Shown piece by piece: positions 1-64,000 of a stretch of 64,000 nucleotides of DNA. Made by a program: the position numbers and the translations under genes. Position 1 is the first letter of the stretch. Each line of letters begins with the position of its first letter. The notes under the pieces were generated by a model. It was not told where the DNA came from, made no database searches, and worked only from the letters and a program-made list of their open reading frames with translations. Origin of the DNA: Arthrobacter alpinus (lineage in GTDB: Bacteria; Actinomycetota; Actinomycetes; Actinomycetales; Micrococcaceae); assembly GCF_001445575.1 (NCBI RefSeq), contig NZ_CP013200.1, positions 2,046,001 to 2,110,000 on the forward strand, in the 5' to 3' direction.

Positions 1-43
1 TATGTCCATTTATTCACATCCAGCGTCGAAAGGAGGTGCCACC

Positions 44-175
44 ATGAACCCCAAGCCCACTAAGTCTTCCATTAGGAGGATCTTCTTCGCGCCCGTGGAT
101 CAGCAGAAGTTCAATGAGCTTCGCGAGCGTCAGTATCGCGAGATCATTCGAGTTGACCTCTTCAATATCCGGTAG
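44..175 (+). CDS. small ORF of 43 residues, unknown
   Basis: The ATG sits behind a perfect AAAGGAGGT ribosome site with good spacing, which is the main support for translation. The product is basic at the N-terminus, has no signal peptide or membrane segment, and matches no family I recognise. The frame is open upstream to the window edge (another ATG at position 2), so it could be the tail of a longer gene, but the ribosome site argues for the internal start. It is followed by a second tiny ORF with a near-identical ribosome site. It could also be a leader peptide. Confidence 0.35.
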   Translation: MNPKPTKSSIRRIFFAPVDQQKFNELRERQYREIIRVDLFNIR

Positions 176-233
176 TCCCCGCTGCCGCTGAAGCGGTGCC
201 GGCGACGGCGCCTCACTGAAAGGAGGCACCGAA

Positions 234-344
234 ATGACCATTACACATTTCGATTACCTCATCCCGTGCCTGGGTGCAGAGCATCGTGCCCCTGGTGGAC
301 ACCGTGAACAGCCCGTGCTGATAAGCACGGGCTGTTTCGTTTAA
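234..344 (+). CDS. small ORF of 36 residues, doubtful
   Basis: It is preceded by AAAGGAGGC at good spacing, like the ORF before it. The last third of the frame runs through the strong hairpin at 309-334, so the stop lies inside the probable terminator. That is unusual for a real gene and lowers confidence. No family is recognised. Confidence 0.2.
   Translation: MTITHFDYLIPCLGAEHRAPGGHREQPVLISTGCFV
309..340 (+). terminator. rho-independent terminator
   Basis: There is an 11-bp perfect stem (309-319 with 324-334), a GATA loop and then TTTCGTTT. It ends whatever transcript enters from the left edge and isolates it from the esterase gene at 482. Confidence 0.75.
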
Positions 345-481
345 GGGTTGCCCGCGAACGCCGCGGGTCTCGGTGCCATTCAGGGGAAACTTCCCGGCGT
401 GATAGTTGAAGCTACAACTAAAGGGTGTATCTTTAGAACATAGGTCCCGTGCTGCGGCGGGCCACAACCCAAGGAGTTTGA

Positions 482-1132
482 ATGAACACCACCCTGCGCG
501 ATGTGCGCTCACCCGGCTGGAGCGCCACTGATGCTCCTGAGACAATGGTTCTCTTCCTGCATGGTTTCGGTTCCAACGAGCACGATCTGCTCCAGCTAGC
601 ACCTGCCCTGGGACTCGCGCTGCCGTGGGCCTCCCTACGCGCACCCCTGGATGTGGGCAATGGTGGTGCGGCATGGTTCTCAATTACCACTCCCGGAAAC
701 CCCGACGCCGCCCCGGTGGAAGAAGCCACTGAGGCGATTTGGGCCTGGATTGATGAAAACGTGAACCCGGCGACCCGTGTTGTTCCCATCGGTTTCTCGC
801 AAGGCGGGCTCATGGCCAGCCAACTTTTGCGCACCCGGCCACAGCGTGTGGTTGCGCCTGTGGTGTTGGGTGGATTTATTTTGGGTGCCGCGCAACCTGG
901 CGATAGCCTTCTGCTTGAACAACGCCCTGCACTGTTCTGGGGACGCGGAGCCGAGGATCGGGTCATCGCCCCGATTGCCATCACGCGCAGCGGCGAGTTC
1001 TTGCCGGCGCACACCACGCTGACCGAGCACGTTTACCCAGGTCTGGCACATGGGATCAATGCGAGCGAACTTAGCGATGTCCGTGACTTCATCACTCTTG
1101 AAGTTGGTGCCCAGGTGGTGGCCTCGGCATGA
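482..1132 (+). CDS. alpha/beta hydrolase, phospholipase/carboxylesterase type
   Basis: This is a 216-residue cytoplasmic serine esterase of the Abhydrolase_2 group, the usual size for the family. The oxyanion-side motif LFLHGFGSNEHD is at residues 24-35. The nucleophile elbow GFSQGG gives Ser106. A late AEDRV supplies the probable Asp, and LAHGIN near the C-terminus the His. The start is an ATG 6 bases after AAGGAG. The last codons overlap the next gene by ATGA, so it is translationally coupled to a flavin-dependent oxidoreductase. The family hydrolyses short-chain or lysophospholipid esters; the substrate here is unknown. Confidence 0.85.
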   Translation: MNTTLRDVRSPGWSATDAPETMVLFLHGFGSNEHDLLQLAPALGLALPWASLRAPLDVGNGGAAWFSITTPGNPDAAPVEEATEAIWAWIDENVNPATRVVPIGFSQGGLMASQLLRTRPQRVVAPVVLGGFILGAAQPGDSLLLEQRPALFWGRGAEDRVIAPIAITRSGEFLPAHTTLTEHVYPGLAHGINASELSDVRDFITLEVGAQVVASA

Positions 1133-2163
1133 GCGCGGCCTCCCCGTTTGAGATCGGCATCTTCACCTTTGGTGAACTGACCCGTGACGCGCACGGGCAG
1201 CCGATCGATCCCCTGACACGTACTCGCGACATCCTTGAGTGGGCACGGGTTGCTGATGCTGCAGGGTTAGATGTGTTCGGAGTAGGCGAGCACCACCGGG
1301 AAGACTTTGCTGTTTCTTCGCCCGCCGTGGTGTTGGCGGCGGCCGCCGCGCAAACCAAGAATATCCGCCTGACCAGCACCGTCACGGTGCTCTCCAGCGC
1401 TGACCCTGTTCGCGTGTTTGAAGACTTTGCAACGCTGGACCTTGTCAGCGGTGGACGTGCGGAGATCACAGCTGGCCGGGGCGCCTATGTAGAATCCTTC
1501 CCGTTGTTCGGCCAGAACTTGGAGCGTTATGACGAGTACTTTGAGGACCGGCTGGATCTGCTGCTGCGCATTCGCGATGAAAACCCCATCACGTGGAACG
1601 GCACCACACGCCCTCCTCTGATTGACGCTGGGGTGTGGCCGCGCCCGGCCCAAGCGGCACTTCCCATTTGGGCTGCCGTGGGCGGGACGCCTTCCTCAGT
1701 TGAACGGGCCGGACGGCTGGGCTTGCCGATGTATCTGGCCATCTTGGGTGCCCCGGAGCGTTTCGGCGCGCTGGCCCAGTTATATCGGCGCGCGGCACAA
1801 GAGGCCGGTCGGGAACCGGGGCAGATTGGCGTCACCTCGCACTTCTACGTGGAGGAAACCTCACAAGGTGCCAAGGACACGTTCTTCCCGCACTATTCCT
1901 CTTACATTGAGCAGAACATGCCGCGGGCTGGCAGGCTGGATCGCCCCGGTTTTGAGCATTGGGCCGGACCCCGCGGAGCACTTTTTGCGGGAAGTCCTGC
2001 TGAAATTGTGGACAAGATCCTGTGGGAGCACGAGGTCCTGGGCCACACTCGCTTCCTCGCACAGGTTGGCCTGGGTGGGTTGTCGCAGGCTGCCACCTTG
2101 CGTTCCATCGAATTGTTGGCCACCGAGGTACTGCCCGCAGTGCGAGCGGCGCTTAAACCCTAA
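1129..2163 (+). CDS. LLM class flavin-dependent oxidoreductase
   Basis: A 344-residue luciferase-like monooxygenase fold (TIM barrel using FMN or F420). The N-terminal strand FEIGIFTFGELTRD, the GVGEHHRED motif and the segment reading RLTSTVTVLSSADPVR are typical of the group with no fixed substrate. Length is normal. Translation is coupled to the upstream esterase through ATGA, so the two probably form a bicistronic unit. There is no signal peptide, so it is cytoplasmic. The exact reaction cannot be told from sequence. Confidence 0.88.
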   Translation: MSAASPFEIGIFTFGELTRDAHGQPIDPLTRTRDILEWARVADAAGLDVFGVGEHHREDFAVSSPAVVLAAAAAQTKNIRLTSTVTVLSSADPVRVFEDFATLDLVSGGRAEITAGRGAYVESFPLFGQNLERYDEYFEDRLDLLLRIRDENPITWNGTTRPPLIDAGVWPRPAQAALPIWAAVGGTPSSVERAGRLGLPMYLAILGAPERFGALAQLYRRAAQEAGREPGQIGVTSHFYVEETSQGAKDTFFPHYSSYIEQNMPRAGRLDRPGFEHWAGPRGALFAGSPAEIVDKILWEHEVLGHTRFLAQVGLGGLSQAATLRSIELLATEVLPAVRAALKP

Positions 2164-2212
2164 GGCTCTGGCCCGCATCGCGTCCTGTCTGGCCTGCGTC
2201 TGCTAGCTGAAG

Positions 2213-2257
2213 TCCGACGGCGTTCGACCTACCTCAGGTGGGCCCAACGCCGTCGGA
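2213..2257 (+). terminator. stem-loop after the oxidoreductase gene
   Basis: A 12-bp perfect stem (TCCGACGGCGTT at 2213-2224, complement at 2246-2257) encloses a 21-base loop that has a small inner hairpin. It is followed by CATTTCTGG, so the T-tract is weak. It lies 50 bases past the stop, between convergent genes, and probably serves both directions. Confidence 0.55.
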
Positions 2258-2270
2258 CATTTCTGGGCCC

Positions 2271-2330
2271 GGCCAAGCAGTGCCCGGCCAAGCTGTGCCC
2301 GGCCAAGCAGTGCCCTGCCAAGCAGTGCCG
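2271..2330. repeat. four tandem 15-bp repeats
   Basis: The unit GGCCAAGCAGTGCCC is repeated four times without spacing; copies two and four each carry one or two changes. It lies between the terminator and the 3' end of the thioesterase gene, in non-coding DNA. The function is unknown; replication slippage is the simplest origin. Confidence 0.85.
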
Positions 2331-2369
2331 CCCCACGCAGGAGAACTCAGCGCAGTGGAATCCCGGCGG

Positions 2370-3341
2370 CTAGGGTCCAGTCGGCAAAAGGTGGTTCGGG
2401 AGCCTGTTTCCGGGCGCCCGGCCACGGATTTCCAGGAGCTCCCGGGCGTGGGTGTGCAGGCGTTTGTCCTCGTGCGAAACGGGAATCCATGGCGGCACCG
2501 CGACCGAATTTCCGGACTCGTCCCGTGTGACCATGACTGTCAGACAGTAGGTGGTCAGGTTCATCTCACGGTCTTTGGGATCTCCTGAACGGACATGCAC
2601 GGCGATGTGCATGCCCTTATTTCCCGTGTAGACCAGCCGGGCCTCGACCTCCACAACATGGCCAATCAACAGGGGCCGGTAGAACCGGATTCCGCCGGAA
2701 AATACGGCTACGGTGTCAGCACCGCAGTAACGGGTTGCGCACAAGTAAGCGGCCTCGTCGATCCACTTCATGACGATCCCGCCGTGAACCTTGCCACCCC
2801 AGTTCACATCAGTGGGGGCTGCCAGGAATCGCAACACCACCCGCTCTGCCGTTCCGGCATCGGTGTAATCCTGGGCCTTCATGGCTTCCACGATCTCTTC
2901 CCGGACCTTTATCCGGGCCAGCGCGTCATTGGCTTGAGCGATTTCGCGGGTGGTGGCGGGCTCATACGGCGTGACGGGGATGGGTTTTCCGTCAGCGCCC
3001 ACGGCCACGAAGATGACAATGCACTGGCTGCGCATCGTGGGCGTCCCGCCTCGAGGGTCACCCGAGGACACCACGGTTTTTACGTGCATTGAGGACCGCC
3101 CGGTGTACACCACCGTGGCCACAACCTCCACCATATCGCCACTGTTGACAGGGTCCGCGAAGTGGATATTGCCCACATAGGCCGTCACGCAATAGGACTT
3201 AGCCCAGCCCACGGCGGCCGCGTAGGCTGCCTTATCTACCCATTCCAATACGGTGCCGGCATCCACGGATCTGCTGTGCCCGATGTCCGTAGGTGCGGCA
3301 AGGAAACGAAGGGTTACGGAATTGGCGGGAGACTCATTCAT
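2370..3341 (-). CDS. acyl-CoA thioesterase with two hotdog domains
   Basis: This 323-residue protein contains two tandem hotdog folds. Each begins with the same phrase, LRFLAAPTD (about residues 11-19 and 169-177), and each has a long central helix followed by the strand pattern VEVVATVVYTG or VEVEARLVYTG. The family hydrolyses acyl-CoA to free acid and CoA in the cytoplasm. The second domain has WGGKVHGGIVMKWIDEAAY, which fits the active helix of the hexameric group. The ATG start is clear. It stands alone, convergent with the preceding pair. Chain-length preference cannot be read. Confidence 0.88.
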   Translation of the reverse strand: MNESPANSVTLRFLAAPTDIGHSRSVDAGTVLEWVDKAAYAAAVGWAKSYCVTAYVGNIHFADPVNSGDMVEVVATVVYTGRSSMHVKTVVSSGDPRGGTPTMRSQCIVIFVAVGADGKPIPVTPYEPATTREIAQANDALARIKVREEIVEAMKAQDYTDAGTAERVVLRFLAAPTDVNWGGKVHGGIVMKWIDEAAYLCATRYCGADTVAVFSGGIRFYRPLLIGHVVEVEARLVYTGNKGMHIAVHVRSGDPKDREMNLTTYCLTVMVTRDESGNSVAVPPWIPVSHEDKRLHTHARELLEIRGRAPGNRLPNHLLPTGP

Positions 3342-3547
3342 AGGAAGACTCTATTGAATCGGCTGGCAGGGGCCACGGTGGGCTGACTCATATGCGGCTT
3401 AGTCCGTCATAATCAAGCGCTCCCAACCAGCTCCTCAATTACCTCGCAAAAGCCCGAGAGAGATAGTAGCTGGGCCTCGAGTCATAGGGTGCTGGAGTGA
3501 AGAAAGTTCGTGCTTCTGGAACCGCTTGCCTGTGGCGGTACGAGGCG

Positions 3548-4948
3548 TTAGTTTCTCTGGTTCGTGTCGTGGCTGGTGCGCGTCGCCAGCTTGTGGATCA
3601 GTAGGGTGATGAACACTGCCAGGCAGATGATGGCGCCGATCGCCAGTGTTGTGCTGATGCCAGCGCCCGTGGGATGAAGGTCCGGGGCCATGTGAGAGGC
3701 GAGTACTGCTCCGGCGATCGCGGTACCAAAGGAGCTGCCCACGGTGCGCAGTACCTGGTTGAAGCTGACGGAACTGCCCAGTTCCTCGGCCGCGACGCTG
3801 CGGGCGATCAGTGCCGGCATGGCGGCGTAGCTGGCGCCCATTCCCAGGCCGAATATCAACATCCCGAAGAGGATCTCCCAGAGTTCAGAGTGGGCAAACC
3901 AGAGGAGAATTCCCGCTGCCGTCATGGTTCCTGCTCCGATGGGCAACAGTGTCGCCAAGTGGATTCGGTGTGACAGGCTGCGAACCATCCGGTTCGCAGT
4001 GAAGCTTCCCACTGAGAGTGGGAACATGACGAATCCCGCCCAGAACACAGGCAGTGCAATGCCGTAGCTTGTGGTGGCAGGGGCTTGGGCAACGAGGCTG
4101 GAAATGGACAGGCCGATGTACATTGCGGCGCCCAGCCCCACAGCTGTGCAGTTTGCCAGCAACACTTCGCCGTTCCGCAGGACGCGCAGGTTGATCAGGG
4201 GATGCTCCATTCGCAATTCAACGCTGACCCAAGCCGTCATGAGCGCTGCGGCCAAGGCAAAGGCCCCGATGGTCCAGAGCGAGCCCCATCCCCAGTTTGG
4301 GGCTTCGCTGATGCCTAGGAGCAAGGCGCTCAATCCGAGCCCCAGGAGGCCCGCTCCAACATAATCGAAGGATGTCCGGGCGGCCTGCGTGTCAGCTCCG
4401 CCGGGCACAATGCGGTACACCACGACGATGGCGGTGACAACGAACAGCGCCGCGAACCAGAAGGCAAACCTGAAGTCGAAGAGTCCGGCGATAAATCCTG
4501 TCAGGGGATAACCGATGCCGATTCCCGTTGAGACGGTCACCGACAAGCTGGAGATGGCAGCTTGCGCTGATGCGGCGGGAACGTAGCGGCGGGCCAGGGC
4601 GATGGTCACCGGAACGATCCCATAGCTGAGTCCTTGAAGAGCACGGCCAATCAGGAAGATGGTGAAGTTCGGTGCCATCGCAGCAATGATGGATCCGATC
4701 AGAATGATCAGCAAGGACACCATCAGGAGCCGCTTTTTGTGCGGACCATCGCTGAGCCTGCCCATGACAGGCGTCGCGATGGCCCCGACCAGAAGATTGA
4801 GCGTGAGCATCCACTGCGCGGTACTGACCGAGACGCCCATCTCGCGAGAGATGGTGGGTACCAACAACATGCCCAATGAACTCACAATTGCCGTGGACAG
4901 CGCCGCGTAGACCAGAGCAGGCACTAGGCGTGAGCGTGCCTCAGTCAT
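3548..4948 (-). CDS. MFS drug/multidrug efflux transporter (DHA2-like)
   Basis: A 466-residue integral membrane protein with about 14 hydrophobic segments. The loop 2-3 signature reads GRLSDGPHKKRLL and a later GRALQGLSYG motif is typical of proton-driven drug antiporters. I take the ATG at 4948, which overlaps the marR stop by 8 bases; a TTG 18 bases further upstream (4966) is possible but lacks a ribosome site. The coupling to marR suggests an efflux system induced by a compound that MarR senses. The substrate is unknown. Confidence 0.88.
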   Translation of the reverse strand: MTEARSRLVPALVYAALSTAIVSSLGMLLVPTISREMGVSVSTAQWMLTLNLLVGAIATPVMGRLSDGPHKKRLLMVSLLIILIGSIIAAMAPNFTIFLIGRALQGLSYGIVPVTIALARRYVPAASAQAAISSLSVTVSTGIGIGYPLTGFIAGLFDFRFAFWFAALFVVTAIVVVYRIVPGGADTQAARTSFDYVGAGLLGLGLSALLLGISEAPNWGWGSLWTIGAFALAAALMTAWVSVELRMEHPLINLRVLRNGEVLLANCTAVGLGAAMYIGLSISSLVAQAPATTSYGIALPVFWAGFVMFPLSVGSFTANRMVRSLSHRIHLATLLPIGAGTMTAAGILLWFAHSELWEILFGMLIFGLGMGASYAAMPALIARSVAAEELGSSVSFNQVLRTVGSSFGTAIAGAVLASHMAPDLHPTGAGISTTLAIGAIICLAVFITLLIHKLATRTSHDTNQRN

Positions 4949-5366
4949 GAGGCTGCTCTGAGCCAAGCTTCGCCAAAATGGGAATGACTGCTTGAAGTGC
5001 CGCCCGCTCTTGGGGTGTCAACCGCTCGGTGATCACCTGATCAAGCCACGCATTGCCTGACAATGTCTCCTGGGCGAGGCGTTGCGTTCCGGCGTCGGTA
5101 ATGTCAATCCACACACGACGGCGGTCCTCGGCGTCTGGGACGCGCGCCACGAACTCCAAGCGTTCAAGCTCCCGCACCGCGAGAGAGATCCCTTGGGGGC
5201 TAACGTGGATGGCCGTTGCCAGCTGCGATGTGGTGGCCTGTCCATGCTGCGCCAAATGCCGCAACACCCCGATCTTCCCCGCGGAGAGGGTTCGTTCGGC
5301 GGTCAGGCGTCTCATGAGCGGATGCAGCGCTTCGAAGAAAGTTCGTGTCAAGAGTGGCTCGGTCAT
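4941..5366 (-). CDS. MarR family transcriptional regulator
   Basis: A winged-helix regulator of 141 residues, normal for MarR. The recognition segment reads ATTSQLATAIHVSPQGISLAVRELERL and the wing contains DAEDRRRVWIDITDAG (DxRxxR-type wing). I take the ATG at 5366; a TTG at 5381 is less likely. There is no ribosome site before the ATG, and a possible -10 box (TACACT) ends 6 bases upstream, so the message may be leaderless. It is first in a two-gene unit with the MFS pump and likely autorepresses through the palindrome just upstream. Confidence 0.9.
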   Translation of the reverse strand: MTEPLLTRTFFEALHPLMRRLTAERTLSAGKIGVLRHLAQHGQATTSQLATAIHVSPQGISLAVRELERLEFVARVPDAEDRRRVWIDITDAGTQRLAQETLSGNAWLDQVITERLTPQERAALQAVIPILAKLGSEQPHD

Positions 5367-5378
5367 GAGATAAGTGTA

Positions 5379-5402
5379 CAAGTAACTTGATCAAGTTACT
5401 TG
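5379..5402 (-). promoter_or_regulatory. perfect 24-bp palindrome, likely MarR operator
   Basis: Each 12-base half reads CAAGTAACTTGA. The palindrome ends 13 bases before the marR ATG and overlaps the expected promoter. MarR dimers bind inverted repeats of this size near their own promoter, so this is the probable site of autoregulation for marR and the efflux gene. Confidence 0.8.
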
Positions 5403-5726
5403 ACTAAATTCCGAGGCGCGAAGAATCTCACCCCTCGGTGAGAACCTGACTCAGCACCCGTTTGCCATCAGTGCGTCATGAGCTGACCTCTAGCTTCTGG
5501 TTCCTGCATCATTTACTGCTAGTCAGAGGTTTGCTTCGCGTTCGTGCAGAACTAGGTTCATAAGGCATGGAAAGCGGGGCCCGAGTTTTTCTTTTCGGAG
5601 CCGGATTCTGTGCCTAGACCCATCCACTTCCTGTCTGATAATTCCGGCCTCGTGTAGTACACGATCGCCCGGCAGGTCGGGTCAACGAGCGCTCACATGA
5701 ATTCAAAGAGGCTACTTTCACACACG

Positions 5727-6020
5727 TCAGGGATTGCAAGCGGGTGTGCCAAACGATTAGCTACGGTTCCTCCAAACGCAGGGCACGAGGTCCTGGTTGC
5801 GGACGCTCGCGGCCGTTCAGTCCCGCGATGCTATCGTACTCCCGGTCCCGCTCCCCGTGCTCGGTTCAGCCTGGCCTGGCGGCCCTCGTGGCCGCTGCCT
5901 CACAGGAGACGGTCGCAATCAACCGTTGGGCGCACCACTAACCTCGCGTCAAGAAAGGGTCATGGCAGGGTCACGGTTGAACGGCAACGTAGCATTCATC
6001 ACCGCTCAATCCCGGATGAG
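5727..6020 (+). pseudogene. remnants of oxidoreductase genes (possibly F420-NADP reductase and SDR)
   Basis: Between marR and cutC there is 619 bp without an intact gene. Two short stretches look like decayed coding DNA. At 5727-5822 one frame reads ...AGHEVLVADARG..., resembling the Rossmann start of an NADPH:F420 reductase. At 5962 an ATG opens a frame with RLNGNVAFIT, the N-terminal strand of a short-chain dehydrogenase, which ends within 20 codons at the cutC terminus. Both are inferences from short matches. The rest of 5403-5726 shows nothing I can name. Confidence 0.3.
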
Positions 6021-6021
6021 G

Positions 6022-6750
6022 TCAGCCGGCTGCGATGGCCCACGGGGTATGGGCGTTCACGGCTTCCCTGGCTTTCCGCACAGTGTCCCGGCTAGTGATC
6101 ATGTATGAGTCGCCGCCGCAGTTGACCACTTCTTTGGCGGAAAGATGCACGGCCGACAGTCCGGTCTGGTCCATGGAAGGGATGTCTGGGAGTAGCAGCC
6201 CGCCACCGGCCATTATTTCAAGCTGTCCTGCGGCAAGCGTGTTCATCGCCGCCAGGGTGGCCAGTCCATCCCCGGCAGCAGGGGCTCCGCCCGAGCTGAG
6301 GACGCGGGTGAAGCCTAGCGAGATGAGCGTCTCGATGGCCAGTTCAGCGTTGTTCGATGAGTCGATGGCCCGGTGGAACGTCAGCTGAGCTTCCGGATTG
6401 ATGGCTAGGGCTGACTCTACGAATCGCCGGGACGCTGTGTAATCGATGTCGCCAGATGGCTGCAGGGCTCCGAACACCACCCCGCGCACTCCCCGTTTCA
6501 ACAGCTCTGCGGCATCACGGATCATGGTTTCCAGTTCAAGTGCGGAGTAGACGAAATCGCCCGGTCGGCAACGCACCAGGGGATGGATCTCCAGCCGGTC
6601 GGCTACGCATTCGGCGCTCAGCTCCAGCAGACCTAAGCTCGGCGTAAGTCCACCCAATTCCAGACTGGTGCACAGTTCTATCCGGTCGGCGCCCTCTTCG
6701 GCCGCAATGGCTGCGCCCTGGGCGCTGACCACCGCAATCTCCAGCTTCAT
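6022..6750 (-). CDS. cutC: CutC family protein
   Basis: A 242-residue TIM-barrel protein of the CutC family. The signature ADRIELCTSLELGGLTPS is at residues 20-37, followed by the typical LTFHRAIDSS, VLSSGGAPAA and IMAGGGLLLPDI segments. The family was linked to copper handling in E. coli, but its biochemical role is unsettled. In actinobacteria it is often seen beside sugar-degradation genes, which fits here: its start overlaps the sulfatase stop by ATGA and a hexosaminidase/ABC cluster lies next to it. The length is normal and the protein is cytoplasmic. Confidence 0.9.
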   Translation of the reverse strand: MKLEIAVVSAQGAAIAAEEGADRIELCTSLELGGLTPSLGLLELSAECVADRLEIHPLVRCRPGDFVYSALELETMIRDAAELLKRGVRGVVFGALQPSGDIDYTASRRFVESALAINPEAQLTFHRAIDSSNNAELAIETLISLGFTRVLSSGGAPAAGDGLATLAAMNTLAAGQLEIMAGGGLLLPDIPSMDQTGLSAVHLSAKEVVNCGGDSYMITSRDTVRKAREAVNAHTPWAIAAG

Positions 6751-8357
6751 CGGCCGACACCAGCAACGTGCGGACGTCCCGCAGGCGGTTGAAAGAGCTC
6801 CGTGCGGGTGCTTGGAATGATGGGCGCCAAGGCGTGGCCGACCTTACCCGTCTTCTGCGGAATGGGGGCGGACTCCCAAGACGTAGAGACGGCGCCGTTG
6901 TTTGGGTTCAACCGGGCAAAGAGATCATCGGCTAAGTGCGAGCGTCCCGTGCGGCGCAGGTGCTCCATGTAAATCACGGGATCGTTGTAAAGCGCGGGCC
7001 CCTCCTGGAGTGCGCTCTGCATCGGGTCGGGTGCCGAGCCCGGCATGCCGGCATAGCGGTTCCACCATTCGGCAAGCCGGGAGCGCATCAGCACCACCAA
7101 TGCAGGCTCTGTGTCGAGGAGATTCTCCGTAAGGAAGGGGTCCTCCGTGACGTTGAACAGTGACTCCCACTCCGCCCTGAAGGCGCCGGGGTGGTAGGTG
7201 CGGATGTACAGGTAGTCACGGTCGCGGACCGCCCGTTGGAACGTGTGGGCGCCGTGTCCCATGACCAGATATTCGCGGCTTTCAAAGTCCTCGCGGTGCA
7301 ACACCTTGGCAAAGCTGGTCCCTTGCCATTTACCGGGGATGGGCAATCCCAGGAGCTCGCAGATCGTGGGTGCGTAGTCGATGTTGTAGAGCAGGGCGTC
7401 ATTGCGAATGTGCGCCGGGCCGCCGTCGGTCAGCCCGGGCCACTTGATGATCATGGGCAGGTGATGGACCGGCTCGTTGGCCAGGCCGTGCTCGGCGTAG
7501 GAGCCCTGTTCGCCAAAGGACTCGCCGTGGTCGGCGCTGACGATGATCGCCACGTCATCGCCTAGACCCATGGCCTTGATGCCGTCCAGCAGGCGGCCAA
7601 ACTGGCTGTCCCAATACATGATGGCGCCGTCGTAGCCGTTGATGAGCCGTTCGTAGTCGTCCCGGGTGCGGATAGCCTGGGGCGAGTTGTCGGGGGAGCG
7701 GTTCTCGATCATGCCGTCGGAGTACATCAAATCCAGGGCCGATCGTGGGCCGTAAACCTCGGCATGGGCGTCAATGGCGTCCTGGTCGGGCCAGACGGGA
7801 GCGGGGCCGGCAGCCGCGGCACGGTCGGACCATTCTTTGTCCTGCAGGTAGTCCATGTGTGGATCCCAATACGTCAGGTGCAGGTACCAATCGGGGTTGT
7901 CCTTGTGTCCGCCGATCCATTCCAGGGCCCTGTCGGTGATGATGTTGGCGGGCTCGTCGCCCACCTCGGGAGTGGCCCGCACTGTCTCGCGGAAGTTGCC
8001 CAGGAAATACCAGGCCCGGTGCCGCTCGGCAAACGAGGAAATGCACGCAGTGAGATAGCCGTGGGCTCCCAGATGTTGACCGAGTAGTGGCCGCCCCGGC
8101 TCTAGGCCGTGGCCGGCGTCGATCCTGAAGCGCGCGGCGCTCCCATGATGACCTACAACGCCGTTGGTTATGCCGAATTGGCCGGAGGTCAGAGCAGTGC
8201 GTGATGGCAGGCAGGGGGAGTCTGAGGCGTAGTAGCTCTCAAGGACAGCGGCGCCTTCGGCAAAAGCATCCAAGTGCGGGGTGATTTTCCGCCCGTAACC
8301 GTAGGGGCCGGTATGGTCGGGCCGCAAGGTGTCGACGTCAACGTAGATTATCCGCAT
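6747..8357 (-). CDS. type I sulfatase (alkaline phosphatase superfamily)
   Basis: A 536-residue formylglycine-dependent hydrolase. Metal ligands appear at the N-terminus (DVDTLRPDH, residues 7-15). The maturation motif CLPSR puts the catalytic Cys at residue 49, in the CxPSR form that formylglycine-generating enzyme recognises. A second metal motif SADHGESFGEQG lies mid-protein. There is no signal peptide, so the enzyme may act on imported substrate. A strong ribosome site (GAGGAGG) precedes the ATG. It shares an operon with padR and cutC. The substrate is probably a sulfated carbohydrate, judged only from the neighbouring hexosaminidase and transporter; a phosphonate or other ester is possible. 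Confidence 0.85.
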   Translation of the reverse strand: MRIIYVDVDTLRPDHTGPYGYGRKITPHLDAFAEGAAVLESYYASDSPCLPSRTALTSGQFGITNGVVGHHGSAARFRIDAGHGLEPGRPLLGQHLGAHGYLTACISSFAERHRAWYFLGNFRETVRATPEVGDEPANIITDRALEWIGGHKDNPDWYLHLTYWDPHMDYLQDKEWSDRAAAAGPAPVWPDQDAIDAHAEVYGPRSALDLMYSDGMIENRSPDNSPQAIRTRDDYERLINGYDGAIMYWDSQFGRLLDGIKAMGLGDDVAIIVSADHGESFGEQGSYAEHGLANEPVHHLPMIIKWPGLTDGGPAHIRNDALLYNIDYAPTICELLGLPIPGKWQGTSFAKVLHREDFESREYLVMGHGAHTFQRAVRDRDYLYIRTYHPGAFRAEWESLFNVTEDPFLTENLLDTEPALVVLMRSRLAEWWNRYAGMPGSAPDPMQSALQEGPALYNDPVIYMEHLRRTGRSHLADDLFARLNPNNGAVSTSWESAPIPQKTGKVGHALAPIIPSTRTELFQPPAGRPHVAGVGR

Positions 8358-8967
8358 TGTTCATCCTCCTCGTCCTCGCGTTGTGCGTCGATAGTGCCGT
8401 GGTCCTCGATGTAGGCAGCCAGGCGTGCATGTGCCATCTCCAGCCAAGAGAGGTTTGATTGGCCCAGCAGGAATGAGCGTTCCCCACCATTCTGACTAGT
8501 TCGGCCTGCCAGTCCGCGTCCACCGGGACCGCCGCCTCGCCCAGATCCGCCGGTGCTTCGTAAGGGCGGCTTTCGGCCTGCTGGCGACGCCGGTACTTCA
8601 ATTCAGTGGTCAGCACATCCATGGCGGCTTGGGGGCCGATCACGCCACCGAGGAGCATCCGCATCTGGAAATCCGCCTCCAGGGGTCGGATAGTCGGGGA
8701 GTGCTCGGACATGGCCCAGCCAAGAAAAGCGGCAACGCCCGCGGGGGTCAGCGTGTACACCTTGGCATCGGGGCCGGAGCCGCGCTGGTCAACAGTGACC
8801 CCAACCCAGCCCTTCGTGAGGAAATCGTTGAGTTGACGGTAGATCTGCGGCGGCTTGGGGCTGTAGCCAAAATAGGGTGCCTCCTTGGACATCCATTTGT
8901 ACAGGTCGTACCCGGACATCGGATTGGTGGCCAATCGCCCCAAAACAATGCATTCAAGTTTCTTCAC
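8338..8967 (-). CDS. PadR family regulator with frameshifted C-terminus
   Basis: The N-terminal PadR winged helix is clear (KKLECIVLGRL, then PMSGYDLYKWM and YRQLNDFL) and starts at a GTG behind GAGGGG. The C-terminal helix is read out of frame in this sequence. After ELVRMVG, near base 8483, shifting the frame by one base gives ERSFLLGQSNLSWLEMAHAR, which fits the PadR C-terminal helix and would end at 8348 just before the sulfatase start. The simplest lesion is a GGGGG run reduced to GGGG. PadR proteins repress nearby genes; the divergent ABC genes or its own operon are the likely targets. Confidence 0.82.
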   Translation of the reverse strand: MKKLECIVLGRLATNPMSGYDLYKWMSKEAPYFGYSPKPPQIYRQLNDFLTKGWVGVTVDQRGSGPDAKVYTLTPAGVAAFLGWAMSEHSPTIRPLEADFQMRMLLGGVIGPQAAMDVLTTELKYRRRQQAESRPYEAPADLGEAAVPVDADWQAELVRMVGNAHSCWANQTSLGWRWHMHAWLPTSRTTALSTHNARTRRMNNADNLR

Positions 8968-9117
8968 AATGTGTTGCCCCTCACGTCTCTATGTGATTAT
9001 GATACTAGTGCAAGCCCGAGATAAAGGGCAAGACTTCTATAAACCATGAACATATGAACATAGTCTTGGTAGCCAGTTGGGGAATTACCGGAATAATGTA
9101 GCGCCTAAGGAGCAATC

Positions 9118-10650
9118 GTGATTTCACGTCGCAGTGTCTTGCAAGGATTCGCAGCTGGAACTGTTTTGTTGGGAATAAGTGCCTGCAGCAGCAACAAGCC
9201 CGGCGCCAGTGCCGTCGCAGGGGAAGCAACATTGACTCTTGGGGCAGGCGTCGAGCCGTTGTCCTTTGACCCGGCTCAGTCACGCGAAGCCCAATTTGTC
9301 CAGTATTTTCAACCCGTCTTTGACACGCTGATTCGCCGCACTCCGGATGGGCAGCCCGGCCCCATGCTGGCAAAGTCTTGGAGCTACAACGCGGACAACA
9401 CGGAGCTGAGCTTCGTGCTTCGTGACGACGTGAAGTTTAGCGACGGCGAAGCGTTCAACGCGGCAGCGGCCAAGGCCAACCTTGATCGCTTCAAAACTGC
9501 CGGCGGGCCGTTGCAGGCGCAACTCGTCTCGCTTGAGTCTGTCACGGCCAAGGACGCAACAACCCTCGTCTTGACGCTCAGCACACAAGACCCCAGCCTG
9601 ATCGTCAATCTTGGTGGACCCAGCGGCTACATGCAGTCCCCCAAGCAGTTCACGAACGCCAACATCAAGACCCAGCCAGTAGGAACAGGCCCCTACAAAC
9701 TTGACAGGTCCCAAACCACCCCCGGCGCCCAGTACACGTACGTTAAGAACGAGAACTACTGGAACAAGGAGCTGCAACAGTTCGCCGCTATTGTCATTAA
9801 GCCAATGAAGGACGAGAATGCGCGCATCAATGCGCTGCGCTCGGGCCAGATTGACGGCATGATTGCAACGGCGAAGACGATTTCTGAAGCCAAGAAATCC
9901 AAGATCAACGTTGTTGAATACCCGGGCGATTGGCAGGGATTTACCTTCTTTGACCGTGCAGGCACTCTTGCCCCTGAACTCAAGGACCCCAGAGTCCGTC
10001 AGGCAATGAACTACGCGATCGACAAAAAGACCATCCTTGAGAAGGTGGGACTGGGCCTGGGTGAGGTCACCAGTCAAATCTTCAGCCCCGAATCGAGTGC
10101 CTACATTAAGGACCTCGACACCGCCTACGGATTCGACATTGCCAAGGCCAAATCGCTGATGGCAGAGGCCGGTTTTGCCGACGGTTTCACCCTCTCCATG
10201 CCCTCTTCCTCGAGCATGGATCCAGCCATGGCGCCTGTGCTGCGAGACGGGCTGGCCCAGATCGGCATCAAGGTTGACTGGGTTGATGTGTCAGCCGCTG
10301 CTTACCAAGCTGAGCAACAGTCCGGTAAGTACCCGGCAGTCTTCGCAGGCTTCGGGCAGCCGGCCGTTGGATGGGGTGCGGTTACCCAGCTCATTGCGCC
10401 CAATGCCGCATGGAATGTGCTCAAGTCAACTGATCCCACGATTGAAGCGTTGCTGCGTAAAATCAGGTTGGCCTCGGATGCCGATGCCGGGCCCGTGTAC
10501 CAGGAACTAAACAAGTACCTGGTGGATCAGGCGTGGTTTGCGCCGTTCTTCCGCGTCACTCAGCCGTACTACACCAGCAGCAAGGTTTCTGTGGTGGCGC
10601 AAACTGGCCAGGCAGTCCCTTCGATTTACAACTTCACTCCTGCCAAGTGA
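9118..10650 (+). CDS. ABC transporter substrate-binding lipoprotein (family 5)
   Basis: A 510-residue extracellular solute-binding protein of the DppA/OppA type. It starts at GTG. The N-terminus has a lipobox, LGISAC, placing the lipidated Cys at residue 23. The middle carries the family phrase FSDGEAFNAAAAKANLDRFK and later the typical DPRVRQAMNYAIDK helix. It would sit on the outer face of the membrane and hand ligand to the permeases encoded next. Its family binds peptides, nickel or oligosaccharides; the adjacent hexosaminidase favours an amino-sugar oligosaccharide, by inference only. Confidence 0.92.
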   Translation: MISRRSVLQGFAAGTVLLGISACSSNKPGASAVAGEATLTLGAGVEPLSFDPAQSREAQFVQYFQPVFDTLIRRTPDGQPGPMLAKSWSYNADNTELSFVLRDDVKFSDGEAFNAAAAKANLDRFKTAGGPLQAQLVSLESVTAKDATTLVLTLSTQDPSLIVNLGGPSGYMQSPKQFTNANIKTQPVGTGPYKLDRSQTTPGAQYTYVKNENYWNKELQQFAAIVIKPMKDENARINALRSGQIDGMIATAKTISEAKKSKINVVEYPGDWQGFTFFDRAGTLAPELKDPRVRQAMNYAIDKKTILEKVGLGLGEVTSQIFSPESSAYIKDLDTAYGFDIAKAKSLMAEAGFADGFTLSMPSSSSMDPAMAPVLRDGLAQIGIKVDWVDVSAAAYQAEQQSGKYPAVFAGFGQPAVGWGAVTQLIAPNAAWNVLKSTDPTIEALLRKIRLASDADAGPVYQELNKYLVDQAWFAPFFRVTQPYYTSSKVSVVAQTGQAVPSIYNFTPAK

Positions 10651-10689
10651 CGTACGGCCACCACACTAGGACCTTCAGGAGCTAGACCC

Positions 10690-11630
10690 ATGATCCACTA
10701 TGTTGCGCGCCGTTTGGGCGCCGGAGTTCTCCTTGTAATCACCGCATCTTTTGTGGTGTATCTGCTGATGCTCGTTAACAGCGCGCACATTGCCAGACCC
10801 TGCTAGGCCCGGACGCAACTCCGGACCTCGTGGCACGAAAGTCTGTTGAGCTTGGCTTGGACAAGCCGGGAATCGTTCAGTACTGGAACTGGCTGTCCCA
10901 CGCCGTCCGCGGTGATCTGGGTAATTCGTGGAACGACGGGGAATCTGTTGGCTTCTTGATTTTGAACCGAATTCCAGTGACGTTGTCCATTGCCATTGGC
11001 ACCATCGTCGTTTCGGTCGCTGTGTCGCTGGTCATCGGCATGGCGGCCGGAGTGCGGCGGGGCGTTCTTGACCGGATAGTTCAGGTCATCTCCGTCGGCG
11101 GTCTGGTGTTCCCCGGATTCTGGCTGGCACTTGTGCTGGTGGTTTTCATTGCCATCAACCTAGGGATTCTCCCTGCCACAGGCTATACGCCATTCACTCA
11201 GGATCCGGCGGGATGGTTCCTCAGTCTGGTCCTACCAGTCTTCTCGTTGGCTTTGGGCGCAGTAGCCGGGTTGTCGCAACAAATTCGCAGCGCAACCATC
11301 GCTACGTTGGAGAAGGACTATATCCGCACTCTGCGCAGCCGTGGCCTGCCCGAATGGCTCGTATTATTGCGGCACGTGCTGCGCAATGCGGCACCTCCAA
11401 CGCTGACAATTGTCTCGTTGAATTTCATTGGCCTGATGAGCGGGGCGGTCATGATCGAGCAGATCTTTGCCCTGCCAGGTATCGGTTCCCTTGCCGTTAC
11501 CTCAACGACCAGTGGTGATATTCCCGTGGTTATGGGAACAGTGATTATCGCAGTGATCATCGTAGTCCTCGTCAACATAGCCGTAGACCTGGTCAACGGC
11601 TGGCTCAATCCGAAGGTACGTCTCTCATGA
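10690..11630 (+). pseudogene. ABC transporter permease (DppB-like), frameshifted
   Basis: The ATG at 10690 opens a frame encoding HYVARRLGAGVLLVIT, the first membrane helix of a DppB-type permease, but it meets TAG at 10804. The rest of the gene continues one frame over, reading TLLGPDATPDLVARKS and on through the permease core to 11630, including the EAA-type loop near VLRNAAPPTLTIVSLN. A missing A at about 10797 (AGAACC read as AGACC) restores the whole gene. Either a sequencing error or a real one-base lesion explains it. It overlaps the next permease by GTATGA-type coupling (stop 11630, start 11627). Confidence 0.78.
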
Positions 11631-12397
11631 GCACCATTTCTCTCACTAAGGCCTCCGCCACCATGGCTCGACGCGGGACGTGGCACAGGCTTCTGCACGC
11701 ACCTCTCGCTCTCACGGCACTTATCCTGCTGTTCGGGATCGTACTGGCAACCTTGGCGGCCCCTCTACTGACCTCGTATGACCCCAATGTTGGGATTTTG
11801 GCCGATGCACTCGCCACCCCGGGCCCTAACCATTGGCTTGGCGCCGACAGTGCCGGCCGCGATATTTTCGCACGCCTGCTTTTTGGTGGCCGGGTAACTC
11901 TCGGCGCCGCGGCCCTGGCCTTGACGGTGGCCACTGTGGTTGGTGTACTGACAGGTTTGTTTGCCGGTTTTTACGGCAAATGGTTTGATGTCGTCTCTGA
12001 ATGGACCACCAGCTTGGTTATGGCGCTGCCGACCATCATGCTCCTTTTGGCTGTTCGGGCGGCCGTTGGCAATATTCTTTGGATCAGCATGTTGGTGCTT
12101 GGCTTGCATTTGGCTCCGGGCTTCCACCGCCTGACTCGAACCATTGTGGTGGGTGTGCGTCACGAACTGTACGTTGATGCGGCACGGGTCTCTGGTCTCA
12201 GTGACGTTCGAATCGTCCTTCGCCATGTCCTCGCCGCCGTCCGGGCGCCGATCATCATCAATGCTGCCTTGACGGCTGTTGTAGCCATTGGCGTTCAGTC
12301 CGGCCTTGAATTCTTGGGCCTCGCCAACACTCAAATTGCCTCCTGGGGAACCATGCTCAACGAGGCCATGGTCAATCTCTATGTTGCCCGGCTTTGA
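11627..12397 (+). CDS. ABC transporter permease (DppC-like), 3' end frameshifted
   Basis: A 256-residue inner-membrane permease with the N-terminal region of DppC proteins and the motif NHWLGADSAGRDIFARLLFGGR at about residues 64-85 (given only to mark the domain start). The EAA loop VSGLSDVRIVLRHVL is present. The reading frame ends at NLYVARL, but the missing last helix continues in another frame (MLWPGIALGIVNVALILFGN) at the start of the next ORF. One lost C in a CCCC run at 12387 explains this. Once repaired, permease and ATPase form one fused protein from 11627 to 13419, a known arrangement in actinobacterial peptide-type transporters. Confidence 0.85.
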   Translation: MSTISLTKASATMARRGTWHRLLHAPLALTALILLFGIVLATLAAPLLTSYDPNVGILADALATPGPNHWLGADSAGRDIFARLLFGGRVTLGAAALALTVATVVGVLTGLFAGFYGKWFDVVSEWTTSLVMALPTIMLLLAVRAAVGNILWISMLVLGLHLAPGFHRLTRTIVVGVRHELYVDAARVSGLSDVRIVLRHVLAAVRAPIIINAALTAVVAIGVQSGLEFLGLANTQIASWGTMLNEAMVNLYVARL

Positions 12398-13419
12398 TGC
12401 TGTGGCCCGGCATTGCCCTGGGCATTGTGAACGTGGCGTTGATCCTCTTCGGTAACGGACTCCGAGATGCTCTTGAAGACAGACCGGCTGCCAAAGGTGG
12501 AAAGAAGCGCACGACGGCGGCCGCGTTGGCTGCCGCTGCGGCCCAGGACACCGAGGGTGAGAGAGTTTCAGCGCTCGTGCCTGATGCAGTCCTGCGCGTG
12601 GAAGGGCTACGCATTGGCTACCCTAGCGCCGACGGCATCTCGACTGTAGTCCATGGCGTGGACCTCGCGGTGCGCCCCGGGGAAGTCCTAGGGCTCGTGG
12701 GCGAATCAGGTTCCGGAAAAACGCAAACAGCGTGGTCTGTTCTTGACCTGCTGCCCCGTGAAGCCATGATCCTTGGTGGATCCATCACGATCGACGGCCA
12801 GGACCGCGCTAAGCTTCCGGCCGGACGGCGTCGTGCTTTACTAGGGGACACCCTGGCCTACATTCCACAAGAGCCTATGTCGAACCTCGACCCTTCATTT
12901 ACAGTGGGTCAACAACTGACCCTGCCCCTGCGCCGCACCATGGGAATGAGTCGTGGCGAGGCTAATGCCAAGGCCTTGGCACTGCTGGAACGGGTGGGTA
13001 TCGCAGACCCGGAACGGACGTTCAATTCATATCCACACCAGATTTCCGGTGGCATGGCCCAACGCGTACTCATTGCTGGCGCTGTCTCTTGTGAACCCAA
13101 GGTGCTGGTGGCCGATGAACCAACCACGGCCCTGGACGTGACAGTTCAGGCCGAGGTCCTTGACCTGCTCCGCAGTCTGCAGCAGGAACGCGGCATGGCG
13201 ATGCTGCTGGTCACCCACAACTTTGGAGTGGTGGCAGACATCTGTGACCGGGTGGCAGTGATGCAGCATGGCCGCATTGTGGAAACGGGAGATGTCGCCG
13301 AGATCTTCGCGGCCCCGAAGCACCCCTACACCCGTATGTTGCTTGGTTCGCTGCTACATGAGCGTGAACCGCGGACTCGACTAGTTGATTCGGAACAGCC
13401 GTTGGAGGCGTCGGTATGA
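12394..13419 (+). CDS. ABC transporter ATPase (DppD-like), with permease tail in frame
   Basis: The frame opens with the last membrane helix of the preceding permease (residues 1-28). A linker rich in Ala and Lys follows, then a complete ATP-binding domain from about residue 68. Walker A is GESGSGKTQ, the signature helix is ISGGMAQRV, and Walker B is VLVADEPTTALD. The C-terminal extension typical of oligopeptide ATPases (KHPYTRMLLGS) is present. The ancestral gene was almost certainly a permease-ATPase fusion, and the current start is an artefact of the frameshift at 12387. It overlaps the next ATPase by ATGA. Confidence 0.88.
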   Translation: MMLWPGIALGIVNVALILFGNGLRDALEDRPAAKGGKKRTTAAALAAAAAQDTEGERVSALVPDAVLRVEGLRIGYPSADGISTVVHGVDLAVRPGEVLGLVGESGSGKTQTAWSVLDLLPREAMILGGSITIDGQDRAKLPAGRRRALLGDTLAYIPQEPMSNLDPSFTVGQQLTLPLRRTMGMSRGEANAKALALLERVGIADPERTFNSYPHQISGGMAQRVLIAGAVSCEPKVLVADEPTTALDVTVQAEVLDLLRSLQQERGMAMLLVTHNFGVVADICDRVAVMQHGRIVETGDVAEIFAAPKHPYTRMLLGSLLHEREPRTRLVDSEQPLEASV

Positions 13420-14240
13420 GCGAAAATCTGTTGGAAATCAAGGACCTGGTGACCGAATTCCCGATGCGCGGATGGAGAAAGGCGCCCTTCCGTGCGCTGC
13501 AGGGCATCAACCTGCAGCTCGCCAAGGGCGAGACCCTTGGCTTGGTGGGCGAATCGGGGTCGGGTAAAACCACCCTTGGACGTGCCGTGTTGGGGTTGGC
13601 ACCGGTGACCGAAGGGTCCATCATTTTTGAGGGCCGCAACCTGGCCGCCATGACCCGGCAGCAGCGCCGTCAAATGTCCGATCAACTCCAGGTAGTCTTC
13701 CAGGACCCCTATACGTCCTTAAACCCGGCCATGAGCATCGAAGAGATCTTGGCCGAGCCACTTCGGGTGCGTGGCACCTCCAGGGTCGATGCCAACGCCC
13801 GCATAGCGCAGCTGCTTGATCGGGTGCAACTGCCGGCCGACAGCGGCCAGCGGCTGCCCCGCGAATTTTCCGGGGGACAGCGCCAACGCGTAGCTATTGC
13901 CCGGGCGCTCGCTTTGAACCCGCGGCTCATTGTGTGCGACGAACCAGTCTCCGCCTTGGACCTTTCCACGCAGGCCAGGATTCTGGATTTGTTTCTGGAA
14001 CTTCAGGAAGACACCGGGGTGGCCTACCTGTTCATCTCGCACGACCTTGAAGTGGTCCGGCACATCAGCCACCGCGTCGCCGTCATGTACCGCGGCGAAA
14101 TCGTCGAATGCGGCGACGCCGCCCAGGTCACGAAGAACCCGGAGCATCCGTATACCCGCCGCCTGCTGATGGCGTCGCCCGTTCCCAATCCCGCGGAACA
14201 GAAGAAGCGCCGCGAGGAACGGAAGGCGCTGTCCCTCTAG
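13416..14240 (+). CDS. ABC transporter ATPase (DppF-like)
   Basis: The second cytoplasmic ATPase of the transporter, 274 residues. Walker A is GESGSGKTTLGRAVLG, the Q-loop region reads VVFQDPYTSLNP, the signature is EFSGGQRQRVAIARAL, and Walker B is LIVCDEPVSALD followed by FISHDLEVV. It is coupled to the preceding ATPase by ATGA, completing the SBP-permease-permease/ATPase-ATPase unit. The two ATPases would form a heterodimer that powers import. The length is slightly short for the family but all motifs are intact. Confidence 0.93.
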   Translation: MSENLLEIKDLVTEFPMRGWRKAPFRALQGINLQLAKGETLGLVGESGSGKTTLGRAVLGLAPVTEGSIIFEGRNLAAMTRQQRRQMSDQLQVVFQDPYTSLNPAMSIEEILAEPLRVRGTSRVDANARIAQLLDRVQLPADSGQRLPREFSGGQRQRVAIARALALNPRLIVCDEPVSALDLSTQARILDLFLELQEDTGVAYLFISHDLEVVRHISHRVAVMYRGEIVECGDAAQVTKNPEHPYTRRLLMASPVPNPAEQKKRREERKALSL

Positions 14241-14351
14241 GCAATCCCCACCTGAGTCCGCAAGGCTCGGGAAGATCGACGGCGACGATCGCCACTGGTG
14301 CCTATGGAACAGCCCTGAACGCCATTTCCCTCTCCCCGAAAGTCCTTCATC

Positions 14352-15833
14352 ATGAGCAGCAAGCAAAACCTTGTCCCGGGATTCCAGCAATTCACCCCGC
14401 GCACCGGATCCACCATCATTGGCGACCGCCTGCAGTTCTGCGCGGGAGCCGGGGCGGAGACGGTTGCTTCCACACTTATTACGGATCTGGCCGAGCTGCA
14501 CGGAATTCAAGCGGTACTGTCCGTCAGCGCCCCGGCGGACACTCCAATGCAAGGCGAGGGAACCGACGTCGTACTGAGCATTGACCCGACACTCGCGGAC
14601 TTTGCCGCGATTGCTGAACCTCTCCGTGCCGAAGCGTACACACTGGAAGTGGGGGAGCGGATCATTCTTACTGCCGCCACCGAGCAGGGGCTCTATTGGG
14701 CCAGTCGCAGCTTTTTGCAGCTGATTCAGGCCTCCGGTGATTCCAGGGCGTTAGAGTGTGGAACGGCACTCGATTGGCCGGACTACCCTGTCCGTGGATT
14801 CCTCATTGATACCGGGCGTCGCTTCATGGCACCGGAGTTCATTCGGGACTTGATCCGCACCCTGAGCTGGCACAAGCTGAACACCCTCGTCATACATTTG
14901 AACGATAACGAGATCGCCAAGGACACGGGACGGAGCTGGGACGAGGCCCAACACGGCTTCCGGCTCCGTGCCGAATCGGGCGAGTTTGCCGCGTTTGCCA
15001 GCGCCGACGGGTCCTATTCGCGCCACGATTGGGATTCGTTCGAGGATCTCGCCGCCGCCCACGGAATCACGATCATTGCCGAAATTGATGCCCCGGCACA
15101 TTCCCGGGCTTTCATCGCCCAGGACCCTGAACTGGGACGCAACAACGGTAATTCGGACATGCTTGACCTCACGGGTGACCACGCCCTGAACTTCATGAAA
15201 CGGCTCTTTGACGAGTTCCTGCCATGGTTCCGGGGTCCAGTGGTGCACTTTGGTGCGGACGAATATGAGCGGGGCCTGGATGCGGATTTCAAACGCTATT
15301 TCAACCAGATGGCCGCCCATCTTCGTGCGGCCGGAAAGTCACCCATGGCGTGGGGATCCATCACCACGATGTCCGCTGGTGCTGGTGCACCGGCTCCCGA
15401 AGGATATGACCGCGACGTAGTCATCTGCTCCTGGAACAACGGCTGGTATGGGCCGAAAGAAGCGGTGGCCGATGGGTACCGCATCCTCAACACGAATGAC
15501 GATTTGCTCTACACCGTGCCGTACGCGGACTACTACTGTGGCGACGGGCTGCGCCTGGAGAAGCTGTGGAGCGACTGGGAACCCCACGTTTTTGGTGGCG
15601 ATCAGGATCTTCACAAGCAGCACCCGCAGCTCCTGGGATCACTGTCGGCCTGCTGGAATGACCTGGTGCTGCTGGACTACAACGAGCACGACGTTTATCG
15701 CATGGTCGCACCGACCTTCCCTTTGCTGGGCCAAAAGATGTGGGGTGGCACGCCTGAGGGCATGAGCTTCAGCGAATTTACCGAACTCGCGGCCCGTGTT
15801 GGAGCTTGGCCCGGGCGGGAGTTCGTCCTCTAG
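14352..15833 (+). CDS. beta-N-acetylhexosaminidase, GH20
   Basis: A 493-residue glycoside hydrolase of family 20. An N-terminal alpha/beta GH20b-type domain (about 25-140) precedes the barrel, which begins at DYPVRGFLIDTGRRF (residues 144-158). The catalytic pair appears in HFGADEYERG as Asp303-Glu304; the Asp orients the substrate acetamido group and the Glu is the acid. There is no signal peptide, so it likely cleaves GlcNAc or GalNAc from oligosaccharides after import. It follows the ABC genes by 111 bp and probably shares their transcript. Together with the sulfatase this points to degradation of an amino-sugar glycan. Confidence 0.9.
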   Translation: MSSKQNLVPGFQQFTPRTGSTIIGDRLQFCAGAGAETVASTLITDLAELHGIQAVLSVSAPADTPMQGEGTDVVLSIDPTLADFAAIAEPLRAEAYTLEVGERIILTAATEQGLYWASRSFLQLIQASGDSRALECGTALDWPDYPVRGFLIDTGRRFMAPEFIRDLIRTLSWHKLNTLVIHLNDNEIAKDTGRSWDEAQHGFRLRAESGEFAAFASADGSYSRHDWDSFEDLAAAHGITIIAEIDAPAHSRAFIAQDPELGRNNGNSDMLDLTGDHALNFMKRLFDEFLPWFRGPVVHFGADEYERGLDADFKRYFNQMAAHLRAAGKSPMAWGSITTMSAGAGAPAPEGYDRDVVICSWNNGWYGPKEAVADGYRILNTNDDLLYTVPYADYYCGDGLRLEKLWSDWEPHVFGGDQDLHKQHPQLLGSLSACWNDLVLLDYNEHDVYRMVAPTFPLLGQKMWGGTPEGMSFSEFTELAARVGAWPGREFVL

Positions 15834-16060
15834 GAAGTCCTTCCAAACTGAGCTGGTCATTAAGGATGCGGGGCTGGACGAGTCAGGACGTGCCAGGAGC
15901 AGCCATGCTCGAATGGAGCAAGGGCTCCCAGATGCTTGGCTATTTCTTCGACGACCCGAGCATGCGCGCGGCGGAGAGCGACGCACTAACACTCCCGACG
16001 AAGGTGGAATCCCCGCCATCAGCTCAAGCCTATGAGGCCCGATTCGAATGTTGACGCACA

Positions 16061-16082
16061 GTTAATCGTAAGTTCATGACAT
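16061..16082 (+). promoter_or_regulatory. possible PHO box
   Basis: Two adjacent 11-base units begin GTTAAT and GTTCAT, the shape of the direct-repeat units bound by PhoP in actinobacteria. A TTGACG (possible -35) lies just before at 16051. The site is 40 bases before the phosphatase start, where phosphate-starvation control would be expected. The match to the consensus is partial. Confidence 0.35.
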
Positions 16083-16122
16083 CGGCCGCACGTGTTAAAT
16101 TGGCCTTACTACGTTGGCAGGC

Positions 16123-17709
16123 ATGGATAACATTTCACGTAGAGCAATCCTTTCAGCTGGCCTTGGTGCTGGCCTCGTCGCCGCAGTGCCTGGAGCCGCC
16201 TTTGCCACTTCCATGGCGGATGACTCCGGTATTCGAAGCAATCCGTTCCTCCTGGGAATCGCTTCCGGCGAGCCGTGGCCGGATGGATTCGTGATCTGGA
16301 CCCGACTGGCGTTGGATCCGTTGGCCGAAGATGGCTTGGGCGGCATGCCCTCCCGGAAAGTCGCCGTGGCCTGGGAGGTGGCCGAAGACTCCAACATGCG
16401 CAAAGTCGTAGCGCGCGGGGTGGAGCAGGCAAGTATCCAAACCGCCCACTCCGTCCATGTTGAGCTGCGCGGGCTGCGCCCGGGGCGCGAGTACTACTAC
16501 CGCTTCCGCACCGGCCGCCACATCAGTCCCGTTGGCCGCACTCTCACCAGTCCGGCCCGGCATGAAACGCCGTCGTCGTTGGCCATGGCATTCGCCAGCT
16601 GCTCACAGTACGAGCACGGCTATTTCACGGCTTACTCGCGACTGGCTCAGGACCACCCGGACCTGGTGCTGCACCTGGGCGACTACATGTACGAATACAA
16701 GAAGGGCAGCTACGTGATTGGCGGCGGCAACCCCCGCGACCATCAGGGGCCGGAAACGTCGACGCTGCAGGGGTACCGGCAACGTCACGCACAATACAAG
16801 TCCGATGCCGATCTGCAGGCAGCGCACGCAATCGCACCGTGGTTGGTAGTCTGGGACGACCACGAAGTGGATAACAACTGGGCGGATGAGGTTCCCGAGA
16901 ACAAGGACGCCAATCAGCTCAACGACACCACCGAGCGTTTCCGGCAGCGCCGTACAGCGGCCTTCCAGGCATACTACGAGAACATGCCGCTGCGTCCCTC
17001 GTCCGTGCCGGCAGGGTTCGATATGAAGATCTACCGCACCATCAAGTGGGGCCAGCTTGCCAATTTCCACATGATGGATACCCGGCAGTACCGCGACGAT
17101 CAGCTAGCCGGAGACGGCTGGAAGAAGAACGTCACTGAACGCCTGGCCGAGAACCGAACCATCACCGGGGAGACGCAGGAGAAGTGGCTGCTGGACGGCT
17201 TCAAGAACTCCACACAGCGCTGGGACATTTTGGGCCAGCAGGTGTTCTTCGCGGAGCGGGACCGGGACAAGGCTCTCGATATTGACGACGTCTCCATGGA
17301 CGGCTGGGATGGCTATGCCGCCTCCCGCCGTCGCATCACGGAGGGCTGGGTGGACGCGAACGTTCGCAACGCCGTCGTCCTCACCGGCGATGTACACCGC
17401 AACTGGGCCAACGATCTCAAGGTGGATTACAAGGATCCGGCGTCAGCTGTGGTTGGTTCGGAATTGGTGTGCACCTCCATTACCTCCACAGGTGATGGCA
17501 CGGGGGCAACCACTGATTCGACCATGGCGTGGAACCCGCACCTGAAGTTCTACAACGACAACCGTGGCTACGTGAACACCACAATCACCAAGGACGCGCT
17601 CACCGCGGACTTCCGGACCCTTGACTACGTCACGACGCCCGGAGCTCCCGTCAGCACGAAGGCTTCCTTCGTCATTCAGGACGGAATTCGCGGGCTGCAA
17701 GCGAAATAA
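16123..17709 (+). CDS. phoD: alkaline phosphatase D (PhoD) family, Tat-exported
   Basis: A 528-residue PhoD-type phosphodiesterase/phosphatase. The N-terminus carries a twin-arginine signal (SRRAILSAGLGAGLVAAVPG) with an Ala-rich cleavage region, so it is exported folded. A PhoD N-terminal beta domain (about 35-135) comes before the metallophosphatase domain. That domain has LHLGDYMYEYKK, WDDHEVDNNW and the late LTGDVHRNW, which supply the metal ligands. I take the ATG at 16123; a TTG nine bases upstream is possible. It releases phosphate from organic esters outside the cell and is monocistronic, ended by the hairpin at 17723. Confidence 0.9.
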   Translation: MDNISRRAILSAGLGAGLVAAVPGAAFATSMADDSGIRSNPFLLGIASGEPWPDGFVIWTRLALDPLAEDGLGGMPSRKVAVAWEVAEDSNMRKVVARGVEQASIQTAHSVHVELRGLRPGREYYYRFRTGRHISPVGRTLTSPARHETPSSLAMAFASCSQYEHGYFTAYSRLAQDHPDLVLHLGDYMYEYKKGSYVIGGGNPRDHQGPETSTLQGYRQRHAQYKSDADLQAAHAIAPWLVVWDDHEVDNNWADEVPENKDANQLNDTTERFRQRRTAAFQAYYENMPLRPSSVPAGFDMKIYRTIKWGQLANFHMMDTRQYRDDQLAGDGWKKNVTERLAENRTITGETQEKWLLDGFKNSTQRWDILGQQVFFAERDRDKALDIDDVSMDGWDGYAASRRRITEGWVDANVRNAVVLTGDVHRNWANDLKVDYKDPASAVVGSELVCTSITSTGDGTGATTDSTMAWNPHLKFYNDNRGYVNTTITKDALTADFRTLDYVTTPGAPVSTKASFVIQDGIRGLQAK

Positions 17710-17722
17710 AGGCTGGCATCGA

Positions 17723-17760
17723 GACCGGAAGGCCGAATCATGGCCTTCCGGTCTTCTATG
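17723..17760 (+). terminator. terminator of phoD
   Basis: A perfect 12-bp stem (17723-17734 with 17742-17753) with a 7-base loop, followed by TTCTATGTTG. It lies 14 bases past the phoD stop. The following stretch to 18038 has no recognisable gene. Confidence 0.8.
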
Positions 17761-18038
17761 TTGCTGGGCAATCCGGTGGGCCAGCTGAGCTGGGATGGCT
17801 CGTCGTCGGCCATGGACTCGAATTTTGCGGGTCTCACAGATTGGGCGAGGGCCTCATGTCGCGAGCACTGACGATGAATCTCGCGCTGGGTCAACGTGTC
17901 CGAGCCGGGCTGGCGCGCTGATACTACCGCTAGGCGGCGAGGCTGATTATCCTCGAACCAGGAGCGGTTCAAGCGACGACGGGATCTAGCTGACCGTGTG
18001 CCAAGTGAAAACGCGCTGTGCATCAAGGGAGTAAATAC

Positions 18039-18608
18039 ATGAGGCCACTTCGATACTCGATCAACGTCACGCTCGACGGCTGCGCTCATCACGAGGCAGG
18101 GCTCCCTCCGGACGAGGAGTCGATGCGCTACTGGACCGCTGTGATGGAGCGAGCCGATGCCCTGTTGTTCGGACGAGTGGCCTACCAGATGATGGAGTCG
18201 GCGTGGCACAAGCCGGCCACTGGCACGTGGCCTGACCGGATGGGGGAGTGGCAGATCCCCTTCGCCGAGACCATAGACCGGGCAAAGAAGTACGTCGTGT
18301 CGAGCACGCTGAGCGGGGTCGATTGGAACGCCGAGCTGCTGCGAGGCGACGTGGGGCCAGCGGTTCAGCGGCTCAAGAAGGAGTCAGGAGAGGGCCTGTG
18401 GGTGGGTGGCGTGAGGCTCCCTCTGGCGTTGGCAGATCTGGGTTTGATTGACGAGTACGAGTTTCTCGTGCAGCCGGTCCTTGCCGGACATGGGCCGACG
18501 TTACTTTCCGGTCTGCGAGCGCGCATTCAGCTCGAGCTCGTGGGGCGCCATGAGTTCCGGTCGGGGGTGGTCGCCCTACGATACCGGCCCACGAGCGTAA
18601 CGGATTGA
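18039..18608 (+). CDS. dihydrofolate reductase family protein (RibD C-terminal domain)
   Basis: A 189-residue protein with the RibD_C/DHFR-like fold. The N-terminal strand RYSINVTLDG, the ADALLFGRVAYQMM helix and the closing LVQPVLAGHGPTLL segment are typical of the small actinobacterial group, which is not a housekeeping folate enzyme. The start is the ATG at 18039, 6 bases after AAGGGAG; a longer frame upstream lacks a ribosome site. It stands alone next to decayed genes. It probably reduces a small molecule with NADPH, but the substrate is unknown. Confidence 0.87.
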   Translation: MRPLRYSINVTLDGCAHHEAGLPPDEESMRYWTAVMERADALLFGRVAYQMMESAWHKPATGTWPDRMGEWQIPFAETIDRAKKYVVSSTLSGVDWNAELLRGDVGPAVQRLKKESGEGLWVGGVRLPLALADLGLIDEYEFLVQPVLAGHGPTLLSGLRARIQLELVGRHEFRSGVVALRYRPTSVTD

Positions 18609-18817
18609 CGTAATTTGTCTTGACTGTTCTTTCGCCTGAGATGAACCCCGCTTGCTTCTCGGCCGCAATGAACACGCATTTTTCCCAGAGCGCACCAGTC
18701 TTGGGCTGCAGTCATCGAACCGGCTGCTGTGCGGACCGAGATGCCGTCTTGCTGACGCGAATCGCACACATCTGGCTGGCTCTACAGCGCCTCCAAGGTG
18801 ACCCCGTGGTTGCGAGG

Positions 18818-18919
18818 AACTCCCTGCGATTCGAACTTGCACCTCAGGGTGTCTCTGGTACCGGCGTCCATGTCGGCTACGTCGACACGGACAAGGCTGG
18901 TCTTGGCGCCCGGTTGAAC
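18818..18919 (+). pseudogene. fragment of a short-chain dehydrogenase (C-terminal part)
   Basis: One frame reads NSLRFELAPQGVSGTGVHVG followed by YVDTD, the end of the Rossmann fold of SDR enzymes. No catalytic YxxxK or N-terminal glycine motif is found on either side, so only about 34 codons remain. The surrounding stretch 18609-19060 otherwise shows no gene. Confidence 0.5.
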
Positions 18920-19060
18920 CGCTCTACCTCGAACTTTGCCGCTCCTAGCTCCGGCGGAAAACGGGCTTCATCTTCTCTGCAGGCATTGTCAGCTGCCCTG
19001 CTAACGGCCCCTGACATCAATTCTAATTACACTCATAATTGAGCATGATCGGAAATATTG

Positions 19061-19490
19061 ATGAAAGATGACGAGGCTATGACTGGAGATGCAGACGTGG
19101 ACCACTTTCACGATGCGGTCACCAGAACAGTCGAGGTCGGAGGAGTTGGCATCGCCTACCGAGAGATCGGCCCCGCCGAGAGTATCCCGCTCGTGGCATT
19201 GACACACCTCGGCGCAAACCTAGATAACTGGGACCTACGGATTGTCGGCGCCCTTGCCGTCGGACGCAGGGTCATCCTGCTCGGATAGCAGGGTGTCGGG
19301 CGGGATGGTGGCACAAGAAATCGCACACCGCGCCCCGGGTCTAGTTAGCCGTCTAATCCTCGCCAGCAGCGTTCCCCCTTGGCAACGCTTGGGCGTCATC
19401 GAACGTCGTTGCTGCTTTCGACAGGTCCGGGCACACAGCCGTCCCGTGCGCGTCAACCTGGTCAACCGCATCAGAGGACCGTGTGGCCTG
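19061..19490 (+). pseudogene. decayed alpha/beta hydrolase
   Basis: An ATG opens a frame with VGGVGIAYREIGP and PLVALTHLGANLDNWD, the N-terminus of an alpha/beta hydrolase, which stops at TAG 19287 after VILLG. In another frame the family continues as GGMVAQEIAHRAPGLVSRLI, then degenerates. The region that should hold the nucleophile Ser is deleted. A non-functional remnant is the only reasonable reading. From 19490 to 19882 nothing is recognisable. Confidence 0.65.
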
Positions 19491-19882
19491 CAGAGGCAGC
19501 GGCAGCTCGTACCGTTTCTGGGGTTGCCGGGCCGCCGGCTGTGAGGGTTGACGTGGACCCGGCTACTAGGGCGACGGCGACCGAATCTGTGCTGGCTACG
19601 GCACGGACGGCCTGCTCCACGGTTCGGTAGCGGAAAGCCTGTAGGTCATGTCTTCACCGGTCATCATGGATGAGAAGGGGATCCCGTTCGAACAACTCCA
19701 GTTCGAGCAGATCGAAGGCATCACGTCCGGTTTCGGTCCGCAGTCCGTCAGCAGCACGCGTCTGCCTTGCCCTACCGCGACGGCCACTTCACCGCAACAC
19801 CAACCCTGACTGTGGGGGAAGTCTCCGCCGCTGAAGGGGTATTGCAATTGGCAGACGGCGCCCGGGCAGTCAGACTGAATGC

Positions 19883-20791
19883 ATGCAGACTTACCTCCCA
19901 TACCCCGACTTTCAGCAGAGTGCCGCCGCTCTGGACACCACAAGGCTTGGCAAACAGCGTGTTGAAGCGTTGCAAATTCTCCGTGCGCTGGTGATTCCGG
20001 GATACGGCCGGCAGGAACACCCCGCCGTTCGCATGTGGATGGGACATGTTCCCGCTCTCACCATGTACGCGCTGGCCATGGCGGATGAATGGATCGCGCG
20101 CGGCCACCCGGACAACACCCGGGATAGCATCAAGGAGTTCGCCCCGCAGGCCGCCCACCCCGACTATGCGGACAAGATCCCCATGCCGCCATGGCTGGGT
20201 GATGCAGATTTTCACGCAAGCCAGCGTTCAAGGCTGATTCAGAAGGACTCGCGCTTCTATGACGCGGTTTTTGCGGACACCCCCACGGATTTGGAATTGC
20301 TTTGGCCCGAGCCGCGGAGGGAGATCGTTCCCGAGGACCCTTATGAGGACTTCGTGTGGGTTCTACGAGCGCCGCTAGGTGGCGTTGATCCGGAAAAGAT
20401 CGACAAGGTCGGAATGCCGGCATGGGGCAAGTCCAAGCCTGAGGATGACAAGAACGACGGCGACGACGGCACCCAAGCTGACGAAAATTCGCGCAGGCCT
20501 GTTGCCAAGGGTGCACGCAAGGCGCCCAAGCAACTGACGAAGAAGCCCACTCGCAACCGCAAGCGACAGGACGAGGCTTTCAGGACCGTCCCCGGTAATA
20601 CTACGGTGCTGATTCCGTTGGAAGACGGTGCCAGGTTTGCCTTGGGTAAGCTTCAAGGCCGCCCGATCACGCTCGATGACGGCCGCTTTGGGCGCACCTT
20701 TGAAGTCCAGGAGATCATTGACCGCGCGGACTTCGACTACCCTGCGCTCCTGCAGGATCCGCGGGTCTTCTTCCCGATCCCCGGCCAGTAA
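19883..20791 (+). CDS. MSMEG_6728 family protein (pyrimidine-dimer glycosylase-like)
   Basis: A 302-residue protein starting MQTYLPYPDFQQSAAALD and continuing TTRLGKQRVEALQIL, the opening of an actinobacterial family related to Pyr_excise proteins (T4 endonuclease V-type annotation). The conserved part covers residues 1-170. A Lys/Arg/Asp-rich linker follows (about 185-230), then a small C-terminal domain I do not recognise. The basic linker suits a DNA-binding role, but the enzyme activity is inferred from family names only. It is monocistronic, with a strong terminator after it. Confidence 0.75.
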   Translation: MQTYLPYPDFQQSAAALDTTRLGKQRVEALQILRALVIPGYGRQEHPAVRMWMGHVPALTMYALAMADEWIARGHPDNTRDSIKEFAPQAAHPDYADKIPMPPWLGDADFHASQRSRLIQKDSRFYDAVFADTPTDLELLWPEPRREIVPEDPYEDFVWVLRAPLGGVDPEKIDKVGMPAWGKSKPEDDKNDGDDGTQADENSRRPVAKGARKAPKQLTKKPTRNRKRQDEAFRTVPGNTTVLIPLEDGARFALGKLQGRPITLDDGRFGRTFEVQEIIDRADFDYPALLQDPRVFFPIPGQ

Positions 20792-20825
20792 CGGCCCGGC
20801 TTCCTGGCTGCTGCTTCTCCCGTCC

Positions 20826-20870
20826 GGACGCACTCACCACAACGTTGGTGAGTGCGTCCGTCGTCGTTCT
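20826..20870 (+). terminator. terminator after the MSMEG_6728 family gene
   Basis: A perfect 14-bp stem (20826-20839 with 20846-20859) with a 6-base loop, followed by GTCGTCGTTCT. It lies 34 bases past the stop. Confidence 0.75.
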
Positions 20871-21017
20871 AGATGATTCCCAGAGGGCGAGCGGTTCATG
20901 TCGGTCTTCGGCAGCCACGAAACGGACGCAATCGAGCAACCCGTCGTCGCCCAATAGCGTCGGCATCTCTGATGGAAACAGGCAATTTGAATACGGAGGT
21001 ATTCAAGAAGGATAGAA

Positions 21018-21036
21018 ACTATACTTTACGTATAGT
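21018..21036 (+). promoter_or_regulatory. inverted repeat, likely TetR operator
   Basis: ACTATAC and GTATAGT are separated by five bases. The AT-rich site lies 12 bases before the tetR start and coincides with the likely promoter. The size and position fit autorepression by the adjacent TetR protein. Confidence 0.65.
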
Positions 21037-21048
21037 ATTGTTTGTTGC

Positions 21049-21567
21049 ATGAGAGAGAACCGCCGAACTGAAATAGTCACCAGCGCCGTCAGGCTGGCTA
21101 GAGCCGAAGGGCTCGATGCCGTCACCTACGAGGCCATCGCCCGGAGCCTGAGCATCTCGAAGGCCGGAGTCGTCTATCACTTCCCGCAACGGCGCGATGT
21201 GCTGCGAGCGATGGTCGAGCGGACGACATCCGATGTTGCGCTCGTTGTCGAGCAGCGCCACCACGAGACGGGCGAGCCTCGCATGGTCTCGTACGTCACG
21301 ATGCTACTCGACGGGGTGCTGCCGCTGGAGAGTCCTGCGCTTGCTGGGGCGATCGCCGCCGACGAAGAGCTTGCCCGTGGATGGCGCAAAAACCTGGAGG
21401 TCTGGACTGATGAAGTCGTTGCGACAGGAGTTAGTCGCGATGATGTTCTTACCGGATATCTTGCGGCAACGGCCGGGGCATGGACGCAGACCGCTTCCCA
21501 GCTCCTTGGAGTGCGTCGCACTATTCTCCGCCTGCTCGGCGCCGACAATCAGGATGTAGCGAAATGA
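21049..21567 (+). CDS. TetR family transcriptional regulator
   Basis: A 172-residue repressor with an N-terminal HTH: RRTEIVTSAVRLARAEGLDA, then YEAIARSLSISKAGVVYHFP. The C-terminal half is the ligand-binding part and includes LLDGVLPLESPALAGAIAAD, typical of the TetR_C group that controls neighbouring membrane proteins. The ATG follows a weak ribosome site. Its stop overlaps a truncated membrane-protein gene by ATGA, so the regulator has lost its natural partner here. Confidence 0.9.
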   Translation: MRENRRTEIVTSAVRLARAEGLDAVTYEAIARSLSISKAGVVYHFPQRRDVLRAMVERTTSDVALVVEQRHHETGEPRMVSYVTMLLDGVLPLESPALAGAIAADEELARGWRKNLEVWTDEVVATGVSRDDVLTGYLAATAGAWTQTASQLLGVRRTILRLLGADNQDVAK

Positions 21568-21640
21568 CTCGCGTACGACTCTCCGGGGCGCTGTGGGCGC
21601 TCGAGATCCTCTTCTTTGTTGCGCATGCCATTGCCCAGGC
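21564..21640 (+). pseudogene. 5' stub of a membrane-protein gene coupled to tetR
   Basis: The ATG overlaps the tetR stop. The first 26 codons encode TRVRLSGALWALEILFFVAH, a first membrane helix like that of small DUF998-type proteins found beside such TetR genes. Similarity then ends abruptly at about 21640, where lacZ-like sequence begins in a different frame. I read this as a deletion junction. Confidence 0.5.
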
Positions 21641-22990
21641 AGCGTGGACTGTTACGGCGGCGACTTCGGCGAGCAGCTCCATGACGCCAACTTCGTGGCC
21701 GACGGACTTCTGTTCCCAGACCGCACGCCCTCGCCTGCCCTGGCGGATGTCAAGGCGGTCTTCTCGCCTGTGCGCCTGGACCTTGCCGGGGCGGGAGCTG
21801 GAACCATTCGGGTCGCGAACCGGCATGAGGTCCTTGACCTAGGTGGTTTTCTGCTGAGCTGGCAAGCCGAGTACGACGGCGTCTGCCAGGTCAGAGCCGT
21901 CACCTCCCTGCCGCCTGTGGTCGCCGGAGATGCGCTGGAGGTGGCCCTCCCGGAAGAGATAGCTGCTGCGCTCGCCGTAGGCACTGCCATCGTGAGTCTG
22001 GCAGTGGTGGTCAGCGATCCGGAAGGGCGTGAGATTGCCAAGAGTGCCGCCGTCGTTCATCGACCGGCAGCGAAGGCGGCTGGGGTCTCGGACGGGGGCA
22101 CCCAAGGTGAAGCCGATGAGAGGCTCAGCGGAGAGGTGTTGGAACGCGAGCTTCGGGCCTTATTTGGTGAGTTCACCATTGAGCCCCGTCTATGGCGGGC
22201 CCCGATCGATAACGACCGGCCATTTTCGTGGCAGCCCAGGGACGATGCTTGGCGGGCTGCTGGGTTGGACAAGATGGAACACACCCGGTCCTTGAACGCT
22301 GAAGGAATGCTGATCCATTCTGAGTCGCCGGGACGCGAGTGGGCGCTGCTCACACGTATCACGGCTCGCCACAGTACTAGAGGTCTCGGCGCTGGAGGGA
22401 ACGGTGCTGGTATCGCAGCTGCCGCGGATTCGCAGGCCGGCAGTAGCCTCCTCGAGCTCTCCATTACCCAGATGTTCACAGGCAACCCACCGGCGCAGCT
22501 CCCGCAAATGGGGCTGGATCTGGTTCTCAGCGAAGACTTCTCAGACTTGGAGTGGTTGGGTCAGGGACCTGCTGAAAGCTACCCGGATACGGGTCAAGGC
22601 AACACTTTTGGGCGTTTCCGGGCCGGGCTGGAGCAATTATCCACCCCCTACGTTTACCCGCAGGAGAACGGTGCCAGGTCCGGCGTCGAATGGGCTTGCG
22701 TGTCTACCCCGGCCGGAAGCACGGCCGAAAGAAGCGTGGCCATGGTTCCGTCGCGGCCAGTGTCTTTGGCCTTGCGTCCTTGGTCTACGGAGGATCTGGC
22801 TGTTGCAACGCACGGATTCGAACTCCAGCCGGGTCCATGCCGCTACCTCAGTATCATCCTTGCGTCTTCTGGCGCTGGTACCGCTTCGTGTGGTCCCGGC
22901 GTCCTGGACCCCTATATCTTGCCCCCGGATCCACAATCGGTCCGTTTGCAATTATCCACACCCCGCAGAAGTGAAACGAATAAGGAGTAG
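21641..22990 (+). pseudogene. beta-galactosidase (GH2), C-terminal fragment
   Basis: The sequence begins inside a LacZ-type enzyme (YGGDFGEQLHDANFVADGLL, the end of the catalytic barrel) and runs through the immunoglobulin-like domain and the complete small-chain domain. That last domain contains LWRAPIDNDR, EWLGQGPAESYPD and YVYPQENG. About 450 residues remain of an enzyme of about 1000; the catalytic Glu residues and the whole N-terminal half are missing. The frame is otherwise clean to the stop, so the loss is recent. An apparent upstream ATG at 21593 is in junction sequence and is not a real start. Confidence 0.75.
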
Positions 22991-22997
22991 TTCAAGT

Positions 22998-24578
22998 ATG
23001 TCCGACAGCACCGATTCTTCACACGCATTTCCTACAAACAACCTCCGCAACGGCGGCCGCGAAGCTGCGCCCAGTCGTCGGGGAGTTCTGATGGGCTTGG
23101 GCGGTGTTGCCGTGTCCCTGGCACTGCCAGCTCAGGCTGCATCAGCTGCTGTGGCAACCGGCAAGAAAGGGCCAGTTGCCGCCAGCACACTCTCCAGGGT
23201 TGACCGCGCATTCCTGCGCCACGGATTGATCCACGGCGCATGGGTTCCCGACGATGACAGCGGCCGGTGGCAGCCCAGCACCAGGCAGTAGCTGGATAGT
23301 GGCTTCACCACGCCAACGTTTTACGACGCGCCGTTGTGGAACACGGCCTTGATGAACGCGCTGCCGAATTGTACGTGGGCCACCGCCAAGGGCCCGGACG
23401 GTTTCCACCTCACCAGCCCGCCTGATCTGTCCAAGCCCATCCTCACAGGTGCCCAGAAAACACGCGCCAAGGATCTGTTTGCCGTATGTTTTGGCGACGA
23501 AGAGAACTATAGTCTTGAGCTTCAGGGCTGGTTGGCCGGACTGACCAAAAACCTGCGCAAGGAGGCGCCTGACGCACTGGCACACACCAACCAGTACGCG
23601 GGCCAGTGGTCGGATGCTGACACCAGGAACTTCATGGCGGCGGCAGATCCGGACCTGTTGACGTTCGACGAGTACTACTTCTCCATGACCTCTAACTATG
23701 CCGGTGGCAGCATCACCAAGCTCTACAACAACGTAGAACGCCTGCGCAGGCTGGCCATGGCTGGTAATGACGGAAGCTTCAAGAGCCCCTTGGGCTTCGG
23801 TCAGTACACCATGGGCTTCAAGGCGGGGGATGCTCCTTGGCAAGAAGGCGGCGACTACGTTGTTTCCGAGTCTGAGCAGAACATCATCAGTTACGTCACC
23901 TGGGCTATGGGCGGCAAGTGGTTGAACCTCTTCCGTTGGGAAAAGAGTGCCCACGCGACATCCTTGTTGGCGCGGTCCGATGCCGCCGGTAGCTTTACGG
24001 TGCAGGCCAATCGCTACGCCGCACTCAACGCACGCATGGCGGCTCTGTCGCCGTACCTGACAAGGCTCCGGAGCAAGTCCATTGCTATTGTCAGTGGGCG
24101 CAATGCCGCAGGCGCTAACAGCCAACCATCTGTTCCGCAGTTCTCGGCCGCAGTTGATCCCGGAACAAAACTCGTAGGGCTCTCTGCGAAGAACGTGGGG
24201 AGCGCCAATGGAGGGCTCCCCGGCGATGTCTTCTTCGGTTCATTCCGACCCATTCCGGGCATGACTGCTGCCGAGTCTGCCGGAATATACACCAACCCTG
24301 AAACCCCGGCATTCATGGTCGTGAACGGCTTGGCCATGCCCAACATTGACAAGACCAACGAGTTCGGTGTGGGCGGTTCAAGCGCGGAAACGGCTCAGAT
24401 TGTCACTTTGCGGTTTGATCTCGCGGATGGTTCGCTCAAGAAGAACCAGCTGCGCACCGTGGCTGCTGGAAAGGGCAAGGTCAAGCAGGTCAAGCTCGAT
24501 CACGTGTCTGGGACCATTTATGAAGCTAAGGTCCGTATCGGTGGCGGTCTCGGCGAGCTGTTCTGGTGGGACGTCTAA
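22998..24578 (+). pseudogene. Tat-exported protein of unknown function, interrupted by an amber codon
   Basis: The ATG follows AAGGAG. The N-terminus holds a twin-arginine signal (SRRGVLMGLGGVAVSLALPA) at about residues 30-49. The frame is stopped by TAG at 23289-23291 after WQPSTRQ, yet the same frame continues without further stops for 428 codons to 24578. A single TGG-to-TAG change (Trp to stop) explains it. The body contains acidic stretches such as LLTFDEYYF like those of TIM-barrel hydrolases, but I cannot name a family. Downstream of lacZ it may have acted on extracellular glycans. Confidence 0.6.
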
Positions 24579-24598
24579 GTAGCTGAGCCCGACCTTCA

Positions 24599-24640
24599 AA
24601 GGGCCCGCAGTTGTAGCGCGAGCTGCAGCTGCGGGCCCTT
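24599..24640 (+). terminator. stem-loop after the secreted-protein gene
   Basis: A perfect 12-bp GC-rich stem (24599-24610 with 24629-24640) and an 18-base loop, 20 bases past the stop. There is no clear T-tract (GTCGAG follows). Confidence 0.6.
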
Positions 24641-25333
24641 GTCGAGGGCGCGTCAAAAATCTGGTTGTGGTTGTGGCGGTTACGGACAGTGTCTGGCGTT
24701 ACGCCTGGCTGCGGTCGGGTTCTGAGAGCGATTTGAGATCCAGCAGAGTATGGCGTGGTTCGCGGTAGCGGCCTTGGTGATATCAGCCCGCGGGGCAAGT
24801 TCGCTGATGATGAGTCCCTTCTTATGAGTCTCTACGCAGGGACGATCATCATTACTCGATAGCGGGAAAGCCTCAGGCTGTGCAGTGACGCGGCGTTCAG
24901 TTTGCCCGGGAGACTCCAGAAGACTCCAATCACCTGCGCTGGTAGGGAGATCCGGGTGTCAGTACAGGCGTCGCCGTGGCCTCGTTCATGAAGCAACTTC
25001 GCCACTATCAGCACAGCTAGTTAACCGAGGCGCGAGCTGAGTCCATTGAAACAAACGAAACAGGACTCACCTGTGGGTGCTCTCACTGTCGTGGAGCGAG
25101 TCCGTGCGGCCACATTAAGCCTGTCCGGGAAAATCCTTGGTCCCGCGGATTTTCTGTCCGCCGGGTGAAGAGCTTAGGCGAAACAGTAAAACCACAGGTC
25201 AGAGGCCCTTTTGTGCCCCGGGCCGGCCTCGAACGCGACCGCCCCATTGCACTCGACAGCCGCCGCCGTTGCCGCCGACCTGGTTGGGTGGCGGTCTGCG
25301 CCGAGCAGGGACAACCCCTACGCGGCGCAGCTG
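24641..25333. other. gene-free stretch before the aromatic cluster
   Basis: I see no gene with support on either strand. The only structured element is the tRNA-end-like repeat at 25185-25230. The stretch separates the degenerate glycan region from the intact aromatic catabolism cluster and may be an old junction. Confidence 0.5.
25185..25230 (-). repeat. tRNA 3'-end-like repeat, copy 1
   Basis: It contains AGTAAAACCACAG, then TTTTGTGCCCCGGGCCGG and CTCGAAC. On the minus strand this reads like the T-loop (TTCGAG) and 3' acceptor strand of a tRNA. It matches copies at 57648 and 60516. The rest of a tRNA is absent and the T-arm is degenerate here. Confidence 0.6.
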
Positions 25334-26137
25334 CTATTTTCCGGCGGCGAGGTCGGCTGAGATCAAGGCGGCACTGCGCAGCAGCTGCGCCCGCACAGTA
25401 TCCAGAAACGCTTCAGGATCGTCCTGGGCGTTGACGCCCTGTGCCTGCAGGGAGACGTTGACGGCGGCGGTGACGTCGCCGCCAGCGCCGCGCACAGGGG
25501 CGGCCATCGACATCAGGCCGATCTCCAGCTCCTGGTCCAGCAGGCACCACCCCCGGTCCCGTACTTCGGACAGAACCTGGCGCAATTCCTGCTCCGAGCC
25601 CACGGCTTTTGGCGTCATGGGCTTTATCCGGTGGGCGGCAAAGTACCCGTCAAGCTGGGCGGCAGGCAGGCCGGCCAGCAGCACGCGTCCCATCGAGGTC
25701 GCGTGGGCCGGGAACCGGGTGCCCACGGTGATGCCGACACTCATGATGCGCCGGGCGGCGACCCTCGCAACATAGCTGATGTCGCCGCCGTCGAGCACGG
25801 CCGCCGACGTCGACTCCCCCAGCAGGGCGGAGAGCGCCTGCAGGTGGGGCTGCGCCAGCTGGGGGAGTGAAAGCGCCGACAGGTAGGAATACCCCAATTG
25901 CAGCACCGACGGAGTCAGGGAGAAATTCCGGCCGTCCGAGCGGACGTAGCCCAGCTCCACCAGCGTGTGGAGGAAGCGGCGGGAGGTGGCCCGGCTCAAG
26001 TCCGTGCGTTGCGCCACCTCGGCCAGGGTCATGGCCGGATGGTCGGCGTCGAAGGCCCTGATGACGGACAGCCCGCGGGCCAGCGATTGGACATACTGGT
26101 CGCTAGGGACAGGCGCGGCGGTCTGTGCCTCGATCAT
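25334..26137 (-). CDS. pcaR: IclR family regulator of the beta-ketoadipate genes
   Basis: A 267-residue IclR-type protein. The winged helix (YVQSLARGLSVIRAFDADHP, then LAEVAQRTDLSRATSRRFLH) matches the PcaR/PcaU/PobR subgroup, and the C-terminal effector domain has RFPAHATSMGRVLLAG. It is the last gene of the pcaD-F-I-J-R operon and overlaps pcaJ by ATGA. In related bacteria PcaR activates the pca genes in response to beta-ketoadipate or a precursor. A candidate site lies before pcaD. Confidence 0.9.
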   Translation of the reverse strand: MIEAQTAAPVPSDQYVQSLARGLSVIRAFDADHPAMTLAEVAQRTDLSRATSRRFLHTLVELGYVRSDGRNFSLTPSVLQLGYSYLSALSLPQLAQPHLQALSALLGESTSAAVLDGGDISYVARVAARRIMSVGITVGTRFPAHATSMGRVLLAGLPAAQLDGYFAAHRIKPMTPKAVGSEQELRQVLSEVRDRGWCLLDQELEIGLMSMAAPVRGAGGDVTAAVNVSLQAQGVNAQDDPEAFLDTVRAQLLRSAALISADLAAGK

Positions 26138-26796
26138 CCCAGGAGGGCCGGTTCGAGGGGCACGGGGATGCGTTCCTGCAGTTCCGCTACCGTGGTGCCG
26201 AAGGTTTCGCGCACGCGCACGCCGTCGGGGGTGATGAGGAAGACGGCGTCATTGGTGTAAATGCGCGTGACGCAGCCTACGCCGGTCAGCGGGTAAGTGC
26301 AGGCCTCGACAAGTTTTGAGGTGCCGTCCTTGGCGAACAGGCTCATCATGACGTAGACCTCCTTGGCGCCGGTGGCCAGGTCCATGGCACCGCCGACGGC
26401 GGGAATCGCGTCAGCTGCGCCGGTGTGCCAGTTCGCGAGGTCGCCGGTCGCGGAAACCTGGAAGGCGCCCAGGACACAGACGTCCAGATGACCCCCGCGC
26501 ATCATGGCGAAGGAATCGGCATGGTGGAAGTAGGACGCACCGGGCAGTTCCGTGACGGGAATCTTGCCCGCGTTGATTAGGTCCTCGTCGATGTCATCCC
26601 CGTGCGCTTCCGGGCCCATGCCGAGCATGCCGTTTTCGGTGTGCAGCGTGACTGCCTGTTCCGGGCGCAGGTAGTTCGAGACCAGGGTGGGCTGGCCAAT
26701 GCCGAGGTTGACGAAGGAGCCCGCCTTGATGTCGGCGGCCACCAGAGCCGCCAGTTCCTCGCGCCCCAGCCGGGTGCTTTTTTCTTGCGTGCTCAT
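26134..26796 (-). CDS. pcaJ: 3-oxoadipate CoA-transferase, subunit B
   Basis: A 220-residue subunit. LGIGQPTLVSNYL and LHTENGMLGMGP place the catalytic Glu (in TENG) that forms the enzyme-CoA thioester. It pairs with the preceding subunit A to move CoA from succinyl-CoA to 3-oxoadipate. The ATG overlaps the stop of pcaI as TAATG, and its own stop overlaps pcaR. The length is typical. Confidence 0.93.
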   Translation of the reverse strand: MSTQEKSTRLGREELAALVAADIKAGSFVNLGIGQPTLVSNYLRPEQAVTLHTENGMLGMGPEAHGDDIDEDLINAGKIPVTELPGASYFHHADSFAMMRGGHLDVCVLGAFQVSATGDLANWHTGAADAIPAVGGAMDLATGAKEVYVMMSLFAKDGTSKLVEACTYPLTGVGCVTRIYTNDAVFLITPDGVRVRETFGTTVAELQERIPVPLEPALLG

Positions 26797-27491
26797 TACT
26801 TGACCCCATGTTCTGCCGGTGCCGGCGTGGTGGTGTTGATCTGCACGATCGTGTTGACGTAGATGCCGGGGGTGATGACGTTTTCCGGGTCCAGTTCGCC
26901 CGTGGCCACAATGCTACTGACCTGGACGATGCTGGTCTTTGCCGCCGCGGCCATGATGGGGCCGAAGTTGCGTGCGGTCTTGCGGTACACCAGGTTTCCG
27001 GCCCGGTCCGCCGTCAGCGCCTTGATCAGCGCGTAGTCGGCGTGGATGGGGGTTTCGTACACGTGTCCGCGGCCCTCGATCATCCGGGTTTCCCGGCCTT
27101 CCGCGAGCATCGTGCCGTATCCGGTGGGCGTAAAGAACCCGCCGATCCCAGCCCCCGCGGCCCTGATCCGCTCGGCAAGGTTGCCTTGCGGGACCAATTC
27201 CAGTTCGATCTCCCCAGCCCGGTAGGCGGCGTCAAAGTGCCAGGAATCGGACTGCCGCGGGAAGGAGCAGATGATCTTGCGGACCCGGCGTTCCTTGATG
27301 AGCAGAGCCAAGCCCGCGTCGGCCTGCCCGGCGTTGTTGTTGACCACGGTCAGGCCCGTGGCGCCGCCGTCGAGCAGGGCATTGATGAGCTCCATGGGCT
27401 GCCCGGCGTTGCCGAAGCCGCCGATCAGTACGGTGGAGTTGTCCCGGATGCCGGCGACGGCCTCGGTCGCGGACAGTGCAATGGTAGGCAT
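26796..27491 (-). CDS. pcaI: 3-oxoadipate CoA-transferase, subunit A
   Basis: A 231-residue subunit A with the glycine motif STVLIGGFGNAGQPMELINA near the N-terminus, and PQGNLAERIRAAGAGIGGFF mid-protein, both characteristic of CoA-transferase family I. I place the start at the ATG at 27491, which follows AAGGGGAA; a longer frame upstream lies in the gap after pcaF and has no ribosome site. It works with PcaJ on 3-oxoadipate in the cytoplasm. Only 10 bases separate it from pcaF. Confidence 0.93.
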   Translation of the reverse strand: MPTIALSATEAVAGIRDNSTVLIGGFGNAGQPMELINALLDGGATGLTVVNNNAGQADAGLALLIKERRVRKIICSFPRQSDSWHFDAAYRAGEIELELVPQGNLAERIRAAGAGIGGFFTPTGYGTMLAEGRETRMIEGRGHVYETPIHADYALIKALTADRAGNLVYRKTARNFGPIMAAAAKTSIVQVSSIVATGELDPENVITPGIYVNTIVQINTTTPAPAEHGVK

Positions 27492-27501
27492 GTTCTTCCC
27501 C

Positions 27502-28743
27502 TTAGTTCTTTGCCGCGTTGTTGCTGGCAGTGTGGATCTTGGGTGAGGTGACGTTTTCGAGCACAACAGCCAGGCCTTGGCCCACGCCGATGCAGATCGC
27601 AGCCACGCCCCAGCGTTCGCCGCTGGCCTGGAGGCTGCGGGCCAGGGTACCCAGCAGTCGGGTGCCGGAGGCGCCCAATGGGTGGCCCATGGCGATGGCG
27701 CCGCCGTGTTGGTTCACGATTAGCGGGTCGATGTCCCAGGCATCGATGCAAGCCAGTGACTGGGCGGCAAATGCCTCATTAAGTTCGACGGCGCCCACCT
27801 GGTCCCAGCCGATTCCCGCCTTCGCGAGCGCCCGGTTTGCCGCCTCGACGGGCCCGTAGCCGAAGAACTGCGGGTCCACCCCGGCCGCACCACGCCCGGC
27901 GATCCGGGCCAGCGGGTTCATCCCCAATATCCCGGCAGCAGCCTCGGAGCCCAACCATGCCGCAGACGCGCCGTCGGATAGCGGCGAGGCGTTCGCCGCC
28001 GTCACAGTGCCGCCTGCCACGCCGTCGGCCTCGGGGCGGAATACCGTCTTCAGCCCGGCCAGCTTCGCCGCCGTCGAGCCTGCCCTGATACCCTCATCCC
28101 GGCGCAGTTCCGTGCCGGGCATGACGGTGGTCAGGTTGTCGTAGAAGCCGCTGTTCCAGGCCGCATCGGCCAGGGCGTGGGAGTTCGCGGCAAATTCGTC
28201 CTGGCGTTCGCGGGTGATGCCATATTGTTCGCGCAGCTGCTCGGTGGCTTCGCCCAGAGACACGGTCCATTCTTTGGGCATAGCCGGGTTGACGAGCCGC
28301 CAGCCCAGCGTGGTCGAGGACAAGGCCAGATCCCCGGCCGGGTACGCCCGTTCCGTCTTCGGCAGCACCCACGGTGCCCTGCTCATCGATTCCGCCCCGC
28401 CCACCAGCACCAGGTCAGCGTCGCCGACGTTGATCTGGCGCGAGGCGATGATCGCAGCATCAATGGAGGAGCCGCACAGCCGGTTGACGGTGGTGCCGGG
28501 AATGGAGGTGGGCAGGCCCGCTAGCAACGTTGCCATACGAGCCAGGTTTCGGTTCTCCTCGCCGGCGCCGTTGGCATTGCCAAACACCACCTCGTCGATC
28601 CGCTCCACGTCAAGCTTCGGTGCGCGGGCTACGGACTCCCGGACCACGTGCGCGGCGAGATCATCCGGGCGGACGCCCGCCAATCCGGAGCCAAACTTGC
28701 CAAAGGGGGTGCGGACAGCGTCGTAAAGGTACGCATGGTTCAT
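27502..28743 (-). CDS. pcaF: 3-oxoadipyl-CoA thiolase
   Basis: A 413-residue thiolase that splits 3-oxoadipyl-CoA with CoA into succinyl-CoA and acetyl-CoA, the last step of the pathway. The N-terminal VRTPFGKFGSG, the acyl-accepting Cys90 in NRLCGSS, NQHGGAIAMGHPLGASG with the active-site His, and the C-terminal ICIGVGQGLAVVLE with the second Cys are all present. The ATG start follows AAGGACG and overlaps a 48-codon ORF between pcaD and pcaF. Confidence 0.94.
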   Translation of the reverse strand: MNHAYLYDAVRTPFGKFGSGLAGVRPDDLAAHVVRESVARAPKLDVERIDEVVFGNANGAGEENRNLARMATLLAGLPTSIPGTTVNRLCGSSIDAAIIASRQINVGDADLVLVGGAESMSRAPWVLPKTERAYPAGDLALSSTTLGWRLVNPAMPKEWTVSLGEATEQLREQYGITRERQDEFAANSHALADAAWNSGFYDNLTTVMPGTELRRDEGIRAGSTAAKLAGLKTVFRPEADGVAGGTVTAANASPLSDGASAAWLGSEAAAGILGMNPLARIAGRGAAGVDPQFFGYGPVEAANRALAKAGIGWDQVGAVELNEAFAAQSLACIDAWDIDPLIVNQHGGAIAMGHPLGASGTRLLGTLARSLQASGERWGVAAICIGVGQGLAVVLENVTSPKIHTASNNAAKN

Positions 28744-28886
28744 GGGAGTTCGTCCTTTTGTTCGGTGAAGTGGGGCTCGGCGTCGAGCCCGGCGAGGATC
28801 GGCTGTGCGGTCTTGAAGGCCGTGTTGGCGGAGGGGACGCCGCAATGGGCGGCGTCTTGGCGGTTCGGGGCGGGGGTTGGGGTCAT
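28740..28886 (-). CDS. small ORF of 48 residues between pcaD and pcaF
   Basis: The space between pcaD and pcaF is filled by one open frame. Its ATG overlaps the pcaD stop as ATGA, and its TGA overlaps the pcaF ATG as ATGA, so it is coupled on both sides. The product starts MTPTPAPNRQDAAHCG and ends FTEQKDELP; it has a single Cys and no membrane segment or known domain. The perfect fit suggests a translated linker gene or coupling peptide. It may also be only a bridge that keeps ribosomes moving into pcaF. Confidence 0.5.
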   Translation of the reverse strand: MTPTPAPNRQDAAHCGVPSANTAFKTAQPILAGLDAEPHFTEQKDELP

Positions 28887-29773
28887 GGCTGGGTCTGAGC
28901 GATCAGGTCTCGGAGCAGCCGGGCAACCTCGGCGGGCGCTTCTGCGGACGCCTGGTGGGCAACGCGCGGGAGGGTCACGAATTTGGCCACCGAATCTGCC
29001 GGCCCGTTTGAATTGGCGGCGCGTTGGGTGGCCCCTGCGTTCACTGCCTCCACCATTTCCTGCATCATTTCCGGGGTCGCCACCGAGTCCTCGGCACCGG
29101 CTACGGCAAGCAGCGGGACGCGGATCCGTCCCAGGTCGTTCCGGACGTCAAAGCCGGCCAAGGCCCCGCAGCAATGGGCGTAGCTGAACCGGTCCGCGTC
29201 GCGCAGGGAGTTCAGTAGCCGGCCGGACAGGGCGGGGTCCCGGTCCATGAAGCCTTCAGCAAACCAGCGCTGAGCGGATCCCGGGATCATGACGGGGGTG
29301 CCCAGCGTCCGGACGGTTTCAGCCCTCTCCTCCCAGGCCTGCGGTGTGCCGAGCTTCGGCCCGGAGCATACTACGGAGACGCTGAGGAGGCGGTCCCCAT
29401 GGTCGATTCCCAAGTGGAGGCCGACGGCGCCACCCAAGGAAACGCCGGCGTAGTGGAAACGCGCGCCGGGAGCGATCGAATCCACGAGCCCGACGACGGA
29501 CTCCGCCAGTTCGGCCACCGTAAACGGTGCCTGTGATGCGGGGGAGGCTCCATGGCCGGGCAGGTCCCAGGCCACCACGTCCATCTCTGTCCCATCCGCG
29601 TCGGCGCCCAGGAGCCTGCCCACTTCTTCCCAGAGCACGGAAGAGGTTCCGAGGGAGCAGCCCACCACCAGCAGCGGCCGGTTTCCCAGCGGGCGCTGTG
29701 GCGACAGCAGCACGGCCTTGACGGTGGGTGCGTGCGTTGTCACGACGGTCCCGTTTTCTGTCATGTCATTCAT
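28883..29773 (-). CDS. pcaD: 3-oxoadipate enol-lactonase
   Basis: A 296-residue alpha/beta hydrolase. WDLPGHGASPA (residues 69-79) and the nucleophile elbow AGVSLGGAVG (Ser112) match PcaD. AGAEDSVATPE supplies the Asp and VAHQAS near the C-terminus the His. It opens the enol-lactone formed by CatC to 3-oxoadipate. The protein is slightly longer than usual (about 260) through an N-terminal extension. The ATG has a strong AAAGGAG site. First gene of the pca operon. Confidence 0.9.
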   Translation of the reverse strand: MNDMTENGTVVTTHAPTVKAVLLSPQRPLGNRPLLVVGCSLGTSSVLWEEVGRLLGADADGTEMDVVAWDLPGHGASPASQAPFTVAELAESVVGLVDSIAPGARFHYAGVSLGGAVGLHLGIDHGDRLLSVSVVCSGPKLGTPQAWEERAETVRTLGTPVMIPGSAQRWFAEGFMDRDPALSGRLLNSLRDADRFSYAHCCGALAGFDVRNDLGRIRVPLLAVAGAEDSVATPEMMQEMVEAVNAGATQRAANSNGPADSVAKFVTLPRVAHQASAEAPAEVARLLRDLIAQTQP

Positions 29774-29860
29774 GGCCTGCTCCTTTGAAGTTGACCTCCA
29801 GGGCTTGAATGGTTCCTCGCCGGTGGTCGTGTTGGTGACGTAAGTGACGGTACAGCAGAA

Positions 29861-29894
29861 GTTCGCTCTTTGTACAATAGTTCACATGCCGAAC
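29861..29894 (-). promoter_or_regulatory. possible PcaR site and pca promoter region
   Basis: GTTCG and CGAAC arms are 24 bases apart, around an AT-rich core with TACAATAG. It is about 90 bases before pcaD, where an IclR activator could bind. The evidence is positional plus the symmetry; the arms are short. Confidence 0.35.
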
Positions 29895-30291
29895 AAATGA
29901 TGAAGCGGCGGGTCCATTTCGACCCGGCAATTTGGCGCCAGGAGAGGTGGCATGCCTCGCTGTTCGCGCCAGGGGCCAGCCTTCAACGGTTCCCGATGGT
30001 TGGAAACTGCGCCAGGGGCTATGGTGGTGGGCCTGTGCGCGGATCCCAGGCAGGCAAGGAGGTCGGGAAGCTCTGCTCGACCGGGTTGCAGTTCCCGGTC
30101 CTGGCAACCAGGGGGCCGGGGTCACCGAAGCGAATAGTTCTCCCGTGTTCGACGGCAGGGAAAACCCGACGCGTCCCTCGTTTTCGAGCTGCGCCGTTTA
30201 CTGCCGGAACTGCTTTGCGCCGCTGCCAGCCACCGGCGGCCCGCGGCGCCAAGCAGTGCCATGGACCGCATTGAGGGACGTCTATGCCAAA
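29895..30291. other. intergenic region between divergent pca and cat operons
   Basis: I find no gene with a ribosome site or family match on either strand in these 400 bases. They separate two divergent operons, so promoters for both lie at its ends. Confidence 0.5.
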
Positions 30292-30316
30292 GATTCATAT
30301 CCATAGAATATGAATC
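30292..30316 (+). promoter_or_regulatory. CatR-type (LysR) binding site before catR
   Basis: Nine-base arms GATTCATAT and ATATGAATC flank seven bases. The core is ATAT-N7-ATAT, close to the ATAC-N7-GTAT consensus of CatR/BenM regulators (T-N11-A rule). It lies 82 bases before the catR start, the normal place for an activator site. Confidence 0.7.
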
Positions 30317-30397
30317 CTGCTGAAATGTGTATTTCCCATAAGTAATCTTTGCGTCCTAATCTGGCATGGGAGCGTATCCGTTCCCGGTAACCGAAGG

Positions 30398-31300
30398 GTG
30401 GACGTCGTGGAAGTGCGCCAGATGCGGTACTTCATTGCGGTGGCTGAGGAAAAACACTTCGGCCGTGCGGCTCAACGCCTGCACATGGCGCAGCCCCCGC
30501 TCTCCCAGCAGATCAAGGGACTCGAAGAACAATTGGGTACCCAGTTGCTGGTTCGCACCACCCGGAAGGTTGATCTCACAGCGGCCGGCGAATTGCTGCT
30601 GGCCCGGGCCCGGCTGCTGCTGGCCGAGATCGAAAAGCTCGAACAAGACGTCAAGCTCGTGGGCCAGGGTGCAAGCGGCGTGCTGCGGATCGGAGTTTCC
30701 GGCACCGCAACGTACAGGTTGATGCCCATGATCGTTCAAGCAGCACGGGTCCATATGCCCGGATTGCGCCTGAGCGTTCAGGGGGAGATGCTCACCCCCG
30801 AAATGGAAATCGCCTTGGAAGAACAACGTGTGGATGTCGCAGTGTTGCGCCCACCTATCCGTTCAAACCAACTGAGCCTGAAGTTCCTGGAAAAAGACGA
30901 ACTGGTTGTGGCCCTGCCAGAAGACCATGCACTGGCCTCACGCGGATTGCTCGACCTCACGGACCTCGCCGAGGAACCCTTTATTACCTACCCTGAGACC
31001 TCCGCGGTCAATACGATCGCCACAGAGGCCTGCCGCCAGGCGGGTTTCAGCCCCCACGTTGTTCAGGAAACCCAAGAAACCTCGACCCTGCTGTCATTTG
31101 TTGCTGCAGGGATGGGTGTGGCATTGGTCCCCACCGCCCGGCGCATGTTCGCGCTGCAGGGCATTGTCTTCCGCCAACTGCGCAACGCGCCCGCGGTCGA
31201 TCTTGCCGTCGCCTGGAAAACAGATACCGAAACCGCTCTGCTGAAAAAGTTCTTGGACCTCTTTGAGAGTCCAGCCCCCACGGAAGGAAACCCGGCGTGA
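30398..31300 (+). CDS. catR: LysR family regulator of catechol genes
   Basis: A 300-residue LysR regulator. The HTH reads MRYFIAVAEEKHFGRAAQRL followed by HMAQPPLSQQIKGLEEQLG, closest to the CatR/BenM/CatM group, whose effector is cis,cis-muconate. The C-terminal domain has LVALPEDHALA-like and GMGVALVPTARR segments. The start is a GTG at 30398; another at 30407 is equally possible. Its stop overlaps catB as GTGA, so regulator and enzymes share a transcript rather than being divergent as in Pseudomonas. Confidence 0.88.
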   Translation: MDVVEVRQMRYFIAVAEEKHFGRAAQRLHMAQPPLSQQIKGLEEQLGTQLLVRTTRKVDLTAAGELLLARARLLLAEIEKLEQDVKLVGQGASGVLRIGVSGTATYRLMPMIVQAARVHMPGLRLSVQGEMLTPEMEIALEEQRVDVAVLRPPIRSNQLSLKFLEKDELVVALPEDHALASRGLLDLTDLAEEPFITYPETSAVNTIATEACRQAGFSPHVVQETQETSTLLSFVAAGMGVALVPTARRMFALQGIVFRQLRNAPAVDLAVAWKTDTETALLKKFLDLFESPAPTEGNPA

Positions 31301-32397
31301 AGATCCTGCGCATCGAAGCGATCCCCTATTCGATTCCCTATACCCATCCGCTTAAATTCGCCAGCGGCCAGGTCACGGACGCTGAACACGTTCTGGTGCG
31401 CATCCACACCGACCAGGGACTCATCGGTGAGGCCGACGCACCACCGCGCCCGTACACCTATGGCGAAACCCAAGCATCGATCGTCACCATCATCGAAAAC
31501 ATCTTTGCCCCGCAAATTATCGGGCTCGACCCCTTCGACCGCGGCAAGATCCACGAAATCATGGCCCGCACCATTCATAACCAAGTGGCCAAGGGTGCGC
31601 TGGACATCGCGCTATGGGACTTGATGGGCAAAGCGCTTGGCACCCCGGTGCACAAGCTGCTGGGCGGCTACACCGATTCGATGCGCGTCTCACACATGCT
31701 TGGCTTCCGACCGGCCCAAGAATTACTCGATGAAGCACTGCGTTTTGGCGAAGAATACGGGATCACCACCTTCAAGCTAAAGGTGGGGCGCCGCCCGCTG
31801 GCCCTGGACATCGAGGCCTGCCACGTACTGCGCGCCGGACTTGGTGAAGATGTAGAACTCTATCTGGATGCCAACCGCGGCTGGAGTGCCAACGAGGCCA
31901 TGGAGGTCCTGCGCCGCACTGAAGGCCTAGGGTTGACAGCGCTGGAAGAACCCTGCGACGCGAAAGAGGCCATGAGCCGCCGTCGGCTCGTGGAAAAATC
32001 CCCGATCCCCATCGTGGGAGACGAATCTGTGCCCACCGCGGGAGACGTTTCGCGCGAACTGCTCTCCGGCGGCTCGAACGCGATCTGCATCAAGACCGCC
32101 CGCAGTGGATTCACCGAGGCCACCGAGATCCTGGGATTATGTACCGGACTTGGAGTCGATGTGACCATGGGCAACCAGATCGACACGCAGATTGGATCGT
32201 TGGCCACCGTCACCTTTGGCGCCGCTCACGAGGCCACCACGCGCCGTGCCGGTGAGCTGTCCAACTTCTTGGACATGGCTGATGACTTAATGGCCGAACC
32301 CATCCGCATCAACGGCGGCCGCATTTCGGTGCGCAACGTGCCCGGTGTTGGCGCTGCCGTCGATGAAGAGAAGCTCGCCCGTTACCGCCAGAACTAG
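31297..32397 (+). CDS. catB: muconate cycloisomerase
   Basis: A 366-residue enolase-superfamily enzyme that lactonises cis,cis-muconate to muconolactone. The KxK motif is FKLKVG (Lys160, Lys162). Metal ligands appear as LDANRGW (Asp191), LEEPCD (Glu217) and GDES (Asp242). The substrate-binding N-terminal lid is present, and the length is normal. It starts at GTG overlapping the catR stop. catC follows after 34 bases. Confidence 0.93.
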   Translation: MKILRIEAIPYSIPYTHPLKFASGQVTDAEHVLVRIHTDQGLIGEADAPPRPYTYGETQASIVTIIENIFAPQIIGLDPFDRGKIHEIMARTIHNQVAKGALDIALWDLMGKALGTPVHKLLGGYTDSMRVSHMLGFRPAQELLDEALRFGEEYGITTFKLKVGRRPLALDIEACHVLRAGLGEDVELYLDANRGWSANEAMEVLRRTEGLGLTALEEPCDAKEAMSRRRLVEKSPIPIVGDESVPTAGDVSRELLSGGSNAICIKTARSGFTEATEILGLCTGLGVDVTMGNQIDTQIGSLATVTFGAAHEATTRRAGELSNFLDMADDLMAEPIRINGGRISVRNVPGVGAAVDEEKLARYRQN

Positions 32398-32431
32398 AAA
32401 TTCCTACCCCAAAGCACTCACAGGAGGCACC

Positions 32432-32710
32432 ATGATATTCCTCGCCCGTATGGACGTATCCTTCCCGGCTCACTTGACCCAGGAGCAGATCGTCGATTTC
32501 ACAGCTCGCGAGAAGGAGTACTCCGGTGCCCTACAGCGCAGCGGCAAGATGGCCGGCATCTGGCGCATCGTCGGCGAATATGCCAACCACTCGATCTTTG
32601 ACGTTGAGTCCAACGACGAGCTGCACCAGATTCTCAGTGGTTTCCCGATGTACGCCTACATGAAGATCAAGGTCACGCCGTTGGCCAAGCACCCGAACTC
32701 GATCCGTTAG
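32432..32710 (+). CDS. catC: muconolactone delta-isomerase
   Basis: A 92-residue protein, the exact family size, with the typical start MIFLARMDVSFPAHL and the segment RIVGEYANHSIFDVES, then FPMYAYMKIKVTPLAKHPN. It converts muconolactone to 3-oxoadipate enol-lactone and forms a decamer. The ATG follows AGGAGG at ideal spacing. Confidence 0.95.
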   Translation: MIFLARMDVSFPAHLTQEQIVDFTAREKEYSGALQRSGKMAGIWRIVGEYANHSIFDVESNDELHQILSGFPMYAYMKIKVTPLAKHPNSIR

Positions 32711-32750
32711 GCGGATCGGCGACATGATCGCCGCCAGAACACAACGCCGG

Positions 32751-32777
32751 TGGGCCGTGTCATTACGATGCGGCCCA
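32751..32777 (+). terminator. weak stem-loop after catC
   Basis: TGGGCCG and CGGCCCA enclose 13 bases, 41 bases past the catC stop; no T-tract follows. It may partly separate catRBC from catA, which has its own regulatory site. Confidence 0.35.
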
Positions 32778-32859
32778 TAGTCGTTCCCAGCTCCCTGCGG
32801 ACCTTGAACTCCACGTCGGATCTGCCGTTGCAGGGGCGCGGCGTCCATTGGGTACCGAT

Positions 32860-32880
32860 AAATATGTTTGCCATATGAAT
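32860..32880 (+). promoter_or_regulatory. second CatR-type site before catA
   Basis: The core ATAT-GTTTGCC-ATAT has the same ATAT-N7-ATAT shape as the site before catR. It lies about 150 bases upstream of catA, and a further half-match (CATAC, then GCATG) is at 32921-32936. This suggests that CatR also drives catA from its own promoter. Confidence 0.6.
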
Positions 32881-33025
32881 CGAGGTGAAAAAAGTATTTC
32901 TCTCTTCTCAATAAGCGGCATACATTGAAGGCATGCAAAGTCGCTGTGACAGCAGTCACTGCACCATGTGATGTCGAAGCAGCGCATCAACACCCCCTCC
33001 AACAGGAGAATCGAAGGAGTAACTC

Positions 33026-33880
33026 GTGAGCACCGAAACCACCGCCAGCGCAGCCGCCTCAGGTAACGCAGCCACCGACCGTTTCCGCCAGTCAGGCAAG
33101 ACCTCCGCCGTCGTGGCTGACATCGAGCGCGTCAACTTGCTGGCCAGCAAGTTGATCAAGGCTGCCAATGACATCGTCCTCGAAGAGCGCGTGAGCTACG
33201 ACGAGTTCAACGCCCTCAAGGCATGGCTGATCAAGGTCGGCGAAGACGGCGAATGGCCGTTGTTCATGGACGTGTGGCTCGAGCACTCCGTCGAGGAAGT
33301 CGCCACCGACCACCGCGAGGGCAACAAGGGTTCCATCGAGGGCCCGTACTACATCCCTGAGTCCCCGGAGCAGAAGTCCCCGGCCAAGATCTCCATGCGC
33401 GACGACGAGAAGGGAACCCCACTGCTCTTCCAGGGCCAAATCCGTTCCACCGATGGTTCGGCACTGTCCAACGCCAAGATCGAACTGTGGCACGCCGACG
33501 AAGAGGGCTTCTACTCGCAGTTCGCCCCAAACATCCCGGACTGGAACCTGCGCGGCACCTTCATCGCCGACGCGGACGGCAACTTCCAGATCAGCACCAT
33601 GCAGCCTGCGCCGTACCAGATCCCAACCGACGGCGCCTGCGGTCAGATGATCGCCGCCGCCGGCTGGCACGCATGGCGTCCGGCCCACCTGCACCTAAAG
33701 GTCTCGGCACCGGGCCACGAACTGCTCACCGCCCAGCTGTACTTCCCGGGCGACGTGCACAACGACGACGACATCGCCACCGCGGTGAAGCCGGAACTGC
33801 TGCTCGACATCCAACCGGCCACCGACGGTTCCGGCGTGCAGACCACCTACGACTTCGTGCTTGACCCCGAAGCCAAGTAG
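33026..33880 (+). CDS. catA: catechol 1,2-dioxygenase
   Basis: A 284-residue intradiol dioxygenase that opens catechol to cis,cis-muconate with Fe(III). An N-terminal helical dimerisation domain (about 1-105) precedes the catalytic beta-sandwich. The iron ligands are Tyr163 (GFYSQF), Tyr197 (APYQIPTDG), and His221 and His223 (RPAHLHLKV). The start is GTG behind GAAGGAG. It has its own upstream regulatory region and is followed by a terminator. Confidence 0.95.
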   Translation: MSTETTASAAASGNAATDRFRQSGKTSAVVADIERVNLLASKLIKAANDIVLEERVSYDEFNALKAWLIKVGEDGEWPLFMDVWLEHSVEEVATDHREGNKGSIEGPYYIPESPEQKSPAKISMRDDEKGTPLLFQGQIRSTDGSALSNAKIELWHADEEGFYSQFAPNIPDWNLRGTFIADADGNFQISTMQPAPYQIPTDGACGQMIAAAGWHAWRPAHLHLKVSAPGHELLTAQLYFPGDVHNDDDIATAVKPELLLDIQPATDGSGVQTTYDFVLDPEAK

Positions 33881-33900
33881 ATTCCTGCACCCACCTCGTC

Positions 33901-33942
33901 ACGGCGGGGCTCTTCGGAAGCCATTCCGAGGGACCCCGCCGT
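33901..33942 (+). terminator. terminator after catA
   Basis: ACGGCGGGG and CCCCGCCGT form a 9-bp stem with an inner stem TCGGAA/TTCCGA, 20 bases past the stop. The T-tract is poor (GTTGCCG). Confidence 0.65.
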
Positions 33943-34054
33943 TGCCGTACCACCGCACTTTGCGGGAGGCCACTCGCGGCGTCGCCGCCGAGTAGCCAGA
34001 CAACACCAAGACCACGTTCGTATGCCGGCAATTCCATGTGAAAGAGAACCAACC

Positions 34055-34615
34055 ATGTCCCAGGAAGCGGTATTGAACTCGGTGGATGCGAGCCAACTGC
34101 GGAGGGCATTTGGCCAATTCGCCACCGGTGTCACGGTGGTCACCACACAGGGGACAGACGGCAAGGCGTATGGCGCCATGGTGACGGCATTCGCCGCTGT
34201 GTCGGAGGACCCGCCCCTGGCCCAGATAACCTTGACCCGCAGCTCTAAGGCAGCCAAGCACCTGGACGGGTCGTCATTCGCCATCAACGTTCTCTCTGCA
34301 GACCAGGTGGAAGTTGCCCGACACTTCTCAGGGCAGCCGAGTGACTGTGAACCCGAGTGTGTCCTCAGCGGAGATGTCCCGGTGCTGGTGGGCAACGCCG
34401 CCACGCTGGAATGCCGCGCGTGGAACAACTACGACGGCGGCGACCACATCATCGTGGTTGGCGAAGTTCGCTCGCTGACGGTGGGAGACGCGGACCCGCT
34501 ACTTTTCCACGAGGGCGCGTTCCACCAAATCGGTGGACGGCTCGGGGACGGGCAGGATGACAGCTGGTTCGCCGGCGCCAAGTTCTTCCAGCCGATTGTC
34601 CCGCAGGAACACTGA
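34055..34615 (+). CDS. flavin reductase family protein
   Basis: A 186-residue FMN-binding split-barrel protein of the HpaC/flavin reductase type: LRRAFGQFATGVTVVTTQG near the start and later SLTRSS-like LTLTRSSKAAKHLDGSSFAI and GDHIIVVGEVRSL. Such enzymes deliver reduced flavin to a partner monooxygenase. No partner oxygenase is adjacent, so its role in this cluster is unclear. The ATG at 34055 follows GAAAGAGAA. Beyond the TGA the same frame stays open for 45 codons to 34753, which I take as chance. Confidence 0.85.
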   Translation: MSQEAVLNSVDASQLRRAFGQFATGVTVVTTQGTDGKAYGAMVTAFAAVSEDPPLAQITLTRSSKAAKHLDGSSFAINVLSADQVEVARHFSGQPSDCEPECVLSGDVPVLVGNAATLECRAWNNYDGGDHIIVVGEVRSLTVGDADPLLFHEGAFHQIGGRLGDGQDDSWFAGAKFFQPIVPQEH

Positions 34616-34720
34616 GCCGCGCAGGAGCTGAACCACTGGGCCTGGACCGGGTGGAAGCCCGTATCTGAACGCGAGCTGTCCCAGCCTGGACTGCAGTCCA
34701 CCGAACAGCACGAACACTTG

Positions 34721-34762
34721 CGAGAGGCCCTAGACAGCAACGACGCTGTCTAGGGCCTCTCG
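34721..34762. terminator. 18-bp perfect hairpin
   Basis: Arms at 34721-34738 and 34745-34762 pair without mismatch around AACGAC. It lies 106 bases past the flavin reductase stop and faces the minus-strand pseudogene, so it could stop transcription from both sides. No T-tract follows. Confidence 0.6.
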
Positions 34763-34868
34763 CGTGCTTGCCCAATGTCCGAGCCGCACGTGGGGGAGAT
34801 ACGACGGTCCGACACGACGTGCCCGTAACTACCGAACCGGATCTCACCCTGTGTCGCACCGCTGAAGC

Positions 34869-35505
34869 TCAACCGAGGGCACGAAGAAATGCCGTGTCGT
34901 CTGCCGCCACCCGCTCCGGGTATTCCCACAGGACCAGATGCCCCACGTCCGGATAGATCGTCAGGACAGACCCCTCGATGCGTACGGTCAGGACCTCCTT
35001 ATCCGCCAGTGAAAGCAGGTGGTCGTGGCCGCCTCACAGGATCAGCGTGGATGCATCAATGGTTCCCGATTCTGTGGGCGGCGTGGCTGAGCACAAACCG
35101 CCAAGAATGGATTTCCACACGTGCCCGGGCATCCTGGTGCCGTCGTCCACCCGGTCATCGATGAACCATGCGGGAACTTTGTGCAACAGGGGAAACCAGG
35201 ACAGCGATTGCCTGACCCACGCCACACCGACGGGATCCGTGAGGGCCTGAAAGATCGCGGAGACATCCGCGGCCTGTTCTGCCAACGAGTATCCATCCCA
35301 GGGATTGCCCGCGCCTCCCTGGCCACGAAGATCTGGCGCGTAGAACCTGAATCCGGCCAGCAGGGGTGCCACGCGGTCAAAGCTTTCGAATGATTCCCCG
35401 TTTCGCATGCAACAACATCAGCGGTTTGGCATCCGGGTCGCCGTCGATCAAACACGGCACCTCGAAGCCAGTGGTGAGCCAGCGTTTCCTGACCTCGGAT
35501 CCCAT
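34869..35505 (-). pseudogene. decayed alpha/beta hydrolase
   Basis: From ATG 35505 the frame reads RKRWLTTGFEVPCLIDG, LMLLHA, then breaks at about 35407 where an extra A shifts it. The family continues as GESFESFDRVAPLLAGFRFY and APDLRGQGGAGNPWDGYS. The stretch that should carry the nucleophile elbow is deleted after SAIFQAL. A TGA interrupts LIL-GGHDHLLSL near 35035, and the end is VAADDTAFLRALG. Three independent lesions make it a real pseudogene. It may once have served the aromatic pathway. Confidence 0.75.
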
Positions 35506-35543
35506 GGCTTCAGGCTACGCCGGGGAAACCAGCCTGCATATGC

Positions 35544-38222
35544 TCAGCGCTCGGTGTCCCGGTACCGGGCGGCAAGCTCGGTGCGCGAGGTCACGCCAAG
35601 CTTCGAGTAGATCCGGGTCAGGTGATACTGGACCGTCTTGGAGCCGATGAAAAGCTCCTCGGCGGTCTTCTTGTTGCTGGCCCCCGCACAGACCAGCGAG
35701 GCCACCGCCTTTTCCTGGGAGGTGAGCGAGGACCAGTCCGCTGCGTCCCGGCGCGGGACACTGATGCCGGTGGCCTGCAGCTCGCGGTTGCAGCGCTCGA
35801 TGTAGATCGTTGCGCCCAACTGGGTGTAACCTGCCAGCGCCCTGGTCAGCGGACCGGCGGATTCGCCGCGCTTCCCGGCTCGCCGCAATGACTGCCCGTA
35901 GGCATACTCAATATTTGCCCGCAGGACCGGCAGCGTGAGGCCCCGCAACTGGGCCAGTGCGTCTTCGAAGGCATCGCGCGATCCCTCTAGATCACCGTGC
36001 GTACCCAGTACCTGCCCGCGCACCACCAGGAAGCGTGCAGTGGTCGAACGGTGCTTCCGCTTGCGGGCTGCGGCCATGAGCGGTTCCATGAATTCCTGGG
36101 CCTCGTCGAAGCGTTCCTTGCGTACCAAGGCATCGGCGTACATATCGTGCCACGGCCAGAATCCCGGCTCGTCGATCCCGCGCGATCGGTCCAGCAGCAA
36201 CAAAGGCTCCAACGCCAGAATGACCTCGTCGTAGTCGGCGCGGGCCCGGGCCGCCGCCGCCCTGGCCATCCGATAGGGCACCTGCATCACCTCGTAGCTG
36301 CCGGTCCTGGCCCAGGCCTTGGCCAGATGGGCCTCGACATCCTCGTGCTCGCCGCGCATGGCGTGGATCTGCACCGCGGTGTAGTGCAGCAGTGGGCGAA
36401 CCAGCTCGATGCCTGACCTTTCCTGCAGTGCGATGCCTGCCCGCACGGTTTCCAGTGCCTGGTCCCAGTCCCCGGCGGAGTATTCAGCCCGGGCCAGCCA
36501 CGCCCTTGCCCATAGGGCAATCCGGTGGGAGCCTTCGGTGTAGTCAGTGGAACTGGAAATCGTGAGTTCGTGCCGGGCCAGTTCAATCTGGTCCCCGGCC
36601 ACATGCAGCCAGCCCATGGCCATTTCGGCGCGCTGGCGCTGGGCGCCTGTGGGTAGGGTGGCGAGCATCCGGTCCAGGATCTTCTCGCCCTCGAGACCCC
36701 GCCCGAGCATGCCCAGTCCCAGGCCCTGGATGGCCGATGATTCCACGGCGACAGGGCTTCCCTCGTCGGCCAGCTCCAGCGTCCGTTCGGCCCACTCCAC
36801 GAGCCTGAGCCCATCCAGCCGGCCCAACGAGTCAAGGACCCGGCGCTGGGAAACGGTCGCCATGATCTTGGTTTGCCGTGCGTCCTCGGCGCCCGTCCAC
36901 GCGCGGGAGAGCCACCGGTCCGCGGTCAGCGCCTGGCCTTGGAGGATGGCAATATACCCGGAGAGCAGGTCGCTCTCGGGGCTGGCTGCCAGGGAAGCCA
37001 GTTCCTCGGAATAGGCCAGCGCGAGGGGCAGCTCGCCGGCTGCCACCGTGGCATCGACGGCCTTGAGTAACAGCGGCTCGCGTTGGGCCGCGTTGGTTGC
37101 GAGGTGGGCAGCCCGGTGCAGGGCGGCTGCTGCGGAGGACCACTCGCCCTTGCCCGCCTGGTTCTCTGCGAAGAGTTCCAGCTGGTGCGACAGCGCAGGA
37201 TCGGAAAGCAATGTGGCATCGGCGCGGTGGGCCAGGGCGTCACCCGCGCATTCGTCCAGGGCGGCAGCGGCGGTGTGCAGTGCCAAACGCCGAGATAGGG
37301 GAATCAGGTGGTAAACAGCCATGTGCTTGATGTTCCCGGTGAACATCAGGTGGAGGTTTCCGCCGCTGCCGGCCACCTCCACCAGGGTAGAAGCCACGCA
37401 TTCTTCCACCAGGGGCAACGGTTCGTCGACCTCGGCCAGGGTGACGACCGCATCCAGCCGGGACCCATTGCCCAGGATGGCGGCGGCCTCGATGACGGAT
37501 CGGGCCTGCGTCGACAGGGCCTGAAGCCGTTCGGCAACTCCTGCAGACACGGCCTGTGGCGCCGGGAACCGATGGTTCAGGTGGTTCCAGGATTCGTCGG
37601 GGTTTTCCCGGATCAGTTCCAATGCGGTGTGGATGTTGCCCGCGGTGTAGGTGGTCAGCTGGTCGGCCGCGGCTGCCGAAAGCTCCACGCCGAGCCTGGC
37701 AATGGAAATTTCCTTCAGGTCCGCGGCGGTTGGGGGGTCCAGTTCGATGGTGGTGCTGTGCGGTGCCTCAAGGAGTTCACGAGCCCCGGGCGGAAGGAAT
37801 GCGGCTTCCTCCTGGCGGAGGGTGATGAGGATCAGAACCTGTTCCGTATGGAGCCGTCGCCAGGCATACAGGAGCGCGGCGAGGGACTGGGCATCGGTCC
37901 ACTGCAGGTTTTCCAGTAGGAGGATTGCGCTGTGTTTGCCTGCGGTTTGGATGAAGGCTAGCAGGCGTTCGGGCAGCGGCGTCTGACTTGCCGCATCGCT
38001 TGGGCCAAGCAATTCCTGCAGGGCTGATCCGGGGATGTCCTTTTCCCACCGTGCCCCGGCGGAAATCCAAGAGGCAATGTGTTTGTTGTTATCCATGAAG
38101 CGCCGAACCAAGGTGCTTTTTCCGCACCCTGCAGGGCCGCTGACAACCACCAGCTGGGCAGCACCGGCCTCGGCCATATGCAGCAGCCGTCCCAGAAGTG
38201 CCATAGTTCGTTGTTGATGCAT
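35544..38222 (-). CDS. LuxR family ATPase regulator (LAL type), likely of ben genes
   Basis: An 892-residue regulator. An N-terminal ATPase has Walker A GPAGCGKST (residues 29-37) and a Walker B-like ILLLENLQW. A long helical TPR-like middle (about 350-800) precedes a C-terminal LuxR HTH: LTSQEKAVASLVCAGASNKK then TAEELFIGSKTVQYHLTRIYSKLG. It lies directly downstream of benK on the same strand, separated by a terminator. In rhodococci a similar LAL protein controls benzoate genes, so this is the likely ben regulator; the ligand is not visible. Confidence 0.85.
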   Translation of the reverse strand: MHQQRTMALLGRLLHMAEAGAAQLVVVSGPAGCGKSTLVRRFMDNNKHIASWISAGARWEKDIPGSALQELLGPSDAASQTPLPERLLAFIQTAGKHSAILLLENLQWTDAQSLAALLYAWRRLHTEQVLILITLRQEEAAFLPPGARELLEAPHSTTIELDPPTAADLKEISIARLGVELSAAAADQLTTYTAGNIHTALELIRENPDESWNHLNHRFPAPQAVSAGVAERLQALSTQARSVIEAAAILGNGSRLDAVVTLAEVDEPLPLVEECVASTLVEVAGSGGNLHLMFTGNIKHMAVYHLIPLSRRLALHTAAAALDECAGDALAHRADATLLSDPALSHQLELFAENQAGKGEWSSAAAALHRAAHLATNAAQREPLLLKAVDATVAAGELPLALAYSEELASLAASPESDLLSGYIAILQGQALTADRWLSRAWTGAEDARQTKIMATVSQRRVLDSLGRLDGLRLVEWAERTLELADEGSPVAVESSAIQGLGLGMLGRGLEGEKILDRMLATLPTGAQRQRAEMAMGWLHVAGDQIELARHELTISSSTDYTEGSHRIALWARAWLARAEYSAGDWDQALETVRAGIALQERSGIELVRPLLHYTAVQIHAMRGEHEDVEAHLAKAWARTGSYEVMQVPYRMARAAAARARADYDEVILALEPLLLLDRSRGIDEPGFWPWHDMYADALVRKERFDEAQEFMEPLMAAARKRKHRSTTARFLVVRGQVLGTHGDLEGSRDAFEDALAQLRGLTLPVLRANIEYAYGQSLRRAGKRGESAGPLTRALAGYTQLGATIYIERCNRELQATGISVPRRDAADWSSLTSQEKAVASLVCAGASNKKTAEELFIGSKTVQYHLTRIYSKLGVTSRTELAARYRDTER

Positions 38223-38258
38223 AGATTCGCCGCAGCCAACCTTTCAAGGAAAAAGATG

Positions 38259-38292
38259 GGGGCCGCATGAACACCGTTGTTCACGCAGCCCC
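38259..38292 (-). terminator. terminator of benK
   Basis: A 15-bp stem with two wobble pairs (38259-38273 with 38278-38292) and a 4-base loop. Read on the minus strand it is followed by CATCTTTTTCC. It is 28 bases past the benK stop and before the LAL regulator gene. Confidence 0.8.
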
Positions 38293-38320
38293 AGCGACCG
38301 GTTGTCCACCCGGCCTATGG

Positions 38321-39682
38321 TTACTTAGCGATCAGGGTCCGTGCCGAGGGGCTCGCCGGCAGCTGGGTCTCGGAGTTGCGCAAGGGAACAAAGGCGGTCA
38401 CCATGGCACCAACGATAGCAACTGCGGCGAAGACGTAGAAGGCGACGTGGTTCTGCACGCCTGCTGCGATGAGCAGTCCGCCGATCAACGGGCCGAAGAT
38501 GCCGCCCAGCCGGCCGAACCCAGCGCACCAGGCTACCCCGGCGCCGCGGGCGGCGCTGTTGTAGTAGTTGGAGACGAACCCGTAGATCAGCACCTGCGTT
38601 CCGATGGTTCCCACTCCGGCCACCGCGACGAGCGCGAGCAGGATTCCGAAGGGAAGGTGCATGGTCAGCAGGATCATGGCCACCGCTGCAAGGAAGAACG
38701 TCGTGGAGACCACACGTTTGGCCCCGATGCGGTCGGCGCCGACAGAGGCGATCAACCCGCCTACGACGGCGCCGGCGTTGAGTACCAACAGGAAGACGAG
38801 CGAGTAGGACTTGCCGTAGCCAAACTGGGACATGATCTGCGGCAGCCAGGTGTTGAGGCCGTAGGTCAGCATTAGTCCGGCGAAGCTCATCAGGCCCAGC
38901 AAGAGGGTGGGCAGGGCGTACTTCCTGGAGGCCAGTGCACGGAAACCGATCTTGGTGTTGGCGGGTTCGGTTTCAAGTGCGTTGGTGACCTGCGTCGGGG
39001 CCGGTGCGGCGATCGGGACGCCGGTGCGGAGCGAGGCGCGCTGGGCTTCTTCGGTGCGGCCGCGGGCCATGAGCCATTCGGGGGACTCGGGCAGCTTCAC
39101 AAGCGCCATGGGCAGCAGGAACAGTAGTGGAGTGGCGCCGATGAAGAAGAGCCCGCGCCAGCCGATGTGGTCCATCAGGACGATGGCCAGTACTGATGCC
39201 AGGACGCCACCCACCGGTACACCGGAGTAGACGATGGCGTTGTAGTAGTTGCGCTTGCCTTTGGGGGCGAACTCTGCCACGACTGCACCGGCGGTGGCCA
39301 CCAGCGCGCCGACACCGAGCCCGGTTGCGAAACGTAGGGCGCCGAACGCCACGATGTTCGGGGCCAGGGCAGTCAGGCCCATGAATACGGAGAACCAGAT
39401 GATGCCGGTGATCATGATCTTCCGGCGGCCGAGGTAGTCCCCGATCGCGCCGGTGACCAAGGCGCCGACCATGACTCCGAGGAGAGCCCAGCTACCCAGC
39501 ACCCCGGCGGTGGCCGGACCGATTTGGCCAAGTTGGGTGGGATCGTTCAGGAGAGTGGGAACGATGGTTCCGTAGACCACGAGGTCGTATCCATCGAAGA
39601 TCAGGGCGATGGCGGCGATCGTCACCACCCAGTGGACGGTGTTTTGTTGCTTCTTGGTGGTGCTTTGTTCCGGTGATTTCAC
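38321..39682 (-). CDS. benK: MFS aromatic acid transporter (AAHS family)
   Basis: A 453-residue, 12-helix proton symporter. The signature DGYDLVVYGTIVPTLL in helix 1 and GAIGDYLGRRKIMI in loop 2-3 are typical of benzoate/4-hydroxybenzoate symporters (BenK/PcaK). It starts at GTG behind GGAG. It follows benD on the same strand after a 199-bp gap containing a hairpin. It imports benzoate; the window also has BenE, a second importer on the opposite strand. Confidence 0.88.
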   Translation of the reverse strand: MKSPEQSTTKKQQNTVHWVVTIAAIALIFDGYDLVVYGTIVPTLLNDPTQLGQIGPATAGVLGSWALLGVMVGALVTGAIGDYLGRRKIMITGIIWFSVFMGLTALAPNIVAFGALRFATGLGVGALVATAGAVVAEFAPKGKRNYYNAIVYSGVPVGGVLASVLAIVLMDHIGWRGLFFIGATPLLFLLPMALVKLPESPEWLMARGRTEEAQRASLRTGVPIAAPAPTQVTNALETEPANTKIGFRALASRKYALPTLLLGLMSFAGLMLTYGLNTWLPQIMSQFGYGKSYSLVFLLVLNAGAVVGGLIASVGADRIGAKRVVSTTFFLAAVAMILLTMHLPFGILLALVAVAGVGTIGTQVLIYGFVSNYYNSAARGAGVAWCAGFGRLGGIFGPLIGGLLIAAGVQNHVAFYVFAAVAIVGAMVTAFVPLRNSETQLPASPSARTLIAK

Positions 39683-39836
39683 GATTAGCTCCGTTGATTC
39701 ATGGGCCCCGGGCGCACGACATTGTGCGGGTGTCAGGGCATGAACAAGTCCACAGGTTTGTGCCTGCGGCTTGGACGCCGTGGCCCGAGAAAGAATCGGG
39801 TGGCAGGCCGTGGAATGGTGGGGTGCGGAAAGTGCG

Positions 39837-39863
39837 CCTGGGGCGGCGCCTGGCCGCCCCAGG
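39837..39863 (-). terminator. hairpin after benD
   Basis: CCTGGGGCGG and its complement form a 10-bp stem around a 7-base loop, 19 bases past the benD stop. There is no T-tract; it may attenuate rather than end transcription into benK. Confidence 0.5.
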
Positions 39864-39881
39864 TAATGCGGGGTAGTTTTG

Positions 39882-40721
39882 TTAGCCGAGGTCCCCGCCG
39901 GCCACCGGCAGCGTACTGCCGGTGATGTATGAAGCCTCGTCGGAGGCCAGGAACGCGATGGGTCCGGCCTGTTCGTCGAGGGTTCCGTAACGCTTCATCA
40001 ACGATGAATCGATGGTCTGGTCCACGATCTGCTGGTACCAGGCTTTTTCCTGTTCACCCTCGGGGGAGGGCCCGCGCTTGACCTGGCGTTCCGGCGCCTC
40101 GGTGCCGCCGGGCGCAGTGGCGACTACGCGGATTCCGTGGGCGGAGCCCTCCATAGCCAGCGCAGAAGTGACGGCCTTGACCCCACCTTTAGCACCCGCG
40201 TACGGGACGCGGTTGAGCCCGCGGGTTGCCACCGAGGAAACGTTTACGATGGTGCCGGATCCGGCCTTGATCATTTCCGGGAACGCCGCGCGGCACATCC
40301 ACAGGGTCGGGAAGAGTGAACGCTGAATCTCTTTGCCGATTTCCTCCGGGGAGTAGTGCTCAAACGGCTTGGCCCAGATAGTGCCGCCAACGTTGTTGAT
40401 CAGCACATCTATGCGGCCGTATTCGGTCACCGCCGCGGTCACGGCTGCCAGCGCGCCCTCAAAGACCTCGAGGTCGGCGGTCACACTCAGTGCCTTGACG
40501 CCGTGGGTACGCAAACCCTCGGCAACATCGTGGACCAACGGGGAGCGATCCACCAGAACCAGCTCTCCGCCCTCGGCGGCAATACGCCTGGCCACTGCCC
40601 ATCCGATGCCCTGTGCGGCACCGGTGATGAGCACTACCTTGGAGGCGAAGCGCCCTGCGTGGAAGGACTCGGGCAATCCTGCCTCGGCCGTCAGGTTCAC
40701 GGCATTCTCTGCGGTACTCAT
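39882..40721 (-). CDS. benD: benzoate cis-diol dehydrogenase
   Basis: A 279-residue short-chain dehydrogenase. The glycine motif VLITGAAQGIGWAVARRIAA gives the NAD-binding loop, followed by LINNVGGTIWAKPFEHYSP (BenD/XylL-type insertion) and the catalytic YAGAKGG with Ser upstream in NVSSVATRG. It oxidises the BenABC cis-diol with loss of CO2 to catechol. The ATG overlaps the benC stop (ATGA). Confidence 0.92.
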   Translation of the reverse strand: MSTAENAVNLTAEAGLPESFHAGRFASKVVLITGAAQGIGWAVARRIAAEGGELVLVDRSPLVHDVAEGLRTHGVKALSVTADLEVFEGALAAVTAAVTEYGRIDVLINNVGGTIWAKPFEHYSPEEIGKEIQRSLFPTLWMCRAAFPEMIKAGSGTIVNVSSVATRGLNRVPYAGAKGGVKAVTSALAMEGSAHGIRVVATAPGGTEAPERQVKRGPSPEGEQEKAWYQQIVDQTIDSSLMKRYGTLDEQAGPIAFLASDEASYITGSTLPVAGGDLG

Positions 40722-42259
40722 GCGACTGGATTCCGTGATGCTGCTGCCATGGTGGCCTTAGCATGATCGTTGTGGTTGATGATCGCCTTGCGGGCATCAT
40801 CCCGGTTCTGGTTCTCAAAGGCGGAGACGATTTCGAGGTGGTCTGCGTCCACGTCCCCGTTGATCCAGTGCTCCTTGCGCAATACCTTAGCCATCAGGGC
40901 GGGGATTTCCAGGCGTGTGTAGGCCTGGTGCAGGTGCTCGTTGCCGACGCAACTGAAGAGGAACTCGTGGAAGGCATCGTTGGTGACGGTGAATTCCTCG
41001 GAGTTGACGAACGCCTCCTTGTTTAGGGTCTTGCCGGCCAATTCGGCCAGCACCCTGAACTCCACCAGCTGCTCGGGAGTCAGCTTGCCCATGGTCAGTT
41101 CCACGATGGCCAGTTCAAGTGCCATGCGTGCGTCAAACTGCGCCTCGAAGGTTGCGTGTTCTTCGCCGATCTCGTAGGCCGGCAGTGCTGCGGGGGCCTC
41201 GGCGGGGGCGGCTGCTGCTTCGGGCGCCGGTGCCGTGACGGTGTCCGGGAGCACAGCTAGGGCGAACTTCTCGAAGTAGAAGTTCTGCGGCTTGATGCCT
41301 TCGGCTTCCAGGTGGCGGCGGACGCCTTCGACCATCGGCGGGGGACCGCAGAGGTAGATGTCCACGTCGCCCTCGGCCAGGTGGTGCGGCTCGAAGTGGT
41401 TGGTGACGTAGCCCTTCTTGGCCGCGTTGCTGGCCGGGTCTCCAACAACGGTATCGAAGGTGAACCCGTCGATGCGTGCCTTGTAGTCTTCCAGAGTCTC
41501 GAGCTCGACCAAGTCGGTGTCGGTGTTGACGCCGTAGATCAGGTGCACGGAGTTCGGGTTGGTACTCTCGGAGAGCTTTTCCAAGATGGAGAGCAGTGGC
41601 GCCAGGCCGGTGCCGCCGGCCAGCAGTAATGCCTGACGCTTCGGTTCGCGCAGGAAGAAGCTGCCCATCGGGCCGGTGAAGGTGAGCTTGTCCCCGACCT
41701 GCGCCACATCGCGCATATAGGTGGACATCAGTCCGCCGTCGGTGATGCGGATCAGGAAGGAAACGGTAGCTACTTTCGGGCCCGAGCTGAAGGAGTAGGA
41801 ACGCGTCTGGCCGCCGGAGCCGGGAACCTCGATGTTCACGTACTGGCCGGGAAGGTAGTTCAGGTCATCGCGGTTCTCGACCTCGAGGCTGAAGGCGTAG
41901 GTGGTCTCGGAGATGCGGCGGATCTCGGTCAGCGTTGAGGAAAAGACGGAAGCGGCGGTCTTGGCGACGGCAGAGGTAGTGGGGATCTGGAGCACCAGAT
42001 CGGACTCGGGGATCATCTGGCAGGGCAGGCAGTAGCCCTGTGCCGCCTCCTCGTCGGTCAGCGCCTCCTCGATGTAGTCGCCGCCGTCGAACTTCCCGGA
42101 TTCGCAGAATGACTTGCAGGTACCGCACGCGCCGTCGCGGCAGTCGAGCGGGATGTTGATCCGGGCCTTGTAGGAGGCGTCGGCGACGGTTTCACGGGGT
42201 CCAACCTTGATGAATCGGGTGATTCCGTCCTCAAAGGCGAGGGCTACCTGGTGAGTCAT
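40718..42259 (-). CDS. benC: benzoate dioxygenase reductase with C-terminal FCD-like domain
   Basis: A 513-residue protein. An N-terminal plant-type ferredoxin has Cys40, Cys45, Cys48 and Cys80. An FAD domain (LPGQYVNIEVPGSGGQTRSYSF) and an NAD domain (LLLAGGTGLAPLLS) follow, ending near residue 345. Classical BenC ends there. An Ala/Pro linker leads to about 135 more residues (378-510) that resemble the FCD ligand domain of GntR/FadR regulators: helical, with NDAFHEFL and later DHLEIVSAFENQNRDDARKA. BenC passes electrons from NADH to BenAB. The FCD part has no known catalytic role. I take ATG 42259, not the TTG at 42277. Confidence 0.9.
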   Translation of the reverse strand: MTHQVALAFEDGITRFIKVGPRETVADASYKARINIPLDCRDGACGTCKSFCESGKFDGGDYIEEALTDEEAAQGYCLPCQMIPESDLVLQIPTTSAVAKTAASVFSSTLTEIRRISETTYAFSLEVENRDDLNYLPGQYVNIEVPGSGGQTRSYSFSSGPKVATVSFLIRITDGGLMSTYMRDVAQVGDKLTFTGPMGSFFLREPKRQALLLAGGTGLAPLLSILEKLSESTNPNSVHLIYGVNTDTDLVELETLEDYKARIDGFTFDTVVGDPASNAAKKGYVTNHFEPHHLAEGDVDIYLCGPPPMVEGVRRHLEAEGIKPQNFYFEKFALAVLPDTVTAPAPEAAAAPAEAPAALPAYEIGEEHATFEAQFDARMALELAIVELTMGKLTPEQLVEFRVLAELAGKTLNKEAFVNSEEFTVTNDAFHEFLFSCVGNEHLHQAYTRLEIPALMAKVLRKEHWINGDVDADHLEIVSAFENQNRDDARKAIINHNDHAKATMAAASRNPVA

Positions 42260-42362
42260 GAGGGGTGCTCTTTTCAAAATAGTGCGATGGTTCAGAAGGT
42301 GGTGCGGGGGCTCAATCGCCCCCGCACGCCGATCGGTCGGGCCAGGAGGGACTTATCGAAGA

Positions 42363-42902
42363 TCAGATGTGGTAAATGTCCACGATGTGGTGGATGTAGT
42401 CGTTCTTCAATACGACCTTCTTGGCCATGATCACCGGCTGGGTGCCGGAGTAGTCGATGGTGTAGAAGGAAGTGCCGAAGTAGGTGTCCACGTTCTGGTA
42501 GCGGTAGTACAGCGTGAACCAGTTGAAGCGCACCTCGACCTGGTCGCCGTCGACGGACACGATCTCAACGTTGGTGATGTTGTGGCCGGTGCGCGGCTCA
42601 GGTAAAGATGTGGCCGAGGAGCGGTCGGTCTTGATACGGAAGACGCGGTCTTCCAGGCCGCCGCGGTTTGCGTAGTAGATCAGTGAGATCTCGCGCTGCG
42701 GGTCTTCCGTCAGCTGGTCGTCATCGGCCCAGGCAGGCATCCAGAAGGTGGCCTCGGGGTGGTAGCAATCGATCCAGCGGTCGAAGTCGCGGTCATCGAG
42801 GAACCTGGCCTCACGGTAGAGGAACTGCTTGATCTCCTCGAGCCCCTTCTCCCCGGCGCCGGTCTGAACCGTGGTAACGATGGGATTAGTGATTGCAGTC
42901 AT
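42363..42902 (-). CDS. benB: benzoate 1,2-dioxygenase, small (beta) subunit
   Basis: A 179-residue beta subunit of the ring-hydroxylating family: [20 protein letters not shown] then [16 protein letters not shown], and [20 protein letters not shown] near the end. It is structural in the alpha3beta3 hexamer. The start is the ATG at 42902, which overlaps the benA end by 17 bases; the longer frame upstream is within benA. benC follows after 103 bases. Confidence 0.94.
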
Positions 42903-44307
42903 GGTTGTTCCCCTGTTCGGTGGTGCCGGTGGTGCCGTTGGCGGCGGATGCAGCTTCTGCGGCAACGGCCTTACGCATCGAGTTGAGCCAATAGCCATGC
43001 TGGATAGGGTAGAGGCCCTCGTCCTCGGTGCGAGCGCCGGAGGAGATCGGCAACAGGCCAATCTTCTTGGCGTTGTCGTCGGCACCGGTGATCTGGTGTG
43101 TGGCACCGCGGGAGAGGTCGTTCCACTTGGCGGAGGTGGCCATGTAGGTCTTCTGGCAGGAACGGAATTCCTCCAGGTCATCCGGGGTAGCCATGCCGGA
43201 GGCGTTGAAGAAGTCCTCGTACTGGCGGATGCGGTTGGCGCGGGCCTCGTCGGACTCGCCGACCGGTGCGATGCAGTAGATGGTGACCTCGGTCTTGTCC
43301 ACAGCGACCGGGCGGAAGACGCGGATCTGAGAGGAGAATTGGTCCATCAGGTAGACATTCGGGTACAGGCAGAGGTTGCGAGAGACCCCGATCATCCAGT
43401 CGGCCTTGGCCTCGCCGTGGGCGGCGACGAGCTCGTCGCGCTTCTCTGCCAGCGGGCGGTTGGCCGCGTCCAGCCATTCGGTCCACAGCAGCAGGTGACC
43501 GTTCTCGAAGGAGTAGTAGCCACCTTCCTGCTTGTCCCAGCCGCCGGCGTCCATGGTCTTGGTTTCGTTGGACGATTCGCCGGAGGTGCGGCGGGCCTGG
43601 GTGGCGGCGTAGTTCCAGTGGGTGGCAGAGACGTGGTAGCCGTCGGCGCCGTTTTCGGCCTGAAGTTTCCAGTTGCCGTCATAGGTGTAGGTAGAGGAGC
43701 CGCGCAGGACCTCAAGGCCATCGGGTGACTGGTCCACGATCATGTCGATGATCTTCGTGGATTCGCCCAGGTGCTCGGTCAGGGGCAAGACGTTCGCGTT
43801 CAGCGAGCCGAAAAGGAAGCCGCGGTAGGACTCGAAGCGCGCCACCTTAGTCAGGTCGTGTGAGCCGTCCTTGTTGAAGCCCTCCGGGTAGCCGGCGCCG
43901 CGGGAATCCTTGACCTTGAGCAGCTTGCCGGAGTTGTTGAACGTCCAGCCGTGGAACGGGCAGGTGAAAGTGGTCCGATTGTCCGTCTTGCGGCGGCAGA
44001 GCATGGCACCGCGGTGGCTGCACGCATTGATGAGGGCGTTGAGCACGCCTTCCTTGTTGCGCGATATCACGATGGGCTGGCGGCCGATGTTAGTGGTGAA
44101 GTAGTCGCCGACGTTCGGGACCTGAGATTCGTGGGCCAGATAGACCCAGTTGCCCTCCCAGATGTGCTTCATTTCGAGCTCGAAAACTTCTTCGTCGGTG
44201 AAGATGTTCCGGTTCGCGCGGAAGACCCCTGTCTCCGGGCTGTCGACGAGTGCATCGTCAAGCAGGGCTGCGACGGTATTCAGTGTGTCAGTCAAGGTGT
44301 GCTCCAT
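42886..44307 (-). CDS. benA: benzoate 1,2-dioxygenase, large (alpha) subunit
   Basis: A 473-residue Rieske oxygenase subunit. The Rieske ligands are Cys96 and His98 (ACSHRG), and Cys116 and His119 (CPFHGW). The mononuclear iron site is [10 protein letters not shown] with Asp222 bridging, His225 and His230. It adds O2 to benzoate to form the 1,2-cis-diol carboxylate. The ATG at 44307 matches the family start; the track of open frame upstream has no ribosome site. First gene of benABCD, divergent from benE. Confidence 0.95.
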
Positions 44308-44374
44308 CCTTTGTAGGGGCCCTAGGGCCATGGGACCACCCGTTGGGTGGCGAACCATGATCTACACCATGTCA

Positions 44375-44389
44375 AGGTGTGTGGCACCT
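44375..44389. promoter_or_regulatory. inverted repeat between benA and benE
   Basis: AGGTG and CACCT flank five bases, 70 bases before benA, in a GTGTG-rich stretch (44370-44396). It is the best candidate for an operator of the divergent ben promoters, perhaps bound by the LAL regulator. The arms are short. Confidence 0.35.
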
Positions 44390-44585
44390 CACACTAGACA
44401 TTTGCCTAGGCTTGACCAAGGGTGGAATTCATTGGGTGGTCTGGCATATCAATCACACTTTTTTGGGTATTTGTCCGTCGGGTCGAGGCGCCGTAGCGTT
44501 GGGGCGAAAATGGTTCACCGCCCGATGCCTCGATGCCTCGACGCCGGGCGGCGGCAAACGTCCCACAGCTGAAAGGCGGCTTATC

Positions 44586-45887
44586 GTGAGGGAACACCCC
44601 CACGCCGGAAATGCGCCCCGCAGGCGGAACTACCGGTTACCAGGGATGCTGGGTGACGTCTCAGTCAGTGCCATCTGCTCCGGATTCATCGCGGTTGCGG
44701 TGTCCTATGCGGGCCCGATGCTGGTCATCCTCCAGGCCGCGGAAGGTGCCGGCTTGAACCGTGCCCAGTCCGCGTCCTGGGTGTGGGCGGTGTCAGTGGG
44801 CAGCGGGATCGTCGGGTTAGTTTTGAGCCTGTTTACCCGCCAACCGGTCGTGGTGGCCTGGTCGGTGCCGGGCTCGGCGTTGCTATTGACTGTGCTGGGG
44901 AATTACGCCTTTTCAGAGGCCGTCGGAGCGTATATCGTTGCTGGCCTGCTGGGGCTCGTGCTGAGCCTGAGCGGGCTGTTTGGCCGGCTGCTTGCCGCCG
45001 TTCCCCGCCCGATCCTCGCCGCGGTCCTGGCCGGTGTGCTGCTACCCTTTGTCCTGAATGTCACCCATGCCGTTCTGGCATCTCCACTGGTTGCCGGGGG
45101 ACTGGTCGTGGCGTATTTCGTAGGTCGCCGACTGTTCCTCAAATTTGCGGTGCCCGGTGCCCTGGTTGCCGGCGTGCTGTTGACGTTAGTCGCCGGACAG
45201 GCAAACAGCCTGGACGTGACGCTGGCTCTGACCAGCCCGGTGTTCACCATGCCCACGTTCTCGATCCAGGCCATCATGGGCATTTCCATCCCGCTTCTGA
45301 TTGTGACCATGGCCGGGCAGAACGGCCCGGGCCTGGTGATGATGCGGACCAGCGGCTATTCGCCCAATGCCCGGCTGCTGTTGACGGGATGTTCCGTGGC
45401 GAGCGTGCTCTTTGCCCCGTTCGGATCCCACGCCATCAACCTCGCGGCTATCACCGCGGGCATCTGCTGCGGCCGCGAAGCCCACGAGGATCCGGCCAAG
45501 CGCTATATCGCTGGTGCCGCCGGTGGTGCGTTCTTCATTCTCTTCGGGCTCTTCAGTTCCACGATCCTTGACCTATTTGCCGCAGTTCCGGGCGAGCTGA
45601 TCATTGCGATGGCCGGGGTGGCCCTGCTCGGCGCCCTTCAGGGGGCGATGATGGACATGCTCGATGCTGGCCCGCATGGACCGGCGGCCGTCGAGGCGGC
45701 CGTTGTCACCTTGATCATCACCGCCTCCGGCATTGCGCCATTTGGTGTGGTTGCCCCGTTCTGGGGTGTGCTGGTGGGGGCGGCCGTATACCTGTTGCTG
45801 ACCGTGGCCCGGGGTATCCGCCGCGGCCGTGCCGTCGGTGTATCGGCCGCCTCGGAGGAGGTCCGCGTCTCCGGAATACATCCATAA
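44586..45887 (+). CDS. benE: benzoate/H+ symporter BenE family
   Basis: A 433-residue membrane protein with about 12 helices: GMLGDVSVSAICSGFIAVAV at the start, RQPVVVAWSVPGSALL in helix 3-4, and TMAGQNGPGLVMMRTSGY, then GSHAINLAAITAGICCG, all marks of BenE. I place the start at GTG 44586 after GAAAGGCGG; the frame is open 200 bases further upstream but that part is not BenE-like. It imports benzoate and is divergent from benABCD. Confidence 0.9.
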   Translation: MREHPHAGNAPRRRNYRLPGMLGDVSVSAICSGFIAVAVSYAGPMLVILQAAEGAGLNRAQSASWVWAVSVGSGIVGLVLSLFTRQPVVVAWSVPGSALLLTVLGNYAFSEAVGAYIVAGLLGLVLSLSGLFGRLLAAVPRPILAAVLAGVLLPFVLNVTHAVLASPLVAGGLVVAYFVGRRLFLKFAVPGALVAGVLLTLVAGQANSLDVTLALTSPVFTMPTFSIQAIMGISIPLLIVTMAGQNGPGLVMMRTSGYSPNARLLLTGCSVASVLFAPFGSHAINLAAITAGICCGREAHEDPAKRYIAGAAGGAFFILFGLFSSTILDLFAAVPGELIIAMAGVALLGALQGAMMDMLDAGPHGPAAVEAAVVTLIITASGIAPFGVVAPFWGVLVGAAVYLLLTVARGIRRGRAVGVSAASEEVRVSGIHP

Positions 45888-46335
45888 AATTCGGGAATTT
45901 GCGCCCAGCGGGTGCCGGGGCAGGGTCGAGTCATGGGTGACTGGACGCCGGAAAATGGTTGCGTTTTGCCGCTGGTGCCTGCGGAACTCATGCCAAGTTA
46001 ACATCGTGACGGTGCCATTGAGGACGGTCAAAGCCAGCCGCATGGTGATCGCCCGATTTCTGTGAGCTAATTTAGAACTGACTTCGCCCTTTTAGGCATT
46101 TTTGGCCGTCACGGACCCTGCTCTGCGCCGCAGAAAAGCAATGGCTTATGGCGGCGCTAGGTGTCGCCGCAGTTGCTATTTTCCCTCTGGACTCTGAATT
46201 CTTCCGGCTTCACCGTGTAGCTCTTCCCACTCAGAGTTCCCAGTGTGGGCGAAGTGCTTGGCTTCGACTAGCGGTGGTCCCATGGTGCTATGAGCATCAC
46301 AGCAACGGTCTGGGCTGATCTGCTTACATGATGTT
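45888..46335. other. gene-free stretch after benE
   Basis: About 450 bases without a supported gene or strong hairpin. Open frames here lack ribosome sites and family matches. Confidence 0.5.
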
Positions 46336-46944
46336 CTAGCGTGGCCTCACGAGATCAAAGCGGCCCTCGGCAAGGATCTCGAAGTAGGTGCTTGGCCCAC
46401 CCGCGCGCAAGATTGGTTGGGCGAGAGCCGTCTGATAAATCCCCTCGGGAATCACGGACTCATCGATGTGCACCGCGACGACTTCCCCGATTGTAAGCAC
46501 GCCGGTGGACGGGTTCCCGTCTGCGCCTCGCAAGGTGATGATGTCACTGACCCGGCACTCGAAGCTCACGGGAGAGGCCGCGACGCGGGGCGCACTGATA
46601 TCGACCGAATCAGCGGCTTCCAAGCCGGATGCGGCGAATTCGTCGAGGTCGGCCGTCGTCGACGTTGCGTTCATCTGCTCCGCGAGGACGCGCGTGACAA
46701 GGTTCCAGGTGAACTCACCGCTCAGCTCAGCGTTGCGTGCGGTGTGCTTGCGGACCGTAGATGAGAAGCCAATGAGTGGCGGCGTGTATGAGAAGGCATT
46801 GAAGAAGCTGTACGGTGCGAGATTCCGAACACCAGTAGGGGAAAGCGTGCCAATCCAACCGATCGGACGCGGCCCCACAATTGCATTGAACGGATCATGC
46901 GGAAGCCGGTGGCCCTCTGCTGGGCGGTAGAAGTGCGACGTCAT
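46336..46944 (-). CDS. flavin reductase-like protein (FMN-binding split barrel)
   Basis: A 202-residue protein of the DIM6/NTAB type: FNAIVGPRPIGWIGTLSPTG and NLAPYSFFNAFSYTPPLIGF near the N-terminus form the FMN site. It belongs to a different subgroup from the reductase at 34055. It stands alone between benE and the repeat region. It probably binds FMN and may reduce flavin; the partner is unknown. The ATG has only a weak ribosome site. Confidence 0.88.
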   Translation of the reverse strand: MTSHFYRPAEGHRLPHDPFNAIVGPRPIGWIGTLSPTGVRNLAPYSFFNAFSYTPPLIGFSSTVRKHTARNAELSGEFTWNLVTRVLAEQMNATSTTADLDEFAASGLEAADSVDISAPRVAASPVSFECRVSDIITLRGADGNPSTGVLTIGEVVAVHIDESVIPEGIYQTALAQPILRAGGPSTYFEILAEGRFDLVRPR

Positions 46945-47190
46945 CCTTCCATCTAATCATCATTCGACGGCAGTAAAGTTCTAATTCAGCGACCGATTTG
47001 GGCCGCGCGGTTGCTGGCCACCCACCCCAGTGGGTCTGACAAGTCGATTCAATGACACCATCAGAGTCGGTCTCGTAGAGAGTCGTATTTAAGGGGTGGA
47101 ACAGCCAGTAACTATCCTGAGAGCCAGTTCGAGACCAGCTACAGGCAGGTCCGTGGGGTTCCCCGTCCATTCCACAATGGTCGCGTGGTC

Positions 47191-47640
47191 TAGAAACTCA
47201 GGAGACTCCTGCCGGCAGCCGCCGTCGTCCATCAAAAACCCCGTGTTCGCGGGGGAGCGCGGGACAACGGGTTCCCTTTGGCATGCCAAGGATTACCATA
47301 GGTTTTCGTTGAACAACGTGAGTAAAACGTGACGTGGACCTGCCAAATCGCCCGGCCAGCAGTCTGATGGCCGTTCGTGGGTTCATCGGCACGGGGGACG
47401 GCATGTCACTGGTTATGAAAGGACGACCGTCGTGCGCCATCGGCGTGCGGTGTTCGTGGCGGGTTTTGGTCTGGCCTGCCAAGCACCAGTTGCCACTGCG
47501 AAAGATGGAATTTGGCGGCTTTTTGGTGGGGGAGTGGAACCTCAATTGCCTCAATGTGAAGGGTAATTGCCTCCGAATTGTGGTTCCGGCCGGACCGAAT
47601 TTGGATCATTTTCGTGAGCCAAACTGCGAACGCAATGAAC
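47191..47640 (+). repeat. composite degenerate repeat, copy A
   Basis: Ordered blocks: AGAAACTCAGGA at 47192, then ATCAAAAACC at 47231; AACGTGAGTAAAACGTGACG at 47315; GGGTTCATCGGCACG at 47380 with GGCATGTCACTGGTTA at 47400; and AATTTGGATCATTTTCGTGA at 47598. The blocks recur near 57.6-58.3 kb and 60.4-60.9 kb. It is non-coding; 46945-47190 before it also has no gene. Confidence 0.7.
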
Positions 47641-47761
47641 ACTTCATCGCAGGAGGTTAAGGGACCGTTTGCTTTGACGCGGGTTAGACAAGCCAAGCAT
47701 CGCGTAGGCCAGTTATGAGTCGCCTGTTGCCTCATAGCAATACCTCCGGGAAGCTAAGTCG

Positions 47762-47790
47762 TTGACAGCTGTGGTGCAGCAGCTTACGAT
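47762..47790 (+). promoter_or_regulatory. sigma-70-like promoter of the two-component genes
   Basis: TTGACA and TACGAT are separated by exactly 17 bases. It would start transcription near 47797, about 160 bases before the response regulator. The leader contains a 30-codon ORF (47869-47961) whose stop overlaps the GTG start, which could couple translation. Confidence 0.65.
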
Positions 47791-47957
47791 GAGCCCATCC
47801 GGACACTCCCGTGATCGGCAGAGCCTCGTGGATGTGGAAAATATACGCCAATGAATTGGGGTTGTCGCATGAGAGACCATATTGCGCCGTCCTCCATCAT
47901 GCCGGCTGCGACGGAGTCCACCGGTACGCAGGCCTGGATCAGGGAACGGACACCGAT

Positions 47958-48623
47958 GTGAGTCGCATCGCGGTCATCGAGGACGAACCCATCCTCGCCC
48001 GGCTCCTCGAGCGGATCCTAAGTGGTGCCGGCCATACGGTCACGGTGGCCGGCTCGGTGGCTGGCGGTTTGACCCTGATACGCGCTGTCGACCCGGACCT
48101 GATCGTCCTGGATCTCGTGCTGCCGGACGGACGTGGCGAGGACGTCTTGGTCGAACTGATGCGGTTCCGCCCCTCGAGTCGGGTCCTGGTGCTGTCATCG
48201 ATGACGCAGGTGGCGACCAGGGTGGGCGTCTTGGAGGGCGGTGCGGTGGATTTCCTGGCCAAACCGTTCGCCAACGCCGAGCTGTTGGCCCGGATCAACG
48301 CCCGCCTCCGGGCGCCAGCATCGACCGTGTCTGTGCCCCGCTACCTCCGCAGGGCCGGTGTCGAGGTCGATGTTCAACAACGGGAACTCGTGGTGGACGG
48401 GCGCCGCATCTCGTTGACGCAGCGGGAGTTCGTGCTCCTGGCTTTTCTCCTCCAGCGGGCGCCCGAGCCGTGTACCCGGGCCGAGCTGCTCGAGCGCTTC
48501 TGGGGGACGACATTCGACAGCGGCACGAACATCGTCGACGTCTGTGTGCGTCGGCTGCGATCCAAACTGTCGAACGATAAAATCGAAACGGTGCGAAATG
48601 TCGGATATCGGATCGCGATTTAA
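47958..48623 (+). CDS. response regulator, OmpR/winged-helix type
   Basis: A 221-residue regulator. The receiver domain begins SRIAVIEDEPILARLLERIL with the acidic pocket; the phosphoacceptor is Asp52 in IVLDLVLPDG, and Lys in FLAKPFANAEL completes the site. The C-terminal winged helix has LTQREFVLLAFLLQ and TNIVDVCVRRLRSKL. I start at GTG 47958 because the receiver fold begins there. It is followed by its sensor kinase with a 26-base overlap. The adjacent copper genes suggest metal sensing, by context only. Confidence 0.9.
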   Translation: MSRIAVIEDEPILARLLERILSGAGHTVTVAGSVAGGLTLIRAVDPDLIVLDLVLPDGRGEDVLVELMRFRPSSRVLVLSSMTQVATRVGVLEGGAVDFLAKPFANAELLARINARLRAPASTVSVPRYLRRAGVEVDVQQRELVVDGRRISLTQREFVLLAFLLQRAPEPCTRAELLERFWGTTFDSGTNIVDVCVRRLRSKLSNDKIETVRNVGYRIAI

Positions 48624-49701
48624 GATAGTTCTCGCCGCTACCTGGGCAGTTTTCGCGGCCGTGAACTGCTACCTGACTTTCTCGCTGCCCGGCAGGGAGA
48701 CCATCCCTTTTCACCTCGTATGGGCCAGTTTCGCGCTGGTCTACGGACTATGCCCGTGGCCCCGCCGTGCCACCTTGGTTGTCGTCGCAGTGATCACAAT
48801 GGTGACCGGTGTTGCCCTGGTCCGCCACGCGATGGCGGGGACCATCGAATGGGAAGAGTGCACCGAGATCGTCCTGATGGGCACCATCATATCGATTTTG
48901 ATCTGGCACGTGAACCGGCAATGGGCCGCCCAAGCCCGGCTGCGAGCACTGCAGGAAGCCGACCGCCACCGTAGTGAGCAGCGGGAAAACGCCGCCCGGT
49001 TCGGTTCGCACGAGGTGCGCACACGGCTGACGATCGCGAGGGGCTACGCGCAACTCATCGCTGACCAGTCGGCCGAGCCGACGGTGCGAGAGGACGCCGA
49101 ACTGGTGGTGGCCGAACTCATCAAGGCGTCAGCATTGGCGACCAACCTGCTCACCTTGGTCCGGGTCGTGGAGCCGTCGGCCCCCGAACCTGTCGACGTC
49201 GACCAACTGCTGGCCGAGATCCTGCGCCGATGGTCGGTCACTGCCGACCGGATCTGGAACGCCCGGAGTACGGTCGGCACCCTTCAGGGCGATAGTGAGC
49301 GACTCGAGGCAATACTGGACTGCCTGCTTGAGAATGCGGTCAAGTTCACTGGTCCAGGGGACACCATCGCGATGACGGCCGACGCTGAGGGCGGCGAGCT
49401 AGTGCTGGTCGTTCGAGACACCGGGGCAGGCATCCCCGCCGCCGATCTGGACACCATTTTCGATACCTTCCGGACCGGGGCGACTGCAGGCGAGCGAGCC
49501 GGGAGCGGGCTGGGCCTGGCCATCGTCAAGGCCGTCGCTGAGGCACGTGGCGGCACCGTCTCGGTTGCCAGTTCGCTCGGCCGGGGCACCACCTTCACCC
49601 TCCGATTCCCGCTGCGGACCGCGCCGCCGATCCCACCCGCATTCCCTTCCGATTCGGCGGACCGTGGTCCACTCAACGAACCTGCCGGGGTCGGCAGCTG
49701 A
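48598..49701 (+). CDS. sensor histidine kinase
   Basis: A 367-residue membrane kinase. Three or four N-terminal membrane helices (residues 8-105) with almost no extracellular loop are followed by the H-box FGSHEVRTRLTIARGY (His138), the N-box LLENAVKFT, the G1 box DTGAGIPAADL and G2 GSGLGLAIVKA. The usual Pro of the H-box (SHELRTPL) is Arg here. The small sensor region suggests detection of a signal in the membrane. It is coupled to the regulator gene and faces copC-copD. Confidence 0.9.
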   Translation: MSDIGSRFKIVLAATWAVFAAVNCYLTFSLPGRETIPFHLVWASFALVYGLCPWPRRATLVVVAVITMVTGVALVRHAMAGTIEWEECTEIVLMGTIISILIWHVNRQWAAQARLRALQEADRHRSEQRENAARFGSHEVRTRLTIARGYAQLIADQSAEPTVREDAELVVAELIKASALATNLLTLVRVVEPSAPEPVDVDQLLAEILRRWSVTADRIWNARSTVGTLQGDSERLEAILDCLLENAVKFTGPGDTIAMTADAEGGELVLVVRDTGAGIPAADLDTIFDTFRTGATAGERAGSGLGLAIVKAVAEARGGTVSVASSLGRGTTFTLRFPLRTAPPIPPAFPSDSADRGPLNEPAGVGS

Positions 49702-49769
49702 CATGTCCACCCCGCCGGGTTCAGCTGCCAGGCTTCAGGCCTCGTTGATCGACTTGGAACCGGCGAGGC

Positions 49770-51446
49770 TCAGCCGACGACGACCACGACTTCGACGACG
49801 GCGGCGGGCTGCTCCAGCTCGTTGACCCGGACGGCTACGGTGATCTTCCATTGTCCCGCAACGGGTAGCGTCATCTCGGAACGGTAGCTTCCCGGCTTCC
49901 CTCCGGGTTCGATCTTGGCAGCCAGCGGTCCGAGACTCAGATTGGGCTCAGCCGCACTTACTTGCGGCATGCTGATCGGCACAATGGGGGCGCCACCAGC
50001 GTCTGTGAGCTCGAAGGTGATGACGTTGGTCCCCACTGTTCCCGGGCCGAACCGGCCGGTCAGGTGGCCGGTGCCAAGCTCGACGAGTACCGGTGTGCCA
50101 CCTGCAGCGGGAGCCTCGCTCACGCGTGGGTTTTGCAGCGTCAGGACCGAGGTGAGCCCGATGACGATCACCAGCCCAACCGCCTCCAGCCGGATGGCCA
50201 AGGCCAGCCGGCTCCAAGCAGTGCCCTTGATTCCCTCGCGCGCCAAGCGGGGGACCAGACCGAATCGGTTCCACGCCGCCAGCCCGCCAATTGCCGCGAC
50301 CATGGCGAGCTTGACCAGCAGCAACTGCCCATAGGAACTGCCCAGGAGGACTGTCACGGAGCCGACCATCACGACCGCCATGACCGTCCCGGTGATGCCC
50401 AACAAAAAGACGACGCCACCGGCCAGGGTGGAGAACCTGCCGAGGGCCGCGGCGGTCTCGGCGGGGTCTCCGTTGCGCCGTCGTGCACGGGTAACGTGCA
50501 GGATCAGGGCTAGGAGTCCACCCAACCAGACCGCAGCCGTCGCGGCGTGGGTCAGGTCGGCGCCCATCATGAGCCACGCGGGCCCGAAGGTCCGCGTGTG
50601 GCCCACGGGCAGGACCGAGGCGAGCGCAATCACTGCACCTACAGTGCCAACCCAGAAGCCCGCCTGGCGCGGCAGACGTCCACGAATCACCATGAGGACT
50701 GCTCCGGAAAAAGCGAGGACAAACGTCAACGCGGCTCCCCCCGACCATCCAGTGACGGCAACCCCCGGATCGAACAGCGCGCGGAGGCCGGCACCTCTTT
50801 CACGCGCCGCAGTGAGTGGCACAAGCACGAGATAGGCGCTCACGGCAACTAGTGCGGCCACCTTGTGCAGCCGTCGATCGGCCGTTGGGATTCGGGCAAC
50901 GAACAGGTCGAACGCCGTCAGGCCCACAAGACAGAACAGGCCCAAATAGCCAAGAGCGTTGAGCACCACGTACAGGGCGTCAACAGACGCCGTGTCGATC
51001 TGGACGGTTGTGGGCACTGAAGCTCTGGATAGCCCCACAGTAAATGAGAGCATGCCGGAAATAGGATGGGAGTCATCGGAAACCACTCGCCAACCGAGCG
51101 TATAGCCGCCTTCTGGGAGGTTCGACGGCAGGGAGACAGTCACAGTCGCGTCCAGCTGCTCGGCAGGCATGGTGCGATGGCCACCGGTGTCGTCGTAAAG
51201 CTGAAAGCCATCGGGGGCCAGGGCAACTGGTTCGCCGAAGACCAGCTCCACCACGCCAGGAGCCTGGGGTAGCACCGCGCCCTCGGTCGGCGTCGAATGC
51301 AGCAGCGAAGCGTGGGCCACTGCCGGGGTTGCAGGCAGCATCAGCCCTATCGCTAGTGCTGCGAAAATCAATCCGAGGAACCGGCGCGCGATGATTCCAT
51401 GGACACGGGGATGCCGGCCGCTGATCCGGGGGGATGTTCTGGTCAC
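49770..51446 (-). CDS. CopC-CopD fusion, copper resistance/uptake protein
   Basis: A 558-residue membrane protein. The signal region ends at AVAHAS, giving the mature N-terminal His of the CopC domain (residues 40-140, with VSDDSHPISGMLSF). About eight membrane helices form the CopD part (FDLFVARIP, LTHAATAAVWLGGLLALI). A soluble C-terminal YtkA-like domain (about 450-558) follows. The start is GTG 51446 behind GAGGAGG; the longer frame is upstream of it. CopC carries Cu(II) and CopD is thought to import copper, here probably to supply the multicopper oxidase encoded just upstream. Confidence 0.88.
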   Translation of the reverse strand: MTRTSPRISGRHPRVHGIIARRFLGLIFAALAIGLMLPATPAVAHASLLHSTPTEGAVLPQAPGVVELVFGEPVALAPDGFQLYDDTGGHRTMPAEQLDATVTVSLPSNLPEGGYTLGWRVVSDDSHPISGMLSFTVGLSRASVPTTVQIDTASVDALYVVLNALGYLGLFCLVGLTAFDLFVARIPTADRRLHKVAALVAVSAYLVLVPLTAARERGAGLRALFDPGVAVTGWSGGAALTFVLAFSGAVLMVIRGRLPRQAGFWVGTVGAVIALASVLPVGHTRTFGPAWLMMGADLTHAATAAVWLGGLLALILHVTRARRRNGDPAETAAALGRFSTLAGGVVFLLGITGTVMAVVMVGSVTVLLGSSYGQLLLVKLAMVAAIGGLAAWNRFGLVPRLAREGIKGTAWSRLALAIRLEAVGLVIVIGLTSVLTLQNPRVSEAPAAGGTPVLVELGTGHLTGRFGPGTVGTNVITFELTDAGGAPIVPISMPQVSAAEPNLSLGPLAAKIEPGGKPGSYRSEMTLPVAGQWKITVAVRVNELEQPAAVVEVVVVVG

Positions 51447-51490
51447 GATCGCCTCCTCATTCGGTGTGACAGCGCACGAGCTAATCAGGA

Positions 51491-51528
51491 TGCAACGCCG
51501 CCTGGCCACAGGGCCGGGCGGCGTTGCA
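51491..51528 (-). terminator. hairpin between the multicopper oxidase and copC-copD
   Basis: Arms of 17 bases (51491-51507 and 51512-51528) pair around ACAG with one mismatch. It lies 15 bases past the oxidase stop on the minus strand. Without a T-tract it may attenuate transcription into copC-copD. Confidence 0.6.
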
Positions 51529-51542
51529 TGGTGCGGTGGATG

Positions 51543-54500
51543 CTAGTTGCCTGTCGTGAAGCTCCAGGTGACGGGTACTAGCGGGTTGCCAGCGGTGTCC
51601 TTGATTCCGCTGCTGAGGGTGACGGTGTACTGGGTGTTGGCCAGCAGGGTGCCGGTCGGGTTGAGCGTTGCCACTCTGGTGGTGCCGGAGTAGCTGACCA
51701 CTGAGGTGAACGCGGCTCCGGTCGACGTGCGCTTGATGGTGAAGTTCCCGCTCGCCGCGGCCGCGCTTGGCAGGCCGGTGACAGCCTCGCTGAATGTTGC
51801 GGTGATGTTCGCCGTCCGGCTGACCCTGGTGGCGTTGACCGCCGGGGTGCGAGCCGTGACGACTGGGATGGGTCCGGTGACGAACGTCCAGGTCTTGGCG
51901 GCCAGCGGGTTGCCGGCCACGTCCTTGACTGCGCTGCTCAGGGTCAGGGTGTAGGTCCTGTCACTGACCAGCGGGGCGTCCGGTGTGAGCGTGGCGACCC
52001 GGGTGGTTGCGTTGTAGCTCACCTTCGACCCGATGGTGGCCGTCCCCAGCTTCAGGGTGAAGTTGGGTGTGCTGGCTGCGGTGGTGGGCAGGCCCGTCAC
52101 GGCTTCGCTGAATGTTGCACTCAGTGGGGTCCGCGTGGTGGCCGTTCCCAGCCCGACGCCGGTGGCTCCGGCAGCGGGGTTGGTGGTGGTGACCGTCGGC
52201 ACAGGACCGGTGATGAAGGTCCAGGCCGTCGCCGCGAGCGGGCCGCCCGAGACGCTCTTGATGGCCGTGGTCAACGAGAGCGTATAGGTCTTGTCCGCCG
52301 CCAGTGCCGCCGTGGGGGTGAGGGTGGCCGTCCGCGTCGCCGTGCTGTAGGCCACCGACGCCGGAACTACCGTGGTGCCTTGCTTCAACGTGAACGTAGT
52401 GTTGCTGATACCGGTGACGGCTTCATTGAACGTGACAGTCGGCCGTACATTGCCCGCCACCCCGGTTGCTCCGGGTGCGGGGCTGTTGCCGGTCACCTTC
52501 GGTGTGGTGGATGCGGTGAGCAGAGGTGCGGACACCGTGTTCCCGGCCGCATTCCACGCCGTGACCCTGTAGGCATACTGCCCGGTCCCGGCGGTCTTGT
52601 CGGTGTAGGTGGTGACGTTTGCCAGTGTGGTGGCGAACTGGGCGTAGGCCCCGACCGTGCCGTTGGTCAGGGGTGCACGCTCGATCTTGTAGCCGATCTC
52701 GTTCTTTGCACTGCCCCAGGTGGCGGGATTGGTGATCGAAACCGGGGTCCCGTCGGTCCAACTCAGCATCACCTCACTTGTAGCTCGGGTGAAGCTAACC
52801 ACCGGGGCGTCTGGCAGTGTGCGGGGTGTGCTGACCGAGATGGGCCGCATCATGTCCATCTCCTCGTGGCTGAGAATGTGGCAATGCCACACATACTCCC
52901 AGCCGAAGTTGGTCATGTTGTTGCTGATCGGGGTGATCGGGTTGCCGTTGGTGTCGGTGTTGTTGAAGCCGGCTTCGGACCCGTTCGGTCCAGTCGTGGA
53001 GCCCTTGGCGCCCAGCGGCATCATGGGGTTTAGCGGCCGATTGCTGTCTGGGATGGCGAACGGGAGTTTCGGCAGGATGGGCCGGACCGCCACGATCGTG
53101 TCCTCCAAGGGACTGACGCGCACTGTATCTTTCCAGCCGAGTTCGTTAGGTTCGGGCGGGATGATGATGTTGTCCCAGGTGACCCTATTCAACAGCTGGA
53201 CGTCGTTGAGGTGGAAGTGCAGCGGGTGGGTGTCAACGCCGTTGTGGGTGATCTTCCAGATCTGTGTGCCGTCAGCGCTGGTGGAGATTGGGGTCACGTT
53301 GAGGCTGTTGGTCCCCTTGGTGCCGTCCAACAGTTCCGTGGCAGGGTTGACGAACGGATAGAGGATCACGTTTTGCAGCAGCGGGGTTGCTCCTGGCGCC
53401 TCCAATCCGATGTTGCCGCTCATCCGTCCCCACTCGTCGAAGTTCGCTGAGTTCATCTCGTCGTGCACGCTCTTGCCCTCGATGGGAATGCTGAGCTGGG
53501 AGCCCGAGAGTGTGTCGAACTTGAATTTGTCTCCTCCTTGTTCGGCGATCCGTGCGAAGCCGTCGCATTTGGCTGCGGGGTTGGTGGCCGTATTGCAGTA
53601 CCCATTGCCGACGAAGCTCGTTCCGTAAGCTTGGTTGTAGGCGGACTGGCCGACCACGATCGGATTTTGGCTGGACTCGAAGACCCCGGCGGGCTTGCCG
53701 GCGGCGTCGGTGTGGTGGTCAAACGCAGCCATCAGCTTGCCCATCTGGTCAGCTGTTGTGTTGGGCCGGTCGAAGGCCAGCGCCGGTGCGGTGTTGGCAA
53801 CCTTGACCTGCATGACTGACCGGGTGTCGGGCCCATAGCCGGGCAGGGTTGTGGGAGCGCCACCAGGGGACATATCCGGTCCTCCGGTGTAGTAGTCGTA
53901 GCCGGGAATCCGGCCCGGGAACGCCGCCGGTGCGTCGTTGTACAGGATCAACGTCTTCCCCTTGTAGGCGGAGAAGTCTACGATCACGTCGGCCCGTTCG
54001 GCCGGCGCGAGCAGCAGCGAATGCTGGTCCACGTTGCCGACGTCGAACCTGGTCGCGTCGGTGATCCATGTTGTCTCATGGGCGGGGACCACTGCCGGGG
54101 TTGGCAGGAAGCCGCTCTCGTTGCCGATCTGAATCCAGTTGGGGCCCTTGGGGCTCTTGGCGGTGTCCGGTGTTGGTGTGACGACCGGGTCGGTTTGCGC
54201 CATGGCGACCTCGCTGGACTTCAGCGCGACCTCGGTGCCGGTGGCGGGATCGGCGACGTACCAGGAAAGGTTCCAGAACCGGTCGTCAGAGCCGTTGAGG
54301 ATCCGGAACCGGTACGACTTTGGGTCCATGGTCGTCGTTGGGTAGGCGGTGCCGTTCACGATCGGCGTGTCGTGAAACGCCTCCATGCCGACCGAATTGT
54401 TCGGTGTCGACGGGATCAGGGCCGGCTCGCAGAAGTCAGCCACATTCGCGTCGCAAGCGGGGTCGTAGTAGGGGTTGGCCATGGGCGGGTACTTGGCGTC

Positions 54501-57158
54501 CTTGGCCGGCGGCCAGAACCAGGGGCCGTAGAACCAGCGGCCAAACGCGCTCATGCCGCTGGGGTCACCGGGGTTCTGCGCGGGCATGTAGACGTGCGGC
54601 TGCCAGAGGTTCCCCTCACCGCCCCACTTCTTCGCGTCCCAGGTCGGGTCGAGCTGGGCCATCCGAGTCGCGCTCGGCACAAAGGTCTTGTCCTGGATGG
54701 TGAGCGAGGTCCCCATGCCGAGCCCTTCCAGGGCTCCACCGGGAGCCATCAGCTTCTGCTCCGTTTCGTCGGTGATCATGTACCCGGCTTCCTCGCCGGC
54801 GTATACGTTGAGCCGCGTGATACCCCACGAGTGGTCGTGGTAGAACATCATCCGCGCACTCTGCTGGTTCGTGTAGAAGAACGTCTCTGCTCCGGGACCG
54901 GGGTCCGGCATGTCCGGGACGTTGCTGACGCTGACACCCTTCGGGTACGCGGTGTTCTCACCGGTCGGGGTGACCCACTGGTGCGGTGTGCCGTCGCTGA
55001 TCCACGGGGTGATGCCACCGTGCAGGTGCAATGTGGCACGGTTCTCCGAGTAGCAGGTTGTCGGCTTCGGCGTCTCGCCACACATCGGGTTGCGCACGCC
55101 GTCTAGGACGCTCTTCTCGTCCGCCGCCATGTCCACAGGGACCTTGGTGACGGGATCAAGCGTCATCATCTCGGGGCCGGCGCCGGCACCCATCACCGTG
55201 GTGTCGACGGGGAGGAATAGATCGCCATCCACACCAGTTGGCAGCAGGTTGCGGAACAGCACTCGGACGGGCTTGTTTTTCGTGGCAACGATCGTAGGGC
55301 CCAGGTAGTGCGGCTTGTCCACACCGGTGAAGCTGATCGGGCTGTCGGGCAGGGACGGGTCGAGGTTGGCGTTGCCGAGGGCAACTTTCTTGCCAGGGAC
55401 GACACCGGTCGAGAGCTGGACGTACCCGCGAAGCAGGGTGGCCGGCAGGTCGCGGTGGAACTTCATCCGATACTGCACAACCGCGATCTCGTAGTAGTCG
55501 GTGCCGGGGTAGGTGGTGGTGTCGGGCACTGCAACCGGGATGTACTGGCCCAAGTCGTTGGCGTTGGCTTCGCCCTGGCCGGGAAGGGTGTCGACGAACT
55601 TCTTGATCCCCGGCGTCAGGTAGCCCGCTCCGGGGGTGGTGACCACAATGTCGGTGACCGAGCCCTTGACTGCCACCCTGGCGGTGGCGCTGGCGCCCTT
55701 GTCGGCCGTGCCTACTGTGTCGGCGATCGTCACGGTCGGTGCCGAGTCGTAGCCGGCACCGCCGTCGGTGACATCGATGCGGGTGACGCCGATGGTGGCC
55801 TCAACCTTGGCCGCTTGGGTGGGAGCGGTCTTGCTGGCATCGGTGACGGTCACGGTCGGGGCGGTGGTGTACCCGCTACCGGCGTTGGCAATGTCGACGC
55901 CGGTGACCACACCGTTGGCGTCCATCGCCGCACTGGCAGTGGCCTGCACGCCGTCGGCAAGGTCAGGCTTGGAGATGTTTACCAGCGGCTGGGACTGGTA
56001 GCCGTTGCCGCCGTCGGTCAGCTTCAGGTTGTCGACGGTCCCGCTGGCCAGTGCATGCGCCTCGGAGCCTGCCGTGGGGTTCCCGCCCGCTAGGGTCACG
56101 GCGGGAGCGGTGAATCCGTAGCCTGTTTCATTGACGTCGATGCCGGTGATGACGCCGGTGGCGATCTTTGCGGTGGCCTTGGCCACCGTGGTGGGGGTGA
56201 CTCCGCCGGTGGTGATCTCCACCGTCGGGGGAACTGCGTAGCCGGCACCGGGGCTGGTTACGGTGACACCGGAGATGGCCCCCGTCTTTGGATCGACTGA
56301 GGCAGTAGCTTCCGCGCCTGTGCCCGGGTCGGTGACGGTCGGTGTGACGTCCGCCCCAAAGGAGTAGGTGCGGTCGTGGGAGAAGTCCGGATAGTTGGAT
56401 GCACCGAGCTTGACAGTACTGTCCTTGGCAGGCGCGACGTTGGTGGCCAGCGTCGTGTCCCCGCTTGCCGGAGTGCTCAAGGTGTCGCCGTTGGCGGGGA
56501 CGTCTGTGTCGACCGGTATGCCCTGTCCGTAAAAGCCGATCACATCGTCTTTCTGGACCGTGACAGCTGGTGCGGCATAGGTCTGAACCTCTCCGCTCTC
56601 CACGGTTGGTGTCGGCACCTTCAGCTCGTCGCTGGCGTAGACGACCGTGTATTCACCCGCGGTGCCGGTTGGTCGCAGCACCAGCGCGTGGAAGATGTTG
56701 CCCGCAGAGGGGGTGGGACTCGCACCGGCGATGCCCTGGTTCCAGCTCTGGAAGTCGTTGAGGGTTCCGGCGGGTAGCTTGGTATGGTCAAGCACCACCA
56801 GCACCGGACCTATTTCACCAGTGGGCTTCGCATAGTCGGTCGCGTACGTGCGCTTGGTCAGCGGGTTGCCGTACAGGACCGGGGTCGGTGTCCCGACGCT
56901 GATCTTCACCATCGCGTCAGCCAACGTCTGCGGGCTGTTCGCCCAGTTGGGGTAGGGGCCGAAGTAGTGCGGCACCTTCGTCACGTCGGTGGCGCTCGAG
57001 GGGACCGCGGCCGCAGCGACATCGGGGCTGGAGCTCTTGTTCATCCCTCCCAACGGTCCGATGATGCTGACCAGCAGGGCGAGCGTCGCGATGATGGCCG
57101 GCCGGGCCAAGCGCCTCCTCGGGGCCTGACGGAGGGGGTGGCTGACAGATGGTTGCAT
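51543..57158 (-). CDS. giant multicopper oxidase with GY repeats, FN3 and Big_5-like domains
   Basis: An 1871-residue exported protein. A signal anchor (residues 15-38) leads to a domain I do not recognise. About six degenerate repeats of the form GxGY-xx-PTVxI with GVxTGIxV between them span residues about 285-515. The multicopper oxidase core follows, with copper motifs HLHGG (about 710), FYHDHSWG (about 770), HPLHFHL (about 1310) and WHCHILSHEEMDMM (about 1425). A fibronectin III-like domain (about 1450-1545) and three Ig-like Big_5 repeats (FSEAVTG... TYTLSL) end it; no LPXTG anchor. The large distance between the motif pairs fits multi-domain oxidases such as Mn oxidases. The substrate, metal or organic, is unknown. 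Confidence 0.88.
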   Translation of the reverse strand: MQPSVSHPLRQAPRRRLARPAIIATLALLVSIIGPLGGMNKSSSPDVAAAAVPSSATDVTKVPHYFGPYPNWANSPQTLADAMVKISVGTPTPVLYGNPLTKRTYATDYAKPTGEIGPVLVVLDHTKLPAGTLNDFQSWNQGIAGASPTPSAGNIFHALVLRPTGTAGEYTVVYASDELKVPTPTVESGEVQTYAAPAVTVQKDDVIGFYGQGIPVDTDVPANGDTLSTPASGDTTLATNVAPAKDSTVKLGASNYPDFSHDRTYSFGADVTPTVTDPGTGAEATASVDPKTGAISGVTVTSPGAGYAVPPTVEITTGGVTPTTVAKATAKIATGVITGIDVNETGYGFTAPAVTLAGGNPTAGSEAHALASGTVDNLKLTDGGNGYQSQPLVNISKPDLADGVQATASAAMDANGVVTGVDIANAGSGYTTAPTVTVTDASKTAPTQAAKVEATIGVTRIDVTDGGAGYDSAPTVTIADTVGTADKGASATARVAVKGSVTDIVVTTPGAGYLTPGIKKFVDTLPGQGEANANDLGQYIPVAVPDTTTYPGTDYYEIAVVQYRMKFHRDLPATLLRGYVQLSTGVVPGKKVALGNANLDPSLPDSPISFTGVDKPHYLGPTIVATKNKPVRVLFRNLLPTGVDGDLFLPVDTTVMGAGAGPEMMTLDPVTKVPVDMAADEKSVLDGVRNPMCGETPKPTTCYSENRATLHLHGGITPWISDGTPHQWVTPTGENTAYPKGVSVSNVPDMPDPGPGAETFFYTNQQSARMMFYHDHSWGITRLNVYAGEEAGYMITDETEQKLMAPGGALEGLGMGTSLTIQDKTFVPSATRMAQLDPTWDAKKWGGEGNLWQPHVYMPAQNPGDPSGMSAFGRWFYGPWFWPPAKDAKYPPMANPYYDPACDANVADFCEPALIPSTPNNSVGMEAFHDTPIVNGTAYPTTTMDPKSYRFRILNGSDDRFWNLSWYVADPATGTEVALKSSEVAMAQTDPVVTPTPDTAKSPKGPNWIQIGNESGFLPTPAVVPAHETTWITDATRFDVGNVDQHSLLLAPAERADVIVDFSAYKGKTLILYNDAPAAFPGRIPGYDYYTGGPDMSPGGAPTTLPGYGPDTRSVMQVKVANTAPALAFDRPNTTADQMGKLMAAFDHHTDAAGKPAGVFESSQNPIVVGQSAYNQAYGTSFVGNGYCNTATNPAAKCDGFARIAEQGGDKFKFDTLSGSQLSIPIEGKSVHDEMNSANFDEWGRMSGNIGLEAPGATPLLQNVILYPFVNPATELLDGTKGTNSLNVTPISTSADGTQIWKITHNGVDTHPLHFHLNDVQLLNRVTWDNIIIPPEPNELGWKDTVRVSPLEDTIVAVRPILPKLPFAIPDSNRPLNPMMPLGAKGSTTGPNGSEAGFNNTDTNGNPITPISNNMTNFGWEYVWHCHILSHEEMDMMRPISVSTPRTLPDAPVVSFTRATSEVMLSWTDGTPVSITNPATWGSAKNEIGYKIERAPLTNGTVGAYAQFATTLANVTTYTDKTAGTGQYAYRVTAWNAAGNTVSAPLLTASTTPKVTGNSPAPGATGVAGNVRPTVTFNEAVTGISNTTFTLKQGTTVVPASVAYSTATRTATLTPTAALAADKTYTLSLTTAIKSVSGGPLAATAWTFITGPVPTVTTTNPAAGATGVGLGTATTRTPLSATFSEAVTGLPTTAASTPNFTLKLGTATIGSKVSYNATTRVATLTPDAPLVSDRTYTLTLSSAVKDVAGNPLAAKTWTFVTGPIPVVTARTPAVNATRVSRTANITATFSEAVTGLPSAAAASGNFTIKRTSTGAAFTSVVSYSGTTRVATLNPTGTLLANTQYTVTLSSGIKDTAGNPLVPVTWSFTTGN

Positions 57159-57242
57159 GATGGTTCCCCTAACAGACGGTGCGCTGGATTGCGGGATCTA
57201 TGTGAAGAGTGTGCACCCGTCGATGTCCAAGACGTGCCGTTT

Positions 57243-57258
57243 ATGACATAAGTGTCAT
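57243..57258 (-). promoter_or_regulatory. inverted repeat before the multicopper oxidase
   Basis: ATGACA-TAAG-TGTCAT lies 85 bases before the oxidase start. Symmetry and place fit a regulator site, possibly of the nearby two-component system. Confidence 0.45.
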
Positions 57259-57600
57259 CTGGCCTCGAGCTTTCATGAAGCGCGATGTTTCGGGGGCCAC
57301 AGCTTGTCGGCTGTCTGACTAACCTGTCCTTGGCTATTGGTGCGACATTCTGTCCGCAGGCGCTGTTGGTGCAGAGATGACATGGACGTGGAGTTGGATG
57401 CTGGGCGTGAGTATCGACGCCGACGACAGACGCATGTGAATGCGCGACGACAGACATGGCGATCAAATGTTCCGTACTTCTCACGGATATCGTCGTAACC
57501 ACTGTCGGCAGGTTCCAGTCCGCGGATTGAAAAACGTGACGTCAAATGGAGTCGTAATCCACCCCGAACATGCCAAAACAATGACCAAATTTTCGCCCAA

Positions 57601-57740
57601 AAACGTGAGTAGAACGTGATATGACACTTCGGTGCACCCGGCAAAATAGTAAAACCGCAGATCAGAGCCACATTTTGTGCCCCGGGCGGTGCCCCGGGCA
57701 GGAATTGAGTCCACGGCCAAGAGAATCTCACCCTCTGGAT
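57601..57740 (+). repeat. composite repeat, copy B, with tRNA-end-like fragment
   Basis: AAACGTGAGTAGAACGTGAT (57601-57620) is followed by AGTAAAACCGCAG (57648-57660), TTTTGTGCCCCGGGC (57673-57687) and GGCCAAGAGAATCTCA (57715-57730), the same blocks found at 60.5-60.7 kb in a different order and with small insertions. The stretch 57159-58517 has no supported gene on either strand. Confidence 0.6.
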
Positions 57741-58270
57741 TCTGCCTGTTTCCGTTGGCTGCCAAAATCCGCGTGTTTCCCCGCTACATCGGTGTTTCCG
57801 AAGGTCGTGGTATGTCGTTCTTTGCCATAGTTCTTGGTAGAAAAGGGGAGTGCATGCTTTTCGCTCCCGACGGACTTTTGGTTTGGGCGTCCAATTCCGT
57901 AAAAACAGGCTTGCCAGAGCATTGCCATGGAGCGGCGCCTGCCGGCAGCTGTTCTCACAATTTTATGCCTCAGGATTGAGTCGAGGGATGCCCGTTCCTT
58001 GGGATTGCGAAACCGTTGTCTGGGCAAGTTGCCGGTGACCGTGTGACACCTTTTGGATTCCAATTGGTGTTTCGCTTACGGCCAAGAACAGTGGTCGGAC
58101 TCCCACACTGTCGGGTTGCAAAATCTATGTTGTCTTGGCCGAGGTTTCAGTCCGGCCGGTGGCGGCCGTGAAACGTGCTTGTGGTCCGTTTGTGTGTGGG
58201 CGGGGTATGAGTGTGAATATCAACAATTCTGACGACGGTATGTCTCCGATTTGTCGTTCCGGTCGGCGTG

Positions 58271-58310
58271 AATTTGGATCATTTTCGTGATCTAAACAGC
58301 GAACGGATAG
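58271..58310 (+). repeat. composite repeat, last block
   Basis: AATTTGGATCATTTTCGTGA (20 bases) is identical to 47598-47617, and the flanks match too: GTTCCGG upstream and AAAC-GCGAACG-like sequence downstream. Confidence 0.7.
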
Positions 58311-58517
58311 AAGTCTTCTACGTGGAACGATTCGCGACTGGTTGGTTTGCTATTGGCCGTACAAATCCGATGTCAAGCAAACCTTGGTAATACCCTGTCC
58401 TCTAATTGCAGATACGGTCGATGCACGCAGTCGGCTTGCCAGCAAACTGAGCGTTCCCAAAGAACCTTATGCACGATGCACCGTGCACACCTTGCCGAGC
58501 CCCGTTCGCGCCCCGTT

Positions 58518-59471
58518 TCACCGGTTCCGGTAGTAGTCCTTCCAGATGAGGCGGTGGACGGGGATCTTGCGGGGAATGGAACGCAGCCCGGGAATGAACG
58601 GCAGCACGGTCAGCGCCAGCGAGAGGATCAGCATGACTGAGACCACCAGGATGTCGGCATTGGGTGAGGACTTGAATGGCTGGATCTGGTAAAAGAACGA
58701 GAAGAGCCACAGCCAAGACTGCCCCGGGGTGTTCCCTGTTTCATTCATTACCCCCCATTGGTCTCCCGTCAGGTGCGCTGTGGTGGCCAGATTGGAAAAA
58801 TAGCCGCCGTCGCCGAGGAACAGGATGGTGGGTGTGTAGTCCAGATTGTACGGCTGCCCCCCATTTTGAAGGACTCCGTCAAGATTTCCCTTGCTGGCCA
58901 TGGCCAGCAATGCCCCTGTCAAGGCAGGGACGGGCCCGTAGTTGCCTCTGGCGACGTGTGCCGGGTCGCCGTTGGGTGAGGCGGCCAGTGCGGTGGTGTA
59001 ATCGGCCGTCCATTTTGCCTGTTGATCGGCGGTGGCGGTGGTCCAGACAGTCAGAGCCGGCGGTGGGCTGGGCAGGGTCTTGAGTGGATTGATGACGAAG
59101 TCGTTGGCCGTGTCAATTGGAAGGCGCACGCCGGAGAGGGCCTGCAGGTCGATGAACCCGAGCTTTTGTGTGGCATCGGGCGTCGCGTTGTAGGGCGGGC
59201 CGTAGCCTGCCGTGTCGCTGGTCCCGCCCAATTCGGCGGTTGCGGTCGCGACGAAGTCCGACGGCGCCGCCGTGGCCCATGATTTCAATGTCACCCCCGG
59301 ATCGTCCGGGGAACTGAAAATTGCCGAGAGGCAGACCACCATAAGGCCAACGACGACGAGGCCAATGGTGAGTTCCTTGAACAGGTCGTAGTCCCGGACA
59401 CGTCCGTGCCAAGGCCGCCCGGCGATGTTGTCGCCTTTCCGCCACGACATCGGGGATGGGGTCCTGGTCAT
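58518..59471 (-). CDS. membrane partner of the cytochrome b, unknown
   Basis: A 317-residue protein. One membrane helix at about 33-54 (LTIGLVVVGLMVVCLSAIF), a large outside part (about 55-235) and two helices near the C-terminus (about 243-262 and 272-295). The gene overlaps the cytochrome b gene by ATGA, so the products likely form one complex. The last helices resemble the end of a cytochrome b C-terminal half, but the PEWY quinone motif of bc-type enzymes is absent and no heme-binding CxxCH is seen. I cannot assign a function. Confidence 0.7.
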   Translation of the reverse strand: MTRTPSPMSWRKGDNIAGRPWHGRVRDYDLFKELTIGLVVVGLMVVCLSAIFSSPDDPGVTLKSWATAAPSDFVATATAELGGTSDTAGYGPPYNATPDATQKLGFIDLQALSGVRLPIDTANDFVINPLKTLPSPPPALTVWTTATADQQAKWTADYTTALAASPNGDPAHVARGNYGPVPALTGALLAMASKGNLDGVLQNGGQPYNLDYTPTILFLGDGGYFSNLATTAHLTGDQWGVMNETGNTPGQSWLWLFSFFYQIQPFKSSPNADILVVSVMLILSLALTVLPFIPGLRSIPRKIPVHRLIWKDYYRNR

Positions 59472-60175
59472 GGCTGTTTCACCTCCGTGTCAGTACCACC
59501 GGTGGTTGCGTCTCGCAGCTGCGCGTCGGTTTCGGCCGCATCCAAGGGAGGGACCACACCATGGGCTCGCACCATCACGACGTGCAGTGCGACCACGGCG
59601 CCGACAGCCAGGGGCAGCAGCATGATGTGCCACATGAAGATCTGGCCCAGGTTGGCTACGTTGAACCATGCCCCGATGCCGACGGAATTCAGGGCGTCTT
59701 TCGCTTCAAAGGCAATCCACTGGGAGTCGAAGTTCGTCTGCAGCAGGTAGCCGGTAAACGCTGTCACGATGGAGACAAGGAATGCCACCATGCCGGTGAT
59801 CCAGGTCAGCAAGCGCCCTCCACGCCAGGCCGCCATCCAGAACTTGATCCACAGGTGGACGACCATGAACATGAAGAACAGTTCGACGCTCCACAGGTGC
59901 ACGCTGTTCACAAAGTGACCCAGGGAGGAGACGTGGTACCACTGGGGTCCGTTGAGGCTGAGCACTACCCCGGAGCCGATGATGAAGACCAGCCCGGCAA
60001 CGGCGCCCATCCCGAAGACGTAGGCCCAGGAGGCGACGTAGCTCGGTTGGTCCTCCGGCAACAGTTTGTCCGGGGGAAGATGCTTCAGGAACCAGCGTCG
60101 GGATTTGCCGGTCCATGTGTAGGCCCCGGTCCCCTCCACTTCCGGATCTGGCGAGGGGTTCTGGTGGGCGTTCAT
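59468..60175 (-). CDS. cytochrome b (b6-like, N-terminal domain)
   Basis: A 235-residue membrane protein with four helices. Two His pairs for two hemes are visible: HLWSVELFFMFMVVHLW in helix B, and WHIMLLPLAVGAVVALH in helix D. The start SWAYVFGMGAVAGLVFIIG is the first helix. This is the heme-bearing half of a cytochrome b6 without the C-terminal half in the same chain. Neither a Rieske nor a cytochrome c1/f gene lies nearby. It is coupled by ATGA to both neighbours. Confidence 0.88.
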   Translation of the reverse strand: MNAHQNPSPDPEVEGTGAYTWTGKSRRWFLKHLPPDKLLPEDQPSYVASWAYVFGMGAVAGLVFIIGSGVVLSLNGPQWYHVSSLGHFVNSVHLWSVELFFMFMVVHLWIKFWMAAWRGGRLLTWITGMVAFLVSIVTAFTGYLLQTNFDSQWIAFEAKDALNSVGIGAWFNVANLGQIFMWHIMLLPLAVGAVVALHVVMVRAHGVVPPLDAAETDAQLRDATTGGTDTEVKQP

Positions 60176-60339
60176 TTCCTTTCCCGTCCTCCGGGAAACG
60201 GCAGCATCAGCGCCAAGCCGAACAGGACGAGCATTACCACAATGACGATCAAGTTACCCAACTGGATGCTCACATCCCCCCAGTCAAGATAGGTTCCAGG
60301 GTTGATCGAGGATGAAGCAGCGCTAAGCAAGCCACCCAT
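60172..60339 (-). CDS. 55-residue single-helix membrane protein
   Basis: The ATG at 60339 opens a 55-codon frame ending in TGA that overlaps the cytochrome b ATG (ATGA). The product has one hydrophobic helix, LGNLIVIVVMLVLFGLALML (about 28-47), and a basic tail GGRERK, so the C-terminus faces the cytoplasm. The placement and coupling make it a likely small subunit of the cytochrome b complex. There is no family I recognise. Confidence 0.7.
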   Translation of the reverse strand: MGGLLSAASSSINPGTYLDWGDVSIQLGNLIVIVVMLVLFGLALMLPFPGGRERK

Positions 60340-60419
60340 GTGATTCTCTATTCTGGCAATGGTTGGAAATTGGCTTTGGTATCACTTATATGGTAGTAGG
60401 TTTGCTTGCGGGTGTCGTT

Positions 60420-60910
60420 AGAAACTCAGGACTCTCATGCCAAAAGCCCCCGATGACCGTCAAAAACCGTTAGTTCCCAGAGGACTTCAGTTCAATGGCC
60501 TGGCTTGGCAGAAACAGTAAAACCGCAGGTCAAAGCCACTTCTTTTGTGCCCCGGGCCGGACTCGAACCGGCGGCCAAGAGAAACTCAGGATTCTCATGC
60601 CGACAGACATCGGTAGTCGCCAAAAACCTCCAATTTCTGGGGAAATTCAGGCCAGTGGAGTCCTTCGATATGCCATGATCTGCGGGTGTCTTTCGTTCAA
60701 AAACGTGAGTAAAACGTGACGAGGCCTTGCAGCGTAGCGCCGGAGCTGCTGTCTGACGGCGGTTTGCAGGTTCATCGGCATGGTCGTTGGCATGTCACTG
60801 GTTACGAATGGATGGAAAGTCGGTCAAATTCACCCTGTTAGCGGAACCGACAATAGAGTAGAGGCCGTATGAAATGCGATCGATTTGAGACGTTAAACTG
60901 CGAACTCAAA
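60420..60910 (+). repeat. composite repeat, copy C (first block in tandem)
   Basis: The AGAAACTCAGGA block occurs twice, at 60420 and 60580, each followed by CTCATGCC and GTCAAAAACC/GCCAAAAACC. AAACGTGAGTAAAACGTGAC is at 60701-60720; GGTTCATCGGCATGG and GGCATGTCACTGGTTA at 60769-60804; a degenerate AAACTGCGAACTC at 60895. The order is as in copy A. Non-coding; 60911-61401 after it shows no gene. Confidence 0.7.
60516..60580 (-). repeat. tRNA 3'-end-like repeat, copy 3 (best preserved)
   Basis: On the minus strand 60580-60547 reads a T-arm with a 5-bp stem (GCCGG/CCGGC), the loop TTCGAGT, and then an acceptor strand CCGGGGC followed by A. No matching 5' half lies within 100 bases, so this is a fragment and not a tRNA gene. 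It is followed by AGTAAAACCGCAG as in copies 1 and 2. Confidence 0.7.
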
Positions 60911-61401
60911 ATAGGTTCGCGGAACGCGAATCCGTGAGAGGCAAGAACCGTTTCGTATCTCGCCCGTTCACCGGGACAGGTCACCGGACGGGCCAAACGG
61001 ACACTCCGTGAGCTGCTAAATCAAAAGAGGAGGTCAGGGCACAAATTGTCTGGTGAGGGACCTGCTTGCGGGCAGCGGCAGCCGAGGACCACGGAACGGC
61101 GCACTTGGTGCGATTGGGCCGAAGAATAACGATCGATCAGTAGAAGCTCGGAATAGTAGCAAGCTCATCAGTTTCCTGACGTTGCCCCGCCTTTGCTATC
61201 AGGCGGGACGTGTTCTGCTCTCCAACGGATCTCCGTCAGAGGTGTACCCGTCACATTTCTTCGTGGGCGGAGCCGAGTGAATACGGACGCCTGCAGGTGG
61301 GGCTGGGTTCGCGAAGGATCACCAGAAGCGGGTATATTTCTGGCCTGTCTCACCCGTCCCATAGAATGCAGAAAATACCCAGTCGAACGGTGAGGACCTT
61401 T

Positions 61402-61803
61402 ATGGCTACATTGCGAATGTGTGATGAGAGACTGCCCGGAGCTGGGGCGTCGGAGCTGCCTGAGCTGTCCGGCCTGCCGGACGTCATCACAATGGAGGAA
61501 CTGATTCGGTGGCGCGTGCGTGAGGAAGTCGCACGCCACAACGCGCACGGCACTGCTAAATTCGGCAGACTGATCGAACTCTCCGCCACTGAGCGCGAGT
61601 TCAACGCTCACGGCCGACATGACTCCAGCCGAAAGGCCGTGAACTGGGAGCAGCAGGCTGACACAGCGGTGAGGGGTTTCGAACGGAATGCATTCTTCGT
61701 GCTGGTGGACGACCGGCAAGTTTGCAACCTCTCGGATGAGATTGACGTCCTGAAGGCTACCGAAGCCACCTTCATCAAGCTCATACCACTGGTCGGCGGA
61801 TGA
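61402..61803 (+). CDS. small protein with Gly-Gly C-terminus, partner of DUF4132
   Basis: A 133-residue protein starting MATLRMCDERLPGAG at an ATG behind GTGAGGA; a longer upstream frame lacks support. It contains ITMEELIRWRVREEVARHN, then a strand-rich C-terminal part, FFVLVDDRQV and ATFIKLIPLVGG, ending exactly in Gly-Gly. The pattern (strand, helix, late strands, -LVGG end) resembles beta-grasp proteins such as MoaD/ThiS or ubiquitin-like proteins, but this is inference. The stop overlaps the DUF4132 ATG (ATGA). I recall similar small proteins beside DUF4132 genes in actinobacteria. Confidence 0.7.
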   Translation: MATLRMCDERLPGAGASELPELSGLPDVITMEELIRWRVREEVARHNAHGTAKFGRLIELSATEREFNAHGRHDSSRKAVNWEQQADTAVRGFERNAFFVLVDDRQVCNLSDEIDVLKATEATFIKLIPLVGG

Positions 61804-64000
61804 GCGGCATGGCCGAAGCAATGGGGCGCATTGCAATGCCCGAAAGCCTGCGCATGCTTGCAGAGGAGCAACGTGATCAGTTGGTGGGATTCCTTGAGGC
61901 TCGGTATTCGGATTGGATCCCGGGAGGTCTGGACCGAGACGAGTACCAGCAGCGGTTCGCTCGCTACCTAGAGCAGCTCGAACCAATCGGCCTTAAGTGT
62001 GCATTCGCGCTCACCTTCAATCATGTGCACGAGCACAGATATGGCATCGCTGAAAGATACTACGAACCGCTGGGGATCCCCGACGGCCTTAAGCACATGC
62101 CGCCGCCGATCGTGCAAGCACTACTTGTCCTTTCGGGGCTCGCGCCGCTGGGCTGGGACGCCGAGGAGCTCGACTGGATGCTGTCCCACGTGCCTTACTC
62201 CCGCTACATTTTTCCGTCTTGGCGCAATGCTTTTCACGGGCCGATCGCCTCGCTGGAGCCCGCTGAACGCCGGAAAATCCCAACGGCGACCCGCCGGATG
62301 GAAGAAATGCTGCTCGTTGACTTCCCTGAAGGGCCAGGGCTCCATCTGGAAGTCCGAAAATTCAATGAACTGCTGCTTGAGGACGACAAAGAAGACGGCC
62401 GCATCCCGCTGCAATACGTGACAGATAGGGACGACATCGGCCCGCAGGTAAGCATGGTCATCCGGCCTATCATGCCCGAATACCAATCCGCCCACCTGCT
62501 TCTCTTCATGAGCGAGCTGACCGGCCCGAAGCCCACGATGAAGTGGAAACGAGCCGCGGAAACGCACGTCGCGCAGCAGCCCGCGGTACTGCTGGTCGCC
62601 CGCGCTCTGGTCGGCTTGGCTGCGGACCGGACACCGACGGCGGACCGTGGCGAGATCTCATGCCTTACCCCGCACTCCGGGGCAATCCTGCGCGCATCCC
62701 TCTGGCTGCTTGCCCTCCAGCCGGATGCGCCCGCAGATATCAGCCTCATTCGTGATGCGGCCGCCTACTTGGGGGCCGGCCACAACGGCAGGAACGGACT
62801 CTGCCGTTCCACAACCGGGGCCAACGCCGGGGTGGAAGTGCTGCTGGAGATCGCCAGGAGCCATGTGGACGCCACCACGGAAGTCGTCGGCGCTCTGACC
62901 CGGATCCGGGATGTGGTCAAAAACAAGAACCTGCACAAACGCCTTGTCAAAGTCGTCGACCAGCTCTCCGCTGAACGAGGTATCACTCCCTCGGAGCTGC
63001 TGGAAACAGCCGTTCCTGATCTGGGACTGGATTCGGAGGGCGCCAAAACCTTCGCAATCGACGGGTACACGGCAAGGGTTGCGCTCACTCAGGGAGCAAG
63101 GGGGCCCGCAGTAGCTCTGACCTGGTTCACTGTGGGTGACGAACCAGTGCCGGAGCCGGCCAAGCTAAAGAACACCCCGGAGCGGGACACTGTAAAACGG
63201 GCGATAAGCGAAGCAAGGAATGTCTTGGCCAGCCAGTGTCGCCGGATCGAACGGCTCATGGCTTACGACCGAGTGTGGACAGGCGCCGACTTCCGGAGCC
63301 GCTACCTGGAACACCCTGTCGTTGGAACCATCGCGCGCGGCCTGCTGTGGACCATCACCTCGCAGGAAAGCGAAAATTCTGGGTACCCTCGGCGTGCAGA
63401 CGGCGCTATCAGCTGGGAACTGGTTGATGCGGAAGGCAAGGCACACCGTATCGCCGACGACGCCGTCGTCGTGCTTTGGAAACCTTGGGAACGGAGTACC
63501 GGGGAAGTGCGCTCCTGGCGCTCATATCTCATCGAGCACCGGCTAAGGCAACCGTTCAGGCAGGTATACCGGGAACTCTATTTGCTGACGCCCGCTGAGC
63601 GAGAGACCAGACAGTACTCCAACCGGTTCGCGGCACACGTCCTTGATTATCCGCGGATGCAGGCCATTGTGAAGGAGCGCGGCTGGCATGGCACACAACT
63701 GGGACCTTGGGACGGCGGGCAGGACACCCAGCTGTATGTTGAGTTCGCCGATGAGCGGCTCAGGGCGGGGTTCAGTATCGAACTTCTCGAGCTCGACGAA
63801 GACCGCGCATCCCTGTGCTCAACCAACAGGTTATGGTTCGAGCGACTCATTGCCCCGGACACTTGGGAGTCCGTAGACCTGAATGATGTACCGCGTGGGG
63901 CATTCAGCGAAGCGATGCGTGACGTTGACCTATTTACCTCAGTGGCTGCAATCGCACCGGACCCGGACTGGACCGACCATCCGAACGGCCAAGTCAGGGA
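61800..64000 (+). CDS. DUF4132 family protein, cut by the window end
   Basis: The frame opens at ATG 61800, overlapping the previous stop, and is still open at 64000, giving 733 residues. There is no signal peptide. The region at about 475-510 reads RRIERLMAYDRVWTGADFRS followed by RYLEHPVV and ARGLLWTI, typical of DUF4132 (the domain in E. coli MolR). Before it are helical, repeat-like stretches (about 30-400) with no recognised domain. Biochemical function of DUF4132 is unknown. More genes of the system probably lie to the right. Confidence 0.75.
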   Translation, partial: MSGMAEAMGRIAMPESLRMLAEEQRDQLVGFLEARYSDWIPGGLDRDEYQQRFARYLEQLEPIGLKCAFALTFNHVHEHRYGIAERYYEPLGIPDGLKHMPPPIVQALLVLSGLAPLGWDAEELDWMLSHVPYSRYIFPSWRNAFHGPIASLEPAERRKIPTATRRMEEMLLVDFPEGPGLHLEVRKFNELLLEDDKEDGRIPLQYVTDRDDIGPQVSMVIRPIMPEYQSAHLLLFMSELTGPKPTMKWKRAAETHVAQQPAVLLVARALVGLAADRTPTADRGEISCLTPHSGAILRASLWLLALQPDAPADISLIRDAAAYLGAGHNGRNGLCRSTTGANAGVEVLLEIARSHVDATTEVVGALTRIRDVVKNKNLHKRLVKVVDQLSAERGITPSELLETAVPDLGLDSEGAKTFAIDGYTARVALTQGARGPAVALTWFTVGDEPVPEPAKLKNTPERDTVKRAISEARNVLASQCRRIERLMAYDRVWTGADFRSRYLEHPVVGTIARGLLWTITSQESENSGYPRRADGAISWELVDAEGKAHRIADDAVVVLWKPWERSTGEVRSWRSYLIEHRLRQPFRQVYRELYLLTPAERETRQYSNRFAAHVLDYPRMQAIVKERGWHGTQLGPWDGGQDTQLYVEFADERLRAGFSIELLELDEDRASLCSTNRLWFERLIAPDTWESVDLNDVPRGAFSEAMRDVDLFTSVAAIAPDPDWTDHPNGQVR

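Follow-up and report, generated by a model that had tools for sequence, protein, structure and literature searches.

Results

A small Gly-Gly-ended protein is coupled to a DUF4132 protein

The window (the whole stretch of DNA analysed, 64,000 nucleotides of the Arthrobacter alpinus genome) closes within a two-gene unit. Its first gene encodes a small protein that ends in Gly-Gly, and its second, much larger gene, here called the partner, runs past the edge of the window. The features are given below in window coordinates.

57591-57730: further repeat piece
60511..60719, no strand: repeat pieces left of the pair, matching a right copy beyond the window at 64946-65072
61402..61803, + strand: small protein gene (ubiquitin-like candidate), 133 aa, C-terminus FIKLIPLVGG
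61789..61800, + strand: codons of the C-terminal LVGG, with GG in 37 of 40 homologues
61800..61803, + strand: ATGA stop/start overlap, the partner ATG being 61800-61802
61800..64000, + strand, on to window coordinate 64385 (L002:3885): partner gene, 861 aa in total
63156..63686, + strand: DUF4132 (PF13569), partner residues 453-629, 140.5 bits against a cut-off of 27
about 64041-64352, + strand, beyond the window: DUF7737 (PF24879), partner residues 748-851, 120.3 bits against a cut-off of 27

The small gene is coding from 61402 to 61800, with its stop codon at 61801-61803, and its product ends in LIPLVGG. Two Paenarthrobacter homologues support the call of its start, since both align from the same methionine; they also end in PLVGG and carry an identical ATGA overlap. 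The initial annotation had described a 133-residue protein with an LVGG end whose gene overlaps a DUF4132 gene by ATGA, and the coordinates bear this out. DUF7737 lies beyond the window and was therefore invisible to that annotation. Pfam, NCBIfam and PADLOC yielded no match to the small protein and the sequences of solved structures (PDB) no significant one, and none of 15 members of its family matched the ThiS/MoaD sequence family of Pfam at E values up to 1.

The neighbourhood had been called a repeat-rich boundary, and repeat pieces do occur on both sides of the pair, at 57591-57730, 60511-60719 and 64946-65072. The stretch at 60490-60730 matches the genome at 19 places, its own among them. 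To the eye the repeats resemble the T-arm and acceptor at the 3' end of a tRNA, and they bound the pair together with the 3 kb that precede it; ARAGORN reported no tRNA in them. The repeats may be traces of small cargo units inserted one after another. Two minus-strand ORFs (58518-60175) that lie between repeats one and two resemble, by eye, the two parts of a cytochrome b. As the initial annotation had proposed, the DNA to the right of 64000 was read, and it holds the end of the partner gene at 64385, DUF7737, the right-hand repeat, and HipA-like and transposase ORFs. The HipA-like ORF (L002:7378-8280, minus strand) looks cut short by insertion, because it ends at the two transposase ORFs (L002:6281-7425, HTH_Tnp_1 and rve); the segment L002:6281-8280 corresponds to 66781-68780 in window coordinates, beyond the window. 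The ORF on the far side of this region has no Pfam match.

The pair is accessory and occurs in four phyla

Among 98 searched relatives, A. alpinus included, the small gene was found in the A. alpinus genome alone, and it is therefore accessory. Profile searches of Actinobacteria in three draws recovered it from 9 of 296, 19 of 396 (among them 8 sister proteins that have no partner and one weak match, G370) and 31 of 383 genomes. Within the last draw, 28 matches reach the C-terminal end at E < 1e-15; 27 of these genomes are also in the list of DUF4132 genomes, and in the 28th (G584) a DUF4132-like ORF adjoins the small gene. The remaining three genomes gave weak N-terminal matches, two of which (L195 and L196) look like internally deleted remnants, the other being G765. 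G705, one of the 27 genomes, has only a truncated small gene ending in SGG with no adjoining partner, and the DUF4132 gene for which it is listed is a short one elsewhere. By tblastn on plasmid records and by reading the genes upstream of DUF4132, we were able to find the small gene in Nonomuraea, Novosphingobium, four Deinococcus records and Bacteroides. The pair occurs in Actinobacteria, Deinococcota, Alphaproteobacteria and Bacteroidota, with the phyla other than Actinobacteria sampled through plasmid records only.

Internal deletions recur at several loci (L195, L196, L129, L023 and L193), either within the small gene or reaching from it into the partner, a pattern suggestive of frequent decay of the pair.

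An accessory unit of this sort could be cargo with a role in conflict, either an anti-phage or a toxin-antitoxin-like system. Its patchiness among the relatives, its position between repeats, with a HipA-like gene and transposase ORFs close by, and the frequency of internally deleted copies would all be expected of such cargo. However, PADLOC gave no match for three of the four proteins submitted, and for the fourth, a Deinococcus partner, only OloA at E 0.32; the A. alpinus partner had no match among phage records, and the viral contigs yielded nothing beyond one 20-residue match (L117). Moreover, the pair in D. radiodurans is controlled by DNA damage, and the partner is still expressed when its small gene is deleted (available text of PMC8533742 and PMC9650054). 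We therefore consider a conflict system improbable.

The small gene is associated with DUF4132 proteins that have a C-terminal DUF7737 extension

We counted 71 DUF4132 ORFs, each of at least 250 aa, in 67 loci, some genomes giving several; the DUF profile used was built mainly from proteins of the small-gene type. The small gene adjoins 35 of the 50 ORFs that carry a C-terminal extension, compared with 2 of the 21 that do not (Fisher P 3e-6 as counted, the ORFs not being independent). Of these two, one lies at a contig end (L082) and in the other (L144) the gene is split into two ORFs. Pfam DUF7737 was present in every extended ORF scanned. As for the 15 extended ORFs with no small gene beside them, the genome or record holds one elsewhere in 13 cases; the other two are G664 and an Acetobacter plasmid record, in which the small gene is absent from the stretch read. 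At one further locus the small gene stands beside an ORF of DUF7737 alone, which may be a decayed copy. Long-type partners carry DUF5724 as well, and HEAT repeats score under the cut-off in them.

The distance matrices of the small proteins and of their partners correlate at r 0.88 over 32 pairs, a value reached by none of 2000 shuffles and to which shared ancestry contributes. There is good support for the two proteins forming a module. DUF4132 proteins in general were also considered as the partner, and this was rejected, the link being confined to the clade with the extension.

The initial annotation had asked, among other things, whether E1-like, MoxR or VWA genes recur in DUF4132 neighbourhoods, and beside the pair these did not. 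Queries with E1-like ThiF proteins found none at 64 loci. The AAA, VWA and SWIM genes belong to the other DUF4132 clade, whose 14 loci include AAA (9), DUF5682 (9), VWA (4) and SWIM (2); in the extended clade a single AAA gene was seen at 50 loci, at a locus (L133) where the other clade is represented by a gene too. A MoxR/VWA system was accordingly rejected as a reading of the pair. Elsewhere in the genome, ThiF-family enzymes are encoded in 10 of 10 genomes with the pair and ThiS/MoaD-family genes likewise in 10 of 10; their presence says little, because 12 and 11 of 14 control genomes, respectively, carry them too.

The C-terminal tail is conserved, with informative exceptions

Of 40 small proteins from these loci, 37 end in GG, and 11 of 13 do so after clustering at 60% identity. 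As to the choice of loci, a set of 40 was picked by hand from the places in the DUF4132 list, mainly for long frames, leaving out short DUF4132 proteins (about 290-380 aa). Of the other complete called genes at the 67 loci only 3 in 474 encode a GG end; the GG ending of the small proteins exceeds chance. The tail has the pattern L-x-x-L-x-G-G, and in 34 aligned rows V39, L127, L130 and G132 are invariant, whereas G133 varies.

The initial annotation had asked whether the small gene and its terminal GG are conserved. The gene is, standing beside DUF4132 in four phyla, and so for the most part is the GG, although it is lost in two of the 40 proteins, which end in TGRY (locus L027) and SGRLW (locus L051), and both precede long-type partners. 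The third exception (L143) is an in-frame fusion of an incomplete small protein, its GG now internal, to DUF4132; this copy may have decayed. The initial annotation had held that a missing terminal GG would count against its reading, and the GG is missing too from 8 of 8 partnerless sister proteins of an actinobacterial family (f32). These eight are one lineage and therefore represent one event, not eight. A search for DUF4132 in their 8 genomes, 4 of which are just 80-92% complete, found none. This sister family (L066-L073, also L075, L079 and L080) shares the N-terminal half of the small protein. It is a natural comparison for the purpose of the GG.

How can the tail be so strongly conserved and yet differ in some members? 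One answer is that the small protein is a non-covalent subunit of the DUF4132-DUF7737 protein, permanent or regulatory. Its tail would then be a docking peptide that depends on L-x-x-L-x-G more than on the last residue, with neither activation nor conjugation taking place. This would fit residues L127, L130 and G132 being invariant and G133 not, the existence of GR-Y and GR-LW tails and of an in-frame fusion, and the fact that ThiF adjoins the pair at 0 of 64 loci. Docking alone, however, would not need an exact GG, and this is what 37 of 40 proteins have kept, internally deleted copies included. We hold this explanation to be possible but doubtful.

A second answer lies in the DNA rather than in the protein. 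The sequence GGNGG ahead of the coupled start might serve as the partner's ribosome-binding site, in which case the tail would need no glycine chemistry. In 31 of the 37 GG members the partner starts at most 8 bases from the last sense codon, and in both GR-ended members it starts about 40 bases later. The penultimate glycine codon is GGC in only 9 of 37, compared with 59% in partner genes, and the partnerless sister proteins have no GG. But the signal itself is GGTGG or GGCGG in 18 of 37, and these are poor Shine-Dalgarno matches. At L122, moreover, the small gene comes after its partner and keeps LVALVGG with no coupled gene following; L126 and the fragment in G705, which are maybe remnants, keep GG with no coupled gene either; and the leucines ahead of the GG are fixed as well. 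As the whole explanation, a translation signal has little credence with us.

The fold of the small protein

The initial annotation had likened the C-terminal half of the small protein to MoaD, ThiS and ubiquitin-like proteins. An AlphaFold prediction of the small protein from three rows reached a pLDDT of 41.8, and a prediction for the C-terminal 416 residues of a homologous partner reached 47.2; neither was good enough for a fold search. Profile comparison with MoaD/ThiS scored 13.2, with shuffles scoring up to 19.4; for the C-terminal half the score was 14.2, and 5 of 200 shuffles scored equally high. Residues 98-124 align with the C-terminal half of MoaD, which is the expected place for a beta-grasp, though not above shuffles. 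A beta-grasp fold would agree with the I-TASSER model published for the D. radiodurans protein DRA0165, which is similar to MoaD-family structures including SAMP1 (PMC9650054, in its available text). We regard the small protein as likely, though unproven, to be ubiquitin-like in fold.

The Deinococcus pair suggests a probable link of the module to DNA damage and oxidative stress

The proteins DRA0165 (SEP068184) and DRA0166 of D. radiodurans are the same pair: the small protein ends in LTALAGG, and the next gene encodes a DUF4132-DUF7737 protein. We base this identification on the thioredoxin gene that the record shows ahead of the pair, as the available part of PMC9650054 says of DRA0164. According to the same part of that paper, the DRA0165 product increases after irradiation and peroxide treatment and binds Trx1, and deletion of DRA0165 raises survival of peroxide and leaves DRA0166 expression unchanged. 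DRA0166 is induced by mitomycin C in an IrrE-dependent manner, and a DdrO motif is listed upstream of drA0165 (both in the accessible text of PMC8533742).

We were able to locate a DdrO motif with one or two mismatches 72-92 bases upstream of the pair in 4 of 4 Deinococcus pairs. Upstream of DRA0165 it lies at L055:3810-3824 with one mismatch, in agreement with PMC8533742 and not with PMC9650054. The latter, in the text available, calls the small protein Deinococcus-only and the DdrO motif absent, and our data disagree with it on both points, as three other phyla have homologues and the motif is present. In none of 40 upstream stretches of 200 bases was there a LexA-like box with at most 2 mismatches. 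The literature searched, in the portions available and exclusive of preprints and most subscription papers, does not link the small protein and DUF4132 as a conserved module; within the same bounds, DUF5724, DUF7737 and their Pfam numbers are not mentioned.

Discussion

We propose that a small ubiquitin/MoaD-like protein and one dedicated large partner make up a two-gene module whose most probable setting is DNA damage or oxidative stress, a reading in which our confidence is about evenly balanced. The small protein would adopt a beta-grasp fold, and its tail would dock where the partner ends in DUF4132 and DUF7737; the N-terminal part of the partner may be a helical scaffold. Translational coupling would hold the two proteins in step. 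In the GG-ended majority, the last glycine could be activated in trans by the cell's MoeB/ThiF-type enzyme, and the small protein might then be transiently attached to, or pass sulfur to, the partner or a target that the partner presents. The strongest step of this scheme is the joint action of both proteins and the weakest is the chemistry, for which conjugation or sulfur carriage by the small protein may be considered as candidates. The GR-Y and GR-LW tails, the in-frame fusion, and the position of the GG codons at a possible ribosome-binding site argue against conjugation. D. radiodurans reportedly has a JAMM protease that cleaves MoaD-MoaE, and this protease is a candidate for an enzyme serving the pair in trans.

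A bolder version of this proposal, which we think rather unlikely, is that DUF4132-DUF7737 proteins are a new class that handles ubiquitin-like proteins (Ubls). Together with a GG-tailed Ubl they would then make a minimal, stress-induced conjugation or sulfur-relay system of two genes that borrows MoeB/ThiF, and DUF7737 would be an unrecognised Ubl-partner domain present in at least four phyla.

Pfam lists no function for either DUF4132 or DUF7737. A module that crosses phyla gives these domains, and a Deinococcus protein published as "genus-specific", a partner and a probable trigger, DNA damage. The pair may be an overlooked ubiquitin-like stress system. Should its tail prove to have a chemical use, it would count among bacterial ubiquitin-like systems as a simpler kind than the conjugation operons of Bil or CBASS.

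Comparison with known systems

What Bil and type II CBASS have in common with the present unit is the notion of a GG-tailed Ubl that works with operon partners. Their conjugation operons encode an E1-like enzyme of their own (PMC11354881 and PMC10449767, available text), whereas the present unit consists of two genes, none of them E1-like.

The DUF4132 domain is common to the pair and to the WGR-DUF4132 loci (for example Sinorhizobium L054), which carry AAA, DUF5682, VWA and SWIM genes. Those loci have neither the C-terminal extension nor the small gene, and their companion genes are absent at the present pair. A WGR domain is present in the Sinorhizobium protein and in neither the A. alpinus nor the D. 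radiodurans partner; E. coli MolR/YehI is presumably of the WGR-DUF4132 type.

Within the module itself, the D. radiodurans partner differs from that of A. alpinus in its 1626 aa and its DUF5724, and the pair there is under DdrO control.

Like MoaD, ThiS, CysO and archaeal SAMP1, the small protein is short and ends in GG, and the I-TASSER model published for its orthologue is similar to them (PMC9650054, as far as its text was available). It differs from these proteins in being longer (about 130 aa), in its lack of a significant profile match, in that ThiF does not adjoin it, and in having a DUF4132-DUF7737 protein as its partner.
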